This document shows, one piece after another, positions 1 to 64,000 of a stretch of DNA of 64,000 bases (within the stretch, counting starts at the first letter, position 1; each line of letters starts with the position of its first letter). Below the pieces are notes generated by a model. It was not told the DNA's origin, did not search any database, and worked only from the letters and a program-made list of their open reading frames with translations. Both the position numbers and the translations under genes were made by a program. Source of the stretch: Minwuiaceae bacterium (GTDB taxonomy: Bacteria > Pseudomonadota > Alphaproteobacteria > Minwuiales > Minwuiaceae); the NCBI GenBank assembly GCA_028278525.1, contig JANQEE010000009.1, positions 62,001 through 126,000 on the forward strand. Direction: 5' to 3'.

Positions 1-4
1 ACAC

Positions 5-526
5 TTGCACTTTGCGATGCCGCATGACTTCTCGGATATTGAGCTTCATGACATTCCCGCTGTTCGGGAGTCGATCTTGCGCTATGGACAAAGAGGCGAA
101 ACATTCATTGAAGACCAGCTTGATCATCTCAAGCTCAATTCTACGGTCTCGGACGCGTTGCACCCATTGATCAAAGACGGATGCGTCGCGTTCGTCCGAG
201 AGCGGCAGTACCGACAGGCCGCTCTTGCGGCCGTAGGTATCGTAATGGACGAACTGCGGCGTTTATCGAGTTCCCAAGGCGACGGAGATAGCCTGATTCG
301 CAATGTCGTAGGTGTCCGGCCAGGAAAACTCGCTTTCAGCGATTGCACCGATGACAACGCCAAAAATGTGACCGAAGGACTCAAGATGATCGCACAAGGT
401 CTGTACAAGGGCGTGCGTAACCCAGCTTCACACGGATGGGATCGTTTCGGAAAACAAGAGGTAGTCCAAGTGATGATCACCAGCAGCTTGTTGCTGAGTC
501 GGCTTCAAATTGTGGCAAAAAGATAG
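5..526 (+). CDS. TIGR02391-family (Ymh-like) protein, probably 5'-truncated by the window
   Basis: About 173 residues are visible. The reading frame is open to the left edge of the window, so the TTG at 5 is not necessarily the start; an ATG lies at 17 and the true start may be outside. The C-terminal half has the features of TIGR02391/Ymh proteins: a block ending in KGVRNPASH, which resembles the R-N-P-x-x-H core of that family, followed by a hydrophobic helix. Family members are often found in defence or mobile contexts, but their biochemical role is not established. A transposon remnant follows directly downstream, which fits an accessory region. Family assignment is from pattern memory and is moderately sure; function is unknown. 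Confidence 0.6.
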   Translation: MHFAMPHDFSDIELHDIPAVRESILRYGQRGETFIEDQLDHLKLNSTVSDALHPLIKDGCVAFVRERQYRQAALAAVGIVMDELRRLSSSQGDGDSLIRNVVGVRPGKLAFSDCTDDNAKNVTEGLKMIAQGLYKGVRNPASHGWDRFGKQEVVQVMITSSLLLSRLQIVAKR

Positions 527-545
527 CGATCACAAGGACTTTCGG

Positions 546-726
546 ATTACGGTGACTGTGCACTAAATTCGCCCGCTAGGCGATGCAGCTTTTGCGAAAA
601 CGCTCGAGCGCCAAACCCGCGGCGTCCTCCGACCCGCCAAGCGCGGGCCGAAGCCGAAACAGGCACGGAAGCCGGAAAGGTGAGTGCGAGACTTTCGGTT
701 AAATGCTCTGTCACCGTAACTCCAGA
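546..726 (+). mobile_element. Remnant of a Y1/RAYT-like transposon with inverted ends
   Basis: The ends are imperfect inverted repeats: ATTACGGTGAC near 550 reading inward, and GTCACCGTAACT near 711-722 as its complement. Between them, one frame from about 580 to 678 reads as the last ~33 residues of a transposase-like protein ending RPAKRGPKPK and a few more residues before a TGA. That basic G-P-K-P-K tail is typical of IS200-like REP-associated transposases. The catalytic part is absent, so this is a dead internal-deletion copy. It fills most of the gene-free stretch 527-828. Confidence 0.55.
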
Positions 727-765
727 TTTTCAAGACTTGGCGCCATGGCCAGCAGCCAAAAAAAT

Positions 766-784
766 CCCCAGCACTAGGCTGGGG
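766..784 (-). terminator. Bidirectional rho-independent terminator
   Basis: CCCCAGC (766-772), loop ACTAG, GCTGGGG (778-784). On the minus strand the hairpin is followed by a T-run with few interruptions (the plus strand has A7 at 758-764). On the plus strand the tail is CTTTCTGTCGCTTTT, which is weaker. It lies 45 bases behind the stop of the minus-strand small gene at 829-903 and probably ends that transcript; it may also stop plus-strand transcripts coming from the left. Confidence 0.7.
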
Positions 785-828
785 CTTTCTGTCGCTTTTG
801 TTTGTAATTCAATCAGTTCAATAAGTTG

Positions 829-903
829 TCAGCCGATCAGGTAGTAGACCGCGAGTGCGAAGTAAATCGCGGCCAGCCCAAAGTAGGCCATTGCAACGAT
901 CAT
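829..903 (-). CDS. Small single-span membrane protein (24 residues)
   Basis: The gene starts at an ATG whose complement lies at 901-903 and stops at a TGA at 829-831. The product is almost entirely hydrophobic and aromatic, beginning MIVAMAYFGLAA and ending VYYLIG, so it should form one membrane helix with almost no soluble part. A GGGAG ribosome-binding sequence lies about 10 bases upstream, a good promoter lies at 999-1027 and a terminator at 766-784, all on the same strand. I do not recognise the family; its size is like that of KdpF, CydX or CcoQ-type accessory peptides, but no partner gene is adjacent. The transcription signals are the main evidence that it is real. Confidence 0.5.
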   Translation of the reverse strand: MIVAMAYFGLAAIYFALAVYYLIG

Positions 904-998
904 GGCGCAACGCTCCCATCACTTCGAGTGGGGAAAGGCGTAATTGCCCTTCTGGAGGAAGAAAAGAAGTGGCATGCCCAAATTTCATGCCGGTCATG

Positions 999-1027
999 CA
1001 AATAGCATGCCACGTGCAATTTGTCAA
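999..1027 (-). promoter_or_regulatory. Sigma-70 type promoter for the small membrane protein
   Basis: On the minus strand TTGACA (1027-1022), a 17-base spacer and TATTTG (1004-999). Around and downstream of it the pentamer GCATG occurs several times in both orientations (about 971-1011), which could be operator half-sites. Transcription would start near 990 and read to the terminator at 766-784. Confidence 0.5.
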
Positions 1028-1047
1028 CGAATCAAATGCAAATCAAT

Positions 1048-1068
1048 GGGGTCAGAGCCAATTGAATT
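1048..1068 (+). repeat. Left-end sequence of a mini-transposon family
   Basis: The 21 bases beginning GGGGTCAGAGCC differ at two positions from the left end of the 179-bp element at 11314-11492. The matching right end is found 7.4 kb away at 8422-8443, so this end and that end bracket the whole ABC transporter cluster. The gap 904-1409 otherwise contains the promoter above and the repeat at 1212-1330. Confidence 0.55.
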
Positions 1069-1211
1069 TTCGGTGTTTCGCCACCATGGGCATGGCTTGT
1101 TGTCAGCAATGAAGGCGCATGAAGCAGAAAGGTGTCAGTCTGCACGAATAAGGTCTGATGGTCCTCATTCCCGCAACCTCACGTCCGAGCGGCCGCCGTT
1201 GGCAGGGACGA

Positions 1212-1330
1212 GGGCGGTGCGGGTGATAGAGGATGGGTGCGAGCCGTTGTCGACGGCGTCGCTGGATCTGGTGATCGGCTGAGGGAGGGGTCGGCATGGT
1301 GGCGAGCTGTATTTTGATGTGAGCCGCCGG
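1212..1330 (+). repeat. Degenerate dispersed repeat, copy 1
   Basis: This stretch resembles 8221-8385 in the same orientation. Shared blocks include a GGCGGT-rich start, GGCGTCGCTGGA, GATCGGCTGA and GGCATGGTGGCGAGCTGTAT. Both copies can be read as a short C-terminal-like coding tail ending in LDLVIG or LDLIIG before TGA, so they may descend from the 3' end of a lost gene or a mobile element. The second copy has about 40 extra bases in the middle. Confidence 0.5.
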
Positions 1331-1409
1331 GGAAGAGGCTCTTTTGCGTACAACATAACGATTTTCGATGCCCCTGGGCCGCCGGACAAAATCCGCAGGC
1401 TGGTGGCAT

Positions 1410-2129
1410 CTACCCGCCGCCCTCGAAAATACGGAGCCGGGCGTTCTCCAGATGCTGATGCATCAGCCGCTTCGCTTCATCCGCATCGCGGGACGCAATC
1501 GCATCGTATATCGCGGTGTGCTCTTCCTGGACGGCGATACGCCTCGATTTGGGCTGATCCAGGGTCAAGCTGCGGTTGAGGCCGATGCCGACGCGTATCT
1601 GGCTGGCGATCGCCGCCATGGTGGACAGGAAAAACCGATTGTCGGTGGCGGCGGCAACCGCCTGATGGAAGGCAATATCCTCGTCGATCCCGCCCGTCCC
1701 GCTCTTTAACGAGCGTTCGAGGTCGCCGAGCGCCTGCGCCAAGCGATCGAGGGAGTCTCGATCGTGTTCGACGGCGGCGAGGGCCGCCGCCTCGCTTTCC
1801 AACGCGATGCGAAACGTAAAGCACTTTTGGATGTCGGCGACACTTCCGACCTCGGCAAAGCTGAAGACCTGATGGGCCGGCCGGCGGACGACGAAGGTTC
1901 CAGCACCCTGACGCGACACGACCAGGCCATCGTCCTTCAGCCGCCGCAGGGCCTGCCGAACAACCGGCCTGGAGACGGAAAGCCGTTCCGCAAGCTGCAT
2001 TTCCGTGGGCAGGCGGACATTGAGCGCGAAGGCGCCGACCAGGATCTGGCTCACAATGTAGTCGTAGACGCGGTCGTTCAGCGCACCCCTTAGCTTCGTG
2101 GCTTCCTCTGCGCTTCCGCTCGCCTTCAT
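1410..2129 (-). CDS. GntR-family regulator, FadR/FCD subfamily
   Basis: 239 residues, normal length. An N-terminal winged helix-turn-helix (about residues 20-85, with LPTEMQLAERLSVSRPVVRQ and a wing ending in GAGTFVV) is followed by an all-helical FCD ligand domain (about 95-230) with regularly spaced histidines that bind a metal in this fold. It is divergent from the ABC transporter genes starting at 2291 and most likely represses them, with release by the imported compound or a breakdown product, probably a sugar acid. Regulation of the neighbour is inferred from position only. Confidence 0.9.
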   Translation of the reverse strand: MKASGSAEEATKLRGALNDRVYDYIVSQILVGAFALNVRLPTEMQLAERLSVSRPVVRQALRRLKDDGLVVSRQGAGTFVVRRPAHQVFSFAEVGSVADIQKCFTFRIALESEAAALAAVEHDRDSLDRLAQALGDLERSLKSGTGGIDEDIAFHQAVAAATDNRFFLSTMAAIASQIRVGIGLNRSLTLDQPKSRRIAVQEEHTAIYDAIASRDADEAKRLMHQHLENARLRIFEGGG

Positions 2130-2290
2130 TCCGCCTTCCTCAACCTGCCGACGTCATGGGCATGGTCGCACATTTTTATCGTGCAAGCACTTGACGGTGA
2201 TGAATTTACAATTTAACAAATTTTTTACAAATTAGGTGCCGGACGAAACGGCGCTCCGGCTATCGCCTAAATTAAGGGAGGAACACAAGG
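2130..2290. promoter_or_regulatory. Divergent promoter/operator region of the sugar ABC cluster
   Basis: This intergenic region separates the GntR gene from the binding-protein gene. It has a TTGACG -35-like hexamer at about 2190 followed by unusually AT-rich sequence (about 2200-2235). Two direct repeats of the form TTTACAATT and TTTACAAATT sit about 20 bases apart there, good candidates for the GntR binding site. A strong ribosome-binding sequence, AGGGAGGA, precedes the ATG at 2291. Confidence 0.45.
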
Positions 2291-3589
2291 ATGATCGGCA
2301 GATTGAAGACCTATGCAAAGTTGGGGACAGCGCTGCTGTTTACCGCGGCCATGTCCGTTTCCCAACAGGCTTTCGCCGAACAGGTTACCATCACCTACTC
2401 GGACTGGCAGCTGGCGCAGGAAGGCTGGGGCAAGTCCCTGCGGACCGCAATCGGCGAGTTCGAAGCCAAAAACCCCGGCATCAAAGTCGTCACCGAACCG
2501 GTCCAGCTAGGCCAGCGCGACGTCCGGTTTACAACCGCGATTCGCGCGGGACGGGGCCCGGATGTGTTTGCCCTGGACGCCAACCCCGTCCGGCAATATA
2601 TCAGCGAGGGCTGGGTCCTCGGCCTTTCGCGGTTCGCCGAAGCCCAGGATTCAGCGTTTTTCGACGATTTCTACGACACCAGCCTGGCGCCCGTGACCGT
2701 CGACGGCACCGTCTATGGCGTGCCGATGAACACCGTCGCAATGGGGCTGGTCTATAACCGGAAGAAGTTCGAGGCGGCGGGCCTTTCCGGGCCGGCGACG
2801 TCCTGGGCGGAGTTCTCCGCACATGCCGACGCCTTGACGGATGCCGGGGCGGGCCAGTGGGCGACGACGCTGGTGCTGGCCCCGGCCGGCTTCGACCTGC
2901 GCGTGCCCTCGATCTTCCATTCCTTCGGGGCGTCGTTCCTGACATCCGACTGGTCGGCCTCGGCATTGGACACGCCCGAAATGAAGGCTGCGTTCACCTA
3001 TGTCGTCGATCTGATCAAATCGGGCGCGGTGCCGCCCGGCGTCACACAGGTCGACGCCAACGGCGCGCGGCGCCTGCTCGCCAACGGGCAAATCGCCATG
3101 ACGATCGGGACGACCTGGACCATCCCCGAGGTCAGCACCATGAACCCGAATCTCGACGGCTGGAACGTCTTGCGGATTGCGGCCCTTCCGACCGATGGGG
3201 GGCGGAAGATCAGCCCGCACACGACGCTCTATCAGAAATCGCTGTTCATCAACGCCAACACCAAACACCCGGAAGCCGCTTGGGCGCTGGTGAACTTCCT
3301 GACCGAACGCGCGCAGATGGAGCGCTGGTTCGACGACAACAACATGCTCTCCTCGCGCCGCTCGGTGAACGAGACCTACGGCCCGATTCAGGAAAGCCCG
3401 TTCGCGTCCGTCGTATCCCAGGAAATCCAGCATGGCACGTTCCTGCCGCTGATTCCCGAATGGCCGCGCATTCTCGACACATTCCGGCAGAACCTGCAGG
3501 ACGCGGTCACCGGCACAAAGACGGCGGACCAGGCGCTGGCCGACGCTCACCGCGAAACGAACGCCATCCTGAAGGCGTCCGGGAACTGA
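2291..3589 (+). CDS. ABC transporter sugar-binding protein (family 1 solute-binding)
   Basis: 432 residues with a signal peptide (about 1-29, ending QQAFAEQ). It delivers a carbohydrate-like solute in the periplasm to the two permeases downstream. The body fits MalE/UgpB-type proteins: a segment like VQLGQRDVRFTTAIRAGRGPD near residue 75 (typical A-x-G-x-x-P-D-V block) and GQIAMTIGTTWT near residue 265. The gene heads an operon with two permeases, an AKR-like gene, an ATPase and an RraA-like gene. A perfect hairpin follows its stop and probably keeps its mRNA more abundant than the rest. The substrate cannot be named from sequence. Confidence 0.9.
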   Translation: MIGRLKTYAKLGTALLFTAAMSVSQQAFAEQVTITYSDWQLAQEGWGKSLRTAIGEFEAKNPGIKVVTEPVQLGQRDVRFTTAIRAGRGPDVFALDANPVRQYISEGWVLGLSRFAEAQDSAFFDDFYDTSLAPVTVDGTVYGVPMNTVAMGLVYNRKKFEAAGLSGPATSWAEFSAHADALTDAGAGQWATTLVLAPAGFDLRVPSIFHSFGASFLTSDWSASALDTPEMKAAFTYVVDLIKSGAVPPGVTQVDANGARRLLANGQIAMTIGTTWTIPEVSTMNPNLDGWNVLRIAALPTDGGRKISPHTTLYQKSLFINANTKHPEAAWALVNFLTERAQMERWFDDNNMLSSRRSVNETYGPIQESPFASVVSQEIQHGTFLPLIPEWPRILDTFRQNLQDAVTGTKTADQALADAHRETNAILKASGN

Positions 3590-3611
3590 ACCACGCAACA
3601 GGCAAGACCTT

Positions 3612-3641
3612 GCGGGACAACGGCATCGGCCGTTGTCCCGC
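3612..3641 (+). promoter_or_regulatory. Perfect intercistronic hairpin between binding protein and permease
   Basis: Arms at 3612-3624 and 3629-3641 are perfectly complementary over 13 bp (GCGGGACAACGGC with its complement) around a four-base ATCG loop. No T-run follows, so it is unlikely to be an ordinary terminator. It probably acts as a 3' stabiliser or partial attenuator, giving more binding protein than permease, as in the malE-malF gap. It also argues against starting the permease at the upstream TTG (3633). Confidence 0.75.
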
Positions 3642-3662
3642 TCGGCCGGATGCTTCGTGACC

Positions 3663-4514
3663 ATGATCGGCGAACGTTGGACAGCGTATTGGTTCGTTCT
3701 GCCCGGAACGGTTCTCCTTGCAGCCATTTTGGGCTTTCCCGCCATTGCCTCGATTCTCGAAAGCTTCGGTCTGCAGGGTGGGGCCGGGCCGGCCGGGGGC
3801 TATGCCGCGCTGCTGTCGGACGCGCAGTTCCTGACGGCATCCTTCAATACCGCCCTGTTCGTGGTTTGCGTCGTTACGCTTCACATCATTCTCGGACTGG
3901 CCGTCGCCCTGCTGTTGAACAGCCAGATCAGACATCTCTGGTTTTTCCGGGTCGTCGCGATCCTGCCGTGGACCGTGCCGGACGTCATCGGGGGGTTGAT
4001 TTTCCGGTTCATGCTCGATCCGCTCAGCGGCGGCGTCAACGCGCTCGCCATACGTCTCCAATTGATGCAACAGCCCTACGATTGGCTCGGCGATCCCGAC
4101 TGGGCGATGGTCTCGGTCATCATGGCGGAGACCTGGCGCGGCTACCCCTATCCGATGCTGATCCTCCTGGCCGGCCTCCAGGCGATCCCCAAAGAGCAGT
4201 ACGAGGCCGCCGCCATCGACGGCGCCGGCGCCTGGGCGACCTTCACCAACGTGACGCTGCCGAGTTTGATGCCGATGATCCTGATCGCCGTCGTCCTCGA
4301 CGTGATCTGGCAGTGCCGCCTGTTCGGCATGATCTACGGCATGACCAATGGCGGCCCGGGGGATGCGACGCAGAACCTCTCGCTGTTCGTTTACCGGCAG
4401 TATTTCCAGTTCTTCGAGACATCCTACGCGGCGTCGGCCGCGGTCGTGCTGGCCGCCGTGCTGCTGGCCGTAGCCGTGCCCTATATCCGGGCGACCTTGA
4501 GGGAGAAGGACTGA
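3663..4514 (+). CDS. ABC transporter permease (MalF/UgpA type)
   Basis: About 283 residues with six predicted membrane spans, the first at about residues 7-32. The cytoplasmic EAA loop that docks with the ATPase is clear: EQYEAAAIDGAGAWATF near residue 178. I chose the ATG at 3663 because earlier starts (GTG 3657, TTG 3633) run toward or into the hairpin stem. It pairs with the next gene to form the membrane channel of a carbohydrate-type importer. The next gene begins three bases after its stop, so the two are translated together. Confidence 0.9.
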   Translation: MIGERWTAYWFVLPGTVLLAAILGFPAIASILESFGLQGGAGPAGGYAALLSDAQFLTASFNTALFVVCVVTLHIILGLAVALLLNSQIRHLWFFRVVAILPWTVPDVIGGLIFRFMLDPLSGGVNALAIRLQLMQQPYDWLGDPDWAMVSVIMAETWRGYPYPMLILLAGLQAIPKEQYEAAAIDGAGAWATFTNVTLPSLMPMILIAVVLDVIWQCRLFGMIYGMTNGGPGDATQNLSLFVYRQYFQFFETSYAASAAVVLAAVLLAVAVPYIRATLREKD

Positions 4515-4517
4515 GCC

Positions 4518-5348
4518 ATGCAGCACAGAAGAGGGTTTTGGCTGTTCGTCGGTACCGCGCTGCTGATCATGGCCGCATACAACCTGACGCCTTTCTTCTG
4601 GATGATTTCGTCGTCATTCAAGACCGACATCGAAGTGACCAGTTATCCCGCCACGCTGCTGCCGCAGGCCTTCACCACCGCTGCCTACGCGAGGATCTGG
4701 GACCAGGAAGGCTTCGTTCTGTACTTTATCAATTCCATCAAGGTTTCCGGCGGCACCGCGGTTCTGTCGGCGGCCGTCGGCATATTCGCGGCCTACGGTT
4801 TTTCCCGCTTCCGCTTCCAGGGCCGGACGGCGCTGATGGCCATGCTGCTGATTACGCAGATGCTGCCCGGCGTGCTTCTGGTCGGCCCCTATTTCAAGAT
4901 GCTGTCTCTGGTCGATCTCTACGACACCCATCTGGGCCTGATCCTGGCCCAGACCAGCATTACCCTGCCGTTCACGGTTTGGATGCTGAAGGGCTACATC
5001 GACACCATCCCCGTCGAGATCGATCAGGCGGCGATGATGGACGGCGCGACGCGCTTTCAAAGCCTGATCCACTGCGTCTTTCCGAACGTTCTGCCGGGAC
5101 TGGTGGCCACGACCGTGTTCTCCTTCCTGCTTGCCTGGGGCGACCTGCTATGGGCGCTGTGCCTGATCACCACGCCCGAGAAACAGACCATGACGCTCGG
5201 CATCACGAACCTGGTCGGTCAATTCCGGGTCCTGTGGTCCGACATCATGGCGGCAACGGTCATCGGCTGCGCCATTCCCGCCGTCTTCTATCTGATGCTG
5301 CAGCGTTATCTGATCACCGGCGTGGCCGGTGCGGCCGTGAAGGGATGA
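4518..5348 (+). CDS. ABC transporter permease (MalG/UgpE type)
   Basis: 276 residues with six predicted spans. The start is followed by the short cytoplasmic tail and first span (AYNLTPFFWMISSSFK) typical of the MalG/UgpE side of such transporters. The EAA loop reads VEIDQAAMMDGATRF near residue 175. Its stop overlaps the start of the next gene (ATGA at 5345-5348), showing translational coupling. It is the second channel subunit for the importer whose ATPase is encoded at 6313. Confidence 0.9.
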   Translation: MQHRRGFWLFVGTALLIMAAYNLTPFFWMISSSFKTDIEVTSYPATLLPQAFTTAAYARIWDQEGFVLYFINSIKVSGGTAVLSAAVGIFAAYGFSRFRFQGRTALMAMLLITQMLPGVLLVGPYFKMLSLVDLYDTHLGLILAQTSITLPFTVWMLKGYIDTIPVEIDQAAMMDGATRFQSLIHCVFPNVLPGLVATTVFSFLLAWGDLLWALCLITTPEKQTMTLGITNLVGQFRVLWSDIMAATVIGCAIPAVFYLMLQRYLITGVAGAAVKG

Positions 5349-6316
5349 ATGCGATGGAGTTCTTCACACTCGGAGAGCATGGGCCGCGCGTTTCGCGCGT
5401 CGTTCTCGGAGGACACGAATATCTTGCGGACGGCCGCTCGCGCGGGTTCAACGAGGACTTCGCGCGGTCGGTCACGCCCGGCGCGATCGTCGAGGGCTTC
5501 GGCGGGCCTAAGCGGCTGCGTATCGTGGAGGCGGCATTGGAGCTCGGGATCAATTGCTTCGATGTCACGATCGATTCCGAAAAGGACGCGCTGGGCCGCA
5601 ACCTGAAGGAGCTGGCGCCGCCGTTCGACGTCTTCGTGCAAACGCGGCCCGAGGGCATGGTCTATTCCTACGACCCGGCCAACCGCAAGATGCTCGACCT
5701 CGCCCTCCTGCGCGACGAGGTGCTGCGGATCATCAAACTGCTCAGGCGCGACCGGATCGACATCCTCAATTTCGGCATTCTTCAGGACGCGCTCGATTCC
5801 GACGCCGCGTTTCTGGACCGGCTCGGCGCCAACATCGCGGCGCTGAAGCAGGAGGGCTTGATCGGCTATGCCGCGGCCGACAGCTTTTCCGGGCCGCGCA
5901 TCTATGCGGCGATGATTGCGTCCGGCGCATTCGATAGCATCAACATCAACTACAACATCGCCGAAGACTGGCCCCGCGACACGGCAATTCCCGCCGCCAA
6001 GGCTGCTGATTGCGCTGTGTTGGTACGGGAGGCGCTCATCAAGGGTGAGCTGTTTCGCGTTGCCCGCGGGCTGAACGCCGCCGCAACCGGCAATCTTGCA
6101 CGCGGCGCCATCAAGTGGGCGGTGGCGACCGAAGGAGTCGACGGCATTATCCTGGGCGCCGCCTCTCTCCAACAGTTGCATGAGAATGCCGATGCAGTTC
6201 TGAACCCGGCCGCGACCGAGGACGAGCAGGCGATTCTGGCGCAAACCATGGGTCTCCGGGCGTTTCAGGACTTGCAGAACGATAAAAACCGGGTCGCAGA
6301 CGGTGGCCGGAAATGA
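5345..6316 (+). CDS. Aldo/keto-reductase-like protein with a degenerate active site
   Basis: 323 residues with the aldo/keto reductase barrel pattern: an N-terminal LGGHEYLADG strand, GINCFDVT near residue 70 and GAIKWAVATEGVDGIILG near residue 265. The usual catalytic set (Asp, Tyr, Lys, His) is not preserved. The Asp after Phe remains, but the normal Y-G-x-S-E reads TIDSEKDALG, the T-K strand reads QTRPEG and the L-x-H-x-P-D motif reads LNFGILQD. It may therefore be a non-oxidoreductase member of the fold. It overlaps both neighbours by four bases, so it belongs to the transporter operon and presumably acts on, or senses, the imported compound. Confidence 0.75.
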   Translation: MNAMEFFTLGEHGPRVSRVVLGGHEYLADGRSRGFNEDFARSVTPGAIVEGFGGPKRLRIVEAALELGINCFDVTIDSEKDALGRNLKELAPPFDVFVQTRPEGMVYSYDPANRKMLDLALLRDEVLRIIKLLRRDRIDILNFGILQDALDSDAAFLDRLGANIAALKQEGLIGYAAADSFSGPRIYAAMIASGAFDSININYNIAEDWPRDTAIPAAKAADCAVLVREALIKGELFRVARGLNAAATGNLARGAIKWAVATEGVDGIILGAASLQQLHENADAVLNPAATEDEQAILAQTMGLRAFQDLQNDKNRVADGGRK

Positions 6317-7416
6317 CCGCCGTCACGATCCGAAACCTGAACAAGCACTACGCCGGATACCACGCGATCCGGAACATCAGCATTGCGATCGAACCGGAAG
6401 AGTTCGTCGTGCTGGTCGGACCATCCGGCTGCGGCAAGTCGACCTTGCTTCGGATGATCGCCGGTCTCGAAACCGTTTCGTCCGGCGAGATCGAGATCGT
6501 CGGCAAGGTCGTCAACGAGGTGCCGGCCAAAGACCGGAACATAGCGATGGTGTTCCAGAACTACGCGCTTTATCCGCACAAGACGGTCTTTGAGAACATG
6601 GCGTTCAGCCTCCGCCTCAAGAAGCAAAGCCGCGACGTGGTCGACCGGCGGGTGCGCGAAGCGGCGGCGATCCTGGACCTGGGACCGTTGCTTGACCGCA
6701 AACCCAGCCAGCTCTCGGGCGGCCAGCGGCAGCGTGTCGCGATGGGACGTGCCATCGTTCGCGATTCGAAGGTGTTTCTGTTCGACGAGCCGCTGTCGAA
6801 CCTCGACGCCAAGCTGCGGGTCCAGATGCGCACCGAAATCCGCTCGCTGCATCAACGCCTGGGCTGCACGACCGTCTATGTGACCCACGACCAGATCGAA
6901 GCGATGACGATGGCCGACCGTATCGTCGTGATGAACACCGGCGTCGTCGAGCAGATCGGAACACCCGACGAGCTCTACGACCGCCCCGCCAATCTTTTTG
7001 TCGCCGGCTTCATCGGGTCGCCATCGATGAACCTGCTGGAGGGGACGTTCGCGACGGATGCGGGCGGCCTGTACGTCGATCATGAGGGACACCGCCTACC
7101 CTGCATCGCACTCAGTGCGGCCCGGGCGGGCACGGACGTGACCTATGGCGTGCGGCCCGAGCATGTGCATGTGGCGGTGAACGCCGATCCTGACCGGCAC
7201 AACGCCACGGTCCGGGTTGTCGAGCTAACAGGACCGGACAGGATTGTGGCACTCGACTTCGCCGGCGACACCCTGATCGCAACGATGGACAAGAAGACGC
7301 CCGTAGCGACCGGCCAGAAAGTGGAGGTCTCCTTCCAGGCAGATGAAGCGCACCTGTTCGACGGAAAAACAGGAAGCAATCTGAATAGCGAGAGGTATGC
7401 AAGCAATGGTGAATGA
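6313..7416 (+). CDS. ABC transporter ATP-binding protein (MalK/UgpC type)
   Basis: 367 residues. All nucleotide-binding motifs are present in order: Walker A GPSGCGKST (about 36-44), Q-loop MVFQNYALYP, signature LSGGQRQRVAMGRA (about 135), Walker B VFLFDEPLSNLDAKL and the H-loop VTHDQIEAMTMADRI. A C-terminal TOBE region (about 240-360, YGVRPEHVHV) is typical of sugar importers and may carry regulatory contacts. It overlaps the AKR-like gene by four bases and the RraA-like gene by about ten. It energises the permeases at 3663-5348. Confidence 0.93.
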   Translation: MTAVTIRNLNKHYAGYHAIRNISIAIEPEEFVVLVGPSGCGKSTLLRMIAGLETVSSGEIEIVGKVVNEVPAKDRNIAMVFQNYALYPHKTVFENMAFSLRLKKQSRDVVDRRVREAAAILDLGPLLDRKPSQLSGGQRQRVAMGRAIVRDSKVFLFDEPLSNLDAKLRVQMRTEIRSLHQRLGCTTVYVTHDQIEAMTMADRIVVMNTGVVEQIGTPDELYDRPANLFVAGFIGSPSMNLLEGTFATDAGGLYVDHEGHRLPCIALSAARAGTDVTYGVRPEHVHVAVNADPDRHNATVRVVELTGPDRIVALDFAGDTLIATMDKKTPVATGQKVEVSFQADEAHLFDGKTGSNLNSERYASNGE

Positions 7417-8131
7417 AGATTCTCTACGGCGTCTGCGCGAAAACCTGTCGAACGTCTCGACCGCGACGGTATCCACGGCGCTGTTCAAACGCGGATTGCG
7501 CAATCAGTTCATTCAGGACGTGAGGCCCCTAAAGCCCAGGGGGCGTACGATGGTCGGTCTCGCCTTCACGCTGCGATATATCCCCGCCCGAGAAGACCTG
7601 AACGGGCTGGAGGTCTTCCGAGACCGCGCCCATCCGCAACGAGCGGCGATCGAACAATGCCCAGAGGGTCATGTCATGGTGATCGACAGCCGCAAGGATG
7701 CGCGGGCGGCATCAGCCGGCAGCATACTGGTATCCCGGCTGATGATCAGGGGGGCCGCCGGCATCGTCACGGATGGCGGCTTCCGCGACGCCCCGGTGAT
7801 CGCCGATCTCGACATTCCCGCCTATCACAGCAGGCCCTCGGCACCGACAAACCTGACCTTGCATCAAGCAATCGACATCAATGTTCCGATTGGATGCGGC
7901 GATGCACCGGTCTTTCCCGGGGATCTGGTTCTCGGAGACGACGAAGGCGTTATCGTGATCCCGGCCCATCTCGCCGAGGAAGTGTCCGCCGAGGCCATCG
8001 AGATGACGGCCTTCGAGGATTTCGTGAGCGAGGAAGTGCTCAAGGGCCGGTCGATTTTCGGCCTTTATCCGGCCACCGACGACCAGACACACGAAGATTT
8101 CGCCAATTGGCGCGAAGCCAACAACCGCTAG
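7406..8131 (+). CDS. RraA-like family protein (aldolase/regulator fold)
   Basis: About 241 residues. The ATG at 7406 has a GAGAGG ribosome-binding sequence 10 bases upstream; an in-frame ATG at 7397 is too close to it. The central core IRGAAGIVTDGGFRD with a following CGDAPVFPGDLVLGDDEGV matches the RraA/HMG-aldolase fold, where the D-G-x-x-R-D site binds a divalent metal and a keto acid. Relatives include 4-hydroxy-4-methyl-2-oxoglutarate aldolases and sugar-acid enzymes. Its place as last gene of the sugar importer operon suggests a catabolic step on the imported compound rather than RNase E control. Exact reaction unknown. Confidence 0.8.
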   Translation: MVNEDSLRRLRENLSNVSTATVSTALFKRGLRNQFIQDVRPLKPRGRTMVGLAFTLRYIPAREDLNGLEVFRDRAHPQRAAIEQCPEGHVMVIDSRKDARAASAGSILVSRLMIRGAAGIVTDGGFRDAPVIADLDIPAYHSRPSAPTNLTLHQAIDINVPIGCGDAPVFPGDLVLGDDEGVIVIPAHLAEEVSAEAIEMTAFEDFVSEEVLKGRSIFGLYPATDDQTHEDFANWREANNR

Positions 8132-8220
8132 AGCAATCGATGTAGCGATACGCCGACAGCGCCGCATCGTACGACGTCATACCCCTGTTCGACAGCGGCC
8201 ACGAAGTGGCCATGACTTTA

Positions 8221-8385
8221 GGGCGGTCGGTGCGGATGACGGAGAGCGGGTACAGGCCGTTGTTGCCGGCGTCGCTGGACCTGATCATCGGCTGACGAAG
8301 GCGCCGGTGTGCCCTATGTCGTGATCTTCGTGGTCGTCCTTCTGACCGGCATGGTGGCGAGCTGTATTTCGATGTGAGTCGCCGG
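8221..8385 (+). repeat. Degenerate dispersed repeat, copy 2
   Basis: Second copy of the sequence at 1212-1330, same orientation, placed just after the RraA-like gene and just before the right-end sequence at 8422. The pair therefore lies inside the two transposon-like ends and flanks the ABC cluster on both sides. The gene-free stretch 8132-8595 contains this repeat and the end sequence; I see no further gene in it. Confidence 0.5.
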
Positions 8386-8421
8386 CGCGCCTCGACTGGT
8401 CAGGCGAAGGCCAGGCCGATG

Positions 8422-8443
8422 TGGCAATGCAAGACCTGACCCC
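8422..8443 (+). repeat. Right-end sequence of a mini-transposon family
   Basis: These 22 bases, ending GCAATGCAAGACCTGACCCC, are identical to 11471-11492, the right end of the mini-element at 11314-11492. The terminal CTGACCCC is the complement of GGGGTCAG at the left end (1048). Confidence 0.6.
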
Positions 8444-8595
8444 ACGGCCCCACGATTCAGTATGTATTGCCATCGCGGTCCCATATCGGAGACCGGTTCA
8501 CGCCTGCGGGCCGGTTGTCCCGATCCGCCCATGCCGCAGCATGGCGAACCCCGCAAGTCCGATGAGGAAAGCGGGCGCGGATCTCATGTTCGCAA

Positions 8596-9609
8596 TCATC
8601 GGGCAAGAAACCACGGCGCGGCGCCCTGAGCGCCCGTCGGCAGTTCCACGCCGGCCGCCGCACAGCCCAGAATCTCGCTCGGCTGCGCGCCGTATTGCGC
8701 GCGGAACTGGCGGTGAAAATGGCTTGCGCTGTGGAAACACCAGGCCTCGGCAATCCTGCCGACCGCGCCGCGCGAGGGGTGCGTATACAGAAGGTCCCGG
8801 AAGGCATGATCCGTCCGCCGTTCGCGGATATAGGCTTCCACGCCCCCCAGTTCGGCGAAGATCCGGAACAATGTCGACCGAGAGATGTTGAAGGCCCGGC
8901 AGAGGCGGTCGACGCCCAAGGTCCCGTCCGACAGGTGGCTGTCGACAAATTGCCGCATGGCGCCAAGCCTGGCGTCCGCAAAGGCGGCACGCGCTTCTTC
9001 ATCGATGCCGTTATGCGTAAAGACGGCTCGCAGAAGGGCAAGGACACGAGCCTTGACCGTGGCCGCGTGGCGCCAGCGCAAGCCCGGCAGGTCATGCAAC
9101 AGCGATTGGATGGCAAAGCTCAACGTCCGCCCAAGCGGTGTGTCCATCGGAATATTGAAGCTGGCGGGGTGGCGGCTCGGATCGTAGCCGACGGATTCCT
9201 GAGGGACGTAAACGCCGTCGACCACATTGTCGATGTCGACGCCGTAACGTTCGAGCGAGAAATCCATCACATGAATATTTCCGGCGCTGGTGTGGCTGAC
9301 CTGATCGCCGAGGAGGCCGCGAGAGCGCCCGTTCTTATAGACCCTGATGCTGAGATACCCCTGCGACAGGCTGATATGCTTCTTTGTCCGCTTGCCGATC
9401 AGACAATCGTCGATAAACCCATAAACGAAAACGTCCTCGATATGCCACGCATCCCATGAGAACCGAATGTCGCGCTGGGGCTGGCGCAGCGGCGTGACAT
9501 CGACGAGCTCTTTCGAAAACTCCCGCCAGGCTTCCGCCCGGACCTTTGGGTCCAGGGTCAATGCATCGAAATGAGACGATGGGATAGCGTCGCCCGATGA
9601 CACCGTCAA
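8596..9609 (-). CDS. AraC-family transcriptional regulator
   Basis: 337 residues. The C-terminal 100 residues form the double helix-turn-helix of AraC/XylS proteins (VDRLCRAFNISRSTLFRIF, then SASHFHRQFRAQYGAQPSEIL). The N-terminal part resembles the AraC_binding_2 sensor domain, with the pattern seen in NahR/FeaR-like regulators. The start is uncertain: a TTG at 9609 and a GTG at 9603 are both close to a GGTGGGGA ribosome-binding sequence. No target gene is obvious; the nearest other genes are the PEP-CTERM-like gene downstream of the mini-element and the RraA-like gene that converges on it. Confidence 0.88.
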   Translation of the reverse strand: MTVSSGDAIPSSHFDALTLDPKVRAEAWREFSKELVDVTPLRQPQRDIRFSWDAWHIEDVFVYGFIDDCLIGKRTKKHISLSQGYLSIRVYKNGRSRGLLGDQVSHTSAGNIHVMDFSLERYGVDIDNVVDGVYVPQESVGYDPSRHPASFNIPMDTPLGRTLSFAIQSLLHDLPGLRWRHAATVKARVLALLRAVFTHNGIDEEARAAFADARLGAMRQFVDSHLSDGTLGVDRLCRAFNISRSTLFRIFAELGGVEAYIRERRTDHAFRDLLYTHPSRGAVGRIAEAWCFHSASHFHRQFRAQYGAQPSEILGCAAAGVELPTGAQGAAPWFLAR

Positions 9610-9659
9610 TGTTCCCCACCCGCAACAATGAACGGCCGATACTACCTCAATGCGCGCCA

Positions 9660-9848
9660 GAGTTCATTGCACCAGCGTCTCAAAATGCTCGGTGTTTTGG
9701 CATCATATGACATGAGCGGGCGTTGCCGCGGACCTCTCTCCGGACGCCGAAACACATCCTGATTTGCGATAGACGGCCTCGCTCCAGGGAGCAATGCGGC
9801 GCAAATCGATCGCTGCCAGGCAGATTGGGACGCTGGTGCAATGAACTC
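9660..9848. mobile_element. Possible 189-bp mini-element with 20-bp perfect inverted ends
   Basis: GAGTTCATTGCACCAGCGTC at 9660-9679 has its exact complement at 9829-9848. The 149-bp interior has no convincing gene. This is the arrangement of a miniature inverted-repeat transposable element, but I could not see a flanking target duplication. It occupies most of the gene-free stretch 9610-9926. Confidence 0.5.
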
Positions 9849-9926
9849 CCCTTTGAAACCTGCTACGTACCCCGGGGGGCGTTGAGCACGCTTGGCCGTG
9901 CGGAGAAGCCACAGGTGGGGTAGACG

Positions 9927-10568
9927 ATGTTCATCAGAGCCATAGCGGCATTGGGACTGGCGATTGGCTTGCCGGCGGCGGCCCAGTCCGCGCCAATCTC
10001 GGATTTCACCGGATTTGAGGTCTCGCTGTCGGCAAGCGCGACATCCGTTTTCGGTAGCCCGACGACCCTCGCATCCGTTGCGCCGGCCTCGGATACCGCG
10101 ACGATTGGCGCGGGCGACGAATTTCAGGTCGAGGTGACGCTGGGCAGCGCGACAGGCCTCTTGAACATCGACTTTGACCCGTCCGGTGTCGTCGCCCTGC
10201 GGCCCGTGAACCCGTTCGACCTGCGAATTAGAACGAGTGGTCTCCCTCTCCCAATCAGCATTAACCTCGAGTTCAGCTTCATCGATCCAAACGTTGCCAT
10301 CACGGATGCGGTGTTGGGGACCGGACAACCCACCAATGGCTCTTTGGAGCTAAGCGGCCCCGACCCGTTCACGGTCGTCCTCAGCCCGGAGTTTGTGCCA
10401 GCATCGTTTCCTCGTGGAAGTTTCGTGGGTGTGCTGGCCATTGAAGAGGAACTGGGCCCCATCACGATCACGGCCGAAATACAGGACGTTGCCGGCCCGG
10501 GCAGCCTCGCCCTCTTTCTTAGCGGCCTTACCGGACTTGCTCTCGCCCGGCGCCGCGTTGGTCCCTAG
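9927..10568 (+). CDS. Secreted protein with a PEP-CTERM-like C-terminal sorting signal
   Basis: 213 residues with a signal peptide (about 1-22, cleavage after AAQSA). The mature part is low in charge and rich in Ser, Thr, Gly and hydrophobic beta residues, as in exported surface proteins. The end has a short motif (AGPGS, in place of the usual P-E-P), a hydrophobic stretch SLALFLSGLTGLALA and then ARRRVGP. This is the tripartite signal recognised by exosortase, in a divergent form. No exosortase is in the window. Function unknown; a role in the cell surface or matrix is only inferred. Confidence 0.7.
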   Translation: MFIRAIAALGLAIGLPAAAQSAPISDFTGFEVSLSASATSVFGSPTTLASVAPASDTATIGAGDEFQVEVTLGSATGLLNIDFDPSGVVALRPVNPFDLRIRTSGLPLPISINLEFSFIDPNVAITDAVLGTGQPTNGSLELSGPDPFTVVLSPEFVPASFPRGSFVGVLAIEEELGPITITAEIQDVAGPGSLALFLSGLTGLALARRRVGP

Positions 10569-10633
10569 AGCACGATCCGACCAAGTCGAGATTGCGACGA
10601 CGGTTTGTTAAATCCCCAAATTGTGAGGACAGT

Positions 10634-11284
10634 ATGTTTCGACGACTGACGATGACGATGCTTGGCTTGGCCCTGCTGGCCATGGCCGGCCACGCGGCGC
10701 CCGCGAAAGCGGCGCCGATCACCTATGACGAGGCCGTCGACGGCGATCTCGATGTCAGCCTGCCGCCATTCGTGCTTGGCTTGGGCGACAACGTTTTCAC
10801 GGGGACAATATCGTACTTTTTCAATCCTTCGTCATTCGAGTCTATCTCCGACCGCGACGGGCTTCTGTTCACCATTCAGCCCAATCGTCGTCTTACCAGT
10901 GTCGTGCTGACCGTGACCTCTTTCTTCAACAACTCCGACAGCACGGTCAGCTTGGGCTTCACTGCGAGTCCGGAGGTCAGGACGGGCATAACCGACGATG
11001 GGATCGCGGGAGCGCCGAGCGCCCTGGTTTTCAGTACTGACGGTCCCGACGTGAGTTTGCCGCTGTCGATCGCGATACCCGAGGTGGAACTCGGCCTCGG
11101 CACCGGTCTGTATCGCGCATTGGTACAATTCGGCTCGGGGTCCAACGGTCCCGGCGTGAGGGATTTCGGTTACGACTACACGCTGACGCTCGGCGTCACG
11201 CCGGTCCCGCTGCCGTCGGGCCTTTGGTTGCTGCTCTCCGGGCTTGGCGCGCTGGCCGCGATGCGGGCGCGCCAACCGGCCTGA
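10634..11284 (+). CDS. Secreted protein with a VPLP-type CTERM sorting signal
   Basis: About 216 residues from the ATG at 10634, which begins a clear signal peptide (MFRRLTMTMLGLALLAMAG, cleavage near AKA). The C-terminus reads VPLPSGLWLLLSGLGALAA followed by MRARQPA, the V-P-L-P-A/S variant of the exosortase signal with a membrane span and basic tail. It lies 65 bases after the previous PEP-CTERM-like gene in the same direction; both are probably exported and anchored by the same system. No similarity to an enzyme is apparent. Confidence 0.75.
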   Translation: MFRRLTMTMLGLALLAMAGHAAPAKAAPITYDEAVDGDLDVSLPPFVLGLGDNVFTGTISYFFNPSSFESISDRDGLLFTIQPNRRLTSVVLTVTSFFNNSDSTVSLGFTASPEVRTGITDDGIAGAPSALVFSTDGPDVSLPLSIAIPEVELGLGTGLYRALVQFGSGSNGPGVRDFGYDYTLTLGVTPVPLPSGLWLLLSGLGALAAMRARQPA

Positions 11285-11313
11285 ACGCCCGGATTACCGA
11301 ATTAGGAATCAAA

Positions 11314-11492
11314 GGGGTCAGAGTCGATTGAATTTCCTGCACCGCCGTTCCCGAATCCCGTTGCCACCGAGCGCGACGCAATCTCGATGGGCCGCGCGCC
11401 GTGTTCGCGAGATCGCCGCGGCGTTGCGCGCCTTGCGATGATGGGCTTGATTGGTTGGGCTGCGGCAATATGGCAATGCAAGACCTGACCCC
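11314..11492 (+). mobile_element. 179-bp mini-transposon with GGGGTCAG inverted tips
   Basis: It begins GGGGTCAGAGTCGATTGAAT and ends GCAATGCAAGACCTGACCCC. I recall closely similar end sequences around Y1 (IS200-like/RAYT) transposase genes in proteobacteria, but there is no transposase here. Its interior (11373-11445) contains a second repeat also found at 42857-42927. It lies in the 372-base gap before the sigma factor gene together with the Fur box. Confidence 0.55.
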
Positions 11493-11536
11493 GATATCCT
11501 AGACCCCGATGTGACGCCGATGTCCTTTATCGACAG

Positions 11537-11557
11537 TATTGAGAATGATTCTCAATA
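11537..11557. promoter_or_regulatory. Fur box
   Basis: TATTGAGAAT-G-ATTCTCAATA is a perfect palindrome with 10-bp arms around one base. It closely matches the iron-regulator consensus of alternating GATAAT/ATTATC-type units and sits 100 bases before the sigma factor start. Iron-loaded Fur would shut off the whole iron uptake locus through the sigma factor. Confidence 0.85.
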
Positions 11558-11656
11558 TCTGTACGGTTACATTATCATCGGTTGGATGAATTGGAAAGCC
11601 GGCGTTGCGGGTGGCGTCGGCTTTGTTTTGGGGTGGGGTTCACGCGGCGCGGACGG

Positions 11657-12175
11657 ATGGATAAGCGCACATTCCGGTCATTGGCACAGGCGGCCGAAGC
11701 CTATTACGAGGAGCTCCGCCGTTTCGCGCTGCGACGCACCGGGTCGAAAAGCCTTGCCGACGACGTCGTCCAGGAAACCTGGCTGCGGGCCAGTACGACC
11801 GGCGTCGCCATGCCCTACAATCCAAGGGCCTATCTGTATCGGATGACGGGCAATCTGGTCGTCGACCATTTGCAGCGGCGCGGGGACGCCGACGGCCCCC
11901 GGGCCGATGGGGCTCTCGCCGAACAGGTGGCGTGCCCCGCTCCCGCGCCCGACGCAGAGGTCGCGGCGCGCCAGGAATTCGCCATTCTTTCCGAAGCCGT
12001 CAGGGATCTGCCCGAAAAGTGCCGCCATGTCTTCATTCTCTATCGCGGCCACGGCCTGACGATGCGCCAGATCGCGGCGCGCCTCGGCATCTCCGAAAAA
12101 ACGGTGGAGAAGCACATCGCGCGGGCGATGGTTCAGTGCCGCAAGAGGCTACGCGAGGCGGGGCGCGAGGTCTGA
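11657..12175 (+). CDS. ECF sigma factor, FecI type
   Basis: 172 residues from the ATG at 11657; longer versions add residues unrelated to the family. Region 2 (about 15-75) contains ADDVVQETWLRA and region 4 (about 110-165) contains LPEKCRHVFILYRGHGLTMRQIA and ISEKTVEKHIARAM. It should direct RNA polymerase to the receptor gene at 13449 when the receptor signals through the FecR-like protein. It lies behind a perfect Fur box, so it is iron-repressed. Gene order sigma, FecR, receptor is the classic Fec arrangement. Confidence 0.92.
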   Translation: MDKRTFRSLAQAAEAYYEELRRFALRRTGSKSLADDVVQETWLRASTTGVAMPYNPRAYLYRMTGNLVVDHLQRRGDADGPRADGALAEQVACPAPAPDAEVAARQEFAILSEAVRDLPEKCRHVFILYRGHGLTMRQIAARLGISEKTVEKHIARAMVQCRKRLREAGREV

Positions 12176-12311
12176 TGCAACGCCCCGTGTCACTTTTTTC
12201 GCCTTACCGGCATTTCGTACTGGGGGACTATGCCACGCGCCAGGGTCGTATCCGGGTAGAAGCTTACTCATTCGCAGCGAGCGGCATTCGCGCGACGACG
12301 CCGCGGCATCG

Positions 12312-13331
12312 GTGATGACCATGACGGCCGACCGACCAATGGAACAACGGCAAGACCTGCCGGAAGCGATCCTCGAGGAAGCGGCCATCCGCCACGCCCG
12401 ACTTCGCGACGGGGCGGGAGACCGGTCGGGGGACGGCGCGACCGAGCGGGCGGCGCTGGAACGATGGCTGGAAGCCGACCCGCGCCACCGCCAGGCGTTC
12501 GAGGATATCGAGCGGCTTTGGTCCGCCCTGGAAGCCCCGGTCGCGCGGGCGATGGTGGAGGAGCGCGCATCAATCCAACCCCTTCCGCCACGGCGCCGGC
12601 GCTTCGCGCGCCTCGCGCCGCGCCTGGCGGCGGCCGCCTGTCTGATTGTCGCCGTCGGTGCGGTACTGGTCGGCGGCGGCCTGTTCGATAGCCTGAGGGC
12701 CGATCACGCCACGGCTGCCGGCGAGCGGAAGTCGGTGGTACTGGCCGACGGCAGCCGGGTCATGCTCAATACGGGAACGGCGATGGCGGTCGACCTGAAC
12801 CCGGACCGCCGCGACATCCGGCTGTTTCGTGGCGAAGCCTGGTTCGAGGTCTCGCCCGATGCCGGCCGCCCCTTCACGGTGAAAACGCCGATGGGGACAG
12901 TGCGGGTAACCGGCACGCGCTTCGACGTCCGGCTTGGCGACGGCAAGACGTTGGTAAGCCTGGTGGAAGGGCGGGTCGAGTTGACGCCGACGGCCGGCGC
13001 GGCTGGGCGGCCGCCGGTCGCCCTGGAGCCGGGCCAGCAGGCCAGCCTGTCGGCAAAAGGGACGTCCGCCGCGACCGCATTCGACCGAACGGCCGCGGCA
13101 GCCTGGCGGCGTGGCCAGCTTGTATTCTACGACGCGCCGCTGACCGAGGTGGTGGCGGAGCTGAACCGCTACCGACGCGGCCATATCGTCGTCGCCGACA
13201 ACAGGCTGCGGCATCTGAAAATCAGCGGCGTATTCAGCACCGACGACACCGACGCCGCGCTCGACGCCATAGAGGGAACCCTGCCCGTCCGCATCGTGCG
13301 ATTGACGGACTACCTAGTGCTGCTGCGTTAG
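12312..13331 (+). CDS. FecR-family anti-sigma regulator
   Basis: 339 residues; GTG (12312), ATG (12315) and ATG (12321) are all possible starts. An N-terminal cytoplasmic domain of the DUF4880 type (ERWLEADPRHRQAFEDIERLW) binds the sigma factor, one membrane span follows (about residues 100-120), then the periplasmic FecR domain (VVLADGSRVMLNTGT, RLFRGEAWFEVSPDAGRPF, GTRFDVRL) and a C-terminal DUF4974-type part that contacts the receptor's STN domain. It relays substrate binding at the outer membrane to the sigma factor. Confidence 0.92.
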   Translation: MMTMTADRPMEQRQDLPEAILEEAAIRHARLRDGAGDRSGDGATERAALERWLEADPRHRQAFEDIERLWSALEAPVARAMVEERASIQPLPPRRRRFARLAPRLAAAACLIVAVGAVLVGGGLFDSLRADHATAAGERKSVVLADGSRVMLNTGTAMAVDLNPDRRDIRLFRGEAWFEVSPDAGRPFTVKTPMGTVRVTGTRFDVRLGDGKTLVSLVEGRVELTPTAGAAGRPPVALEPGQQASLSAKGTSAATAFDRTAAAAWRRGQLVFYDAPLTEVVAELNRYRRGHIVVADNRLRHLKISGVFSTDDTDAALDAIEGTLPVRIVRLTDYLVLLR

Positions 13332-13448
13332 GTCACGGCCCGAGAGCTTCAAAAAAAGCAAGTCGCCGATGGGGGATTCGCCCGCCCCACCCGGTCACAC
13401 ACCATGTGCGAATGCCTCGCACTCGCAGATCAAAGGTATTTTCCGATA

Positions 13449-15920
13449 ATGAACAATCCATTCAGGACGGCAGGGGGAATGGGCGCGGGCGCGTGCCGGG
13501 CGCGGTTGTTGATCGGCGCGTCCGCGCTGGTGTTTGCGCAGGCGATGCCCGCCATGGCGCAAACCGACACGGGGGCTAACGCGCCTGCGCCCACGCCAAC
13601 GCTTGTCGCCCAGGCCGCGCAATCCTACAGCTTCGATATCGCGTCGAAGCCGCTGCCGCAGGCCATCGCCGATTTTTCCGCCGTCACCGGACTTCAGGTT
13701 CTGTACACGGAAAGGTCGACCTTCGACCGCACGGCGCCGGCGCTGAAGGGCACCTACACCGCGCAAGAGGCACTGCGGCGCCTGCTTGCCGGAAGCGGGC
13801 TGGTTGGGCGTTACACATCGGCGACCGCCGTGACGGTCGAACGGCCGAGGCAAAACGACAGCAACGGCCCGATCCAACTCAAACCGATCAACGTGGCGGG
13901 ATCGACGGAGTGGGCTTTCGGGCCGGTCGACGGCTACAAGGCCGACCGCTCCGCCACGGCGACGAGGACCGACACGCCGATCAGCGAGACCCCCGCCTCC
14001 GTTCAGGTCATCCCACGCGAGGTCATCGAGGATCAGGGCGCGCTGAACCTGAAGGACGTCTACGAGAACGCCAGCGGCGTGCTGCAGGGCGGCAACACGT
14101 TGAACGCACAGTCCGAGGTTCTACCGCTGATCCGTGGGTTCGAATCGCCGATCCTGCTCCGAAACGGGCTGCGGGCTACCCAGGTGGGCGCGGTCGACCT
14201 TTTCAACGTAGAGCGGGTGGAGGTGCTGAAAGGGCCGGCGTCCATTCTCTACGGCGCCATCGAGCCCGGCGGCATCGTCAACTACGTAACGAAGAGGCCC
14301 CAGGCGACGCCGCGCTATGCCCTGGAAGGCCAGGGCGGCAGCTTCGGCTTCTTTCGGACCAGCATGGACACGACCGGTCCGGTGACCGAAGAAAAGTCGC
14401 TGCTGTACCGGTTCAACGCCGCCTACACCAACAGCGACTCGTTCCGCGACGAAATGGAGCTGGAGAGGGTCGCCGTCTCGCCGAGCCTGTTGTGGCAGCC
14501 GACGGACAGTACCGACCTGTTTATCGATTTCTCTTACCTGCGCGAGGAGCAGCCCCTCGATTCCGGCATTCCATTGGACGAAAACGGCAAGCGGCTCGTG
14601 CCGCGAAAGACGTTTTTCGGCGATCCCGACCTGGACGGGCGGGATATCGAGGACATCAACGTCAGCTACCAGTTGGAGCATGCGTTCAGCGACGCCTGGA
14701 GCGTGCGCAACCAGTTCCAGTTTCACAGGGCGGACGCTTCCAACGAAGGGATCCGTTCGACCGGGGTCGGCGGCCCGACCGGCAATGAATTCATCGGGCT
14801 CAGATATCAAAACGAAGATCGCACAGATGACGAGCTGCAATTCGTGGTCGACGCCTTGTCCAAGTTCGAACTGGGGCCGTCCGACCATGCCTTTTTGTTC
14901 GGCAGCGAACTGATCTCGCAATATTCGGACTTCCGCCGCTTCCGGCAAAACCTCGCCCCGGTGCCGATCTTCAGCAACGTAAGGGTCGATTTCGATCCGC
15001 CGGACGACCAGCCGAAACAATCAATCGAGGGCGATACGCTTCGCGCCGGTTTCTACGTGCAGGATCAGATTTCGCTGCTGAGCGACGGCCGGCTGAAGCT
15101 GCTGCTCGGCGGCCGTTACGACGTGGTGCGCCAGGAAAACGAACGCGACGGGGTGCATTCGCCGGACGTGGACGACGATAAGTTCTCCGGCCGCGCCGCC
15201 ATACTGTACGAATTCACAAATCAGTATGCCGGCTACGCCAGCGTCAGCCAGTCGTTCAACCCGCAAGACCCGGGCACGGTGGACGCCGATGGAAACGCCC
15301 TGGATCCGGAAATAGGCCTGCAGTACGAGGCCGGTTTCAAGGCCTCGTTTTTCGACGACCGGCTGAGCGCCACGGTCTCGGTCTACCAGATCGAGAAAGA
15401 GGACGTCGCCTTGTTCGATCAGGATTTCTTCATCGCCACCGGCGAGATCACGTTCTTTCCCGGCGTCGAACAGCGCAGCCGCGGCGTCGAAGTCGACATC
15501 ACGGGCGCAATCACCGACCGCATCAACGTCCTGGCCAACTATAGCTTCACGGACACCGAGGTGCTGGAGAACGCCAACGATCCCGACATGGAAGGCGAAC
15601 GGCTCGGCGGCGTGCCGAAGCACAAGGCGCGGCTTTGGACGACGTTCGAATTCGGCGCGGGCGACCGGCTGAGCGGGCTCGGCTTCGGCGGCGGCGTTCG
15701 TTACGTCGGCGAGAGCACCGCGCTGTTCGAGAACGAGCTCGAACTGGACCCCTACGTGGTGGTCGACGCGGCCGCCTGGTACCGGTGGAAAGCGGTCGAC
15801 TTCAGGCTGAACGTGCTCAACCTGTTCGACGAGGACTATATCGTCCGCGCCAGCGGCAGAGCGATCGCACATCCGGGTGAGCCGCTGACCGTCATCGGTT
15901 CGCTGCGCGTCCGGTTCTAG
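13449..15920 (+). CDS. TonB-dependent siderophore receptor with STN signalling domain
   Basis: About 823 residues. The ATG at 13449 is preferred because it begins a proper signal peptide ending AMPAMAQ. Order: signal peptide; STN domain (about 55-130, SYSFDIASKPLPQAIADFSA and GTYTAQEALRRLLAGSGL); plug (about 165-290, with TPASVQVIPREVIEDQGA and LRRT-like RNGLRATQVG); 22-stranded barrel to the terminal Phe (GSLRVRF). It imports a ferric siderophore and signals through the FecR-like protein. The barrel's plug pattern (VERVEVLKGPASILYG) is typical of the FhuA/FpvA group; the siderophore itself cannot be deduced. Confidence 0.93.
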   Translation: MNNPFRTAGGMGAGACRARLLIGASALVFAQAMPAMAQTDTGANAPAPTPTLVAQAAQSYSFDIASKPLPQAIADFSAVTGLQVLYTERSTFDRTAPALKGTYTAQEALRRLLAGSGLVGRYTSATAVTVERPRQNDSNGPIQLKPINVAGSTEWAFGPVDGYKADRSATATRTDTPISETPASVQVIPREVIEDQGALNLKDVYENASGVLQGGNTLNAQSEVLPLIRGFESPILLRNGLRATQVGAVDLFNVERVEVLKGPASILYGAIEPGGIVNYVTKRPQATPRYALEGQGGSFGFFRTSMDTTGPVTEEKSLLYRFNAAYTNSDSFRDEMELERVAVSPSLLWQPTDSTDLFIDFSYLREEQPLDSGIPLDENGKRLVPRKTFFGDPDLDGRDIEDINVSYQLEHAFSDAWSVRNQFQFHRADASNEGIRSTGVGGPTGNEFIGLRYQNEDRTDDELQFVVDALSKFELGPSDHAFLFGSELISQYSDFRRFRQNLAPVPIFSNVRVDFDPPDDQPKQSIEGDTLRAGFYVQDQISLLSDGRLKLLLGGRYDVVRQENERDGVHSPDVDDDKFSGRAAILYEFTNQYAGYASVSQSFNPQDPGTVDADGNALDPEIGLQYEAGFKASFFDDRLSATVSVYQIEKEDVALFDQDFFIATGEITFFPGVEQRSRGVEVDITGAITDRINVLANYSFTDTEVLENANDPDMEGERLGGVPKHKARLWTTFEFGAGDRLSGLGFGGGVRYVGESTALFENELELDPYVVVDAAAWYRWKAVDFRLNVLNLFDEDYIVRASGRAIAHPGEPLTVIGSLRVRF

Positions 15921-15937
15921 CGACCGAAACGGTATCG

Positions 15938-17626
15938 ATGTCGGGGGCGCAGCGCCGAAGCCTGTTTCGCATCCACGCGTGGATCGGGCTCAATCTGGGA
16001 TTCCTGCTCTACGTCATCTGCCTGTCCGGGACCATCGCCGTCTTAAGTTGGGAGATCAACTGGGCCGCCGATCCGTCAGCGCGCGTGGATCCGCCGGACG
16101 CCGGCGAGGCCCAGACGATTTCCTGGCAGGCGATGTACGACAAGGTAGCCGCTGGGCATCCGCACGCCGTGGTCGCCTACCTCTTCCCGCCTCGCGGGGA
16201 GAGCTGGGCCGCCCGCGCGGCGGTCGCCTACTCGCCCAGAGACTTCAGGTGGGTCCTGGTCGATCCCTATACCGGCGACCTGCAGGGACTACGCAGCGGC
16301 TTCAACCTGGTCAGCTTTTTTCGCATTTTCCACAAGCAGCTCTATGTGGTGCCGGCGATCTTCGGGATTCACGGCACGCTGATCGTCGGCGCGCTGGCGA
16401 TCCTGCTTCTGGCCAGTTCGGTGACGGGTGTGCTTTCGATCAAACGGTGGTGGCGCGCGTTCGTCACGCTTCGCACCGGCCGCAGCCGGCGGCTCATGTG
16501 GTCGGATGTCCATCGGCTGACCGGCGTCTGGCCGCTGATCGTCACCGTCGTGCTGGGCGTCACCGGCGTCTGGTATCTGGCCGAAAACATCCTGATCGAT
16601 ACGGGCGTCATGGAAGAGGAAGCGCGGCCGGCGCGCTTAAGCGCCGAGACCTTGAGGGACCGGCCGCCCAATCTGGTGCCGCTGGACCTCGACCGCGCCG
16701 CCGAATTAGCGAAGGCGGCTTATCCCGAACTGAGCATCGCGCTGATCGCCCTGCCGCTCAGGCCCGGCGATCCGCTGGTGTTCGCCGGGCAGGCGGACGC
16801 ATTGCTGGTGCGCGACCGCGCCAACGCGGTGCAGATGGACCCCTATACCGGCGAGATCCTCGGGATCAGACGCGCCGAGGAACTGGGCGCGTTCGACCGC
16901 TGGGTCGAGACCGCCGACCCTCTGCATTTCGGTACGTTCGGCGGACTGACCACGCAAATCCTCTGGTTCGTCGGCGGCCTGATGTTGAGCGCGGGCATTC
17001 TGACCGGCCTGTACAGCGCCTGGCTGCGGCTTGGGCAAACCGCCGGGGCCGGGCGCAAGGGACGGCTGCCTGCCGTGGCGGTTACGCTGCCGTCGATACT
17101 GTTGCTGATCGCGAGCATCGCGGGGGCCGCGTTGTATGGCGGCGGCGCAATGCGGCTGTCGCAACAGGAAAACAACATCACGCCACTGGCGGATACCCGG
17201 CTCGGACCCTGGGCGGTGCAGATCGCCCGCCTGGAACCCGCGTCTAGCCCGCCGGATGTCGAGACGGTCATCGTGTCCTTTCCGGACGGGCATCCTAATT
17301 TCCTGAGCGTGGCGATCTGGACCGGCGACCCGCAATCGCCGCCCGACAGGCCACGCGTGCGGCGTCTGGCCGACCGTATCGTCGGGCGGATCGAACGGCC
17401 CGGCGCGGACTGTTCGACGCCCTGCCCCCTGAACGTGGCGATAGAAGACTGGTCGGGCCAACGGCACAGCGTCAGCCTGGACCCGGATGCGGCGCGGGAC
17501 ATCGCCCCGGTCCAACTGCCGGTGGCGAGCGGGCTGAGCGTCGGGGAAATTGTCGTCATGGCGACTTTCTTGTTTTGCATAATGGCGCCGCTTTATGGCT
17601 GGATAAGACTTCAGTTCCGCCGCTGA
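15938..17626 (+). CDS. PepSY-associated inner-membrane protein (probable ferric-siderophore reductase)
   Basis: 562 residues with several membrane spans: an N-terminal one (GFLLYVICLSGTIAVLSWEI), two centrally (about residues 145-165 and 195-220) and further ones toward the C-terminus. Histidines in the spans (IHAWIGLN, HKQLYVVPAIFGIHG, DVHRLTG, DPLHFGTFGGL) match the PepSY_TM family, several members of which reduce ferric siderophores. It starts 17 bases after the receptor gene, so it is in the same operon and probably releases iron in the periplasm. The C-terminal third is less conserved. Confidence 0.85.
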   Translation: MSGAQRRSLFRIHAWIGLNLGFLLYVICLSGTIAVLSWEINWAADPSARVDPPDAGEAQTISWQAMYDKVAAGHPHAVVAYLFPPRGESWAARAAVAYSPRDFRWVLVDPYTGDLQGLRSGFNLVSFFRIFHKQLYVVPAIFGIHGTLIVGALAILLLASSVTGVLSIKRWWRAFVTLRTGRSRRLMWSDVHRLTGVWPLIVTVVLGVTGVWYLAENILIDTGVMEEEARPARLSAETLRDRPPNLVPLDLDRAAELAKAAYPELSIALIALPLRPGDPLVFAGQADALLVRDRANAVQMDPYTGEILGIRRAEELGAFDRWVETADPLHFGTFGGLTTQILWFVGGLMLSAGILTGLYSAWLRLGQTAGAGRKGRLPAVAVTLPSILLLIASIAGAALYGGGAMRLSQQENNITPLADTRLGPWAVQIARLEPASSPPDVETVIVSFPDGHPNFLSVAIWTGDPQSPPDRPRVRRLADRIVGRIERPGADCSTPCPLNVAIEDWSGQRHSVSLDPDAARDIAPVQLPVASGLSVGEIVVMATFLFCIMAPLYGWIRLQFRR

Positions 17627-17638
17627 CACGATTGGACA

Positions 17639-18058
17639 ATGGTAATGAGAGTTTCGACCGTTCTGTTTTTGACCGCGATGGCGCTCGGCGTGCCGGCCCT
17701 GGCCGCCGACGGCGCGCTGAAGGTGGAGCTGAACAAGCTGGAGCCGCAGGACGGCGCCTGCCGGGCCTACCTGGTCCTGGAGAACGGCACGGCCAACGCT
17801 TACAGCACGCTCAAGCTGGATCTGGTGATGTTCGATACCGACGGCGTCGTGGCCAAGCGCCTGGCCGTCGAAACAGCGCCGTTGCCGTCGGCCAAGACCA
17901 GGCTGAAGGTGTTCGACATGAAGGGCCTGGAATGCGGCGGGGTCGGCCGCGTGTTGCTGAACGCGGTGATGTCGTGCGCCGACGCTTCCGGCGAGATCGC
18001 AGACTGCCAGGCGCTTGTCTCCACCTCCTCGCGCGGCGCGGTGTCGTTCATCAAGTGA
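17639..18058 (+). CDS. Small periplasmic protein of the iron uptake operon
   Basis: 139 residues; the ATG at 17645 is an alternative start. A signal peptide (about 1-24, ending PALAADG) is followed by an approximately 115-residue beta-rich domain with four cysteines (DGACRAY, LECGG, MSCAD, ADCQA), likely two disulphides. It follows the PepSY gene by 12 bases and ends the operon. Similar small secreted proteins occur in TonB loci of related bacteria, but I know of no assigned activity. A part in handling iron or the siderophore is suggested only by position. Confidence 0.75.
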   Translation: MVMRVSTVLFLTAMALGVPALAADGALKVELNKLEPQDGACRAYLVLENGTANAYSTLKLDLVMFDTDGVVAKRLAVETAPLPSAKTRLKVFDMKGLECGGVGRVLLNAVMSCADASGEIADCQALVSTSSRGAVSFIK

Positions 18059-18111
18059 TCGCGGACCGGGCGGAAACGCCGTCTGCCGCCGCGCCTGCCT
18101 TTTTTTCGACC

Positions 18112-18126
18112 ATTGTCCGTAACAAT
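18112..18126. promoter_or_regulatory. Possible operator before the TRAP operon
   Basis: ATTGT-CCGTA-ACAAT, a 5-5-5 palindrome about 90 bases before the TRAP binding-protein gene. Just upstream (18061-18107) a short GC-rich hairpin, GGCG-GAAA-CGCC, and a run of seven T could end the iron operon, but the hairpin and T-run are not adjacent. Confidence 0.3.
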
Positions 18127-18217
18127 TTTGGTCAAGGGCTTTTGTGAGGTAAGAAGAAGCCTTACTATGCCGGCCGTCCTATACGGCCATCGAAAATAAC
18201 AACCATGGGAGGCGCTG

Positions 18218-19213
18218 GTGCATAAGGGATTTTTGGGTGTCGCGGCGGCGTTGGCGCTGACCGCCGGAGCGGCGCAGGCGGACGTTACCGAGCTGCGATA
18301 CGCGACCGCCGCGCCGGAGAACACGCCCTGGGGCGCGTACTTGAAGACGACCATCCAGGTGGCCGAGGAAGCGGCCGAGGGCACCATGAAGATCGTGCCC
18401 TATTACAGCTCCCAGTTGGGCGACGAGCAGACCGCGCTGCGCCAGACCGTGCGCGGGCGGATCGACATTTCCGGCCAGTCGAACACGGCGACGTCGCTGG
18501 TGGTGCCGGAAATCGCGCTGCTGGCGGCGCCGAACCTGTTCAAGGACGCGGCGCAGTCCGACTGCGTGTTCGACAACCACGTGCAGCCGATCTTCGGCCC
18601 GATGCTGGAAGAAAAAGGGCTGATCCTGCTGTCCTACGTGGAAGTCGGCTACCAAACCATTTTTTCGACCGAGCCGTTGCCGGATGCCCAGGCCGCGCAG
18701 GGCCTGAAGATCCGGGTGCCGCCGTCCAACGCGGTGACGCTGTACTGGAAGGATGTCGGCGCGGCCGGCGTGCCGCTGGGCGTGGTCGACATGGTGCCGG
18801 CGCTGAAAACCGGCCAGGTCAAGGCGATCCAGACCTCGACCGTATACGGCGTCGCCATCGGCCTGCCGAAGCTGGCGCCCTATGTGATCTACAACAACAC
18901 CGGCAGCCACGATATCGGCACCGTCCTGGTCAGCAAGAAGGTGTGGAAGAAGCTGACCGAGAAGCAGCAGCAGGCGCTGCTGACCACGGCCAACTACGTC
19001 GACGAACTGCGCAAGGCCATTCGCGGCGCCGAGCAGGCGCTGCTGGGCAAGGCCGAGCAGGCCGGCGCCAAGGTGTCGCGGCCGTCCGGCGCGGCGGCGG
19101 AAAGCTGGCTGAAGCACGCGCCGGCCGCCCAGACGGCGCTGATCGAAGAGATCGGCGGCGACGCGCCGAAGATCTGGCAGCGGATCCTGGACGCCAAGCA
19201 GGCCTGCAGCTGA
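18218..19213 (+). CDS. TRAP transporter substrate-binding protein (DctP family)
   Basis: 331 residues from a GTG start with GGGAGG nine bases upstream. A signal peptide (about 1-21, ending GAAQA) precedes a two-lobed binding domain. The central LKIRVPPSNAVTLYWKDVGAAGVPL block contains the arginine that holds the substrate's carboxylate in this family, and the end carries the usual helical segment. It captures an organic acid in the periplasm for the membrane subunits that follow at 19267 and 19750. Which acid cannot be told. Confidence 0.9.
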   Translation: MHKGFLGVAAALALTAGAAQADVTELRYATAAPENTPWGAYLKTTIQVAEEAAEGTMKIVPYYSSQLGDEQTALRQTVRGRIDISGQSNTATSLVVPEIALLAAPNLFKDAAQSDCVFDNHVQPIFGPMLEEKGLILLSYVEVGYQTIFSTEPLPDAQAAQGLKIRVPPSNAVTLYWKDVGAAGVPLGVVDMVPALKTGQVKAIQTSTVYGVAIGLPKLAPYVIYNNTGSHDIGTVLVSKKVWKKLTEKQQQALLTTANYVDELRKAIRGAEQALLGKAEQAGAKVSRPSGAAAESWLKHAPAAQTALIEEIGGDAPKIWQRILDAKQACS

Positions 19214-19266
19214 CCGCGGCCGCGGATTAGGCGGGCCCGGGGCCGGAAGGGGGATTGGCGTAAGGG

Positions 19267-19749
19267 ATGCTCGACCGGTTGGAGCGGATCGAGGGCCTTG
19301 TGGCGGCCGTCGCCTATACGGCGGTCGCCGGCCTGCTGTTGGGCGAGATTATCGCCCGTGAGTTCTTTCTCACGTCGATCTGGGGCTCGCAAAAGATGGC
19401 CGTGTTCGCGGCCATCGTCGCCGGCTTCTTAGGATTGTCGCTGGCGACGGCGTCGAACAGCCACTTGAGGCCGCGCTTCGCCGACGCCTGGTGGCCGACC
19501 GCCTGGCGGCCGGCGGTGGCGCGGTTCGGCGACGCGCTGTCGGCGACGGTCTTCGCCGCGTTCGGCGTGGTCGCGACGCTTTATGTGATGGATACCTTCG
19601 CCAACGGCGACCGCGCGGCGGTGCTGTACTGGCCGCTCTGGCCGATCCAGATCGTGCTGCCCTATGTGTTCTACTCCTCGGCGCTGCGCCACGCGATGTT
19701 TGCCGCCCGCCCCACCCTGAAACCGGACCCGCATGGATTGGAAGGCTGA
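19267..19749 (+). CDS. TRAP transporter small membrane subunit (DctQ)
   Basis: 160 residues with four predicted spans (about 12-35, 45-68, 85-110, 120-142), the standard layout of DctQ. The WGSQKMAVFAAIVAGFLG stretch is where the family has its conserved E/Q-containing helix. Its stop is followed immediately by the DctM start at 19750. It forms the transport complex with that large subunit and the binding protein. Confidence 0.88.
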   Translation: MLDRLERIEGLVAAVAYTAVAGLLLGEIIAREFFLTSIWGSQKMAVFAAIVAGFLGLSLATASNSHLRPRFADAWWPTAWRPAVARFGDALSATVFAAFGVVATLYVMDTFANGDRAAVLYWPLWPIQIVLPYVFYSSALRHAMFAARPTLKPDPHGLEG

Positions 19750-21009
19750 ATGACCGCCCTGATCCTGTTGGGCATCGTGCTGGCCATGCTGGCGCTGCGC
19801 CAGAGCGTGGTGCTGATTTTGGTGGTCGCCGCCGGCTACGTGCACCTGTTCTACGGCGACGGCGACCTGACCTACCTGGTCGACGACCTGTGGACGGCGG
19901 TCAACCGCGACGTGCTGCTGGCGATCCCGATGTTCGTGCTGGCCGGCAGCATCATGACACGCGGCTCCATCGCCGAACGGCTGATCGCGATCATGCGGGC
20001 GCTGACGCAATGGCTGCCGGGCGGGCTGGCGGTGGCGACGATTTTGTCCTGCGCGGTGTTCGCGGCGCTCTCCGGTTCGTCGCCGGTAACGCTGCTGGCG
20101 GTCGGCACCATCCTCTACCCCGCCCTTTTGCAGCAAGGCTACAGCAAGCGCTTCGCGCTCGGCGCGCTCTGTTCCGGCGGCACGCTGGGCGTGGTGATCC
20201 CGCCCAGCATTCCGCTGATTCTTTACGGCATCGTCACCGAAAAATCGATCAGCGACCTGTTCATCGCCGGGCTGATCCCGGGCTTGATGTTGGCCGGGGT
20301 GCTGGCGCTCTATTCGCTGCTGGCGAACCGCAACATCCCGGCGCAGGCGTTCGAGTTCGGCGCGCTGACCGGGGCGCTCCGCCGCGGCGTGTTCGCGATG
20401 ATGACGCCGGTGATCCTGCTGGGCGGCATCTATTCCGGCTTCTTCTCGGCGACCGAAGCGGCGGCCGTGGCCGTCGGCTACGCGCTGGTGGTGGAGGCTT
20501 TCATCCACCGCGAGCTGAGATTGCGCGAGTTCTACGACATCGCGGTGGAGACCGCGCGCCTGCTGGGCACGCTGTTCCCGATCGTGGCGGTCGCCATCTC
20601 GATCAACCTGCTGCTGACGGCGGAGCAGGTGCCGCAGGACTTCGCGCGCTGGATGACCAGCGTGGTCGACGACAAGGTCACCTTCCTGATCGTGCTCAAC
20701 ATCTTCCTGCTGATCGTCGGCTGCCTGATCGACATCGGCTCGGCGATTTTGATGCTGGCGCCGATCCTGCTGCCGGTGGCCATGGCCTACGGCATCGACC
20801 CGATCCATTTCGGCATCATCATGGTGGTCAACCTGGAGATCGGCTACATCACGCCGCCGGTCGGGCTGAACCTGATCGTGGCGATGACGGCGTTCAAGGA
20901 AGACTTCCTGCTGATCTGCCGGTCGGTGTTGCCGTTCATCGTGCTGATGCTGATCGTGCTGGCGCTGGTGGTCTGGTTTCCGGAGATATCGCTGTTCCTG
21001 CTGGATTAG
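19750..21009 (+). CDS. TRAP transporter large membrane subunit (DctM)
   Basis: 419 residues, normal for DctM, with about 12 predicted spans. Family blocks include AIPMFVLAGSIMTRG, FAALSGSSPVTLLAVGTILYP, LGVVIPPSIPLILYG and EIGYITPPVGLNLIV. It performs sodium-driven uptake of the solute delivered by the DctP protein. A very long perfect hairpin (21032-21114) begins 23 bases after its stop and probably marks the end of the transcript. Confidence 0.93.
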   Translation: MTALILLGIVLAMLALRQSVVLILVVAAGYVHLFYGDGDLTYLVDDLWTAVNRDVLLAIPMFVLAGSIMTRGSIAERLIAIMRALTQWLPGGLAVATILSCAVFAALSGSSPVTLLAVGTILYPALLQQGYSKRFALGALCSGGTLGVVIPPSIPLILYGIVTEKSISDLFIAGLIPGLMLAGVLALYSLLANRNIPAQAFEFGALTGALRRGVFAMMTPVILLGGIYSGFFSATEAAAVAVGYALVVEAFIHRELRLREFYDIAVETARLLGTLFPIVAVAISINLLLTAEQVPQDFARWMTSVVDDKVTFLIVLNIFLLIVGCLIDIGSAILMLAPILLPVAMAYGIDPIHFGIIMVVNLEIGYITPPVGLNLIVAMTAFKEDFLLICRSVLPFIVLMLIVLALVVWFPEISLFLLD

Positions 21010-21031
21010 GGGGCGGGATTCCTCTGTTGCA

Positions 21032-21114
21032 GCCAGGCCGGCCCGCTCCCCCGTCCCAACCACCCCCAGAGTATCCTCATGGGTGGTTGGGACGGGGGAG
21101 CGGGCCGGCCTGGC
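21032..21114. repeat. Long palindromic repeat, copy A (34-bp perfect stem)
   Basis: Arms 21032-21065 and 21081-21114 are perfectly complementary; the 15-base loop is CCAGAGTATCCTCAT. The arm core CCGCTCCCCCGTCCCAACCA is shared with copies at 40891 and 54208. There is no T-run. It lies directly after dctM, so it may stabilise the 3' end or stop transcription, but its length and repetition point to a dispersed REP-like element. Confidence 0.85.
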
Positions 21115-21199
21115 GACCGAGCCAAACAATCCCGACCGCTGATTTCCGCCGGCTTTTCGGGTAGCTTTGCCGCAACGAAACAGGCGGAAGCGTGAGCAC

Positions 21200-22078
21200 A
21201 TGGGTGGAGTCGACCGGCGGCGGTGTCGTGCCGTGCTGTTGGCAGTGGCGGTTGCGCTTGGCGTCGCCGCCTGTGGGAAGGTGCCGCAGCCGTTCCAGCC
21301 TGTATCCAAGCCCCTGCCCGCTATCGCGCCGGGACCGCGCACCGCGCTGGTGATCGAGCCGGTGGCCGGCGATGCCGACCTGTCCGGGCTGGTCGCGACG
21401 GCCTTGCAGAAACTGGAAGTCGCCGCGACGGCGCGCGCGCCGGACAGCCCGCGTTATCGGCTGGCGGGGCGGGTGGAGAGCCGGCCGGGAACGAACGGTG
21501 AGACCGACCTGGACCTGACCTGGTGGCTCGTCTCCCCCGACGGCCGGGCCGGCGCGCCGATCACCCAATCAGAGACGGTGCCCACGGTAGCCTGGGCCAC
21601 GGCCGACCCGGCCCTGCTGCAACAACTGGCGGCGGTTGCGGCCGCCAAGGTCGACCGGCTGCTGCTGCCGGGCGGCCCGGCCATCGCGGCAACCCGCCGG
21701 ATCGTCGTGCCGCCGGTTGACGGCGCCCCGGGCGACGGCCGCGAAGCCCTGGCCAAGGCCATGCGCACCAGCCTGAAACGCCGAGATATCACGGTGGCCG
21801 AAGCAACCGACGACGTCGACGAAGACGGCTACATGGTGCTGGGCGACGTGCTGGTCACCGACCACTCGCGTGCTGAACAGCGCATCACCATCACCTGGAC
21901 CGTGATCCAACCGGACGGCCGCGAGATGGGCCGCATCAGCCAATCCAACACCGTACCCCGCGGCCGCCTGGACCGACGCTGGGGCGAAATCGCCCTGCTG
22001 GCGGCGGAAGGCGGCGCGGACGGGGTGGTGGAACTGCTGGAGCGGCTGAAGACGGCAGGGGTGAGTGGTTCGGAGTAG
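21200..22078 (+). CDS. Putative lipoprotein of unknown function
   Basis: About 292 residues from the ATG at 21200. The N-terminus is a lipoprotein signal: a basic start (RRRCR), a hydrophobic stretch and the lipobox VAAC with the cysteine at about residue 25. The rest looks like two related alpha/beta halves, each with an I/L-x-x-W-x-V/L-x-x-P-D-G-R strand (DLTWWLVSPDGR and TWTVIQPDGR) followed by Q-S-x-T-V-P. This internal repeat suggests duplication of a domain. I do not recognise a family with a known activity; it is probably anchored in a membrane facing the periplasm. Confidence 0.75.
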   Translation: MGGVDRRRCRAVLLAVAVALGVAACGKVPQPFQPVSKPLPAIAPGPRTALVIEPVAGDADLSGLVATALQKLEVAATARAPDSPRYRLAGRVESRPGTNGETDLDLTWWLVSPDGRAGAPITQSETVPTVAWATADPALLQQLAAVAAAKVDRLLLPGGPAIAATRRIVVPPVDGAPGDGREALAKAMRTSLKRRDITVAEATDDVDEDGYMVLGDVLVTDHSRAEQRITITWTVIQPDGREMGRISQSNTVPRGRLDRRWGEIALLAAEGGADGVVELLERLKTAGVSGSE

Positions 22079-22357
22079 CGCGTGAACCGAACAGTAAATT
22101 CGTGCCCACGGAAATGGCGCAAAAATTCGTCTGAAAATCCTTAGGACTCAGTCAGGACTGGGTATCTCCAATGCGGCAAGTAATGAATGGAAGAGTTCGA
22201 GACGGTAGTCGTCCGGCGCTGCGCGGCATGCAGATACGAGCAACGCCTGACAGGCATCTCTTTTGCCAGGCGCGCCTCCTACTGACAGGGCTTCGTTCCC
22301 GGCGGCTGTCGCCGGGTGAAAGCCCCCGACATCCAATCAATTCTCTGGAGAAAAAAC

Positions 22358-22921
22358 ATGAGTTCAATTGCCGCCCAGCCACTTCTACCAGGATCGTCTT
22401 TGGCGCCGCCGGTGCGACCGACGTCCAAATCGCCGCAGGCACGGCGAACAATCCCCGGCCTGGGAATCCCCAGCGCTTTGTTGACCGCAATGGCCGCCGG
22501 ATACTGGGCCGTATTCTGGGTCATGAACGGGCTCGACAAATTCCTCAATCGCAGCGATATCGGTGTCGTGTTTTGGTATGGCAAAGATCGTACCGAGCAG
22601 TTCGCCGAGTACTTCTCCCGGCTCCACCTGTCGCCCGAGGCGATCGGTCCAACGCTGTTTCTTGCCGGCATATGGGAGCTTCTCGTTGCTTTGCCTCTGA
22701 TCGGCGCGGTGATTGCGCTGTTCGCCTGTCCGAGTGAAAAGCACGCCAAATTGCTGCTTGGTTGGGGATTTGTGTTGACCGGACTGACGCTGATCGGTTT
22801 CAGCGCGTTCGATGTCATTGCCGGCGATCGCGCGGAGCTTCGCGAACACGGGCTCTATCTGGCGCTTATGTTCGTCTGCTGCATTTGGGTGAGTTCCAAC
22901 GGCCCGCGTACCGCCGACTAG
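22358..22921 (+). CDS. Four-span membrane protein, DoxX-like
   Basis: About 187 residues; the ATG at 22358 has CTGGAG eight bases upstream. Four hydrophobic segments lie at about 34-58, 92-120, 127-150 and 160-178. The first ends in VMNGLDKFLNR, which resembles the N-G-x-x-K-F motif of DoxX/DoxD-type proteins. That family is linked to oxidative stress or thiosulphate oxidation in a few cases, but no activity can be claimed here. It stands alone, in an intergenic region of roughly 280 bases upstream where I see no clear promoter. Confidence 0.6.
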   Translation: MSSIAAQPLLPGSSLAPPVRPTSKSPQARRTIPGLGIPSALLTAMAAGYWAVFWVMNGLDKFLNRSDIGVVFWYGKDRTEQFAEYFSRLHLSPEAIGPTLFLAGIWELLVALPLIGAVIALFACPSEKHAKLLLGWGFVLTGLTLIGFSAFDVIAGDRAELREHGLYLALMFVCCIWVSSNGPRTAD

Positions 22922-23014
22922 CCAGGGACGAAGACAATCGGCGGGAAGCACAGGCAGGGGGCACAGTAGAAAATGAGGTATGTATTGTGTCCCGCCGAAC
23001 TCAAGTCATAGAAA

Positions 23015-24475
23015 TCAGAGGTACGGTGCGATCTGAAGATCTGCTTCGCGGGCCCAATCCTTAATGACAGACCATTCCTCCGACGACGGATCGCGATTGG
23101 CCAAACCCCGACACTGGACAATCGTACCGCTCTTATTGACCTCAATGGTTTGACGGCGCTCGAAGGACTTACCGTCACCGCTTCTGGACAGGCTCCAGAT
23201 CGTGCAGTACCCACGAGCGCACGACCAGTGATAGCTCGATACGCAATGCCGCAGTTCGGCGCCTTCGATTTGAAGCTCTCTCGCGCTGCGTAGTTGTCGA
23301 ACGGTCCACCTGCTCGACCGCCCGCGAGAGCTTCTTTCGAGAGCGATACCATCGAAGTCGGCTCTTGCGTAGGCTTCTCCCGACAGTCTGCGCACGCGAC
23401 TTAGCCCTTTATGCCATGCGTCAACCTGCCGCAGCAGCGTATCGACGGTGCGACCTCTCATCGAGAGGCCCGGCTGAGGTGGCGGTTCCTGACGCCAGTT
23501 GCCCGGCGCGACCTCGACTTCCGTCGGCTCGAACCGCTGGTTTTGAAGGTAATCGACGAGAGGTCCAATCTGGCGTGGATCCAACATGGGATTCTCGGCA
23601 ATGAAACGAAGGACCGTGAACCAAAATTCTTCGTTCTCAAACGATCGTCCCAGTCGCGTTGCCACGAGCGCATTGATGGTGTTGGGACCCGACCCAAGAG
23701 CCCGCAGTTGACCCCAGCGGACAGCTTGCTCGACGGTATAGTCGTGCGGCGCCCGAACGAATTCGTGAGCTATTTTCTTGGTCACCTTTACCGGAGACTT
23801 CGCCGTCCGAAGATTGTGGCCACGACCAAGGTGGACATACCAGTCTCGGTAGCGCCAGCTTGGTCGATCATTGCGGAGCCATACGACCTCCATCAATGAC
23901 GGAACGTCACCGAACTTGTCGAACAAATGATGTGTCAGTTCACCGAACTGTCGAACGGGGTTCTTGCTCCTCGTTTTCCACTGGTGCAACGGCCTCAACC
24001 AAAGAGCTTTGCGATCATGCAGTTTGATCAAGCCTCGCACGAATGCCATATCCTCACGGCCGGGGACGGATCCAAAGACCAAATCATCGTACCTGACGAG
24101 AGTCAGCAGCATCTCCAGAAGTGACTTGCGCGCCTCCCGGGACTCGTTACTTGCTTCGATTTCGGCTGCTGTACGCTTGTAGTTGGGCCGACTAATCTCG
24201 TCACTGGTCAGATCCCCCAAACACACGGCCTGCAAGAATGCTTTCGGAGCCTTGTGCAACCGGGACTGCTTCTTCTGCTTCTCCACAGTTGTGTCGAACG
24301 CGGCGCGTTCTGCCTGAAGGTCGCCACGCGACTTCTCAAAACTCTCAGTGAAACCGTTTTCCCGACACCAATCGAAATAGGAGCGAGACTGATGGAAGCC
24401 CATCGCTGTCATATGCCGTTCTATCGCCGTCGGGACCGGGTCGATGGAACGGAGGAATTCGGGTCGGCGGGCCAT
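23015..24475 (-). CDS. PcfJ-like protein
   Basis: 486 residues. The C-terminal third fits PcfJ-like proteins: a basic region, then LRHCVSSYHWSCARGYCTIWSL, ERRQTIEVNKSGTIVQCRG and LANRDPSSEEW. The N-terminal two thirds are helical with many charged and aromatic residues. PcfJ was first seen on conjugative plasmids of Gram-positive bacteria; chromosomal homologues are common in Alphaproteobacteria and their function is unknown. Base composition is visibly lower in GC than its neighbours and the gene stands alone, both signs of acquisition by transfer. Confidence 0.75.
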   Translation of the reverse strand: MARRPEFLRSIDPVPTAIERHMTAMGFHQSRSYFDWCRENGFTESFEKSRGDLQAERAAFDTTVEKQKKQSRLHKAPKAFLQAVCLGDLTSDEISRPNYKRTAAEIEASNESREARKSLLEMLLTLVRYDDLVFGSVPGREDMAFVRGLIKLHDRKALWLRPLHQWKTRSKNPVRQFGELTHHLFDKFGDVPSLMEVVWLRNDRPSWRYRDWYVHLGRGHNLRTAKSPVKVTKKIAHEFVRAPHDYTVEQAVRWGQLRALGSGPNTINALVATRLGRSFENEEFWFTVLRFIAENPMLDPRQIGPLVDYLQNQRFEPTEVEVAPGNWRQEPPPQPGLSMRGRTVDTLLRQVDAWHKGLSRVRRLSGEAYARADFDGIALERSSRGRSSRWTVRQLRSARELQIEGAELRHCVSSYHWSCARGYCTIWSLSRSGDGKSFERRQTIEVNKSGTIVQCRGLANRDPSSEEWSVIKDWAREADLQIAPYL

Positions 24476-24623
24476 AACGAATGATTGAAAACCAACAATA
24501 GCTATTCACGTCAACTTTGACGATTGTTGTCTCCCAGCACAATGGCTGGCGGCGCGGCTAAGGGCGGCGACGTAAGTCGCGCATCGCGTGACGGAGTTCG
24601 GGGCCGAGCCTTTCCCAGCCGCT

Positions 24624-26000
24624 TCAGGATTGCGCCCAGAGCGTCATCTTCGTGTCGAGCCCTCTGATCTCCAGGCCGTCGTGGCGGGTTAGGTCCGTGA
24701 AGGGCTCGTCGCTGGCGGCTTCGCGGCGGGCGCGGGCGAGCAGGTCGTCGCTGGCGGCGAGCTTGACCGAGAGATTGCGGGTCAGGGCTTCGATGCGGCT
24801 GGCGACGTTGACCGTATTGCCGATCACGGCGAATTCCAGGCGGTTGGCGCCGATGTCGCCGAGGACCGCCGGGCCGTAATGCAGGCCGACGCCGACCTGG
24901 ATCGGCGGCTCGCCGGCCGACGTGCGTTCGGCGTTCCAGGCCGCGACGGATTGCACCATGGCCTGGCCGCAGCGGAGCGCGTTCAACGCGTCCGTGTCGC
25001 CGGCGACCGGCGTGCCGAAGGTCGCCATCAGCCCGTCGCCCAGATATTTGTCCAGGGTGCCGCCGTGGCGGAAGACCTCGTCCTCCATGCGCTGGTGAAA
25101 CTGCCTTAGCGTCTCGATCACATCCTGCGGGGTGCGGTCGGCGGCGTAGCGTGTGAAGCCGACGATGTCGACGAACAGCACGGCGATGTCCTGGGTGCGG
25201 ATCTGCTTCAGCGGCTCGTCGTTCTGCGACAGCTCCTCGACGACGTTCGGCGAGAAGTAGCGGCCGAGGTTGGCGCGCTCGCGTTCCAGCGCGGCATGGC
25301 CCATCAGCAAATCGCCGTAGCGGCGGACGGTCATTGCCAGGGTGACGGCGACGATGAGGAAGACCACGACCTCCTGGACGCGAATGTAAAACAGCAGGTT
25401 GTTCGGATCCATGAATTCGGCCAGCACCGGGTTGTCGCCGAACGTCGCGTAGGCCGCTTCGGTCAGCGCCGGGTCGCCGTCGGACAGGAACCAGATGATG
25501 CCGAGCGCGAGCAGCCAGAGGCCGGTGGTGACCGTGCCCATGCCGCGGATGGTGCGCCAGGAATAGGCCATGGTGCTGCTGGCCAGCAGGACGTAGAAGT
25601 ACTGGAAGCCCTGGCCACGGTATTCCATCGCCAACGGCCAGTCGGTGGTTGAAAACGGGTTCGGCACGACGATAACCACGGTCATCAGCGCCAGGTCGCA
25701 GAACAGCAGCAGCAGTTCGGCCCATGACCGGCCGACGCGGGCGACGCGAAGCTGGCCCCAGGCGATCAGGGCGAAGGCGAGCACCAGCGCCTCGAAGTAG
25801 AGCACTTCGAGCTGGGGATTGATGAACGGCAGCATGACCGCAATGACGGCCAGCGCGGCCCAGCGCGCCTTTACCGCGAGCTCCATACCTTCCCGCTTGT
25901 GGCGTTCCAGCGCCGCCTCGGTGAATTTGCTGTTCGACGAATCGGACGGCTGCGGCGCGGTGTGCGGGCTGAGCACTGTGGTCAGGCTGGATGTGGCCAT
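24624..26000 (-). CDS. Membrane-bound class III adenylate/guanylate cyclase
   Basis: 458 residues. The N-terminal half has about six membrane spans (about 45-215), followed by a short linker with RYFSPNVVEELSQ, typical of the start of many bacterial class III cyclases. The catalytic domain (about 245-430) has both metal aspartates (LFVDIVGFTRYA and KYLGDGLMATFG) and the N-T-V-N-V-A-S-R transition-state segment. The lysine before YLGDG favours ATP, so the product is likely cAMP. The signal sensed by the membrane part is unknown. The gene is apparently alone. Confidence 0.88.
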   Translation of the reverse strand: MATSSLTTVLSPHTAPQPSDSSNSKFTEAALERHKREGMELAVKARWAALAVIAVMLPFINPQLEVLYFEALVLAFALIAWGQLRVARVGRSWAELLLLFCDLALMTVVIVVPNPFSTTDWPLAMEYRGQGFQYFYVLLASSTMAYSWRTIRGMGTVTTGLWLLALGIIWFLSDGDPALTEAAYATFGDNPVLAEFMDPNNLLFYIRVQEVVVFLIVAVTLAMTVRRYGDLLMGHAALERERANLGRYFSPNVVEELSQNDEPLKQIRTQDIAVLFVDIVGFTRYAADRTPQDVIETLRQFHQRMEDEVFRHGGTLDKYLGDGLMATFGTPVAGDTDALNALRCGQAMVQSVAAWNAERTSAGEPPIQVGVGLHYGPAVLGDIGANRLEFAVIGNTVNVASRIEALTRNLSVKLAASDDLLARARREAASDEPFTDLTRHDGLEIRGLDTKMTLWAQS

Positions 26001-26054
26001 GTTCCCTCACCTTGAGCTGTGTCGGAAGGCTGCCGGATATTAGTGTCTGTTCAA

Positions 26055-26178
26055 AAATGCGTCGTCAGACGCATTTGTGGGTGCCTAGCCGGCCCGCTCT
26101 CCCGTCGGGATTCCTCTGTTTGGGCCAAGCCGGCCCGCTCCCCCGTCATGATTCCTCTGTTGCGGCCTGGCCGGCCCC
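26055..26178. repeat. Tandem half-copies of the long palindromic repeat (copy D)
   Basis: A 9-bp hairpin, AAATGCGTC-GTCA-GACGCATTT (26055-26076), is followed by three successive left arms of the palindrome family (AGCCGGCCCGCTC-like, at about 26087, 26128 and 26168) with a spacing of about 41 bases. They are separated by ATTCCTCTGTT-type spacers also seen beside copy A. No right arm is present, so the large hairpin cannot form here. It fills the gap between the cyclase and the gene at 26201. Confidence 0.6.
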
Positions 26179-26200
26179 GCTGCCGGCAACGGCGTTTCCG

Positions 26201-26647
26201 TCAGGAACCGGCCTCGTCCACGGCATCGCTTACCGCGTCGCTGAGGGCGCCGAAGGCTTCCGCGAAACCGTCTTTTATGTCGGCCCAGGCCTCGCCCGTG
26301 CTTTCGCCCAATCGGTCGAGCCTGGCGGCCGCCTCCGTGCGCAGTTCAATCAGACGCGCCTTCTGCCGTCGCCAATCCTCGCGGGTCTCGGCACTGACGT
26401 CCTGCGCGGTGTCGGAGATCTTGCGGTCAAGCTTCTCGATTTGGCGGTCCACGCCGTCGAGCATCTCGCGGCCCTGGGCCGTGGCCTTGTCTTTCTGCTC
26501 GACCGTGAAGTCTTTCATCGCGTCCAGCGCCTCGCCGGCTTCCTGTTTAACGTCATCCGCGCTGCCGGCCATGGCCGGCATACCGGCCAGCGGGAAGATC
26601 GCGGCACCGACAATCAAAACGCTGCGAATGGCAAACGGCATTGTCAT
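26201..26647 (-). CDS. Small secreted helical protein
   Basis: 148 residues with a signal peptide (about 1-27, ending GMPAMAGS) and an AAGAGGAG ribosome-binding sequence before the ATG. The mature part is one long amphipathic charged helix region (about 30-140) with heptad-like spacing (DRQIEKLDRKI, ETREDWRRQKARLIELRTEAAARLDRL), probably a coiled coil. It resembles stress-related apolipoprotein or TIGR-type helical proteins of the periplasm, but no family can be named. It is transcribed alone. Confidence 0.7.
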   Translation of the reverse strand: MTMPFAIRSVLIVGAAIFPLAGMPAMAGSADDVKQEAGEALDAMKDFTVEQKDKATAQGREMLDGVDRQIEKLDRKISDTAQDVSAETREDWRRQKARLIELRTEAAARLDRLGESTGEAWADIKDGFAEAFGALSDAVSDAVDEAGS

Positions 26648-26772
26648 GGTCTCCTCTTCCGGGGTTGGACAACTGCGCGCCTATGGTACAGCAGCGGCGG
26701 CGGCAGGGCAGTCGGATATCGCGTCGTGGACAAAGATTTGAGCAACGGTTCGAGCGGCCAACGCGCCGGGTT

Positions 26773-27441
26773 CTACAGCCCGAGAACACCGGGCAGGCCG
26801 CCGAGGTCGGGGATTTCGTGGTAGCCGTAGCCGGGCACGGAGGGCTCGTAGCCGCGGTTGACGTAGACCTTGTTTTCGATGCGGAGGGCGTGCGCCGGCA
26901 TGAGGTCGTAGCGCAGGCTGGACGAGACGTGCAGCACGTCCGACGGGCCGCAGCCCAGTTGGTCGAACATGTATTCGAAGGCGCGAAAGCGGGGTTTATA
27001 GGCCCCGGCCTGCTGGGCCGTGAAGACGGCGTGGAACGGCGCGCCGAGCTTGTCGACGTTCGATTGAATCTGGTCGTCCGAGGCGTTCGACAGGATCACC
27101 AGCGAGTAATGCTCGGCGACGCGGGCGAGCGGCGCCGGCACGTCCGGATGGGGGCCCCAATTGGGGATGTCGTCGTAGTAGAAGCGCGCCTCCGTGTCGG
27201 CAAAGTCGATGCCCCAGGCCCGGCAGGTGCGGCCGACGGCGTTCGCGATCACCCGGTCGTAGGGTTTCCAGTCGCCGAGGATCTCGTCGAAGCGGTAGGA
27301 CGCGAAGTCTTCGATAAACCGGTCCATCCGGTCGGCGGGAACCCGGTCCTTGAACATCTCTGCTGCGATCCGGCTCATCTGGAACCAGGTCAGGGTGCCG
27401 TAGCAGTCGAAGGTGATGTATTTCGGCCGGAACTGCGTCAT
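26773..27441 (-). CDS. HAD-superfamily (S)-2-haloacid dehalogenase-like hydrolase (type II)
   Basis: 222 residues from the ATG at 27441, which has GAGGAGA upstream; the longer frame adds unrelated residues. Motif I is FDCYGTLTWF with the nucleophilic Asp, motif II is VILSNAS, motif III is AGAYKPRFRAFEYM with the Lys, and motif IV is VSSSLRYDLMPA. These match type II haloacid dehalogenases, which hydrolyse 2-haloalkanoic acids to 2-hydroxy acids. Whether the natural substrate is halogenated is not certain, as many members act on other compounds. Confidence 0.85.
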   Translation of the reverse strand: MTQFRPKYITFDCYGTLTWFQMSRIAAEMFKDRVPADRMDRFIEDFASYRFDEILGDWKPYDRVIANAVGRTCRAWGIDFADTEARFYYDDIPNWGPHPDVPAPLARVAEHYSLVILSNASDDQIQSNVDKLGAPFHAVFTAQQAGAYKPRFRAFEYMFDQLGCGPSDVLHVSSSLRYDLMPAHALRIENKVYVNRGYEPSVPGYGYHEIPDLGGLPGVLGL

Positions 27442-27494
27442 CGTGATCTCCTCGCTGCCATGTTCCCGGATTTCAGGAGGTTTGGACTTCAGAG

Positions 27495-27839
27495 ATGTCG
27501 GAGACCCTGTTTTCGTACGGAACACTTCGAAAGGCCAGCGTTCAGTTGGATTTGTTCGGGCGGCCTTTGACCGGCGCGGCGGACGCCCTGGAAAACTACC
27601 GGCTTGCGCCGATCGAGATTACGGACGCGGCGTTCCTGGCGAGAGGCGAACAGAAACGGCAAATGACGCTGGTTGCTTCCGATGACGGCGGCGACGTTGT
27701 CGAGGGAATGGTCTTCGAGGTTACGGCGGAAGAACTGTTGGTGGCGGACACATACGAGCCGGACAATTACGAGAGAGTGAAGGTGACGCTTCGGTCCGGC
27801 AAAAAAGCCTGGATTTATACGGCGGCCGATTCAACGTAG
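27495..27839 (+). CDS. Gamma-glutamylcyclotransferase-like protein
   Basis: 114 residues. The start MSETLFSYGTLRKASVQLDLFG carries the Y-G-T-L-R substrate loop of the GGCT/AIG2 fold, and EELLVADTYEPDNYER contains the acidic residue and D-x-Y-E-P-x-x-Y-x-R pattern found at the end of the catalytic pocket. It likely cleaves gamma-glutamyl or related amides. It is divergent from the HAD gene and shares its intergenic region of 54 bases. Confidence 0.85.
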   Translation: MSETLFSYGTLRKASVQLDLFGRPLTGAADALENYRLAPIEITDAAFLARGEQKRQMTLVASDDGGDVVEGMVFEVTAEELLVADTYEPDNYERVKVTLRSGKKAWIYTAADST

Positions 27840-28119
27840 CCAAATGCCGGCGCATGAGGATTGTCGGGAGAATCTGGACCGCCGCCCCGAATTCCGTCGG
27901 CGATTCTTACATAGAAAATGCGGGCCGGCATGTTCCGAAGTGCGGTTCCGCGCCGGTCGAAACCTGACAAGACGCTGTTTCCAAAAGCAGCACCTCGTCC
28001 GAGGCGAAGATGCGCCGCGTACAATTCGCGAGACCGAGTGTCGGCCGATTTTACAGATCCGGGACGGCGCGGTTCTTGATGCGGACCGCATATCGCAGAA
28101 AACCTCGGCTCTTCACAAA

Positions 28120-28135
28120 TGGCACGAAGCTTGCT
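28120..28135 (+). promoter_or_regulatory. Sigma-54 promoter
   Basis: TGGCACG-AAGC-TTGCT is an exact match to the sigma-54 -24/-12 consensus with the required spacing of GG and GC. It is 57 bases before the PEP-CTERM-like gene and followed by an AT-rich start region. The gene-free stretch 27840-28191 otherwise shows no other feature I could support; an enhancer site for an RpoN activator would be expected in it. Confidence 0.75.
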
Positions 28136-28191
28136 AAAAAATACTTCACTAGTGAATCTTCTAATAGCGTGGTACGTGAAAGGGCAAAAAC

Positions 28192-28743
28192 ATGCTTGGA
28201 AAACTACGATGGATCCTGCCCGTTCTGCTCGGCTCGGCCGTTATGGCGACCGCGGGAACGGCAAACGCGTCGCTGATTGGCGACGAGGTTACCTATACAT
28301 ACGAAAATCCCGCCAGCCCAGCTTCTAATTTCGGTCCCATTCCGGCGATCGTAGGCGCTGGCGTCGAATTTCCGTTCGAGATATCCGCCGACGTCGACGC
28401 ATCGAGCATCGATTTCTTGACGCCTTTTGACGGGCTTATTTTCGGATCTGTGGAAATAACCATCGGAGATCTTGACTGGGTCGGAGTGCTCGGAGAAATC
28501 GTCGACATTGAGCTGACCTTCCTCGATCCGAATGTCGAGGCGGATGTGAGCTTCACGGCTGATAGCGTGACGTTCAATTTGGCCAGCGGCTCAATCGACC
28601 AATCCGGCGTTTTTGCATCGATCGAACTCATCACCAAGCATGTCTCGGGCGCCGACGTTCCCGCGCCCGGCATGCTGGCCCTGCTCGGCCTCGGCCTTGC
28701 GGGCCTCGGCTACGCGCGGCGCAGGCGGACCAGCGCGGCGTAA
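28192..28743 (+). CDS. Secreted PEP-CTERM-type protein under sigma-54 control
   Basis: 183 residues with a signal peptide (about 1-25, ending GTANASL). The mature part is beta-rich and acidic, without a recognised domain. The end is a typical tripartite signal: VPAPGMLALLGLGLAGLGYARRRR, starting with a P-A-P variant of P-E-P, a hydrophobic span and arginines. Exosortase would process it and anchor or release it, probably to the surface. Its sigma-54 promoter fits the known link between PEP-CTERM genes and the PrsK/PrsR-RpoN regulation described for this system; no regulator is in the window. Confidence 0.8.
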   Translation: MLGKLRWILPVLLGSAVMATAGTANASLIGDEVTYTYENPASPASNFGPIPAIVGAGVEFPFEISADVDASSIDFLTPFDGLIFGSVEITIGDLDWVGVLGEIVDIELTFLDPNVEADVSFTADSVTFNLASGSIDQSGVFASIELITKHVSGADVPAPGMLALLGLGLAGLGYARRRRTSAA

Positions 28744-28870
28744 AGCCATCGGACGGTTCGGTTCCGGGGGCGTGGCAGGACGGCCATGTCCCCGGAGCGG
28801 ATACCGTTGGCGGAGGCGCCGCGCCGAACCGTGCGGCCACCCTTGGATAGAACGTCCGCCGCCGGTAGCG

Positions 28871-28890
28871 CAATTACCCCGAGGTAATTG
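28871..28890. promoter_or_regulatory. Palindromic operator upstream of the efflux gene promoter
   Basis: CAATTACC-CCGA-GGTAATTG: perfect 8-bp arms, 4-base centre, ending 11 bases before the -35 hexamer at 28902. This is the layout of a regulator-binding site next to a promoter. The regulator is not obvious in the window. Confidence 0.6.
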
Positions 28891-28901
28891 ACGGGCCGGG
28901 A

Positions 28902-28930
28902 TTGACGCGCGCCGACACGACGCTTAGCGT
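28902..28930 (+). promoter_or_regulatory. Promoter of the leader peptide and efflux gene
   Basis: TTGACG (28902-28907), 17 bases, TAGCGT (28925-28930). The transcript would start near 28937 and carry AGGAG at 28945-28949 just before the leader ATG. Confidence 0.6.
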
Positions 28931-28958
28931 GCCTTCCGCAATTCAGGAGCATTTCAAC

Positions 28959-29006
28959 ATGATTGTCGCAATCGTCGTGGTAGGGAGCTGGCGCATGGAC
29001 CGGTGA
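28959..29006 (+). CDS. Leader peptide of an attenuator, Ile/Val-rich
   Basis: Fifteen codons, MIVAIVVVGSWRMDR, ATG at 28959 and TGA at 29004, with AGGAG nine bases upstream. Six of residues 2-8 are Ile or Val, the hallmark of ribosome-stalling leaders that sense branched-chain aminoacyl-tRNA (as with ilv operons), plus one Trp. It lies between a good promoter and a strong terminator (29032-29060), and the downstream gene is an efflux pump, not a biosynthesis gene. Confidence 0.7.
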   Translation: MIVAIVVVGSWRMDR

Positions 29007-29060
29007 CGGTGACCGTGCCGTCGACCCATGCGCCCCCGACTGGTTCGGGGGCTTTTTTTT
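28991..29060 (+). terminator. Transcription attenuator before the efflux gene
   Basis: The terminator hairpin is GCCCCCGA (29032-29039), loop CTGGT, TCGGGGGC (29045-29052) followed by eight T (29053-29060). An upstream segment GCGCATGG (28991-28998, within the leader's last codons) is complementary to CCATGCGC (29026-29033), which overlaps the 5' side of the terminator stem by two bases. The two pairings compete only slightly, so other antiterminator pairings may matter. A ribosome stalled on the Ile/Val codons would leave 28991-28998 free; one ending at the TGA would cover it. Confidence 0.75.
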
Positions 29061-29098
29061 ATGCCTGTTTCCGACCGTCGCCCGGCAGAGAGGAGCCG

Positions 29099-30295
29099 AT
29101 GTTTTACGCCGCCGCCAGCCCGCCGATGCTGTTCACGCTGATCCTGCTTTGCGGATCGTCGGTGCTGTCGCTCAACATGTTTCTGCCGTCGCTGTCGGCG
29201 ATGGCCGCGGAGTTCAAAGTCGATTATGCGGTGATGAGCCTGTCGGTCGCCGGATACCTGGCGGTCACGGCGGCCTTGCAACTGATCATCGGGCCGCTTT
29301 CGGACCGGTTCGGGCGGCGGCCGGTGCTGCTGGCGGCGCTGGCGATCTTCACGGCCGCCTCGCTGGTCTGCGCGTTCACCACGGATATCCGCGTGTTCCT
29401 CGCCTTTCGCGCGGTGCAGGGGGCGATAATCGCCGGGTGGACCCTGTCGATCGCCGTGATCCGCGACACCGCGCCGCCGCAGGAGGCGGCGAGTTTGATG
29501 GGTTACGTCAGCATGGCGATGGCGGTCGCGCCCATGCTGGGCCCGGTGCTGGGCGGGGCGCTGGACGCGCTGTTCGGCTGGCGCACCAGTTTCCTTACCT
29601 ATGCCGGCCTGGGGCTCGCGGCCTTCGCGCTCTGCTGGGCCGACCTGGGCGAGACCAATAAGACGCCGTCGAAGACCTTCGCGGCGCAGTTCAGGACCTA
29701 TCCGGCGCTGCTCCGGTCGCGCCGTTTTTGGGGCTACGCGCTCTGCATGGCGGTCTCCATCGGCGCGTTCCACGCGTTCCTTGCGGGCGCGCCGCTGGTC
29801 GCGACCGGGATCTACGGCATGTCGACGGCCACGCTGGGTTTCTGCATGGGGACCATTACGGCGGGTTTCATGTTCGGCAGCTTCCTGTCGGGACGGCTGG
29901 CCCGACGGTACGCGCTGACCACGATGATGCTCGTCGGGCGGACGGTCGCCTGCACGGGCCTTCTGGCGGGGCTGGCGCTGCTGGCCGGCGGGCTGACGCA
30001 TGTGGCGCTGATCTTCGGCGCGACGATCTTCGTCGGGATCGGCAACGGCCTGACCACGCCGAGCGCCAGCGCCGGCGCATTGTCGGTCCGGCCGGAGCTG
30101 GCGGGCAGCGCGGCGGGCCTGATCGGCGCGCTGACGGCCGCCGGCGGCGCGGCGCTGACGCAAATCACCGGCGCGGTGCTGACCGCGGAGAACGGCGCGC
30201 ACGGACTGCTGATCATCATGCTGTTGGCGTCGCTGACCGGCTTGCTCGCCGCGCTGTATGTGCGTTGGGTGGACGGCAAGGAAGCACGCGCTTGA
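29099..30295 (+). CDS. MFS efflux transporter, Bcr/CflA family
   Basis: About 398 residues from the ATG at 29099 behind GAGGAG; a longer frame starting at 29003 is not used, because it would run through the attenuator. Twelve membrane spans. The MFS loop motif GPLSDRFGRRPVLLA lies near residue 62, and a LAFRAVQGAIIAGWTLSIAVIRD block near residue 105 is characteristic of 12-span drug:H+ antiporters such as Bcr and CflA. It exports a small molecule using the proton gradient. Control by an Ile/Val leader suggests its substrate or need is linked to branched-chain amino acid or translation status. Confidence 0.9.
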   Translation: MFYAAASPPMLFTLILLCGSSVLSLNMFLPSLSAMAAEFKVDYAVMSLSVAGYLAVTAALQLIIGPLSDRFGRRPVLLAALAIFTAASLVCAFTTDIRVFLAFRAVQGAIIAGWTLSIAVIRDTAPPQEAASLMGYVSMAMAVAPMLGPVLGGALDALFGWRTSFLTYAGLGLAAFALCWADLGETNKTPSKTFAAQFRTYPALLRSRRFWGYALCMAVSIGAFHAFLAGAPLVATGIYGMSTATLGFCMGTITAGFMFGSFLSGRLARRYALTTMMLVGRTVACTGLLAGLALLAGGLTHVALIFGATIFVGIGNGLTTPSASAGALSVRPELAGSAAGLIGALTAAGGAALTQITGAVLTAENGAHGLLIIMLLASLTGLLAALYVRWVDGKEARA

Positions 30296-30395
30296 CGATA
30301 CACATCGAACGTATCACGATCCCGCCACAATCGCGCCCGCATGCTGGCGCAATCTGCCGACAGAAGTAAGTCCGCGGATTGCTGGGGGAAGAGCA

Positions 30396-32249
30396 TTGCA
30401 GGACGCAGAAGGAACAGGCCGCTTGTCGACCCGATCTTGGACCGCGACGATTGTCGCGCTCGCCGCCGGGATCGGGCTGGCGCTCTACGCCACGGCGGCG
30501 TTCCTGGACTCCGCTGCCTGGGTTTTCGGGATCGTGCTGGGGCTGTCGATCGGCGGCATGGCGTTCGTGTTGAGCGCAACGCCGCAACGCTGGCGCCTGC
30601 CGGGAGCGGCCTCTCTCGTCATCGTCGGCGTCATCGCGGTCGCCGTCGCCGGCTCGTTGGCGCGATTCTACGCAATCCACACCGGGCAGGACTACGCGAC
30701 ACCGATAAAGCTGGCGATCCAATGCGTCCTGTTCGGCCTTATCGCAATCACTTTCGTGCAAGCCCGGCAGAGCGGCAAGGATTGCCGTGGGACGACGGGC
30801 CGCTTTCCCATCGCCTACGAGCATTTTGCCGGCCATGCCTGGCGGAACGGCCTTATCGTCGCGACTAGTCTCTGGTTCGCCGGACTGTTTTGGGTGCTGG
30901 TGTGGTTGTTCGCGACTCTCCTGCGCCGGATGGCGCTGCCCGACATCCCCTATCCCGCCGCGTGGCCGCCGTTCATTCCGGCCCTGTCCTGCGGAGCGTT
31001 CGCGCTTTGCGTTCTGCTGATCCGACGGCACGAACAGATTGTTGCCGTGACCCGCAACATCGCTTTCGGCCTATTCACCGCCCTGGTGCCTGTCTTCCTG
31101 ATCCTGTCGGCGGGCGTGCTCACCATTCTACTGTTGGGCAAGTTCCTGCACATGGCCTACGCGGTCAGCGCCTCGGCCGCCCTGATTGGGCTGGTCGGTC
31201 TCGGACTGTTTTCGGTCAACACCGCGACCATCCTGATCGTGCTGGTCGGCTTCGGCCTGATCGCGGTCAACGCCGTCATCCGCGACCGGAAAGCGAAAGA
31301 CCGGCCATCCGTATTCATGCAGGTCAGCGCGGTGCTGCTGTTACCCTTGCTGCTGCTGTTCGCCGGGTTCGCGGTCCATGCCGTCGCGCTGCGCATCGAC
31401 CAATACGGCCTGACTCCCGACCGTATCTTCGGGGCAGTCACAACGGGCGTCCTGTTACTCTGGTGCCTGGGGTTCCTGGCCTGCCTCGTCGCGGGGCGGC
31501 GCTGGGCGATCTATTGCCGGCGGGTCAACATCGCCATGGCGCTGACCATCGCCGGCCTTACCCTGACCCTGCAGACCCCCCTCGCCGACCCCTATCGACT
31601 GAGCGCGGAAAGCCAGTACCGGCGCCTTACGGACGGCGTCGCCGACCCCAAGCGTTTCGACTACCGATACCTGCAATCGAAGCTGGGCGCGGCCGGCTGG
31701 AAAGCCTTGCGGCGGATCGCGGAAGATAGCGGAAAAGCCGACCCCGCGGTTGTTGCCGAGCACCTCGACGATCTGCACGACCACACCAAAGCGTGGACCT
31801 TGCCGCTCACTCCGGAGGAAAACGACTGGAGCGTCAGGGCGGGGGCGGCGTTGGCCGACGCGGACCGCGTCCGGCGCGTGCCGGCAACGCTTACCCTGCC
31901 GGAAGACATTGGGGCCGACACGTTCCACGAGCACATGGCGCGCGAGGTCGTCGGCTGCGGCATTCCCGGCCGGTTCGAATGCCTGATTACCCCTGTCGAC
32001 GTAACGGACGCGCCGGGTAGCGAGTTTCTGCTGGGCTACAGGGACGGAGACGGCACCCTGACGCTTCTGCTGCTGGAGAGACTGGCTAACGTCGGCGGCT
32101 GGCATGCCGATGTGGTGCTGACCAGATGGAAGGGAGACGCGCTTTGGTCCGCCCTAATGCGCCAGGACATTCAAGCGGTGCCGCCACGCCGCAAGAACCT
32201 GAGGGTCGGCGACGAGACGATCGAGCTGTATCAACGATACGACCATTGA
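30396..32249 (+). CDS. DUF4153-like multi-span membrane protein
   Basis: About 617 residues from a TTG at 30396, preceded by GGGGGAAG; no better start is close. Many hydrophobic segments (about 12 between residues 15 and 430), with alternating periplasmic and cytoplasmic loops. The final 180 residues are soluble and contain RFDYRYLQSKLGAAGWKALRRIA, as in members of the DUF4153 group. Function is unknown. It follows the efflux gene by 100 bases in the same direction and may be transcribed with it. Confidence 0.75.
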   Translation: MQDAEGTGRLSTRSWTATIVALAAGIGLALYATAAFLDSAAWVFGIVLGLSIGGMAFVLSATPQRWRLPGAASLVIVGVIAVAVAGSLARFYAIHTGQDYATPIKLAIQCVLFGLIAITFVQARQSGKDCRGTTGRFPIAYEHFAGHAWRNGLIVATSLWFAGLFWVLVWLFATLLRRMALPDIPYPAAWPPFIPALSCGAFALCVLLIRRHEQIVAVTRNIAFGLFTALVPVFLILSAGVLTILLLGKFLHMAYAVSASAALIGLVGLGLFSVNTATILIVLVGFGLIAVNAVIRDRKAKDRPSVFMQVSAVLLLPLLLLFAGFAVHAVALRIDQYGLTPDRIFGAVTTGVLLLWCLGFLACLVAGRRWAIYCRRVNIAMALTIAGLTLTLQTPLADPYRLSAESQYRRLTDGVADPKRFDYRYLQSKLGAAGWKALRRIAEDSGKADPAVVAEHLDDLHDHTKAWTLPLTPEENDWSVRAGAALADADRVRRVPATLTLPEDIGADTFHEHMAREVVGCGIPGRFECLITPVDVTDAPGSEFLLGYRDGDGTLTLLLLERLANVGGWHADVVLTRWKGDALWSALMRQDIQAVPPRRKNLRVGDETIELYQRYDH

Positions 32250-32277
32250 CGCAATTCAGCTGGCGGCGGCAATGCCG

Positions 32278-32901
32278 TCACTCGGGGTTGGCCGGCATCG
32301 CCGCGTCGTCGAGTTCCACGGCACGACGATAGGCGTCGCGGTCGGCGACCAGCGCCGCATATTCGGCGAAGCCCGGGCGGGACTCGATGGAGCCGAAATG
32401 CAGGCCCCAGCCGACGCTGGCGCCGATATAGACGTCGGCGGCGGTGAAGCGGTCGCCGGCAATGTAGCCGCCGCCCGCCAACGCGTGCTCCATGGTGTCC
32501 ATCACCGCCTTGAACGTGCCGTAGCCGGCCATCCGTTGCTTGTCGGCCGGCACCTCGACGCCGAGCGCGCGGTTCACAACCGCCTGCTCCAGCGGCCCGG
32601 CGGCGAAGAACAGCCAGCGGTAATAGGCGCCGCGGGCGTCGAGCGGCGGCGCGAGGCCGGCTTCGGGAAAGGCGTCGGCGAGGTAAGCGCAGATTGCGGC
32701 GCATTCGGTGACGACCGTATCGCCGTGGCTGATTGCCGGCACCTTGCCCATCGGGTTGATCGCCAGGTAATCGGGCGCCTTCATGGTGGTGCCGTATTCG
32801 AGCAGTTCGGTGCGGTAGGGCTGGCCGACCTCCTCCAGCATCCAACGGACGATGCGGCCGCGCGACATCGGGTTGGTGTAGAAGACGAGCTCTTTGGACA
32901 T
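32278..32901 (-). CDS. Glutathione S-transferase
   Basis: About 207 residues from the ATG at 32901, the normal start of the thioredoxin-like domain (KELVFYTNPMSRGRIVRWMLEEVG). That domain (1-80) contains the conserved cis-proline region (KVPAISHGDTVVTECAAICAYLAD, with the V-P and the glutathione-binding E-S/E-C pair). The helical C-terminal domain (90-200) includes IAGDRFTAADVYIG. It conjugates or handles glutathione-linked compounds in the cytoplasm. Substrate unknown. Confidence 0.9.
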   Translation of the reverse strand: MSKELVFYTNPMSRGRIVRWMLEEVGQPYRTELLEYGTTMKAPDYLAINPMGKVPAISHGDTVVTECAAICAYLADAFPEAGLAPPLDARGAYYRWLFFAAGPLEQAVVNRALGVEVPADKQRMAGYGTFKAVMDTMEHALAGGGYIAGDRFTAADVYIGASVGWGLHFGSIESRPGFAEYAALVADRDAYRRAVELDDAAMPANPE

Positions 32902-32982
32902 GGAATCGATCCTTCGCGAAACGTTCGGCGGAGGACGAGGATACACGATTATACGCCGGGCGCAGTTCGCCGACGGATCGCC

Positions 32983-33603
32983 TTAAGCCTCTTCGGTGAT
33001 CGGGTCCGAGCCGTCGAGCGGGAAAATCGTGATGCGGCGGCCGACGCCGAGCGCCGCCTCCGTCTCGCTGTCGACCGGTTCGTCGCAGATGGTGGTGCCG
33101 ATCAACCCTTCGGGCGCGCCGTCCGCCGAGAACAACGGCAGCAGCAACCGCTCGCCGTAGCCCGGCTTCATACGCTCGCTGTAGAGCCGCCCGGCCAGCA
33201 CCGCGATCGCCGGCAGACCCGGGCAATCGAGGAAATAGCGCGCGACGGTCGGATAGCCGCCCGGTTCGACGACCTCGTCCAGATAACGGCCGACCAACGG
33301 CACGCCATAGCGGCTGCGGATCTCTTCGCCGACCAGCCGATAACGCAGCCGCCGCGGGCCGGGTTCGTAGTCCATCAGCCAGATATGGCTGAGCAAGGGC
33401 ACCATCCCGGCCGGATCGAGGTCGCTGCGTCCGGGCGGACGGGCGTCGGAGCCGACGCTGAGCCAATAATCGAGCAGCATTTGGACACTGTCCCGATCGA
33501 TGGCCTGCCGGGCCGCCGCCGCGACCGTTCGCCAGGCGGCGTGGCCGCCGGGCCGCGCGCCGGGTTTGGGACCAGAACTGGTACTCTCGTCACTCGGTGT
33601 CAT
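32983..33603 (-). CDS. PAS-domain protein (PAS_5 type)
   Basis: 206 residues. The pattern LLDYWLSVGSDARPPGRSDLDPAGMVPLLSHIWLMDYE, then LRYRLVGEEIRSRYGVPLVGRYLDE and LPLFSADGAPEGLIGTTI, belongs to the small PAS_5 family found almost only in Alphaproteobacteria. No output domain is attached, so it may act by protein contact. The N-terminal 30 residues are low complexity. Role unknown. Confidence 0.85.
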   Translation of the reverse strand: MTPSDESTSSGPKPGARPGGHAAWRTVAAAARQAIDRDSVQMLLDYWLSVGSDARPPGRSDLDPAGMVPLLSHIWLMDYEPGPRRLRYRLVGEEIRSRYGVPLVGRYLDEVVEPGGYPTVARYFLDCPGLPAIAVLAGRLYSERMKPGYGERLLLPLFSADGAPEGLIGTTICDEPVDSETEAALGVGRRITIFPLDGSDPITEEA

Positions 33604-33668
33604 GAGATCCGAGAATTTACACCATAGATTGATATTCTGTGAAAATTATCGTGAAATGGGAGAGATTT

Positions 33669-33899
33669 TTACGCCTCTGCCACCCCGCGCATCAACCGAT
33701 AGTAGTGGTCCGCATGCTGATAGTACGATTCTGACGTTACCGGGTCTCCGTCGGCCGCGGCAGCGCGGGCCAGGACCAGATAGCGTTCGACCGCCTGGCG
33801 CGCACCGGATGCGCCGGACTTAGCCGTCCGACGGCCATCGCCTTGCCGGGTTTTGGTCCTGTGCGCCGGCCTTCGGCGCGCTTTCCGCGGGTCAGCCAC
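33669..33899 (-). CDS. Short DUF4167-like protein
   Basis: 76 residues from the GTG at 33899, which overlaps the end of the zinc-ribbon gene by eight bases; a longer frame extends to 33956. The first 35 residues are very basic (PRKARRRPAHRTKTRQGDGRR), followed by AVERYLVLARAAAADGDPV and YYQHADHYYRLMRG, the core of DUF4167. That family is typical of Alphaproteobacteria; the usual protein is longer, so this is a short version. Function unknown; the basic tail suggests nucleic acid binding. Confidence 0.65.
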   Translation of the reverse strand: MADPRKARRRPAHRTKTRQGDGRRTAKSGASGARQAVERYLVLARAAAADGDPVTSESYYQHADHYYRLMRGVAEA

Positions 33900-34044
33900 G
33901 GCGCCAGGCTTCGGTCGACTTGCACTTCTTGCAAATCCGCTCGCCCGCCCAGGCACTATCGAACTTAGCGTTGCACATCAGGCACTTGCGCGTCTTACGC
34001 TGCGCTACGGGCTTGGCTTCCATTTCTTCCAACTCTGCTTGCAT
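33892..34044 (-). CDS. Small zinc-ribbon protein (50 residues)
   Basis: ATG at 34044 (complement), TGA at 33892-33894, with AGGAG 10 bases before the start. Two C-x-x-C pairs are visible, KCLMCNAKFDS and ICKKCKS, making a zinc ribbon, with a basic KTRKC segment before the first. Similar small zinc-ribbon proteins are widespread in Rhodospirillales; they have no known function. It overlaps the DUF4167-like gene start, so the two are translationally coupled. Confidence 0.8.
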   Translation of the reverse strand: MQAELEEMEAKPVAQRKTRKCLMCNAKFDSAWAGERICKKCKSTEAWRRG

Positions 34045-34308
34045 CGTCTTGCTTTACTCCTGCGATGGCCGAGGCACGGCTGCGCCGTGACGCCGGCCGG
34101 CTTTGCACCTGTTCCGTGTGAAGTCCAGGCCGGGGCGGTAATGCGGCTTTTTGCCGCTTTTTGACCGGCACCGTTCCATGGCGCCGTCGATCCGCGATAC
34201 CGACCGTGGTTCAGGGTCGCGGGCCGCCAAACCGGCCTTCGACCAGCTGTTTAATATTATAGTAGTAATTGGTGCTTTCTTTGATCAAATCAAGGTGGGT
34301 TGGCCGTG

Positions 34309-34332
34309 TGCGGCATGACGACACATGCCGCA
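34309..34332 (+). promoter_or_regulatory. Perfect hairpin before the hydrolase gene
   Basis: TGCGGCATG-ACGACA-CATGCCGCA, a 9-bp stem, 46 bases before the hydrolase start. The gap 34045-34378 also holds GCGGCTTTTTGCCGCTTTTT (34143-34162), a short hairpin with a T-tail, and an AT-rich block near 34250-34290 that could be a promoter. I see no gene in it. Confidence 0.4.
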
Positions 34333-34378
34333 TAATGGCGGCGTACGGCCAAAAACAGACGAGTTACAATGGTGTTTC

Positions 34379-35368
34379 ATGCGTAAGTACCTGCTTCCGC
34401 CAATCCTCGCCGCCGCGCTGACGCTGGGGCTTGCCGATCCGGCAGCAGCGGCCGGTATCGCCATCGACCGGCTGGAGGTCAAGGACCCGGTTTCCGGACA
34501 GCCCGCGGAAGCCATCATCTGGTATCCCACCCAGACGGAACCGACGCGCCTGCAGGTCGGCCCCTACACCATCGAGGCGGCGAAAGAGGGAACGGTGCCG
34601 GCCGAACTGCGCGGACTGATCGTCATTTCGCACGGATCCGGCGGCGGTCAGCTCAGCCACCTGGATATGGCAATGGCCCTGGCCGAAGCCGGTTACCTGG
34701 TGGCCGCGCCGCGCCATCCCGGCGACAGCGCGGGAGACGACGGCGCCGCCGGCAGCTGGCAGGTCATGGCGGGACGGCCGCAAACGATATCCGCCGTGAT
34801 CGACGCGGCCTTTACCGACGCGCGCTACCAGGAAGCCCTGGCCGGCGCCAAGGTCGGGATCGTCGGGTTTTCCGCTGGCGGCTATACCGCGCTGACCCTG
34901 GTCGGCGCCAGGCCCGCCCTGCGCAACGTAGTCGACCATTGCGCCGCCCATCCGGAGGACGGCTATTGCGGCCTGGCCGAGGCCGAGCGATCCGACGAGG
35001 ATATGAAACGGCCGCTTGGCAACCTGCAGGACCGGCGAATCGAGGCCGCCGCCGTTTTGGCGCCGAGGACGGCGGCGTTCAGCGACGACGCGTTCGCTAC
35101 AATAAGCGTACCAATGCTGGTCTTTCGCGCCGAGCAGGACGCGTTATTGGCCTTCCCGCTGCATGCGGACCGGGTCCGCCGGCTGCTGCCGACGGCGCCG
35201 GAATACCGGGTTGCCGCCGGGGCGGGCCACGATGCTTTCCTGATGCCTAATCAGCCGGAGGCCGAAGGCGCGCCGGCGTCAGGCGACCCGCCCGGCTTCG
35301 ACCGGGCGGCCTTTCACACCGCGCTGAACAAGGAATTGATCGCGTTTTTCAACCGTACGCTGCAATAG
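34379..35368 (+). CDS. Secreted alpha/beta hydrolase
   Basis: About 329 residues from the ATG at 34379, which begins a signal peptide (MRKYLLPPILAAALTLG, ending PAAAAG). The nucleophile elbow is GFSAGGYTAL (G-x-S-x-G) near residue 165; the acid and the final histidine (GAGHDAFLMP near residue 283) follow in the expected order, and VISHGSGGGQLSHLD is the oxyanion region. This resembles platelet-activating-factor acetylhydrolase and dienelactone hydrolase relatives. Periplasmic ester or lipid hydrolysis is likely; the substrate is not known. Confidence 0.85.
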   Translation: MRKYLLPPILAAALTLGLADPAAAAGIAIDRLEVKDPVSGQPAEAIIWYPTQTEPTRLQVGPYTIEAAKEGTVPAELRGLIVISHGSGGGQLSHLDMAMALAEAGYLVAAPRHPGDSAGDDGAAGSWQVMAGRPQTISAVIDAAFTDARYQEALAGAKVGIVGFSAGGYTALTLVGARPALRNVVDHCAAHPEDGYCGLAEAERSDEDMKRPLGNLQDRRIEAAAVLAPRTAAFSDDAFATISVPMLVFRAEQDALLAFPLHADRVRRLLPTAPEYRVAAGAGHDAFLMPNQPEAEGAPASGDPPGFDRAAFHTALNKELIAFFNRTLQ

Positions 35369-35392
35369 CAGCCCGGCACACAGAAGAGCGGT

Positions 35393-35608
35393 TCAGACGC
35401 CGCCGCCGCCGACCCTGTCTTCTTTCTCGTCGAAGTCGAAATTCAAGCTGCTTGGCGGCCGGACCACAGTGCGGCATCCGGCGAGCGCCGCGGCCAGGCC
35501 GACGGCGAGGACGGCGATGGCGGCGCGGCGCGTACGGCCATCCGTCGGCATGGCAGCGGCGGAGCCAGGCATTTGCTCTTCGGCCATGACATCGGCGGAA
35601 TACGGCAT
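35393..35608 (-). CDS. Small lipoprotein
   Basis: 71 residues from the ATG at 35608, which has AAAGGG six bases upstream; a second ATG at 35551 would give a more compact lipoprotein signal. Hydrophobic segment [17 protein letters not shown] ends in a lipobox with the acylated cysteine at about 45. The short mature part ([19 protein letters not shown]) is followed by glycines. Function unknown. Confidence 0.6.
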
Positions 35609-35775
35609 GGTTAATCCCTTTCGCCAGTCGCGAGTGCGCCGCCGACACCGGTGTGGCGCCGGCCCGACCGCGCCGCAAAAAACACCGCAATCAAACTGTC
35701 ACTTGCCGTTTACAGGTCAAGAGGCCACTGGTAAAGTCCGCGCGATTTCAGCCCAGTTTAGCGCAAGTGGCGCCC

Positions 35776-36708
35776 ATGAAAGTCCTCGCCGGAAACAGTA
35801 ACCGTTCGCTCGCCGAGGCCATCGCCGGCTATCTGGGCGTCTCCCTCACCCGCGCCAATGTCCGCCGCTTCGCGGATATGGAAGTGTTCGTCGAGATCGA
35901 CGAGAACGTGCGCGGGCAGGATGTCTATGTAATCCAGTCGACGTCGGCCCCGGCCAACGACAACGTAATGGAGCTGCTGGTCTGCATCGACGCGCTACGG
36001 CGCGCCTCGGCCCAGCGGATCACCGCCGTCATCCCCTATTTCGGCTATGCCCGGCAGGACCGGAAGCCCGGTCCCCGGACGCCGATTTCGGCCAAGCTGG
36101 TGGCCAACCTGATCACCACCGCGGGCGCAGACCGGGTGCTGACCGTCGACCTGCATGCCGGCCAGATCCAGGGTTTCTTCGATATCCCGACCGACAACCT
36201 GTATGCCGCGCCGGTCATGGTCCGCCACATCCACGAGCAGTTCAACGGCGACGACCTGATGATCGTCTCCCCGGATGTGGGCGGCGTCGGACGGGCCCGG
36301 GGCATCGCCAAGCGGCTTGACGCCGACCTCGCAATTGTGGATAAGCGCCGCGAACGGGCAGGCGTTTCCGAGGTGATGAACATCATCGGCGACGTCGACG
36401 GTCGCCACTGCATCATTGTGGACGATATCGTCGACAGCGCCGGCACCTTGTGCAACGCCGCCGAAGAATTGATGAACCGTGGCGCCAAGTCGGTATCCGC
36501 CTATGTAACCCATGGCGTGCTGTCGGGCGGCGCGGTTCCGCGGGTGGCCGCGTCGGCGCTGGATACGGTCGTGACAAGCGACAGCATCCAGGCGACTGAG
36601 GCGGTGCGCGCGTCGAACAAGATCCAGCACGTCACCATCGCGCCGCTGATCGGCGAGGCGGTGCGGCGGATCAGCGACAATTCATCGGTTTCAAGCCTGT
36701 TCGATTAG
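35776..36708 (+). CDS. prs: Ribose-phosphate pyrophosphokinase
   Basis: 310 residues from the ATG at 35776, the normal start for this enzyme. Makes PRPP from ribose 5-phosphate and ATP, for nucleotide, histidine and tryptophan synthesis. The N-terminal [19 protein letters not shown] and [21 protein letters not shown] give the ATP and flexible loop; VVDKRRE is reflected in [11 protein letters not shown], and [16 protein letters not shown] is the PRPP-binding loop. It is first of a run with rplY, pth and ychF, as in many Alphaproteobacteria. Confidence 0.96.
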
Positions 36709-36799
36709 ATTGACGCCGCAGCCGGCCGGGCGATGACGCCGGCGGCGCGGTTGCCGGGCCGAGATATGTCGGCGCCGGCATTACTGAGGAGATACGACG

Positions 36800-37489
36800 A
36801 TGGCGGACATCGACCAGATTAAGGTGCAGGACCGTGAAAAAGCCGGCAAAGGCGCGTCGCGCGCCTTGCGGCGCGCGGGCCTTGTCCCCGGCATTGTATA
36901 CGGCGACAACAAAGAGCCGGCCAACATCGCGGTCGACCGTGTGTTGCTGGAGAAACACCTGCATAGCGGCGGTTTCACCAGCAAGCTGTTCGAATTACAG
37001 CTTGGGTCGCGGAAACAGCGGGTGCTGCCGCGCGAGATTCAGCTGCATCCGGTAACCGACCGGCCACTGCATGTGGATTTCCTGCGCATTGCGGCGGGCG
37101 CCGAGCTGGCCATCGAGGTCGCCGTGAACTTCATTAACGAGGAAGAGTGCGAAGGCCTCAAGCAGGGCGGCGTGCTGAACGTGGTTCGCCACACCGTCGA
37201 GCTGCTGTGCCCGGCCGACGCGATTCCGGAATCCATCGAGGTCGACCTGACGGGTTATGAGATCGGCGACAGCGTGCATATCGGTTCGGTCAAGCTGCCG
37301 GACGGCGTGACGCCGACGATTACCGACCGCGACTTCACCATCGCGACCATTGCCGCGCCGACCGTCCACACCGAGGAGACCGAAGGCGAGGAAGGCGAGG
37401 CCGTCGAAGGCGCCGAGGGCGAAGCGCCGGCCGAAGGCGAAGCCGCCGAGGGCGAAGACAAGGAATCCTCGGAGGGCGGCGAGAGCTAA
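36800..37489 (+). CDS. rplY: Ribosomal protein L25/general stress protein Ctc
   Basis: 229 residues, long form. The N-terminal L25 domain (about 5-95, with ALRRAGLVPGIVYGDNKEPANI) binds 5S rRNA. The TL5/CTC beta domain follows (about 100-190), and the C-terminal 40 residues are a repetitive acidic tail of Glu, Gly, Ala (about 190-229), which is common in this group. GAGGAGA lies before the ATG. It is co-oriented with prs and pth. Confidence 0.95.
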   Translation: MADIDQIKVQDREKAGKGASRALRRAGLVPGIVYGDNKEPANIAVDRVLLEKHLHSGGFTSKLFELQLGSRKQRVLPREIQLHPVTDRPLHVDFLRIAAGAELAIEVAVNFINEEECEGLKQGGVLNVVRHTVELLCPADAIPESIEVDLTGYEIGDSVHIGSVKLPDGVTPTITDRDFTIATIAAPTVHTEETEGEEGEAVEGAEGEAPAEGEAAEGEDKESSEGGES

Positions 37490-37513
37490 TCGGGCCGCCG
37501 CTGAACGGACGCC

Positions 37514-38155
37514 ATGCTGCTGCTGGTCGGCCTGGGCAATCCCGGCCCGAAACACGAGCGCAATCGGCACAATATCGGTTTTATGGCCGTCGACCGGATT
37601 GCTGACCGCTATGGATTCGGCGCGTTCCGCACGCGGTTCCAGGGCCTGATCGCGGACGGCCGCATCGACGGCCAGCAGGTACGGCTGCTGAAACCGATGA
37701 CCTTCATGAACGAGTCCGGCCAATCGGTCGGCGAAGCGGCCCGGTTCTTCAAGCTGGATCCGGAAGACGTGGTAGTGCTGCACGACGAGCTGGATCTGGT
37801 GGCGGGCAAGCTCAAGATCAAGCAGGGCGGCGGGCATGCCGGCCATAACGGCCTGCGGTCCATCGATTCTCATCTGGGCAAGGGATACCGGCGGATCCGG
37901 CTGGGCATCGGCCATCCCGGCGCCAAGCACAAGGTGAGCAAACATGTCTTAAGCGATTTCGGCGCGGCCGACCGGGACTGGGTCGATCCCTTCCTGGACG
38001 CGATCGCCGATGCCGCGCCGTTCATCGCCAAGGACGACGATGCGGGTTTCGCGTCGCGGGTGGCGCTGATATTGAACCCGCCGGAAAAGAAACCGGCGCC
38101 GGAGGCCGGCCGAACCAAGAGCGAGGCCGCGAAACCAGGCCAGCAAAGCGGGTAG
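37514..38155 (+). CDS. pth: Peptidyl-tRNA hydrolase
   Basis: 213 residues, with a short C-terminal extension rich in Lys and Pro. It frees tRNA from peptidyl-tRNA that drops off ribosomes. The start [21 protein letters not shown] contains the catalytic Asn and His; [30 protein letters not shown] and [14 protein letters not shown] are the other conserved blocks. It begins 24 bases after rplY. Confidence 0.96.
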
Positions 38156-38159
38156 CATC

Positions 38160-39260
38160 ATGGGTTTCAAATGCGGCATCGTCGGCCTGCCCAATGTCGG
38201 CAAGTCGACCCTGTTCAACGCCCTGACCGAGACGGCGCAGGCGCAGGCGGCGAACTATCCGTTCTGCACCATCGAGCCGAACCTGGGCCAGGTGGCGGTG
38301 CCGGACCCTCGCCTTTCCCGATTGAGCGAGCTGGCCAAATCGGCCGAAGTGATCCCGACCCAGCTTACCTTCGTCGACATCGCCGGGCTGGTGCGCGGCG
38401 CGTCCAAGGGCGAAGGCCTGGGCAACCAGTTCCTGCACAACATCCGGGAAGTTGACGCCATCGTCCACGTGCTACGCTGCTTCGAGGATTCCGACGTCAC
38501 CCATGTCGACGGCAAGATCGACCCGGTGGCCGACGCGGAGACGGTGGAAACGGAGCTGATGCTGGCCGACCTGGATAGCCTGGAGCGCCGTGTCGACCCG
38601 CTGGTCAAGAAAGTGCGCGGCGGCGACAAGACGGCGGCGGCCGCGCTGAAATTAATGGAGCGGGCGCTGGAGCTGCTGCGCGACGGCAAGCCGGCGCGGC
38701 TGCTGGAACGAAGCGAGGCGGAAGAAAAGGCGTTCGGCGAACTGCAACTGCTGACCGCCAAGCCGGTGCTGTATGCCTGCAACGTGGACGAAGACAGCGC
38801 CGCCACCGGTAACGACTATTCGAAACTGGTGGAAGAGCGGGCCAAGACGGAAGGCGCGGAAAGCGTCGTTATCTGCGCTGCGATCGAAGCGGAGATCGCG
38901 CAGTTGGACGACCGGGAGGAGCGCGCGGCGTTCCTGGCCGACCTGGGGCTGGAGGAAACCGGATTGAGCCGGATCATCAACGCCGGCTACCGGCTGCTCG
39001 GCCTGATCACGTTCTTCACGGCCGGGCCGAAGGAGTCGCGCGCCTGGACGATCAGGCGCGGCACGGCGGCGGCGCAAGCAGCCGGCACGATCCATACCGA
39101 TTTCGAGCGCGGCTTCATCCGGGCCGAGACCATCGGCTACGACGACTATATCGCCAGCGGCGGCGAGGCCGGCGCGAAGGACGCCGGCCGGATGCGGCTG
39201 GAAGGCCGCGAGTACGTGGTGCACGACGGCGACGTGCTGCATTTCCGGTTCAACGCCTGA
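38160..39260 (+). CDS. ychF: Redox-regulated ATPase, Obg-like YchF
   Basis: 366 residues. G1 is [13 protein letters not shown], followed by the unusual G4 region with [14 protein letters not shown] in place of N-K-x-D, which explains its preference for ATP. A coiled-coil and TGS domain complete the protein, ending FRFNA. It binds ribosomes and takes part in stress control. It starts four bases after pth. Confidence 0.96.
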
Positions 39261-39272
39261 CCGGCCGCCGCC

Positions 39273-39734
39273 ATGACGAAACGCTACTGGGAGGATTTCG
39301 AGGTCGGCGAGGTCCGGGAGTACGGTTCCAAGACCGTGACCAAGGAAGAGGTCATCGCCTTCGGCCGGCAGTTCGACCCACAGCCGTTCCATGTCGACGA
39401 AGATGCCGCCAACGCGATGCCGTTCGGCGGCCTGCTGGCATCAGGCTGGCATACCGGCAGCATGTTCATGCGCATGTTCGCCGACAACCTGCTGGCCGAC
39501 TCCGCCAGCCTGGGCGCGCCCAGCATCGACCGCCTGCGCTGGACGCAGCCGGTGCGGCCCGGCGACGTGCTGTCCGTCCGCACCACCGTGTTGAGCAAGT
39601 CGGCGTCGAAAAGTCGGCCCGAGATCGGCTTCGTGCAGAACCGTCACGAAGTCTTGAACCAGGACGGCACCGTGGTGATGTGGTGCGAGGGGCCCGGCAT
39701 GATCCAGCGCCGCAATCCGGACGCGACGGTATGA
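39273..39734 (+). CDS. MaoC-family dehydratase (first of two)
   Basis: 153 residues with the hot-dog fold. The catalytic D and H of the (R)-enoyl-CoA hydratase group appear in [13 protein letters not shown], and [19 protein letters not shown] is the following helix. It is translationally coupled to a second, very similar gene (ATGA at 39731), so the two probably form a heterodimer. Hydration of an unsaturated acyl-CoA is the likely reaction. Confidence 0.85.
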
Positions 39735-40204
39735 TTTACTTCGAAGACCTGGAAGTCGGCGCGGTACGCGAACTCGGATCGAAGACCATTACCCGCGAAG
39801 AGATCCTGGCCTTCGCGCGCGAGTACGATCCGCAGCCGTTTCATACGGACGAAGCGGCGGCGGAACGGAGCATTTTCGGCGGGCTGATCGCTTCCGGTTG
39901 GCACACCGCGAGTATTATGATGCGCCTGATCGTCGACGGCGCCGTGGAGCGGGCCGCTGTACTGCCCTCCCCCGGCTTCGACGACCTGCGCTGGCTGAAA
40001 CCGGTCCGGCCGGGCGACACGCTGACCGTGCGCGGCGGCTGCATCGAAAAGACGCCGTCGCGATCCAAGCCTTGGCTCGGATCGGCACGGATCAGGACCG
40101 AGATGCTGAACCAGGACGGCGATGTGGTACTGTCGGTACACAACATCGCGATCTATCGCCGGCGCGACGTGGCAGAACCAGGAGCAGAGAAAGACGATGG
40201 GTGA
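39731..40204 (+). CDS. MaoC-family dehydratase (second of two)
   Basis: 157 residues, 50 per cent or so like its neighbour by eye: [35 protein letters not shown]. It overlaps the previous gene by four bases and the next by eight. Together with the hydrolase that follows it points to breakdown of an unusual acid or lactone. Confidence 0.85.
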
Positions 40205-40874
40205 GATCATCACATTGACGGCCTCCGACGGCCACCAATTGTCCGCCTATAAGGCGGAACCCACGGCCAGCCCGAAAGGTGGCGTGGTGGTGATCCAGGA
40301 AATCTTCGGGGTCAACAGCCATATCCGCGACGTCTGCGACCGCTACGCCACCGCCGGCTACCTGGCCGTGGCGCCGGCGGTCTACGACCGGGTCGCGCGC
40401 GACGTGCAGCTTGGCTACGGGCCGGACGACATCGAACGCGGCCGCGACATCCGCGCCGAAACCGACATCGACGACGTGATCAAGGACGTCGCCGCCGCAG
40501 CGGACGCGGCCAGCGCCGGCGGCAAGGTCGGCATCGTCGGCTATTGCTGGGGCGGATCCGTCGTCTATGTCGCCTGCTGCCGACTGGGCGACAAACTCAG
40601 CTGCGGTTCCGGCTATTACGGCGGGCAGATCATTCCACATCTGCATGAGGAGCCGCAGGTGCCGGTGATGCTGCATTTCGGCGAGAAGGACGCCGGCATC
40701 CCGCTGACCGACGTGGACAAGATCATCGCCGCTCAGCCGAAGGTGACCGTGCATGTCTATCTGGGCGCCGACCACGGCTTCAACTGCGACCAGCGCACCC
40801 AGTACAACCCGGAAGCCGCCGTGCTGGCGCAGGACCGCACGCTGGCGATGTTCAAGGAACATCTGGGCGGGTAG
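40197..40874 (+). CDS. Dienelactone hydrolase family protein
   Basis: 225 residues from the ATG at 40197. The nucleophile is a cysteine in [12 protein letters not shown], and the histidine follows in [15 protein letters not shown], with D-A-G-I-P before it; this C-D-H triad is that of dienelactone hydrolase. The [18 protein letters not shown] start supplies the substrate glutamate. It is cytoplasmic and probably opens a lactone or hydrolyses a small ester. A long hairpin follows its stop. Confidence 0.9.
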
Positions 40875-40890
40875 GGCATTTTGGTTTTAT

Positions 40891-40972
40891 GCCGAGCCAC
40901 CCGCTCCCCCGTCCCAACCACCCCGAGGGTACCCTGTATGGGTGGTTGGGACGGGGGAGCGGGTGGCTCGGC
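40891..40972. repeat. Long palindromic repeat, copy B (33-bp perfect stem)
   Basis: Arms 40891-40923 and 40940-40972 are perfect complements around the 16-base loop CGAGGGTACCCTGTAT. Its arms share the CCGCTCCCCCGTCCCAACCA core with copies A and C, but the outer ten bases differ (GCCGAGCCAC) and have changed on both sides together. Confidence 0.85.
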
Positions 40973-41032
40973 CAATCCATCAAAACACACCACGCTCCAG
41001 CCGGCCGCCTGTTTCCCGTGGCGCCCTGCTAG

Positions 41033-42283
41033 ATGCTGACCCTGACGCCGGCGGACCGCGCCGCCGCAACCGGCGGCCAGGGCGCGGCCCAGGCGATGGC
41101 GATGCGGATCGTCGCGGAGGCCGGGCGGCTGTTGGGCGCGAACCGGCTGATCGATATTGAATCGGCGCATATCGACGGTTGTCTCTATCACGGCGACAGC
41201 GGCGTCGAGTTCGCCGAGCGGCTGGTTGCGGGCGGCGGCCGGGTCAATGTGCCGGCGACGCTGAACGCCGGGGTTCTGGATCTTTGCCAGCCCGGCACGG
41301 TAAAGGCCGATCCGCACCTGCGCGAGATGGGCTATCGCCTGCAAAGCGCCTACGAGACGCTGGGCTGCCGGCCGAGTTGGACCTGCGCGCCGTATCAGGC
41401 CGGCCACCGCCCCGCCTTCGGCCAGCATGTCGCCTGGGGCGAGAGCAACGCGGTGGCGTTCTGCAATTCGGTGCTGGGCGCCCGGACCAACCGCTACGGC
41501 GACTTCCTGGACATCTGCTGCGCCCTGACCGGCCGGGCACCGGAAGCGGGACTGCATCTGGACGAAAACCGGCACGCCACCGTCGTCGTCGACACCGCGA
41601 CGCTGTCGTCCGCACTTAAAGATCTCGACGTATTCTATCCGGTGCTGGGCGCGTGGCTCGGCGGGGCGGTGGGCGACGCCGTCGCGGTGATCGACGGGCT
41701 GCCGGCCGATACCGGCGAGGACAAGCTGAAGGCGCTGGGCGCGGGTGCGGCATCGACCGGGGCCGTCGGCCTGTTCCACGTTGTCGGCGTCACGCCGGAA
41801 GCGCCGACGCTGGCCGCCGCGCTGGGCGGCAAGGAGCCGCAGACAATACGGCTGACGCCGGACATGGTGCGCGCGGCGCGCGACCGGCTGAGCACCGCGG
41901 CGGACGCGCCGGTCGACTGCGTCGCGCTGGGCAGCCCGCACTTTTCTATCGACGAATTCGCCGCGCTGGAGCGCTTGCTGCGGCCCGGCAGGCCCCGGTT
42001 GCCGATCCATGTCTGCACCGGCCGGCATGTAATCGACGAGTTGGAACGGCAGGGCCGGATGCAACCGCTGAAGGACGCGGGCATCCACCTGATCGTCGAT
42101 ACCTGCGTGGTAATCGCGCCGATCCTGCCGGCGGGCGGTGGGGTGCTGATGACCAACTCCGCCAAGTTCGCCCACTATGCCCCCGGCAATATCGGCTACG
42201 GCGTCGTCTACGGAAGCCTGGCCGACTGCGTCGCCACCGCCTACGACGGCGTACTGAGCCGCGACGAAAGCCTGTGGCAGTGA
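41033..42283 (+). CDS. Aconitase X catalytic (large) subunit
   Basis: 416 residues. The blocks GDSGVEFAERLVAGGGRV, PATLNAGVLDLC, ETLGCRPSWTCAPYQAGHRP and AWGESNAVAFCNSVLGARTNRYGDF fit the AcnX large subunit, with cysteines for an iron-sulphur site. AcnX enzymes are dehydratases, for example cis-3-hydroxyproline dehydratase and mevalonate 5-phosphate dehydratase. Which one is unclear. The stop overlaps the small-subunit GTG at 42280. Confidence 0.88.
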   Translation: MLTLTPADRAAATGGQGAAQAMAMRIVAEAGRLLGANRLIDIESAHIDGCLYHGDSGVEFAERLVAGGGRVNVPATLNAGVLDLCQPGTVKADPHLREMGYRLQSAYETLGCRPSWTCAPYQAGHRPAFGQHVAWGESNAVAFCNSVLGARTNRYGDFLDICCALTGRAPEAGLHLDENRHATVVVDTATLSSALKDLDVFYPVLGAWLGGAVGDAVAVIDGLPADTGEDKLKALGAGAASTGAVGLFHVVGVTPEAPTLAAALGGKEPQTIRLTPDMVRAARDRLSTAADAPVDCVALGSPHFSIDEFAALERLLRPGRPRLPIHVCTGRHVIDELERQGRMQPLKDAGIHLIVDTCVVIAPILPAGGGVLMTNSAKFAHYAPGNIGYGVVYGSLADCVATAYDGVLSRDESLWQ

Positions 42284-42687
42284 TCGCCGCCGAACCGCTG
42301 ATCGAAGGCACGGCGCAAGGCCCGGTGCTGCGGTTCACCGACCCGATCAGCTTCTGGGGCGGCGTCGACCCGGCGACCGGCCGCGTCACCGATCCGCAGC
42401 ATCATGCGCATGGCCAGAACATCGCGGGCACGGTGCTGGTGCTGGCCGCGACGCGGGGTTCGTCGTCGTCCAGCGCGGTGATGCTGGAACTGATGCGCGG
42501 TAAGAACGCGCCGGCGGCGCTGATCCTGGCCGAGGTCGACGCGATCCTGGCGCTGGGTGTGGTGGTGGCGCGGGAGATGGGCTATGGCGCTATCCCGGTG
42601 CTGCGGCTTCCGGTCGACGAACACGCAAAACTGACGACCGGGCGCGCGATCACGATTGCTATGGACGGTGCGATTGGGTTTGGTTGA
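42280..42687 (+). CDS. Aconitase X swivel (small) subunit
   Basis: 135 residues from the GTG at 42280, which overlaps the large-subunit stop (GTGA). The DPISFWGGVDPATGRVTD and GTVLVLAATRGSSSSSAVMLEL segments are the conserved swivel domain of AcnX. It completes the active site with the catalytic subunit. In the same strand behind it are the repeats at 42735-42927. Confidence 0.88.
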   Translation: MIAAEPLIEGTAQGPVLRFTDPISFWGGVDPATGRVTDPQHHAHGQNIAGTVLVLAATRGSSSSSAVMLELMRGKNAPAALILAEVDAILALGVVVAREMGYGAIPVLRLPVDEHAKLTTGRAITIAMDGAIGFG

Positions 42688-42734
42688 TGCGGGCAAGGCT
42701 GGCGCCCTTCTCGGAGACGCTACGTACACCGCGG

Positions 42735-42827
42735 CATGGACCCTCGGATCAAGTCCGAGGGTGACGGTTTTGGGAGCGCCCGATCAACGCACTACCGTCA
42801 TGCTCGGACTTGATCCGAGCATCCATG
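42735..42827. repeat. Double-hairpin dispersed repeat
   Basis: Left arm 42735-42767 and right arm 42795-42827 are near complements. Each arm also folds on its own: CCCTCGGA-TCAAG-TCCGAGGG (42741-42761) and TGCTCGGA-CTTGA-TCCGAGCA (42801-42821). The differences between arms are compensated within each small hairpin, which indicates selection for the hairpins. I recall similar repeats in other Alphaproteobacteria. Confidence 0.75.
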
Positions 42828-42856
42828 GTGCAGGCGGCTCTGTCATAATGAGCGGC

Positions 42857-42927
42857 GCGACGCGATCTCGGGCGGCAGTGCTCCGTGTTTTCCAGATCGC
42901 CGCGGCCCTGCGGGCCTCGCGATGACG
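42857..42927 (+). repeat. Dispersed repeat shared with 11373-11445
   Basis: Starts GCGACGCGATCTCG and ends CTCGCGATGACGGG; the copy at 11373-11445 has the same order of blocks (GCGACGCAATCTCG ... CTTGCGATGATGGG) with about 80 per cent identity by eye. It directly follows the double hairpin, and the two may be one composite element. Confidence 0.6.
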
Positions 42928-42931
42928 GGGT

Positions 42932-43324
42932 CTAAACCGGCCTGTGTTCCGTCCCCGCGCCGCGGGTGATGTGGAGGAGTTCGCTGGGTTGGTGGACGAT
43001 GGCGCGGTGCCAGACGCCGGCCGGCACGACGCAGGCGGCGCGGTCGCGGAGTTCGATGACGGTTTCGCCGTCCGGCTGTTCGAGGATCAGGTCGACGGCG
43101 CCGTTCAAGAGGTAGACAAGTTCGTCGCCGGCGGGGTGCATTTCCCAGTTGCCCCAGTCTTCCGCGGCGTGGAAGAGCATGGCGAGGCGGCCGTCCTGGA
43201 TGTCCTGGCGGGAATGGATCTCAGCCCAGAATTTCTCGTCCACCGGCACGGGCGACATGGCGGGCCCGTCCGGCAGATGCAGGTAGGTGCTGTCGAGGTT
43301 AAAAACGGTGCCGGATTTCTTCAT
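42932..43324 (-). CDS. Cupin-domain protein
   Basis: 130 residues from the ATG at 43324 behind a GGAAAGG-type sequence. A single cupin barrel is visible: GNWEMHPAGDELVYLLNGAVDLILE followed by VPAGVWHRAIVHQPSELLHI, with the usual metal-binding His/Glu partly kept (E and H present, the first H pair missing). Last gene of a four-gene operon (VOC, ArsR, SRPBCC, cupin). Role unknown. Confidence 0.82.
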   Translation of the reverse strand: MKKSGTVFNLDSTYLHLPDGPAMSPVPVDEKFWAEIHSRQDIQDGRLAMLFHAAEDWGNWEMHPAGDELVYLLNGAVDLILEQPDGETVIELRDRAACVVPAGVWHRAIVHQPSELLHITRGAGTEHRPV

Positions 43325-43328
43325 CGGA

Positions 43329-43823
43329 TCAGCCTTTCCTTGCATGGGTTTGCAAAGCATGGAGCAGGTCGGCCCACCAGACGCCCATCATGTCCTGGAA
43401 GGCGGTGCCGCGCATGCCGTGGCGGACCGGATGGTCGGCGGCGATGCTGTCCCAGCCGCGATGTTCGAGGGTGATAAGGGTGCCGTCCGGCGTGGGTTCG
43501 AAGCGGACGTCGACTTCCGTGACGTCGTCCGGGCCGAAGTCGCGCGGGCGAAACTCGAACACCAGGCGGCCGCCGGGCTGCCAGACGAGGATGCGGCCGA
43601 CTTCGTAGACATCGCCGGCCGCGAAGTCGAACACTTCCAGGAAGCGGCCGCCAGCGCCGGGTTCGAACCGCATCACACCCTCCTCGCCCAGCCGGAAGCG
43701 GTAACGCGGGCCGCGCTGCCACCAGGCATCGACGTCGTCGGTGAACAGGCGGAAGGCCGCCTCAGGATCGAGGGCGACGGTGGTCGTCACCGTGACGGCG
43801 TCCCTATTTCGATCGTTCGGCAT
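43329..43823 (-). CDS. SRPBCC (AHSA1-like) protein
   Basis: 164 residues of the START/Bet v1 fold: VALDPEAAFRLFTDDVDAWW, GGRFLEVFDFAAGDVYEVGRIL, VDVRFEPTPDGTLITLEHRGWD. It overlaps the end of the ArsR gene by 20 bases. Pairs of ArsR and SRPBCC genes are common and the SRPBCC partner often binds hydrophobic ligands. Its exact ligand is not known. Confidence 0.85.
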   Translation of the reverse strand: MPNDRNRDAVTVTTTVALDPEAAFRLFTDDVDAWWQRGPRYRFRLGEEGVMRFEPGAGGRFLEVFDFAAGDVYEVGRILVWQPGGRLVFEFRPRDFGPDDVTEVDVRFEPTPDGTLITLEHRGWDSIAADHPVRHGMRGTAFQDMMGVWWADLLHALQTHARKG

Positions 43824-44136
43824 GGGCTTTGAAGGCGCCGAGTTGGTCGGTCCAGTACGCTTCCACCTGGGCGAGCCAGTCCTGCAGATCGAGAAACGGC
43901 TGACGGCGCAGGCGGTAGAGACGAACGCGGGCGTCGTGCTCCACCCGTTGCTCCTCGATCAGGCCGCGGGTGCGCAGGACGCGGAGATGCCGGCTCATCA
44001 CCGGGTTGCTGACGGAGAACGCGGCCGCGAGATCGCTGGCGCGGCAGGGCTGCCGCCGCAGCAGGTCGACCACACCGCGCCTGGTCGGGTCGGCCAGCGC
44101 CTCAAGCGTCGCGTCTATTTGTTGCGGCATCGTCAT
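43804..44136 (-). CDS. ArsR-type winged-helix regulator
   Basis: 110 residues from the ATG at 44136. Helix-turn-helix: LADPTRRGVVDLLRRQPCRASDLAAAFSVSNPVMSRHLRVLRTRGLIEEQR, then VRLYRLRRQPF. No clear metal-binding cysteines beyond one in QPCRAS, so it probably does not sense arsenic. It follows the VOC gene by one base and overlaps the SRPBCC gene, so likely controls its own operon. Confidence 0.87.
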   Translation of the reverse strand: MTMPQQIDATLEALADPTRRGVVDLLRRQPCRASDLAAAFSVSNPVMSRHLRVLRTRGLIEEQRVEHDARVRLYRLRRQPFLDLQDWLAQVEAYWTDQLGAFKAHAERSK

Positions 44137-44137
44137 G

Positions 44138-44542
44138 TCAATCGAGCGGCATCGAGAAGATCCAGCGGTGGCCCTCCGGGTCGACGGCGCGGTACATGCG
44201 GTTGCCGTAGTCCTGATCCTCCGGCGCGGCGACGACGGTGGCGCCCGCCGCCATGGCGTGACGGTAATGGGCGTCGACATCGTCGACGTAGCACATGACC
44301 TGGCCGTGACGCGTCGGCATGTCGCGCGGGCTGGCCAAGCCCATCTCGCCGAATTCCGAGGCCAGCATGACAATGTTGTCCTGATAGCCGATTTCGGCGT
44401 GGCCGATGCGGCCGTCGGCCATTTCCATGCGGTAGCTTTCGACGAACCCGAAGGCGCGGGACAGAAAGTCGAGCGCCGCCGGCGCGTCGGCATAGACCAG
44501 CATGGGGATGATGCGTTGGTTTCCCGGGGGCGATACGGACAT
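44138..44542 (-). CDS. VOC-family (glyoxalase-fold) protein
   Basis: 134 residues. Pattern RIIPMLVYADAPAALDFLSRAFGF then GHAEIGYQDNIVMLASEF, MCYVDDVDAHYRHAMAAGATVV and YRAVDPEGHRWIF is the PhnB/VOC single-domain fold. The metal ligands are partly kept (H in RMEMADGRIGHAEI). It heads the minus-strand operon and is divergent from the arsenic operon. Function unknown; such proteins can bind or modify small molecules. Confidence 0.85.
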   Translation of the reverse strand: MSVSPPGNQRIIPMLVYADAPAALDFLSRAFGFVESYRMEMADGRIGHAEIGYQDNIVMLASEFGEMGLASPRDMPTRHGQVMCYVDDVDAHYRHAMAAGATVVAAPEDQDYGNRMYRAVDPEGHRWIFSMPLD

Positions 44543-44618
44543 GGCGGTTTCCCGTTGACAATATATTTCACGATTTTGCTAATTATTTCTCCTGGACGCA
44601 ACTATTTTTCGGGCGCGC

Positions 44619-44649
44619 TTGACATTTCAATAATTCATGAACTATTGAA
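44619..44649 (+). promoter_or_regulatory. ArsR operator overlapping the arsenic promoter
   Basis: TTGACA (44619-44624) is followed by TTCAATA-N10-TATTGAA (44626-44649), a palindrome with TTCATGAA at its heart. This is the place and form expected of an ArsR repressor site. The ATG of arsR is only four bases behind it, so the mRNA may be leaderless or start within the gene. Between the two divergent operons are 110 bases. Confidence 0.65.
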
Positions 44650-44652
44650 ACT

Positions 44653-45003
44653 ATGGATGACGAGCTAGCCGTCGACGCGTTGAGCGCCCTCGCCCACCGA
44701 CATCGCCTGCGGGTGTTCCGGGTGCTGGTGAAGGAAGGGCCGCCCGGCCTTGCAGCCGGAGAGATCGGTGCACGGCTTGGCATCGCGCCGTCCGCCCTGT
44801 CTTTCCATCTTGCCCACCTGGAACGGGCCGGCCTGCTGCGGTCGTGGCGGGACGGGCGGCAGGTCCGCTACGCCGTGGAAGTCGACCGGATGCGCGGCCT
44901 GCTGGCGTTCCTGACCGAAGATTGCTGCAACGGGCAGCCGGAAATCTGCGGCGGATTGATCGCGGCGGCGGAAAGCTATTCAGAGACGGAGGGAGGCAGA
45001 TGA
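44653..45003 (+). CDS. arsR: ArsR-family arsenic repressor
   Basis: 116 residues. HTH: LAAGEIGARLGIAPSALSFHLAHLERAGLLRSWRDGRQVRYAVEVD. The C-terminal EDCCNGQPEICGG holds a CC and a third Cys, a place where related alphaproteobacterial ArsR proteins bind As(III). It represses the operon through the palindrome at 44626-44649. Its stop overlaps the next start (ATGA at 45000). Confidence 0.85.
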   Translation: MDDELAVDALSALAHRHRLRVFRVLVKEGPPGLAAGEIGARLGIAPSALSFHLAHLERAGLLRSWRDGRQVRYAVEVDRMRGLLAFLTEDCCNGQPEICGGLIAAAESYSETEGGR

Positions 45004-45527
45004 ACGACGATAAGATCCGTAACGTGCTTTTCTTGTGCACCGCCAACTCGGCGCGCAGCGTGATCGGCGAGGCGATCATGAACCGGGTCGGCATGGGCCG
45101 GTTCAAGGGATACAGCGCCGGCAGCTTTCCGCGCGGCAGCATCCATCCGCACGCGCTGGACCTGCTGAAGCGGTTCAACCATCCGACCGCGGGGCTGAGG
45201 TCGAAATCCTGGGACGAGTTCGCGTCCGAGGACGCGCCGCAGATGGATTTCGTCTTCACGGTCTGCGACAACGCGGCGAACGAGGTCTGCCCGATCTGGC
45301 CCGGCCAGCCGATAACCGCGCACTGGGGCGTGCCGGACCCCGCCGCCGCGGACGGCGGCGAGGCCGAACAACGCGCCGCCTTCGCCGATGCCTACGGCCG
45401 GCTGTGGAACCGGATCAGCATCTTCACCAACCTGCCGCTGCAATCGCTGGACCGGCTGGCGCTGCAGAAGCGGCTGGACGAGATCGGCCAACAGACCGAC
45501 GGCGACGCGCCGGATACGGCGGCCTGA
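45000..45527 (+). CDS. arsC: Arsenate reductase of the low-molecular-weight phosphatase type
   Basis: 175 residues from the ATG at 45000. The start LFLCTANSARSVIGEAIMNR has the C-x5-R-S loop (C-T-A-N-S-A-R-S) of LMW-PTP arsenate reductases, and WDEFASEDAPQMDFVFTVCDNAANEVCP supplies the two later cysteines that relay electrons to thioredoxin or another thiol. It reduces arsenate to arsenite in the cytoplasm. Confidence 0.9.
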   Translation: MNDDKIRNVLFLCTANSARSVIGEAIMNRVGMGRFKGYSAGSFPRGSIHPHALDLLKRFNHPTAGLRSKSWDEFASEDAPQMDFVFTVCDNAANEVCPIWPGQPITAHWGVPDPAAADGGEAEQRAAFADAYGRLWNRISIFTNLPLQSLDRLALQKRLDEIGQQTDGDAPDTAA

Positions 45528-45529
45528 CG

Positions 45530-46231
45530 ATGGAACGTTTCGATCTTGGACGCCGTTTGGCCGCCGAAGCAGCCGGCACCGCCTTCCTGCTGGCGACCGT
45601 TGTCGGCTCCGGCATCATGGCGGAGCAGTTGGCCGGCGGGAACGTCGCCATCGCGCTGTTGGGCAACACCATCCCGACGGGCGCCATTCTGATGGTGCTG
45701 ATCCTGGCGTTCGGACCGGTTTCGGGCGCGCATTTCAACCCGGCCGTGACCGTGGCGTTTCTGGTGCGCCGGGAGATCACGCTGGCCGCCGCCATCGCCT
45801 TCATCGCCGCGCAAATCGCGGGCGGGTTGGCCGGCACCTGGGCGGCGCATCTGATGTTCGAGGAACCGGTGCTTCAGATGTCCGAGAAGATCCGGACCGG
45901 ACCGGCGCAGTGGTTCGCGGAAGTGGTGGCGACTTTCGGCCTGGTGATGACCATCTTCGCCACCATCCGCTGGCGCGTGGAAGCGGTGCCCTACATGGTG
46001 GGGCTATACATCACGGCAGCCTACTGGTTCACGGCGTCGACCAGCTTCGCCAATCCGGCGGTGACGATCGCGCGCAGCTTCACCGACACCTTCTCCGGCA
46101 TCTATCCCGGCCATATGCCGGCCTTCATCGCCGCGCAGATCGCCGGCGCGCTGCTGGCGACCGGCTTCTGCGGCTGGCTGTTCGGCAGGGCGGCAGCGGA
46201 AGCAGAACAGGCGCCGGCGGCGGCGGAGTAA
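45530..46231 (+). CDS. aqpS: Aquaporin-family channel, arsenite exit (AqpS-like)
   Basis: 233 residues with six spans and two half-helix loops. Both selectivity motifs are present, NPAVTVAF near residue 75 and NPAVTIARS near residue 175. It begins two bases after arsC. In Sinorhizobium meliloti an aquaporin AqpS replaces the ArsB pump: arsenite made by ArsC leaves by diffusion. The same order arsR-arsC-channel here makes the same role likely, and no arsB or acr3 is in the window. Confidence 0.88.
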   Translation: MERFDLGRRLAAEAAGTAFLLATVVGSGIMAEQLAGGNVAIALLGNTIPTGAILMVLILAFGPVSGAHFNPAVTVAFLVRREITLAAAIAFIAAQIAGGLAGTWAAHLMFEEPVLQMSEKIRTGPAQWFAEVVATFGLVMTIFATIRWRVEAVPYMVGLYITAAYWFTASTSFANPAVTIARSFTDTFSGIYPGHMPAFIAAQIAGALLATGFCGWLFGRAAAEAEQAPAAAE

Positions 46232-46306
46232 GGCGGGCATCTTACTTCGATAATCGGTGAAACGATTACGTTGGAAGGTACGGTGGAACTTCGCCAGTCT
46301 GTGGCG

Positions 46307-46936
46307 ATGTCTTTATCGGAGTGGCTTGGTTTCGTGGTGTTGTGGACGGTGGTCGGCCTGCCGATCGGCCCCAACGCCATTGCCTGCATGACGGCGACGG
46401 TGGCCAACGGCTGGGCCCGCGCGCTTTGGGTGGCAGTAGGAATCACGCTCGCCAGCGTGGTGCATTCGCTGATCGCCGCCTTCGGCTTCGGCGCGCTGCT
46501 GCTGGCCTATGCCGAACTGTTCCATCTGCTGAAATGGCTGGGCGTCGCCTATCTGGTCTGGCTGGCGATCGGGCTGTGGCGTCGGCCGGCCATGAACGTC
46601 GCCTTGGACAGGCCGCCGGCCGGGCGGTGGCGGCTGACGCGGCAGGGCTTCCTGGTCTCGATCAGCAACCCGAAGGCGGTGCTGATGTATCTGGCCGTGT
46701 TCACCCAGGCGATCGACCCGGCGGCACCGCTCTGGCCGCAGCTTGCCGTACTGATGCCGACGGCCAGCACCATCGTTGCCTTGATCTATGGCGGGTATGT
46801 GCTGCTGGGGGCGCCGATTCGGCGGCTGCTGACCTCGGCGCATCGCCAGCGGCTGTTCAATCGGTCGGCCGCAGGGTTCTACCTGTTCAGCGCAACGGCG
46901 GTCGCCGTATCCGACCCCAAGCGGATGACGGTGTAA
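46307..46936 (+). CDS. LysE-family exporter
   Basis: 209 residues from the ATG at 46307; TTG 46271 and GTG 46283 are possible longer starts. The N-terminus LSEWLGFVVLWTVVGLPIGPNAI matches LysE/RhtB exporters (usual G-P-N), with six spans, and VSISNPKAVLMYLAVFTQAID is the second conserved block. It exports an amino acid or similar compound. It is near the arsenic operon but separate by 75 bases. Confidence 0.88.
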   Translation: MSLSEWLGFVVLWTVVGLPIGPNAIACMTATVANGWARALWVAVGITLASVVHSLIAAFGFGALLLAYAELFHLLKWLGVAYLVWLAIGLWRRPAMNVALDRPPAGRWRLTRQGFLVSISNPKAVLMYLAVFTQAIDPAAPLWPQLAVLMPTASTIVALIYGGYVLLGAPIRRLLTSAHRQRLFNRSAAGFYLFSATAVAVSDPKRMTV

Positions 46937-46942
46937 GTCGCG

Positions 46943-47575
46943 TCAGCCGCCGGCCGTGCCGGCCTTCAGCAACCCTTCCCCGATCAGCTTGGCGGCGATC
47001 TTGCGGCCGACCGCGGCACTGAGCCGGGCGTAGCCGTCGGCGCCGTCGCTGGCACCCGCCTCCCCGGTCCAGGCCTTGCGGCCGGAAGCCAGATCGACGA
47101 GATCGGCCGCGTAGCGTGCCCGCAGCCATTCGACGGTGTAGCCGGGCGTGTAGTGGCCAAAGCCGTAGTGATAGGGCCAGCTATAGCGGTAGGGATAATG
47201 GTAGCGCCACGGCGGATAGGAATAGCTGGGCGGATAGTATCGGCTGCTCCGTTCCGATTCCGTCCGGCTGACCAGCAACAGGGCCTGGGCACCGGCGTCG
47301 CGGGCCACGGCGACCCGTTCCGCCGCCGAATAGGCGCGCGTCGGCGGCAGGTGGTCGACGCCCCGCAAGGCTTTGATGCCGTGCTTGCCGAGTTCTTCCG
47401 TCAGTACCGATTCAGCGGCCTGGCGCTCTTCCAGCGTCATCTCGTCCGTGATCACCATGACCGAGCCGAACGAGCGCGCTGTATAGTCCGGGTCGACGAC
47501 GCCGGCGACCGGCGTAGTGGTGACGCAGCCGGCCAACAACAGCAAGAGCAACACCGGCAGCCAACCGCGCGTCAT
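46943..47575 (-). CDS. Putative lipoprotein, DUF4136-like
   Basis: 210 residues from the ATG at 47575, which overlaps the VOC stop. Lipobox LLLAGC after a leucine-rich stretch (Cys at about 17). A Tyr/Pro/His-rich stretch (about 110-145, YYPPSYSYPPWRYHYPYRY) is followed by ADLVDLASGRKAWTGEA and a C-terminal helix with AAKLIGEGLL, similar to DUF4136 outer-membrane lipoproteins. Function unknown. Confidence 0.72.
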   Translation of the reverse strand: MTRGWLPVLLLLLLAGCVTTTPVAGVVDPDYTARSFGSVMVITDEMTLEERQAAESVLTEELGKHGIKALRGVDHLPPTRAYSAAERVAVARDAGAQALLLVSRTESERSSRYYPPSYSYPPWRYHYPYRYSWPYHYGFGHYTPGYTVEWLRARYAADLVDLASGRKAWTGEAGASDGADGYARLSAAVGRKIAAKLIGEGLLKAGTAGG

Positions 47576-48417
47576 GTCGGCAGCTCCACGAAATCGAGCG
47601 TCGCGCCGCAGGCTTCGGCCGGCGGAACCCGCACCGCGCCGGTCGACGTGACATCGATACCGACGCCGCGGGCGGCGAGGAAACGCGCCGTGGCCGCCGG
47701 ATTGCGGACGGAGACAGCGGCGCTGGCAATGAACGGGCCGGGCGGCAGGTCGCGTGTCGGATCGTGCCATTCCGACCTGGCCGCCAGCCGGATTTCGGCG
47801 GCGCCCGCCTTCAGTACGAGATCGTGATCGGATTCCCGGACGGCGTGGGCCCCGACCAGTTTTTCCGCAAACGCCTGAAAGGAATGCGGCTCATCGACCA
47901 CGGCGGTAACGCCGACGACGCCGACCGCGCCGTTCTCGTGTTCCAACCATTCCGGGCGGCGGGTCAGTTCCGGGGTGAGATGCTCACAAACGAACGCATC
48001 GAGGCCGATACGCGCCGTTTCCGGCAGCCGGACCCTGGTGAAACGAAGCTCCGTATCGCCATCGGGCAGTTCGACCATGCGCGCCAGTTCCAATGGGTTG
48101 CTCGCCTCCACACCACGTTCGCGCCAGTCGTTCGCCGCGCCCTCGTCGGCCGCGCCGGCGAAGGCCACGCCGATCCAGCCCTCTCCACGCTGGGCCAGTT
48201 GGTCGGTGAACCCTTCGCTCGGCAGGCTCGGGTCGACAACACCCTTCAGTTCCAAATAGTCGTCAGGGAACATGATGCAATAATTGCCGGACTCCTTGCC
48301 GACATGGCGGCCGAGCGGCGTGAGGGTGAAACCGAGCCGCTGGTAAGCCTCTCCCGCCGCTGTAAGGTCGCGGACGCCCACCAGCAGGTGGTCAATCGCC
48401 GTTATGGTGTCCGTCAT
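47572..48417 (-). CDS. VOC-family protein (Glyoxalase_3 type)
   Basis: 281 residues. Two VOC modules: the first DHLLVGVRDLTAAGEAYQRLGF, with HVGKESGNYCIMFPDDYLELKGV, the second from about 155 with EKLVGAHAVRESDHDLVLKAG. It matches the longer glyoxalase-like proteins. It overlaps the start of the downstream lipoprotein gene (ATGA 47572-47575). Cytoplasmic, substrate unknown. Confidence 0.85.
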   Translation of the reverse strand: MTDTITAIDHLLVGVRDLTAAGEAYQRLGFTLTPLGRHVGKESGNYCIMFPDDYLELKGVVDPSLPSEGFTDQLAQRGEGWIGVAFAGAADEGAANDWRERGVEASNPLELARMVELPDGDTELRFTRVRLPETARIGLDAFVCEHLTPELTRRPEWLEHENGAVGVVGVTAVVDEPHSFQAFAEKLVGAHAVRESDHDLVLKAGAAEIRLAARSEWHDPTRDLPPGPFIASAAVSVRNPAATARFLAARGVGIDVTSTGAVRVPPAEACGATLDFVELPT

Positions 48418-48441
48418 ACGGTTCGCGCCAAAGGGCGCGCC

Positions 48442-48972
48442 TCATTCACCTTCGAAGCTGACCAGAGTCTGGATCGTCAGGCCCATATCTTCAAGCCGCT
48501 TGCGGCCGCCGAGATCCGGCAGGTCGATGACGAAGGAACAGCCGACCACCGCGCCGCCGATGCTGCGGATCAGCTTGACCGCCGCGGCCATGGTGCCGCC
48601 GGTCGCGATCAGATCGTCGACGAGCAGGACGTTTTCGCCCGGCTCGATCGCATCGACGTGGATTTCGACCCGATCGGTGCCGTATTCCAGTTCGTAATCC
48701 TGGCCGGCGGTGTCGAACGGCAGCTTACCCTGCTTGCGGATCGGCACGAAACCGACGCTGAGCTGATGCGCCACCGCGCCGCCGAGGATGAAGCCGCGCG
48801 CCTCGATCCCCGCGACCTTGTCGATGCGAACGCCGGCATGGGGCTGGACCAACTCGTCGACGGCCTTGCGGAAGCCGCGCGCGTCGGCGAGCAGAGTCGT
48901 GATATCGCGGAACATGATCCCTTCATGGGGATAATCCGGGATCGTGCGGATTTTGGATTTGATGGCATCCAT
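48442..48972 (-). CDS. apt: Adenine phosphoribosyltransferase
   Basis: 176 residues. Makes AMP from adenine and PRPP. PRPP motif [20 protein letters not shown] and the N-terminal [19 protein letters not shown] are standard. It lies seven bases after the end of mtnP in the same direction; MTA phosphorylase releases adenine, so the pair forms a purine salvage unit. Confidence 0.96.
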
Positions 48973-48979
48973 GGCGACG

Positions 48980-49876
48980 TCAGACCGATTGGTTGTTCAG
49001 AACGCGCCCGGCGACGGCGTCGAGCTTCGCGACCATCGCAGGATCGCGCGCTTCGGGGGCGGTGATCAAGGCCTGGTCCAGAACCCGGTCGCAGCCCGCG
49101 GGGCACGGATTGGGGCGGTCGGCCAGCATGGGCGCCAGCTCGCGCACCAGATGGCGCGCCTTTTCGGCGTTGCCGAGCAGCACCTTGATCACGTCGGCGA
49201 CCTGCACATGGTCGTGATCGGGATGCCAGCAATCGTAGTCGGTGACCATGGCGACGGTGGCGTAGCAGAGCTCCGCCTCCCGGGCCAGCTTCGCCTCCGG
49301 CATGTTGGTCATGCCGATCACGTCGCAGCCCCAGGTCCGGTAGAGGTTGGATTCGGCGAGGCTGGAGAACTGCGGGCCCTCCATCGCCAGATAGGTGCCG
49401 CCGCGGGCATGGGGGATGTCCAGCGCCGCAGCCGCCGCCTGCAAAAGGTCACCGAGGCGGGAACAGACGGGGTGCGCCATCGAGACATGGGCGACCAGTC
49501 CTTCGCCGAAGAAGCTCTTCTCGCGGGCGAAGGTACGGTCGATGAACTGATCGACAATGACGAAGGAGCCGGGCGGCAGGTCTTCGCGGAACGAACCGCA
49601 GGCGCTGATCGAGACGACGTCCGTGCAACCGGCACGCTTCAGGGCATCGATATTGGCCCGGTAGTTGATGCTGCTGGGCGACTGCCGGTGGCCGCGGCCG
49701 TGGCGCGGCAGGAACACCAGTTGCACGTCGCCGAGACGGCCGAACAGCAACTGATCGGACGGTGCGCCGAACGGCGTTTCCACGGTGCGCCATTCGGTGT
49801 CCGTCAGACCGTCGATTTCGTAGACGCCGCTGCCGCCGATAATGCCGACGGTCGGCCGCCTGTCATGCTCGCTCAT
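48980..49876 (-). CDS. mtnP: S-methyl-5'-thioadenosine phosphorylase
   Basis: 298 residues. Splits methylthioadenosine to adenine and methylthioribose 1-phosphate. Blocks: [50 protein letters not shown] and [32 protein letters not shown] are typical of the PNP-II family. It feeds adenine to apt directly downstream. Confidence 0.95.
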
Positions 49877-49955
49877 AAATCGCTCTCAAGTGTCAATTGG
49901 GGCCGGCGGAGTCTTTCAAGTTTACCGTTGCAGATCAACGGCAAAGCGCCGGCGC

Positions 49956-49989
49956 AAAAAAGAAGGCCGCAGGTCGCCCCGCGGCCTTC
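49956..49989 (-). terminator. Terminator of the bc1 operon
   Basis: On the minus strand GAAGGCCGC (complement of 49989-49981), a ten-base loop, GCGGCCTTC (49970-49962) and six T (49961-49956). A perfect 9-bp stem with a T-run 22 bases behind the cytochrome c1 stop. Confidence 0.88.
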
Positions 49990-50011
49990 CTGTGATTGAA
50001 GCGCCTGAAGG

Positions 50012-50800
50012 TCAGTGCAGGTCGGCCCAGACCTTCCGCTTGGTCGCGTAGAGCAGGAAGCTCAGGATCACCAGGAAGATCACCACCCGGAGGCCGATGC
50101 GGTGCCGATCTTCCAGGTTCGGCTCGGCCGCCCAGGCCAGGAAATTGGTGACGTCGTAGGCCATCTGTTCGACCGTCGCCGGGGTGCCGTCGGCATACTC
50201 GACCCCCTCGTCGAACAACGGCGCCGCCATGGCGATCTGATGGCCCGGGAAGTAGGCGTTGTAGTTCATGCCCTCGGCCATCTCGAAATCGGCCGGCGGG
50301 TCTTCGTAGCCGGTAAGCAGAGAGTACATATAGTTCTCGCCGTTCGGCCGGGCCTTGACCATCAGCGACAGATCCGGCGGCAAGGCGCCGCCGTTCGCCG
50401 CGCGCGCCGCAATGTCGTTGGGGAACGGCGACGGGAAGGTGTCGAACAAGGCCGCCGGGCGCATCAGCCGGGCACCATCGGAATCGAAGGTGTCGCCGTC
50501 CTCGTTCGGATCCGCCGGCACTTCGAACTCGGCCGCGATCGCCTTAGCCTGTTCTTCGGTGAAGCCGATCTGCACCAGGTTGCGGAACGAGATGAAACGC
50601 AACGAGTGGCAGGCGGCGCAGACTTCCTTGTAGACCTGCATGCCGCGCTGCACCGAGTCCCGTTGATAGGTGCCGACGATGCCGCTATGCGGCCAGTCGC
50701 GGCTTTTCAGCTCGACCGCCTCGCCGGCCGCGAGAACCGGGGTGGCAACCGTCGCGGCCAACGCCGCGGCAGCCGCCAGAACGCTAAACCGCACCATCAT
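50012..50800 (-). CDS. petC: Ubiquinol-cytochrome c reductase cytochrome c1
   Basis: 262 residues from the ATG at 50800, which overlaps the cytochrome b stop. A signal peptide (about 1-24), the haem-binding C-A-A-C-H-S in [13 protein letters not shown] (about 57-70), the second axial Met in the C-terminal half ([23 protein letters not shown]) and a C-terminal anchor ([21 protein letters not shown]). It transfers electrons from the Rieske protein to cytochrome c. Confidence 0.95.
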
Positions 50801-52053
50801 GCTTTCCCCCGTGCCGGAGAGGCCGGCGCCCCGGCGGCTTGACCGCCGCCGCCTAGCACCGACTCGGCGATCGATTTGGGCAGCGGTTTCGGCCGTTCGA
50901 ACCAGCCGAGCAGCGGCATGATGACCAGGAAGTGGACGAAGTAGTAGATGGTGCCGACGCGGGCGATGATCAGTGCCATGCCTTCGGCCGGCTGCGAACC
51001 GGCCCAGCCGAGGGCGAGCGTGGCGATGACGAAGATCCAGAAGAACTGCTTGTAGATCGGGCGGAACTTGGCCGAGCGGACCCGCGACGTATCGAGCCAC
51101 GGCAGCAGGAACAGGATGAAGATGGAGCCGAACATCAGCACCACGCCGCCGAGCTTGTCCGGCACCGACCGCAGGATCGCGTAGAACGGCAGGAAGTACC
51201 ATTCCGGCACGATATGCGCCGGGGTGACCAGCGGATCGGCCGGGATATAGTTGTCCGGGTGGCCGAGCGCGTTCGGCAGATAGAACAGGAAGACCGCGAA
51301 GAACAGGCCGAACAGCGCGAAGCCCAGAAGATCCTTCACCGTGTAGTAGGGATGGAACGGGATCTTGTCGCCCGGCGCCTTGGCGTCGATGCCAAGCGGG
51401 TTGTTCGAGCCGTGATGGTGCAGCGCCCAGAGATGCAGCACGACCAGGCCGACCAGCACGAACGGCAGCAGGTAATGCAGGCTGTAGAACCGGTTCAGCG
51501 TCGCGTTGTCCACGGAGAAACCGCCCCACAGCCAGGTGACGATCTGTTCGCCGACCAGCGGTACCGCGGAAAACAGGTTGGTGATCACGGTGGCGCCCCA
51601 GAAGCTCATCTGGCCCCACGGCAGCACGTAGCCCATGAAGGCCGTCGCCATCATCAGCAACAGGATGACCAGGCCGATCATCCACAGCAGTTCGCGCGGC
51701 GCCTTGTAGGAGCCGTAATAGAGGCCGCGGAAGATATGGATATAGACCGCGATGAAGAACATCGACGCGCCGTTGGCGTGCATGTAGCGGATCAGCCAGC
51801 CGTAATTCACGTCGCGCATGATGTGTTCGACGGAATCGAACGCATAGTCGACATGCGGCGTGTAATGCATGGCCAGCACGATGCCGGTGACGATCTGCAC
51901 CACCAAAATGATGCCGGCGATCGAGCCGAACTGGTACCAGATGTTGAAGTTGCGCGGGGTCGGGTATTCGACCAGCGAGTGATGCAGAAACGAGAAAATC
52001 GGCAGGCGATACTCGACCCACTTGATTACCGGATTATTGGTCTGAAACGACAT
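50797..52053 (-). CDS. petB: Ubiquinol-cytochrome c reductase cytochrome b
   Basis: 418 residues, with eight or more spans. The four haem histidines are in [38 protein letters not shown] and [15 protein letters not shown] (two helices, B and D), and [13 protein letters not shown] with the P-E-W-Y of the Qo site is present. Oxidises ubiquinol. In the operon Rieske, b, c1; the b stop overlaps the c1 start. Confidence 0.97.
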
Positions 52054-52066
52054 GGGACGCCCTCTC

Positions 52067-52603
52067 TCAGCCGATCAGGATTTGCGTATCAGCAGTGAAT
52101 TCGTAGGGCGGCACGATCAGATTCTCCGGCGCCGGTCCTATGCGGATCCTGGCCGAGGTATCGTAGTGCGAGCCGTGACAGGGGCAGAACCAGCCGCCGA
52201 AATCGCCCGCCTGGCCGAGCGGGACGCAGCCGAGATGGGTGCAGACACCGACCACGACGAGCCATTCCGGCTTGATCACCCGTTCCGCATCGGTTTGCGG
52301 ATCGGGCAGGTCGGCGGCGTCGTCGGCGCGTGCCTCTTCGATTTCCTCAGGCGTGCGATGACGGATGAAAACCGGCTTGCCGCGCCAGACCACGGTCAGG
52401 CTCTGACCGACCTCGATGCCCGACAGGTCGACTTCCGTCGACGACAGGGCCAAGACATCGGCGGACGGATTCATCTGATGGACAAACGGCCATGCGGCCG
52501 CGACCACGCCAGCGCCGCCGAAGGCCGCAGTCGATATGTAAAGAAAATCGCGGCGTTTTACGCCGTCTTCACCGTGATTCGATTCCGGAGTCATCGCACT
52601 CAT
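52067..52603 (-). CDS. petA: Rieske iron-sulphur subunit of the bc1 complex
   Basis: 178 residues. N-terminal membrane anchor with a twin-arginine-like start ([18 protein letters not shown]), then the Rieske domain with the cluster ligands [10 protein letters not shown] and CPCHGSHYD. Carries electrons from ubiquinol to cytochrome c1. First gene of the operon; the promoter must lie in 52604-52780, but I could not fix it. Confidence 0.95.
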
Positions 52604-52780
52604 TTACCTTATCCCCGACACTATGTTCAGGAACCCACTACCCAAGTTGGAAAACCGTGTAATTACCAGCACATTAGTTTAGAAACTGGACCGGATCAGC
52701 CCATGGACGATCAGGTGCGACAGGATGCCGCAAAGCCTGAATTTGCGGTCAGCATGTAGCATAGGGACTGTTTGGTGGCA

Positions 52781-53251
52781 ATGCGCCTGGCCCTGTATCA
52801 ACCCGACATTCCGCCTAATACGGGAGCGATGTTGCGCCTGGCTGCCTGTTTTGACGTGTCGGTCGATATAATCGAGCCGTGCGGCTTTCCGTTCAGCGAC
52901 AGAGACCTGAGGCGCGCGGGCATGGACTACATCGAGCACGTCGATCTCAAGCGCCACGAATCGTGGGACGCGTTCCAGGCCGACCGCGGAACGGGCCGGC
53001 TGGTGCTACTGACGACGCGCGCATCCAAGCCCTACACGGAACACCGGTTCGCCGACGACGACATCCTGCTGGTCGGCCGCGAAACGGCCGGCGTGCCGGA
53101 GGACGTGCATGCGGCGGCGGACGCCCGGCTGATCGTGCCGATGACGCCGCATACCCGGTCCATCAACGTCGCCATGGCATCGGCCATCGTGCTGGGCGAG
53201 GCGCTGCGCCAGATCGACCGCTTTCCCAGGCCACAAGCCCAGGACGCCTGA
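52781..53251 (+). CDS. trmL: tRNA (cytidine(34)-2'-O)-methyltransferase
   Basis: 156 residues from the ATG at 52781 (a TTG at 52772 adds only three residues). SPOUT fold: LALYQPDIPPNTGAMLRLAACF, LLVGRETAGVPEDVH and RSINVAMASAIVLGEALRQ. It methylates the wobble position of leucine tRNAs. It is divergent from petA and precedes hemF. Confidence 0.93.
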   Translation: MRLALYQPDIPPNTGAMLRLAACFDVSVDIIEPCGFPFSDRDLRRAGMDYIEHVDLKRHESWDAFQADRGTGRLVLLTTRASKPYTEHRFADDDILLVGRETAGVPEDVHAAADARLIVPMTPHTRSINVAMASAIVLGEALRQIDRFPRPQAQDA

Positions 53252-53254
53252 GCC

Positions 53255-54112
53255 ATGACAGAACTCGCGACCACCGAAGCCCGCAAATCCAAAGCCGTCG
53301 AATGGTTCGCCGCATTGCGCGACCGGATCTGCGCCGCCTTTGAAGAGCTGGAAGACGCGCTGACCGGCACCAACGCCGACCGGGCGCCGGGGCGGTTCGA
53401 ACGCAAGGCCTGGACCCGTGAGGGCGGCGGCGGCGGCGAAATGTCGATCATGCGCGGCCGAGTGTTCGAGAAGGTCGGCGTGAACATCTCCACGGTGCAC
53501 GGCGAATTCACGGAGGAGTTCCGCCAGCAGATTCCGGGCGCCGGCGAAGACGGCCGGTTCTGGGCAAGCGGCATCTCCCTGGTCGCGCATATGCGCTCGC
53601 CCCTGGTGCCCGCCGTACATATGAACACCCGCCATATCGTGACCGCCGAAAGCTGGTTCGGCGGCGGCGCGGACCTGACGCCGATGTTTCCCGACGACCG
53701 GGACAGGGACGATTTCCACGCGGCGCTGAAAGCCGCCTGCGACAAACATGGCGCGGACTATTACGACCGCTTCAAGAAATGGTGCGACGAGTACTTCTAC
53801 CTGCCGCACCGGGGCGAGCCGCGCGGCGTCGGCGGCATCTTCTACGACCGGCTGAACAGCGGCGACTGGGAGGCCGATTTCGCTTTTACCCGAGAGGTCG
53901 GCGAAGCCTTCCTGGCGGCCTACCCGCCGCTGGTGCAGCGGCACATGAACGATCCCTGGACGGCGGAACAGCGCGAGCACCAACTGGTGCGCCGCGGCCG
54001 CTATGTCGAGTTCAATCTGATCTACGACCGGGGCACGACGTTCGGCCTGAAAACCGGCGGCAACACGGAAGCGATCCTGATGTCGCTGCCGCCGGAAGTG
54101 CGCTGGCCCTGA
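53255..54112 (+). CDS. hemF: Oxygen-dependent coproporphyrinogen III oxidase
   Basis: 285 residues. Converts coproporphyrinogen III to protoporphyrinogen IX. Blocks [77 protein letters not shown] and [15 protein letters not shown] are characteristic. It is directly downstream of trmL, which agrees with the common order in this group. The long hairpin C follows at 54208. Confidence 0.96.
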
Positions 54113-54175
54113 ACAATCCCCAAGCGGTCTTGTGGTAGCGCCGCCATGCTCTAAACTCCCGCAATAATGGGTCTG

Positions 54176-54292
54176 TCGAAAATGCATCCCAGGACGCATT
54201 TTCGAGTGCCAAGCCGGCCCGCTCCCCCGTCCCAACCACCCGTACAGGGTACCCTCGTGGGTGGTTGGGACGGGGGAGGGGGCCGGCTTGGC
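54176..54292. repeat. Long palindromic repeat, copy C (34-bp stem, with extra 10-bp hairpin)
   Basis: A 10-bp hairpin TCGAAAATGC/GCATTTTCGA (54176-54205) precedes the large palindrome: arms 54208-54241 and 54259-54292, perfect but for one base pair. Core CCGCTCCCCCGTCCCAACCA is the same as in A and B. The short hairpin is also in copy D at 26055. Confidence 0.85.
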
Positions 54293-54330
54293 ATTCTTCG
54301 ACGGGCTCTTAAAACAAACGGGAGACGAGC

Positions 54331-54882
54331 ATGATAAGAGCGATCCGCCAGGGCGGTTTTTTTGCGTTTCTATGCATGGCGGTCCTAACCGCCGGGCCCG
54401 CCTTTGCGGCCGACGTCAACATCGCGGCCTTCTTCGGGCATTGGAAAGGCAGCGCGCTGTCGGAAAGCGAGATCAGCATCCATTTCCAACTGACGCAGCG
54501 CGATATCGACGTTCGGGTCGGCCCCGCGGGGAGCGACGGTTTCCGGATCACCTGGGCGACGGTGCAGCGGCAGAAGGGCGACCCCAACATGCCGGAGGAA
54601 GTGCTGAAGGAAACCACCGTCGACTTCCAGCCGAACGGACGGCCTGGCGTGTGGGTCGGCAAGGCCGGCGATCCGTTGGCCACCGGCGAGATTTCCTGGG
54701 CGCGCATCGCCGAGCGCACGCTGACCGTCTACAACATGGGCATCCGCGACGACGGCGCCTACGACATGCAGATCTATAAGCGGACCCTGACCGGCAGCGG
54801 CATGGAACTGGAATTCACCCGCACCATCGACGGCGGCGTGACGCGCACGGCCAAGGGACGATTGATCAAATTCAGTAATTAG
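54331..54882 (+). CDS. Secreted protein of unknown function
   Basis: 183 residues with a signal peptide (about 1-27, ending AFAADV). The mature part starts AFFGHWKGSALSE and is rich in beta strands (VGPAGSDGFRITWATVQRQ, WARIAERTLTVYNMGIRDDG, YKRTLTGSGMELEF), perhaps a lipocalin-like barrel. It starts 39 bases after the repeat and ends one base before the next gene. No known family. Confidence 0.7.
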   Translation: MIRAIRQGGFFAFLCMAVLTAGPAFAADVNIAAFFGHWKGSALSESEISIHFQLTQRDIDVRVGPAGSDGFRITWATVQRQKGDPNMPEEVLKETTVDFQPNGRPGVWVGKAGDPLATGEISWARIAERTLTVYNMGIRDDGAYDMQIYKRTLTGSGMELEFTRTIDGGVTRTAKGRLIKFSN

Positions 54883-54883
54883 G

Positions 54884-55762
54884 ATGCTGTTCGACCTGGT
54901 CGTCATCGTCGACTGGTCGGCGGCGGCGACCCGCGGTCCGGCGAAACCGTCGCCGGACCGTTGCTGGATTGCCTGGGGCGACGGCGAACGCCGGCCGGAA
55001 GCGGAATACCTGCGGACCCGCCTGGAGGCCGAACACCGGATCGCCGAGTTGGTCGGTGGGACCGCCGGCAACGTGCTGGTCGCCTGGGATTTTCCGTTCG
55101 GCTATCCGCATGGCGCGGGGCTGGGCGGCGGTCGGCCGCTGGCGGCGATGCTGGACGGCCTGATCGACGACCGGGCGGACGGCGCCAACAACCGGTTCGA
55201 GGTGGCGGCTGACCTGAACCGGCGACTCGGTAATCCGCCGGGGCCGTTCTGGGGCTGTCCGACGAAGGCCGCCGGCCCCGATCTGACGGAAAAGAAACAG
55301 CCGTTCGACGCCTGGCCGTTCGGCGAGTACCGGATCGTCGACCGGCGCGTCCGCGCAGAGAGCTGGAACATCCAGAGCGCCTGGAAGCTCTACACGACCG
55401 GCAGCGTCGGTTCCCAGGTGCTGATGGGGCTGCCGACGGTCTACCGGCTGGCGACGCGGCCCGGTTTGGCCGGGCGGAGCAGGATCTGGCCGTTCGAGAC
55501 CGGCTGGGACCGAGCGCTCGACGGCATCGTGCATGCGGAAATGTGGCCGAGCCTGTCAGACCACGATGCCCAGAACCATCCGATCAAGGATGCGCGGCAG
55601 GTGCAGGCGACCCGCGACTGGGCGCTGGATTCCATCGCAGAAGACCGGTTCCGCCAGGCCTTTGCTAAGCCCGACGACCTATCGGACGCGGAGGCGGAAA
55701 TCTGCGGAACCGAGGAGGGTTGGATCCTGGGATTCGGGCATGGGGCACTGCTGTCCGATTAA
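54884..55762 (+). CDS. Conserved hypothetical protein with an RNase H-like start
   Basis: 292 residues. The opening VVIVDWSAAATRGPAKPSPDRCWIAWGDG has an early Asp followed by W-S-A, and a second acidic residue in LVAWDFPFGYPHG (D-F-P-F-G-Y-P), as in proteins of an RNase H-like fold annotated in some genomes near CbiG or as DUF429 relatives. I can only say it is conserved-looking. It begins one base after the previous stop, so it is probably translationally coupled. Confidence 0.6.
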   Translation: MLFDLVVIVDWSAAATRGPAKPSPDRCWIAWGDGERRPEAEYLRTRLEAEHRIAELVGGTAGNVLVAWDFPFGYPHGAGLGGGRPLAAMLDGLIDDRADGANNRFEVAADLNRRLGNPPGPFWGCPTKAAGPDLTEKKQPFDAWPFGEYRIVDRRVRAESWNIQSAWKLYTTGSVGSQVLMGLPTVYRLATRPGLAGRSRIWPFETGWDRALDGIVHAEMWPSLSDHDAQNHPIKDARQVQATRDWALDSIAEDRFRQAFAKPDDLSDAEAEICGTEEGWILGFGHGALLSD

Positions 55763-55850
55763 GCGATGGCCTTGCGGCATGGTCCCCTCTCCCGCTGAGA
55801 GGGGCTTATCCGCACCGAGCCTGACCCAAATTTGGGGCGTTGACCGGCGG

Positions 55851-56525
55851 TCATGCCTTGAGCAGTTCGAACTCCAGGCGGTAAGTGCCGGGCGGGCGCA
55901 TGTAGGCGACGCCGCAATCATCGACCGCCGCGTCGATCAGCCGGCGGCAGCGTTCGAGCCGCGCCGGCCGCGACGCCTCCAAAATCAGGACGGCGTCGGG
56001 CACCGCGTTGCCGGACTTGCGCTGCCGCCGCTCCACCGTCTCGACCGAACTGGCGGCCACGTCGGTTTCGGCGTAGTGGACGCCGCAGACGCCGCCGGCC
56101 GCGTTGAGTTCATCGAACAAATCCCCGCCGAAACGCCGCCGCGCCGTGTCCCGCGCCGCGTCCGGAATCGTCAGCGCCAGCGCCATGACGGCGCCGCCAT
56201 TGCCGATCGCCTCGGTGCGCTGGATACCGGTCAGCGCGCGGGTGACGTTTTGGAAGCTCGGCACCACGCGGCGGGTCCATTCGGTCGGGTCGTTGAGCCG
56301 GTCCAGATAGTCCTGGCCGGCCAGCACGCCGGCGCTCTCCGCTTCATACAATGTGAGGTATTCGATCTCCGCGTCGATGCGGATAAGGCGGCGGCCGCGG
56401 CGGAAGCCGGGGATGCCGACACGCTCCGGCATATGCTCGCGCTCGTGCCACTCGTAGAATTCCTCGCGCAGCGCATCCTCGATATCGTTCCAGATGGCGA
56501 TCAGGCCGTGTCCCATTATCGTCAT
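55851..56525 (-). CDS. Dimeric alpha/beta-barrel-like protein (possible EthD/DUF4286 type)
   Basis: 224 residues; ATG 56525 or 56516. The start GHGLIAIWNDIEDALREEFYEWHEREHMPERVGIPGFRRG, with F-Y-E-W-H-x-x-E-H-M-P-E-R, is a pattern of ABM/EthD-like domains that act in monooxygenase or isomerase roles. A similar half-domain appears in the second half. It ends the operon of ABC permease, binding protein and SDR, so it probably takes part in the same catabolism. Confidence 0.65.
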   Translation of the reverse strand: MTIMGHGLIAIWNDIEDALREEFYEWHEREHMPERVGIPGFRRGRRLIRIDAEIEYLTLYEAESAGVLAGQDYLDRLNDPTEWTRRVVPSFQNVTRALTGIQRTEAIGNGGAVMALALTIPDAARDTARRRFGGDLFDELNAAGGVCGVHYAETDVAASSVETVERRQRKSGNAVPDAVLILEASRPARLERCRRLIDAAVDDCGVAYMRPPGTYRLEFELLKA

Positions 56526-56550
56526 CGCAGAAGCTCCGTATCCCAAAGGT

Positions 56551-57309
56551 TCAATAGGTGGCGCGGCCGCCGGACAGGTCGAACACCGCGCCGGTGGTGA
56601 AGGTCGCGTCCGGCGAGGCCAGCCACGCGACCATGTTGGCGACTTCCCCGACGTTGCAGAATCGGCCCATGGGGATGCGGTCCAGGATCTCCCGGCGGCG
56701 TTCCGACGTAAGCTCGGCAGCCATCGCGGTTTCGACCGCCGCCGGTGCGACGGAATTGACCAGGATGCCGTCGAGGGCGAGTTCCTTGGCCATGGACTTC
56801 GCCAATGTCATGACCGCCGCCTTCGATGCGCTGTAGGCCGCGCCGCGCGGCATCCCCTCCTTGCCCTGGATCGACGCGACGTTGACGATGCGGCCGCGCA
56901 CCGGCGGCGTGCCCGCTTCGCGCATATGGCGAACCGCGGCCTTCGAGCAATTGAAGGTGCCGATGAAATTGATCGCCATCACCTGCATCACCTCCGCGGT
57001 CGTGTGCTCATCGGCGGCGGCAATCGGACCGTTGATGCCGGCGGCGTTGACCAGGATATCGATCCGGCCCGCAAAGGCGACGGCGGCGCCCATCGCCACA
57101 TCGACGGCGCGCCAGTCGGCGACGTCCAGCGGGGACAAGGAGGCATCCGGCAGTTGCCGCCCCAATCGATCCAGCGCGGCCGCGTCCCGGTCCCACAGAA
57201 CGAGACGCGCGCCGCAGCGATGCAGCGTATACGCAATCTCGCTGCCGATGCCGCCGGCGGCGCCGGTCACGACCGCCGCCATCCCGTCCAGATCGTACCG
57301 ATTGCTCAT
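56551..57309 (-). CDS. Short-chain dehydrogenase/reductase
   Basis: 252 residues. NAD(P)-binding TGAAGGIGSEIA, NNAG in NAAGINGPI, catalytic Ser in VASIQGKEG and the Y-x-x-x-K in YSASKAAVMTLAKSMAKELA. A 3-oxoacyl or polyol/acid dehydrogenase. Located in the permease, binding protein, SDR operon, so likely metabolises the imported compound. Confidence 0.92.
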   Translation of the reverse strand: MSNRYDLDGMAAVVTGAAGGIGSEIAYTLHRCGARLVLWDRDAAALDRLGRQLPDASLSPLDVADWRAVDVAMGAAVAFAGRIDILVNAAGINGPIAAADEHTTAEVMQVMAINFIGTFNCSKAAVRHMREAGTPPVRGRIVNVASIQGKEGMPRGAAYSASKAAVMTLAKSMAKELALDGILVNSVAPAAVETAMAAELTSERRREILDRIPMGRFCNVGEVANMVAWLASPDATFTTGAVFDLSGGRATY

Positions 57310-57353
57310 TGGGGTTCCGTCCGGAATGGCGGCGGCACGCTACGAAACCGTCC

Positions 57354-58334
57354 TCACTTCGGCAGGTATTCGTTGGTGAAGAAGGCGGTGACGGGCTTGT
57401 CGGACTTCAGCCCGCGATAGTCCTTCATCAGCCGCAGCGTATCCGCCCAGTCGGCTTCGCTGAAATGGCCGAGCGGCAGCTTTTCGGTATTGGGCGTGTT
57501 CAGCAGGCTGAAACCGACCTCGATCTGCTGCAACCAAAGCGCTTTGTCGACGCCATCCTTGTGCTTCATACCGGCCTCGACCGACGCCACCGGGTCGGCG
57601 ACCGCCGCTTCGAAGGAGCGGACCGTCGCCTTGACGAAACGGCGGACGAGATCCGGGTTGTCCTCCAGGAGTTCCGTCCGGGTGTGGACGGTGAGGCCGA
57701 CCGTATTCACGCCGAGCGAGGCATAGGACAGGCAGGTCACGTCCGCGCCGCGCGCCGGCAGGATCAGGCACTGGTTGTCCAGCCCGGCGAGCAGGCCTTC
57801 GGTCCGCTTCTCCAGCACCGAGACCATCTTGCCGGGGCCGTCGACCATGAGGAATTTGACCTTGTCCTTGTCGAGCTTGTTGGCGGAGATGATCGCCGGG
57901 AACAACTGTACGCCCGCCTCGCCGGCGGTGGCCGCGATGGTCTTGCCTTCCAGATCCTTGGCGGACGTGACGCCGAGTTCGGCGCGGAAGCCGATGGCGT
58001 AGGGCGACGCGTTCGACATGGCGAAGACGGACTTGATCGGCGCGCCTTTGGACACGCCGGCGATCACGCTGCCGCTGTCCGATACGCCGAAGGTATCGGC
58101 GCCGGCGGCGACGATCTGCACCGCCTTGCCGGAGCCCTGCCCCTCGTTGATGGTGAGGTCGATGCCCTCTTCCTTGTAGTAGCCGCGCTCCAGCCCGAGA
58201 TAGAACGGCGAATGGAAGCCGTAGATCAACCAGTTGAGCCGGAGCGTGACCGCGTCGTCGGCCTTGGCGATTGTCGCGCCGGCCAACGCCGCGAGCGCGA
58301 CGGCAAGGTATGTCAGTTGACGATGTCCCTTCAT
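57354..58334 (-). CDS. ABC transporter substrate-binding protein, NMT1/SsuA type
   Basis: 326 residues with a signal peptide (about 1-27, ending TIAKADD). The LNWLIYGFHSPFYLGLERGYYKEEGIDLTINEGQGSGKAVQIVAAGADTFGVSDSGSV block is typical of NMT1/Thi5-like binding proteins of the nitrate/sulphonate/taurine/pyrimidine group. It delivers the solute to the permease upstream; the ATPase is on the other strand (60103). Substrate unknown. Confidence 0.9.
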   Translation of the reverse strand: MKGHRQLTYLAVALAALAGATIAKADDAVTLRLNWLIYGFHSPFYLGLERGYYKEEGIDLTINEGQGSGKAVQIVAAGADTFGVSDSGSVIAGVSKGAPIKSVFAMSNASPYAIGFRAELGVTSAKDLEGKTIAATAGEAGVQLFPAIISANKLDKDKVKFLMVDGPGKMVSVLEKRTEGLLAGLDNQCLILPARGADVTCLSYASLGVNTVGLTVHTRTELLEDNPDLVRRFVKATVRSFEAAVADPVASVEAGMKHKDGVDKALWLQQIEVGFSLLNTPNTEKLPLGHFSEADWADTLRLMKDYRGLKSDKPVTAFFTNEYLPK

Positions 58335-58377
58335 GATGATCCTCCCTGGGTCATTGTTTTTGAAATCCGGGCACGGG

Positions 58378-59211
58378 TCAGGCCGCGCCCAGGTCCTTCG
58401 GCTCGGCCGACCGTTGCGACACGTGCCAAGGAATTGCGATGCGTTCGATGATTTCGACGGCGCCGTAGAGGGCGAGGCCCAGCACGCTCAACACCAGGAT
58501 CGCCGCGAACGAGAGCGCGGTTTCCAGGTTGCCGTTGTATTCCAGCAGCAGGTAGCCGAGGCCGCGGTCGGAGGCGACGAATTCGGCGACCACGGCGGCG
58601 GTCGACGAGAGCGCGGCGGCGACCTTGAAGCCGGTGAACAATGTCGGCAGCGCGTGCGGCAACTGCACCTTGAAGAAGATGCGCCACCGGCTGGCCCCGG
58701 TCGCCCGCGCCAGGTCCATGATGTCCGGATCGACGGAGCGGAAGGCGGTGATGCTGCTGACCAGTACCGGAAAGAACGACAGCAGGAAAACCAGCAGCAC
58801 CTTCGGCGCCAGGCCGAAGCCGAACCAGATGATGAAAAGCGGCGCGACCGCGATCTTCGGCACGATCTGCAGGAAGATGATGATCGGATAGATCGCCGCC
58901 TCGACGAAGCGCGAGAAGGCGACGCCGAGCGCGATGAGGACGCCGAAGACGACCGCGGCGAAAAAGCCGTAGAGCATCGGTATCGCCGTAAAGCGGGCCG
59001 CGGACAGGATCGGACCCAGATGGTCCAGCATGTCGGTCCAGATCAGCGACGGCGGCGGCAGGATATATTGCGGGAACGCGAAGATGGCGACCGCGATCTC
59101 CCAGATCACCAGCAAACCCAGAAAGCTTGCCGCGATCTCGCCCAAACGGCGCAGCCTGGCCGGGGAAAACGTGCCCAGGCCGCCGGCGCCGGTGCTCTTT
59201 CCGTTTGCCAT
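58378..59211 (-). CDS. ABC transporter permease, SsuC/TauC type
   Basis: 277 residues with six spans. The EAA loop reads SVDPDIMDLARATGASRWRIFFKVQLPHALPTLFTG near residue 175, as in sulphonate/taurine-type permeases. First gene of the minus-strand operon; its 5' end is only 73 bases from the divergent IclR gene and shares the operators at 59245-59278. Confidence 0.9.
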   Translation of the reverse strand: MANGKSTGAGGLGTFSPARLRRLGEIAASFLGLLVIWEIAVAIFAFPQYILPPPSLIWTDMLDHLGPILSAARFTAIPMLYGFFAAVVFGVLIALGVAFSRFVEAAIYPIIIFLQIVPKIAVAPLFIIWFGFGLAPKVLLVFLLSFFPVLVSSITAFRSVDPDIMDLARATGASRWRIFFKVQLPHALPTLFTGFKVAAALSSTAAVVAEFVASDRGLGYLLLEYNGNLETALSFAAILVLSVLGLALYGAVEIIERIAIPWHVSQRSAEPKDLGAA

Positions 59212-59244
59212 CGCCTGCCTTGACCTCTGCGAATCCGTGCTATA

Positions 59245-59278
59245 TTGAAACAGTGTTCAATATTGGAATAGCGTTCCA
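59245..59278. promoter_or_regulatory. Tandem palindromic operators between divergent IclR-regulated units
   Basis: TTGAA-ACAGTG-TTCAA (59245-59260) and TGGAA-TAGCG-TTCCA (59264-59278), two related inverted repeats with centres about 18 bases apart. They resemble the T-G-G-A-A / T-T-C-C-A sites of IclR-family regulators and could control both directions. A TATATT-like box lies immediately upstream at 59241. Confidence 0.6.
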
Positions 59279-59284
59279 CATACG

Positions 59285-60106
59285 ATGCCAGTGGTCAAGT
59301 CACAGATCGAGCGCTGCCTGGCGCTGATCGAACTTCTGGCGACCGAAGGTCGCGCCCTGCCGCTTGGCGAGATCAGCGAGCGGCTGGAACTGCCCAAGAG
59401 CGCGACCCACCGCCTGCTGCACCAACTGGTGGAAACCGGCTGGATCCGTCAGGACGCGGCGACCGGCTTCTACGCCGCGGCATTGAAACTGGCGCTGATC
59501 GGGCAGCGGTTGCTGCACCGGACCGGCCTGCCCAGCCTGTTCCAGCCCTATATCGACGACCTGGCGCACCGGACGACGGCGTTCGCGCGGATCGCCGTGG
59601 TCGACGGCGAGGAACTGACCTGGATCGGCCAGGCGCAGGGCGCCAAATCCGGCCTGATCTATCAGCCGGGCCCGGCCGCCGAGGTGCGGCTGAACGTGAC
59701 CGCCAGCGGCAAGGCTTGGTTGGCCTGCCTGGAGGAAGAGCAGGCCCTGCACCTGATCCTGAAACAGGGCATCGGCACGCCGACGGAATTCGGCCCGCGC
59801 GCGTTGACGCAGATCGATGAAATCCGAGACGAGTTGACCAGGACGCGGGACCGCGGCTACGCCCTGGCCGTCGAAGAAGGCGAGGCCGGCGTCGTGGTGG
59901 TCGCCGCCGCCATTCGGGCGCAGGAGGCGGCGGATATCGTGGTCGGCACGGTCAGCGTCGCCGGACCGATGGCGCGCATGACGCCGGACCGCTACGACGG
60001 CCTGGCCGAAGCCGTCAGCGAAACGGCGGCGCGGCTGTCCGCCGTCTGGCCCTCGCAATCGGCGTTCGCCGGGGCCTGGGCCCTGTCGGACCGGGCGCAG
60101 GCATGA
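59285..60106 (+). CDS. IclR-family regulator
   Basis: 273 residues. N-terminal winged helix (VKSQIERCLALIELLATEGRALPLGEISERLELPKSATHRLLHQLVETGWI) and the C-terminal effector domain (about 90-260, KSGLIYQPGPAAEVRLNVTASGKAWLA and RDRGYALAVEEGEAGVVVVAAAI). It overlaps the start of the ATPase gene (ATGA 60103-60106). Probable regulator of the split transporter through the operators at 59245-59278. Confidence 0.9.
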   Translation: MPVVKSQIERCLALIELLATEGRALPLGEISERLELPKSATHRLLHQLVETGWIRQDAATGFYAAALKLALIGQRLLHRTGLPSLFQPYIDDLAHRTTAFARIAVVDGEELTWIGQAQGAKSGLIYQPGPAAEVRLNVTASGKAWLACLEEEQALHLILKQGIGTPTEFGPRALTQIDEIRDELTRTRDRGYALAVEEGEAGVVVVAAAIRAQEAADIVVGTVSVAGPMARMTPDRYDGLAEAVSETAARLSAVWPSQSAFAGAWALSDRAQA

Positions 60107-60912
60107 GCGAAGCGCACCAATCGGCCGCCGACGTCGACGACACACCGGTCATCACCATCGACGGGGTGAGCAAGACCTTCGGCAAGGGCGCGGGCGCCGT
60201 CGAGGCGCTGGCCGATATCGACATCGCCATCGGCCGCAACGAGTTCGTGTCCATCGTCGGGCCGTCCGGCTGCGGCAAGTCGACCCTGCTGCGCCTGATC
60301 GCCGGGCTGATCCAGCCGAACCGGGGCACGGTGCGCATCGAAGGGCAACCGCCGCAGGACCACCTGAACGATTTCGGCATCGTCTTCCAAAGCCCGGTGC
60401 TGCTCGACTGGAAGGACGTGCTGGGCAACGTGATGTTCCAGATCGAGATGCGCGGCCTGCCGAAAGGGCGGTACGCCGACGCGGCGCACGACCTGCTGGG
60501 CCTGGTCGGCCTGTCGGATTTCCTCTCGTCCTATCCCTACGAACTGTCCGGCGGCATGAAGCAGCGCTGCGCAATCGCCCGGGCGCTGGTGCACGACCCG
60601 AAGCTTTTACTGATGGACGAACCGTTCGGGGCGCTGGACGCGCTGACCCGCGAACAGATGCGGATCGACCTGGAGCGGCTCTGGCTGCACAGCCCGAAGA
60701 CGGTGATCTTCATCACCCACAGCATCGACGAGGCGGTGCTGCTGTCCGACCGGGTGATGGTGATGTCGCCCAGGCCCGGCGTGATCGAACGGGTGCTGCC
60801 GGTGGACCTGGCCCGGCCGCGCGGCTTCGAGGCTCGGCGCGACCCGGCGTTCCTGCGGCTGAACGACGAGATTACGGATATCTTCCTGGACCGCGGCGTG
60901 TTGCGGAAGTAG
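60103..60912 (+). CDS. ABC transporter ATP-binding protein, SsuB/TauB type
   Basis: 269 residues. Walker A GPSGCGKSTLLRLIAG, Q-loop FQSPVLLDWKDVLGN, signature LSGGMKQRCAIARAL, Walker B LLLMDEPFGALDALTREQ and ITHSIDEAVLLSDRV. It should power the permease and binding protein at 57354-59211. It is translationally coupled to the IclR gene rather than lying with the permease. Confidence 0.93.
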   Translation: MSEAHQSAADVDDTPVITIDGVSKTFGKGAGAVEALADIDIAIGRNEFVSIVGPSGCGKSTLLRLIAGLIQPNRGTVRIEGQPPQDHLNDFGIVFQSPVLLDWKDVLGNVMFQIEMRGLPKGRYADAAHDLLGLVGLSDFLSSYPYELSGGMKQRCAIARALVHDPKLLLMDEPFGALDALTREQMRIDLERLWLHSPKTVIFITHSIDEAVLLSDRVMVMSPRPGVIERVLPVDLARPRGFEARRDPAFLRLNDEITDIFLDRGVLRK

Positions 60913-60971
60913 GCGGCAACCGACTTCGGCAGACCGCTGATAATCGGCTTCCCACGCAAGACCGCCAGACC

Positions 60972-60999
60972 GACGCAGTGTCCTTTGCGTCCGTCTTTT
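60972..60999 (+). terminator. Weak possible terminator after the ATPase gene
   Basis: GACGCA (60972-60977) and TGCGTC (60986-60991) with an eight-base loop, then CGTCTTTT. The stem is short and the T-run only four bases. Confidence 0.3.
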
Positions 61000-61132
61000 G
61001 GCACGCGATAGCGCGCCGTTCGGCATCAGACACGAACACCGCCCGGGCCGATTAAATATTGGTCAACTAGTATGTCCTAAAATCGGTTTCGTTCGATAAG
61101 CCAATCGCCTTTTCAGGCAGAAAAAGAACGAT

Positions 61133-62245
61133 GTGCCGAGGGTAAAGACAGTGGTTCGCGTAGTTGTCTTGTTGAGTTTTCTGCTGTTTATGGGAACCGC
61201 CGCCGCAAGGGCCGCCAGCCCGCAGGACGGCGCGCAGTCGCAGACAGCGTCCTTAAAATCGACCCATCGGGAAGCGGCGCTTCAGGGATCCGCATCCACG
61301 CAAACCGCTTTGCGGGACGATGTGCGGAGTCTTTACCGGCGTCCGACGTCGATCCCCTTCCCGAAGGATGCGCCCTACTCTCCGCAGTTGGCGACCCTGG
61401 GCAAGATGCTGTTCTTCGATCCGCGACTGTCCGGCGCCAAGAACATGAACTGCGCCAGTTGCCACAACCCCTCGTTCGGCTATGAAGCGCCGGTCGAACG
61501 GGCCGTCGGCAGTCTCAACGAACCGTTGAGCCGTCACGCGCCGACAACCCTAAATATGGCGTGGGTCCAACCGCTTATGTGGGACGGCAGGGCCGCCAGC
61601 CTGGAAGAGCAGGCAGCGGGCCCGATCACGGCGCCGGCGGAAATGAACGCCAAGTTCGAAGACATCATCGCCACTCTGGCAGGCATTGCGGAATACGCGA
61701 CCTGGTTCGACCGTCTGTTCCCGGACCAGGGCATCAGCCGGGACAGCATCCTGACCGCCATCGCGACCTATGAACGCACGATCGTGTCCGGCTGGTCAGC
61801 CTTCGACCGGTGGATCGACGGCGACGACGACGCCATGAGCAAATCCGCCATCAACGGATTTCGGCTGTTCACCGGCAAAGCCAACTGCGCGGCCTGTCAT
61901 ACCGGCTGGAACTTTACCGACAACCAGTTCCACGACATCGGGCTCTTTACGGACGATATCGGCCGCGCCGCCATCGATCCTTCCGACCCGGACAATCGCC
62001 ATGCCTTCAAGACGCCGGGACTGCGCGACCTCACCTACCGTGCGCCTTTCATGCACAACGGCTCGATCCCCGACCTGGAAATGGTGATACAGCACTACGA
62101 AGCCGGCGGCATGAGGCGCCCATCGCTTTCCCCGATGATGGCGCCTTTCCGACTCACCGACAAGGAACGCCAAGACCTCCTGGCCTTTCTGATGGCGCTG
62201 ACCGCGGACGTATCCGACACGCCGATGCCGAACCTGCCCAACTAG
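61133..62245 (+). CDS. Di-haem cytochrome c peroxidase (CcpA/MauG family)
   Basis: 370 residues from a GTG at 61133, with a signal peptide (about 1-25, ending ARAAS). Two haem sites: [12 protein letters not shown] near residue 105 and [19 protein letters not shown] near residue 255. [41 protein letters not shown] and [33 protein letters not shown] are the usual family blocks. Periplasmic peroxidase or MauG-like oxidase; without its partner the substrate is uncertain. Confidence 0.9.
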
Positions 62246-62279
62246 CGCTGCTGCGCCACCATCCGGAAGCAATCAGCCG

Positions 62280-63935
62280 ATGTCGATCAGAACGAAAATT
62301 TTCATACCCCTGCTCAGCGCCCTGGTTTTCGCCCTCGTCCTGGCAAGCGTCATCGCCTTTCAGGCCAAGCACGAGCAGGACGCGGTGGAGGAAATTGTCG
62401 AGAAAGCGCTGACCATCAACCAAAGCGCGCAGGCCATGCTGAACCGCTTCAGCGGCGCCAACGCCGTGATCGAACGGGTCACGGCGATGACATCGCTGAT
62501 TTCCGCCGAGGACATCGAAGCGGCGTTCGGCACCGAGGCCGGCCCCCTGGCGGACGCCATAGCCAGCCTGCCGCAAGCCGCCCTTTCCGACGACATGCGC
62601 GCCACGGCAGTCATGCTGGAAGAGGCCCATCGCGCGTGGCGCGCCGATGCCGAGGTGATCCTTGGGCTGCGCGCGGCAAGCGAGGTACCGACAACCGAAA
62701 AAATGGCCCGCCACCGGGCCGTCATGACCAAGCATATCGACACCGCAATCCAACTCGCGGCCAGGGACGGAACTGAACAGACGCGCGCGGCGGGGGCCGC
62801 GATGGATCAGGTGTTGACCTTGAGCCTGCTGCTGGCCGCCGCGCTTACGGCGGTCGGCATGGCCTTCGCCTTCGTGCTGGCCAGGAGCATGACCCGCCCC
62901 TTGGTCGAGTTGGTCGACAGCGCAAAACGCCTTGCCGCCGGCGATACCTCGGTCGATTTTCTTCAAGCAGACCGCCGCGACGAGATCGGCACCGTCGCCC
63001 AGGCTATCGTAGGCTTCCGCGACGGTGTCGTCGAACGCGGCAAGCTGGCCGAGGAAGCCAAGCAGGAGCAGGCCAGCCGCGACAAACGGCAGCGCCGAAT
63101 AGAGGCCCTTATCGAGGGCTTCAACACCCAGTCCTCGAAGGTTCTGGCCGGTGTCGACGAGAAGATGTCGGTCATGCAGAGCACCGCCGACGCCCTGAGC
63201 GCGAGCGCCCAGGACACCGCCTCCCAGACCAGCAATGCAGCCCAGTCCTCAGGAACCGCGGCCGGCAATGTCGAGTCGGTCGCCACGGCCGCGGACGAAC
63301 TCACAACCTCGATCCATGAGATCGCCGGGCAGATCGCCAGTACATCGGAGAGGATCGACGCGGCAACGGCAAAAACACGCCTGACCAACGACAAAGTGAC
63401 CGGTCTATCCGAAGCCGCCGGGCAGATCGGCGACGTCGTCAAGCTGATCCAGGACATCGCCGAGCAGACGAACCTTCTGGCGCTGAACGCAACCATCGAG
63501 GCCGCGCGCGCCGGGGAGGCCGGCAAGGGCTTCGCGGTGGTGGCGTCCGAAGTCAAGGCGCTGGCCAATCAAACCGCAAAAGCGACCGAAGAAATCTCCA
63601 TGCAGATCTCGGGCATCCAGGGTTCCACCGGCGAGGCCGTGGAAGCCATCGTTGCGATCACCGAGACCATGGAGGAGATCAACACCGCCGCGGGATCGAT
63701 CTCCTCCGCGATCGAAAGTCAGGGAATAGCTACCAAGGAGATACGCGAGAACGTCGAGCGGGCTTCAAGCTGCACCGGCGACGTCGACCGCAATATCGGC
63801 CTGGTGAGCAGCGCCGTGGAGACGACGGCGGGTTCGGCCGATGCGGTCAAACAGAACGCCCATGACGTCAGGCAACAGACCCAGGCGCTGAAGACCGAGG
63901 TCGAGCAGTTCCTGCAGCAGGTCGCAGCAGCCTAG
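62280..63935 (+). CDS. Methyl-accepting chemotaxis protein
   Basis: 551 residues. One span near 8-25, a helical periplasmic ligand domain (about 28-185), the second span (about 185-208), HAMP (about 208-262, [27 protein letters not shown]) and a signalling domain (about 300-545) with the tip [45 protein letters not shown]. It senses a periplasmic signal and controls CheA. It begins 34 bases after the peroxidase gene in the same direction. No other che gene is in the window. Confidence 0.95.
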
Positions 63936-64000
63936 CCAGTTCCCGGCCAACTCTTAAAGACGAGACCGCGCTTCCTTCAGGCAGGCCTGCCGGCCCGCTT

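Follow-up and report, generated by a model that had tools for sequence, protein, structure and literature searches.

Organization of the locus

The window, by which we mean the whole 64,000-nucleotide (64 kb) stretch of Minwuiaceae DNA analysed here, carries an MFS transporter gene of the Bcr/CflA subfamily that is preceded by a compact leader region (Table 1). All parts that a first-pass annotation had noted from the sequence alone, namely a palindrome, a promoter, a Shine-Dalgarno sequence, a leader peptide, a terminator with eight T and the MFS gene itself, were found in the sequence. The MFS protein matches the TIGR00710 model (Bcr/CflA efflux) with 218.7 bits, above the curated cut-off of 200.9; among proteins of solved structure, EmrD (2gfp) and MdfA are nearest to it. 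An earlier start of its reading frame, at 29003, was rejected because the starts of the orthologs match the position used here. Directly upstream of the region lies a gene for a PEP-CTERM protein (28192-28743), which bears an exosortase sorting signal.

Table 1. Features of the leader region and the gene behind it, in window coordinates
Feature	Position	Strand	Basis and remarks
Perfect 8-4-8 palindrome CAATTACC-CCGA-GGTAATTG	28871-28890		Unsupported as a part of the device
Promoter TTGACG-17-TAGCGT	28902-28930	+	Sequence; TTGACG 28902-28907, TAGCGT 28925-28930, 17 nt between
Leader Shine-Dalgarno AGGAG	28945-28949	+	Sequence; AGGA/GGAG/GAGG in most orthologs
Leader peptide ORF MIVAIVVVGSWRMDR, 15 residues	28959-29006	+	Conserved in orthologs; stop TGA 29004-29006
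Regulatory codons ATC GTC GTG GTA (Ile Val Val Val), -11 to -8 from the stop	28971-28982	+	Val conserved, third base free
Antiterminator 5′ arm GGCGCATGG, within leader codons Trp-Arg-Met-Asp	28990-28998	+	Conserved pairing, folding
Stop-codon hairpin CCG-GUGA-CGG, nested inside the antiterminator	29000-29009	+	88% of cells paired (27 sequences)
Antiterminator 3′ arm CCATGCGCC	29026-29034	+	Conserved pairing, folding; 29032-29034 shared with the terminator stem
Intrinsic terminator GCCCCCGA-CTGGT-TCGGGGGC + 8 T	29032-29060	+	Stem 29032-29052 (8 pairs), T at 29053-29060
MFS transporter gene, Bcr/CflA subfamily, 398 aa	29099-30295	+	TIGR00710 match

The surroundings of the gene are uninformative about its role: none of its neighbours suggests a link to branched-chain amino acid (BCAA) metabolism, and neighbour genes are shared among close relatives only. 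Apparent conserved neighbours were rejected, as the large clusters came from the MFS gene itself, as its antisense or shadow ORFs. The window genome encodes 12 related MFS genes, yet the attenuator element is present as a single copy, and neither a second copy nor one before the ilvB gene of this genome was found. Upstream of that ilvB gene, at approximately 1360-1420 of locus L103, there is a long inverted repeat, CTCCCCCGTCCCAACCACC ... GGTGGTTGGGACGGGGGAG.

Mutually exclusive antiterminator and terminator

In the first-pass annotation the antiterminator was not obvious, and a 5′ arm at 28991 was thought to overlap the terminator stem by two bases. We located the antiterminator as nine pairs between GGCGCATGG and CCATGCGCC. 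The arm near 28991 is thus real, although it begins one base earlier, and it is its partner that runs into the terminator stem, by three bases rather than two, an overlap so small that we count it against the explanation favoured below. Across an alignment of 27 sequences, the antiterminator core GGCGC/GCGCC (28990-28994 and 29030-29034 in the window) is paired in 98% of cells; nested within it is an NTGG/CCAN stem with double changes in nine sequences at the outer pair, and innermost is a CCG-GUAA/GUGA-CGG hairpin around the stop codon. The terminator has a conserved six-pair core that is paired in 100% of cells. A single 9-bp helix in all species was rejected as the general form of the antiterminator, since its inner pairs (51:86 and 52:85) lack covariation, while the nested form covaries. 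An unsupervised consensus of ilvB attenuators alone yields the same antiterminator and also the stop-codon hairpin.

Raw folding energy was discarded as evidence: that of positions 28937-29060, a fold recommended at the outset as a check, is unremarkable (z -1.1), and support comes instead from conservation and covariation. Folding with a ribosome in place, its footprint assumed to extend 12 bases downstream from the start of the A-site codon, separates the two states clearly. With the ribosome at codon -10 and RNA made as far as the terminator loop, the computed probability of the antiterminator is 0.75-1.00 in 27/27 sequences (at least 0.9 in 24 of them and 1.00 in the window), and with the ribosome at the stop codon that of the terminator is 0.90-1.00, again in all 27. 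Because equilibrium folding of the complete RNA favours the terminator in most of the 27 sequences, the choice for antitermination must be kinetic and made during transcription, as it likewise is in classical attenuators. The element combines a translatable leader, which has a Shine-Dalgarno sequence and a cluster of codons specific to a single amino acid or pathway, with an exclusive pair of structures backed by conservation and covariation, and in the computed folds a ribosome on the regulatory codons frees the antiterminator arm and one at the stop codon masks it.

Conservation before MFS orthologs

Conservation of the leader and its pairing in related genomes, proposed as a check on the first reading, is evident before orthologous MFS genes, and the element stands well above chance. 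Trained on 26 relatives with the window left out, a covariance model recovers it in the window (90.5 bits, E 3e-23); the next best match anywhere in the 64 kb has E 0.8. The element was found upstream of 40 of the 58 MFS orthologs, in many alphaproteobacterial families. It is present in most of the alphaproteobacterial upstream regions read, among them those of Kiloniellaceae, Rhodovibrionaceae, Sneathiellaceae, Bradyrhizobium and some Rhodobacteraceae; the remaining 18 of the 58 orthologs lack it, and control by the element is therefore not essential to the transporter.

Among the 28 orthologs whose upstream regions were read for a promoter, 23 keep one of the TTGAC type, mostly about 58 bases upstream of the leader start (-58), with the pattern TTGAC-N16..18-(T/C)(A/T)nnnT; in a strict consensus scan the window promoter obtained no score. 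The ortholog leaders comprise 14-21 residues, retain the valine run and end in V-V-V-G-x-x-R-(M/L)-(D/G)-R-stop, after which follow CGGTAACGG...CCA...CCCCATGCGCCCCCGA...TCGGGGGCTTTTTTT and then the MFS start. Conservation in the 27-sequence alignment is weak in the leader N-terminus and the loop regions, and what is retained is the switch and its position before the MFS or ilvB gene.

On the MFS protein tree, element bearers are spread over the whole ortholog clade, requiring 8 changes compared with 21 in shuffles, and the element is absent from the gammaproteobacterial and most Rhodobacteraceae members. Because the bearers are spread in this way, the element is an old companion of this transporter subfamily and no local accident. 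Metagenome genomes labelled Gammaproteobacteria or Arenicellales (loci L032, L038, L044, L048 and L053) hold close MFS orthologs, with 61-68% identity, that lack the attenuator, which suggests that the MFS gene was transferred without its control.

Kinship with ilvB attenuators and Atu_C8

BCAA attenuators have been described for alphaproteobacterial ilvB (Vitreschak et al. 2004, as cited in PMC1273637), and an ilvBN attenuator for Caulobacter (Tarleton et al. 1994, as cited in PMC4117421). The window element shares with the alphaproteobacterial ilvB/ilvBN attenuators the promoter, the short BCAA-rich leader, the stop-codon hairpin and the GC-rich terminator; their antiterminator GCGCATGG/CCATGCGC and their CCG-GUAA-CGG hairpin at the stop codon recur in the MFS element. 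Because a model made solely from 16 Rhodobacteraceae ilvB leaders, rather than from the published Caulobacter sequence, matches the window element at 74.9 bits (E 5e-20), the MFS element and the ilvB attenuators are homologous. The initial view of the region as a ribosome-mediated attenuator of the branched-chain type is borne out by this kinship to true ilvB attenuators, together with the antiterminator and the conserved leader. The differences lie in what is controlled and what would be sensed: the element is followed by an MFS transporter gene instead of acetolactate synthase (ilvB/ilvI), and its sensor codons specify Ile and Val only, not all three branched-chain amino acids, with mainly Val predicted to be sensed in place of Leu, Ile and Val.

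A class-wide scan of 385 genomes with the covariance model R1 gave 16 strong matches, 12 of them before MFS genes and four before the acetolactate synthase gene ilvB; weaker matches (L087-L095, E 0.0008-0.007) were left out of membership. All four ilvB matches fall in one family, f23, in which the element occurs in 204/248 genomes and the loci read precede ilvB in nearly all cases. Since loci of Actibacterium, Ruegeria and Phaeobacter likewise have the element before ilvB, we take f23 to be the Rhodobacteraceae/Roseobacteraceae group. Two f23 genomes (G631 and G472) hold both the MFS and the ilvB versions, and each version has the type of leader typical of the gene it precedes. In the window genome and the other MFS-element genomes examined, the element was not found at the ilvB genes. 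One degenerate match (L159, G512:C6:280323-280408, E 1e-8) has neither an MFS nor an ilvB gene downstream and is possibly a decayed copy of the attenuator.

No Rfam family matches the window at its gathering score. RF02502 (Atu_C8), listed as a Rhizobiales sRNA with a description that gives no function, aligns over the window element at 27.4 bits (E 0.06), below its gathering score of 50, and matches the MFS element of Rhizobium pisi (L069) at 91.4 bits. Its layout is the same as that of the window element, to which it is a more distant relative than the Rhodobacteraceae ilvB attenuators. In the family of R. pisi (Rhizobiaceae), Atu_C8 is present in 115/121 genomes, and all 30 loci read (L164-L193) stand before ilvB and have Ile/Leu/Val-rich leaders such as MKNSAVILVVGRRMGRMV; in family f107, Atu_C8 matches lie before the MFS gene. 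On the strength of these positions, Atu_C8 is the ilvB attenuator of Rhizobiaceae, with the MFS version present on both branches of the attenuator family.

A valine bias in the sensor codons

The leaders of the two gene classes differ systematically in the amino acids encoded ahead of the antiterminator arm. At positions -11 to -8 from the stop, the 31 distinct MFS leaders have 86 Val, 10 Ile and 3 Leu among 124 codons, and the 30 distinct ilvB leaders 85 Val, 20 Ile and 13 Leu among 120. Leucine occurs within the sensor codons -12 to -8 of 8/31 MFS leaders versus 29/30 ilvB leaders (Fisher P 5e-9, with P values serving as a guide only, as this positional codon test was set after the leaders had been seen and related sequences are non-independent). 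Over the same codons, 15/31 MFS leaders versus none of the 30 ilvB leaders contain Val with neither Leu nor Ile, and all three branched-chain amino acids are represented in 3/31 versus 24/30; the few MFS leaders that keep Leu include that of R. pisi. The first proposal, sensing by charged Ile/Val tRNA, is thus refined: the MFS leaders would respond mainly to valine, not to Ile and Val alike. The window leader has two Ile codons and only Ile and Val among its sensor codons, and may also respond to Ile.

The third base of the Val codons at -8 to -11 varies freely, while in codons -5 to -1 it hardly changes, as expected of codons that form the stem. Such a pattern fits selection on valine as such, hence on Val-tRNA charging, and speaks against a nascent-peptide motif for a drug. 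One attenuator family would serve two targets with retuned sensor codons, Leu/Ile/Val for synthesis and mainly Val for transport.

Proposed mechanism and alternative explanations

We consider it very probable that the region is a ribosome-mediated transcription attenuator through which the charging state of valyl-tRNA controls the MFS transporter gene. Transcription would start just downstream of the promoter, and the leader would be translated at once. When charged Val-tRNA is sufficient, the ribosome is expected to reach the stop codon and cover the 5′ arm, so that no antiterminator forms and the terminator stops transcription. When Val-tRNA is short, the ribosome would stall on the Val run, just upstream of position 28990, leaving GGCGCATGG free to pair with CCATGCGCC; this would sequester the bases at which the terminator stem begins, allowing RNA polymerase to continue into the MFS gene. 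From the parts, their conservation, the exclusive pairings, their register with the ribosome, the ilvB homology and the Val bias, all established by comparison and computation, we infer a response to Val-tRNA in the cell and a transporter that serves branched-chain (valine) physiology.

Among the competing explanations, the one that holds up best, although we regard it as unlikely, is induction of an efflux pump by a ribosome-targeting antibiotic that makes ribosomes stall on the leader. The MFS gene does belong to a drug-efflux family, and read-through would follow as well from any inhibitor that delays ribosomes on the Val run. Moreover, in Bacillus subtilis the bmrB-bmrCD operon provides a multidrug transporter under ribosome-mediated transcription attenuation through a leader peptide (PMC4191407). 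That system resembles the window in placing a drug-transporter operon under such control; unlike the window, it encodes an ABC transporter, is induced by translation inhibitors and is not tuned to a branched-chain amino acid. In the MFS leaders, however, the identity of valine is conserved with free third bases, the same device stands before ilvB, and the C-terminal leader residues are those dictated by the RNA stem, not by a peptide motif, so that at the codon level tRNA charging is favoured over drug stalling.

We give somewhat less credence to a role in trans, in which the short terminated RNA or the peptide encoded by the leader would be the chief product of the region. The Rfam relative Atu_C8 is described as an sRNA, and in Sinorhizobium the trpL-derived RNA and peptide, rnTrpL/peTrpL, act in trans on resistance genes (PMC7298713, PMC10117765); yet the leader N-terminus and the loops are poorly conserved, whereas the switch and its place before MFS or ilvB genes are maintained.

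It is very unlikely that the palindrome, which the first-pass annotation took for an operator, binds a repressor of the MFS promoter. It is a perfect 8-4-8 repeat only 11 bases upstream of the -35 hexamer, but the 64 kb window contains five perfect repeats with 8-bp arms and a 4-base loop, a chance-level number, its sequence recurs nowhere else in the genome, and it is not found whole in any ortholog.

That the element survives from an ilvB attenuator as a relic of a rearranged ilv locus, or was transplanted by chance, and no longer regulates the MFS gene can practically be dismissed: its homology to ilvB attenuators is real, but the element stays with the MFS subfamily in many families, where promoter, leader, switch and terminator remain intact before orthologous genes and would have decayed in a relic, and its leader differs systematically from the ilvB type.

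Implications for the transporter subfamily

The regulated protein belongs to the same subfamily of MFS transporters as EmrD, MdfA and Bcr, and we know of no case of a Bcr/CflA family member under amino-acid attenuator control. In the open-licence literature, no report was found that places a BCAA attenuator upstream of a Bcr/CflA gene or describes leader-peptide amino-acid attenuation of such an MFS transporter. The attenuator hints, from its sequence and position, that this "drug pump" belongs to the response of the cell to valine shortage. A transporter subfamily that is widespread but carries no annotation beyond multidrug efflux is thereby linked to one specific metabolic cue, which offers a testable way towards the substrate it naturally handles. 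Should the protein be an exporter, its production when valine runs short would suggest a substrate that causes the shortage, such as an analogue, an inhibitor or a product of imbalance; as an importer it would act as a scavenger.

More tentatively, and as a possibility that we hold to be rather doubtful, this "drug efflux" subfamily may form part of a valine-starvation regulon, in which it either moves valine-related metabolites or expels compounds (valine analogues, or inhibitors of valyl-tRNA synthetase or the BCAA pathway) that are detected only through a fall in charged Val-tRNA. Were the latter version true, a poison would be sensed by its effect, and no dedicated drug sensor would be needed.

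The Rfam "sRNA" Atu_C8 at the same time gains a function. In three Rhizobiaceae genomes (loci L194, L195 and L197), second Atu_C8-like copies are located upstream of additional ilvB-like (acetolactate synthase) paralogs, which indicates that the attenuator was duplicated together with the ilvB-like gene.
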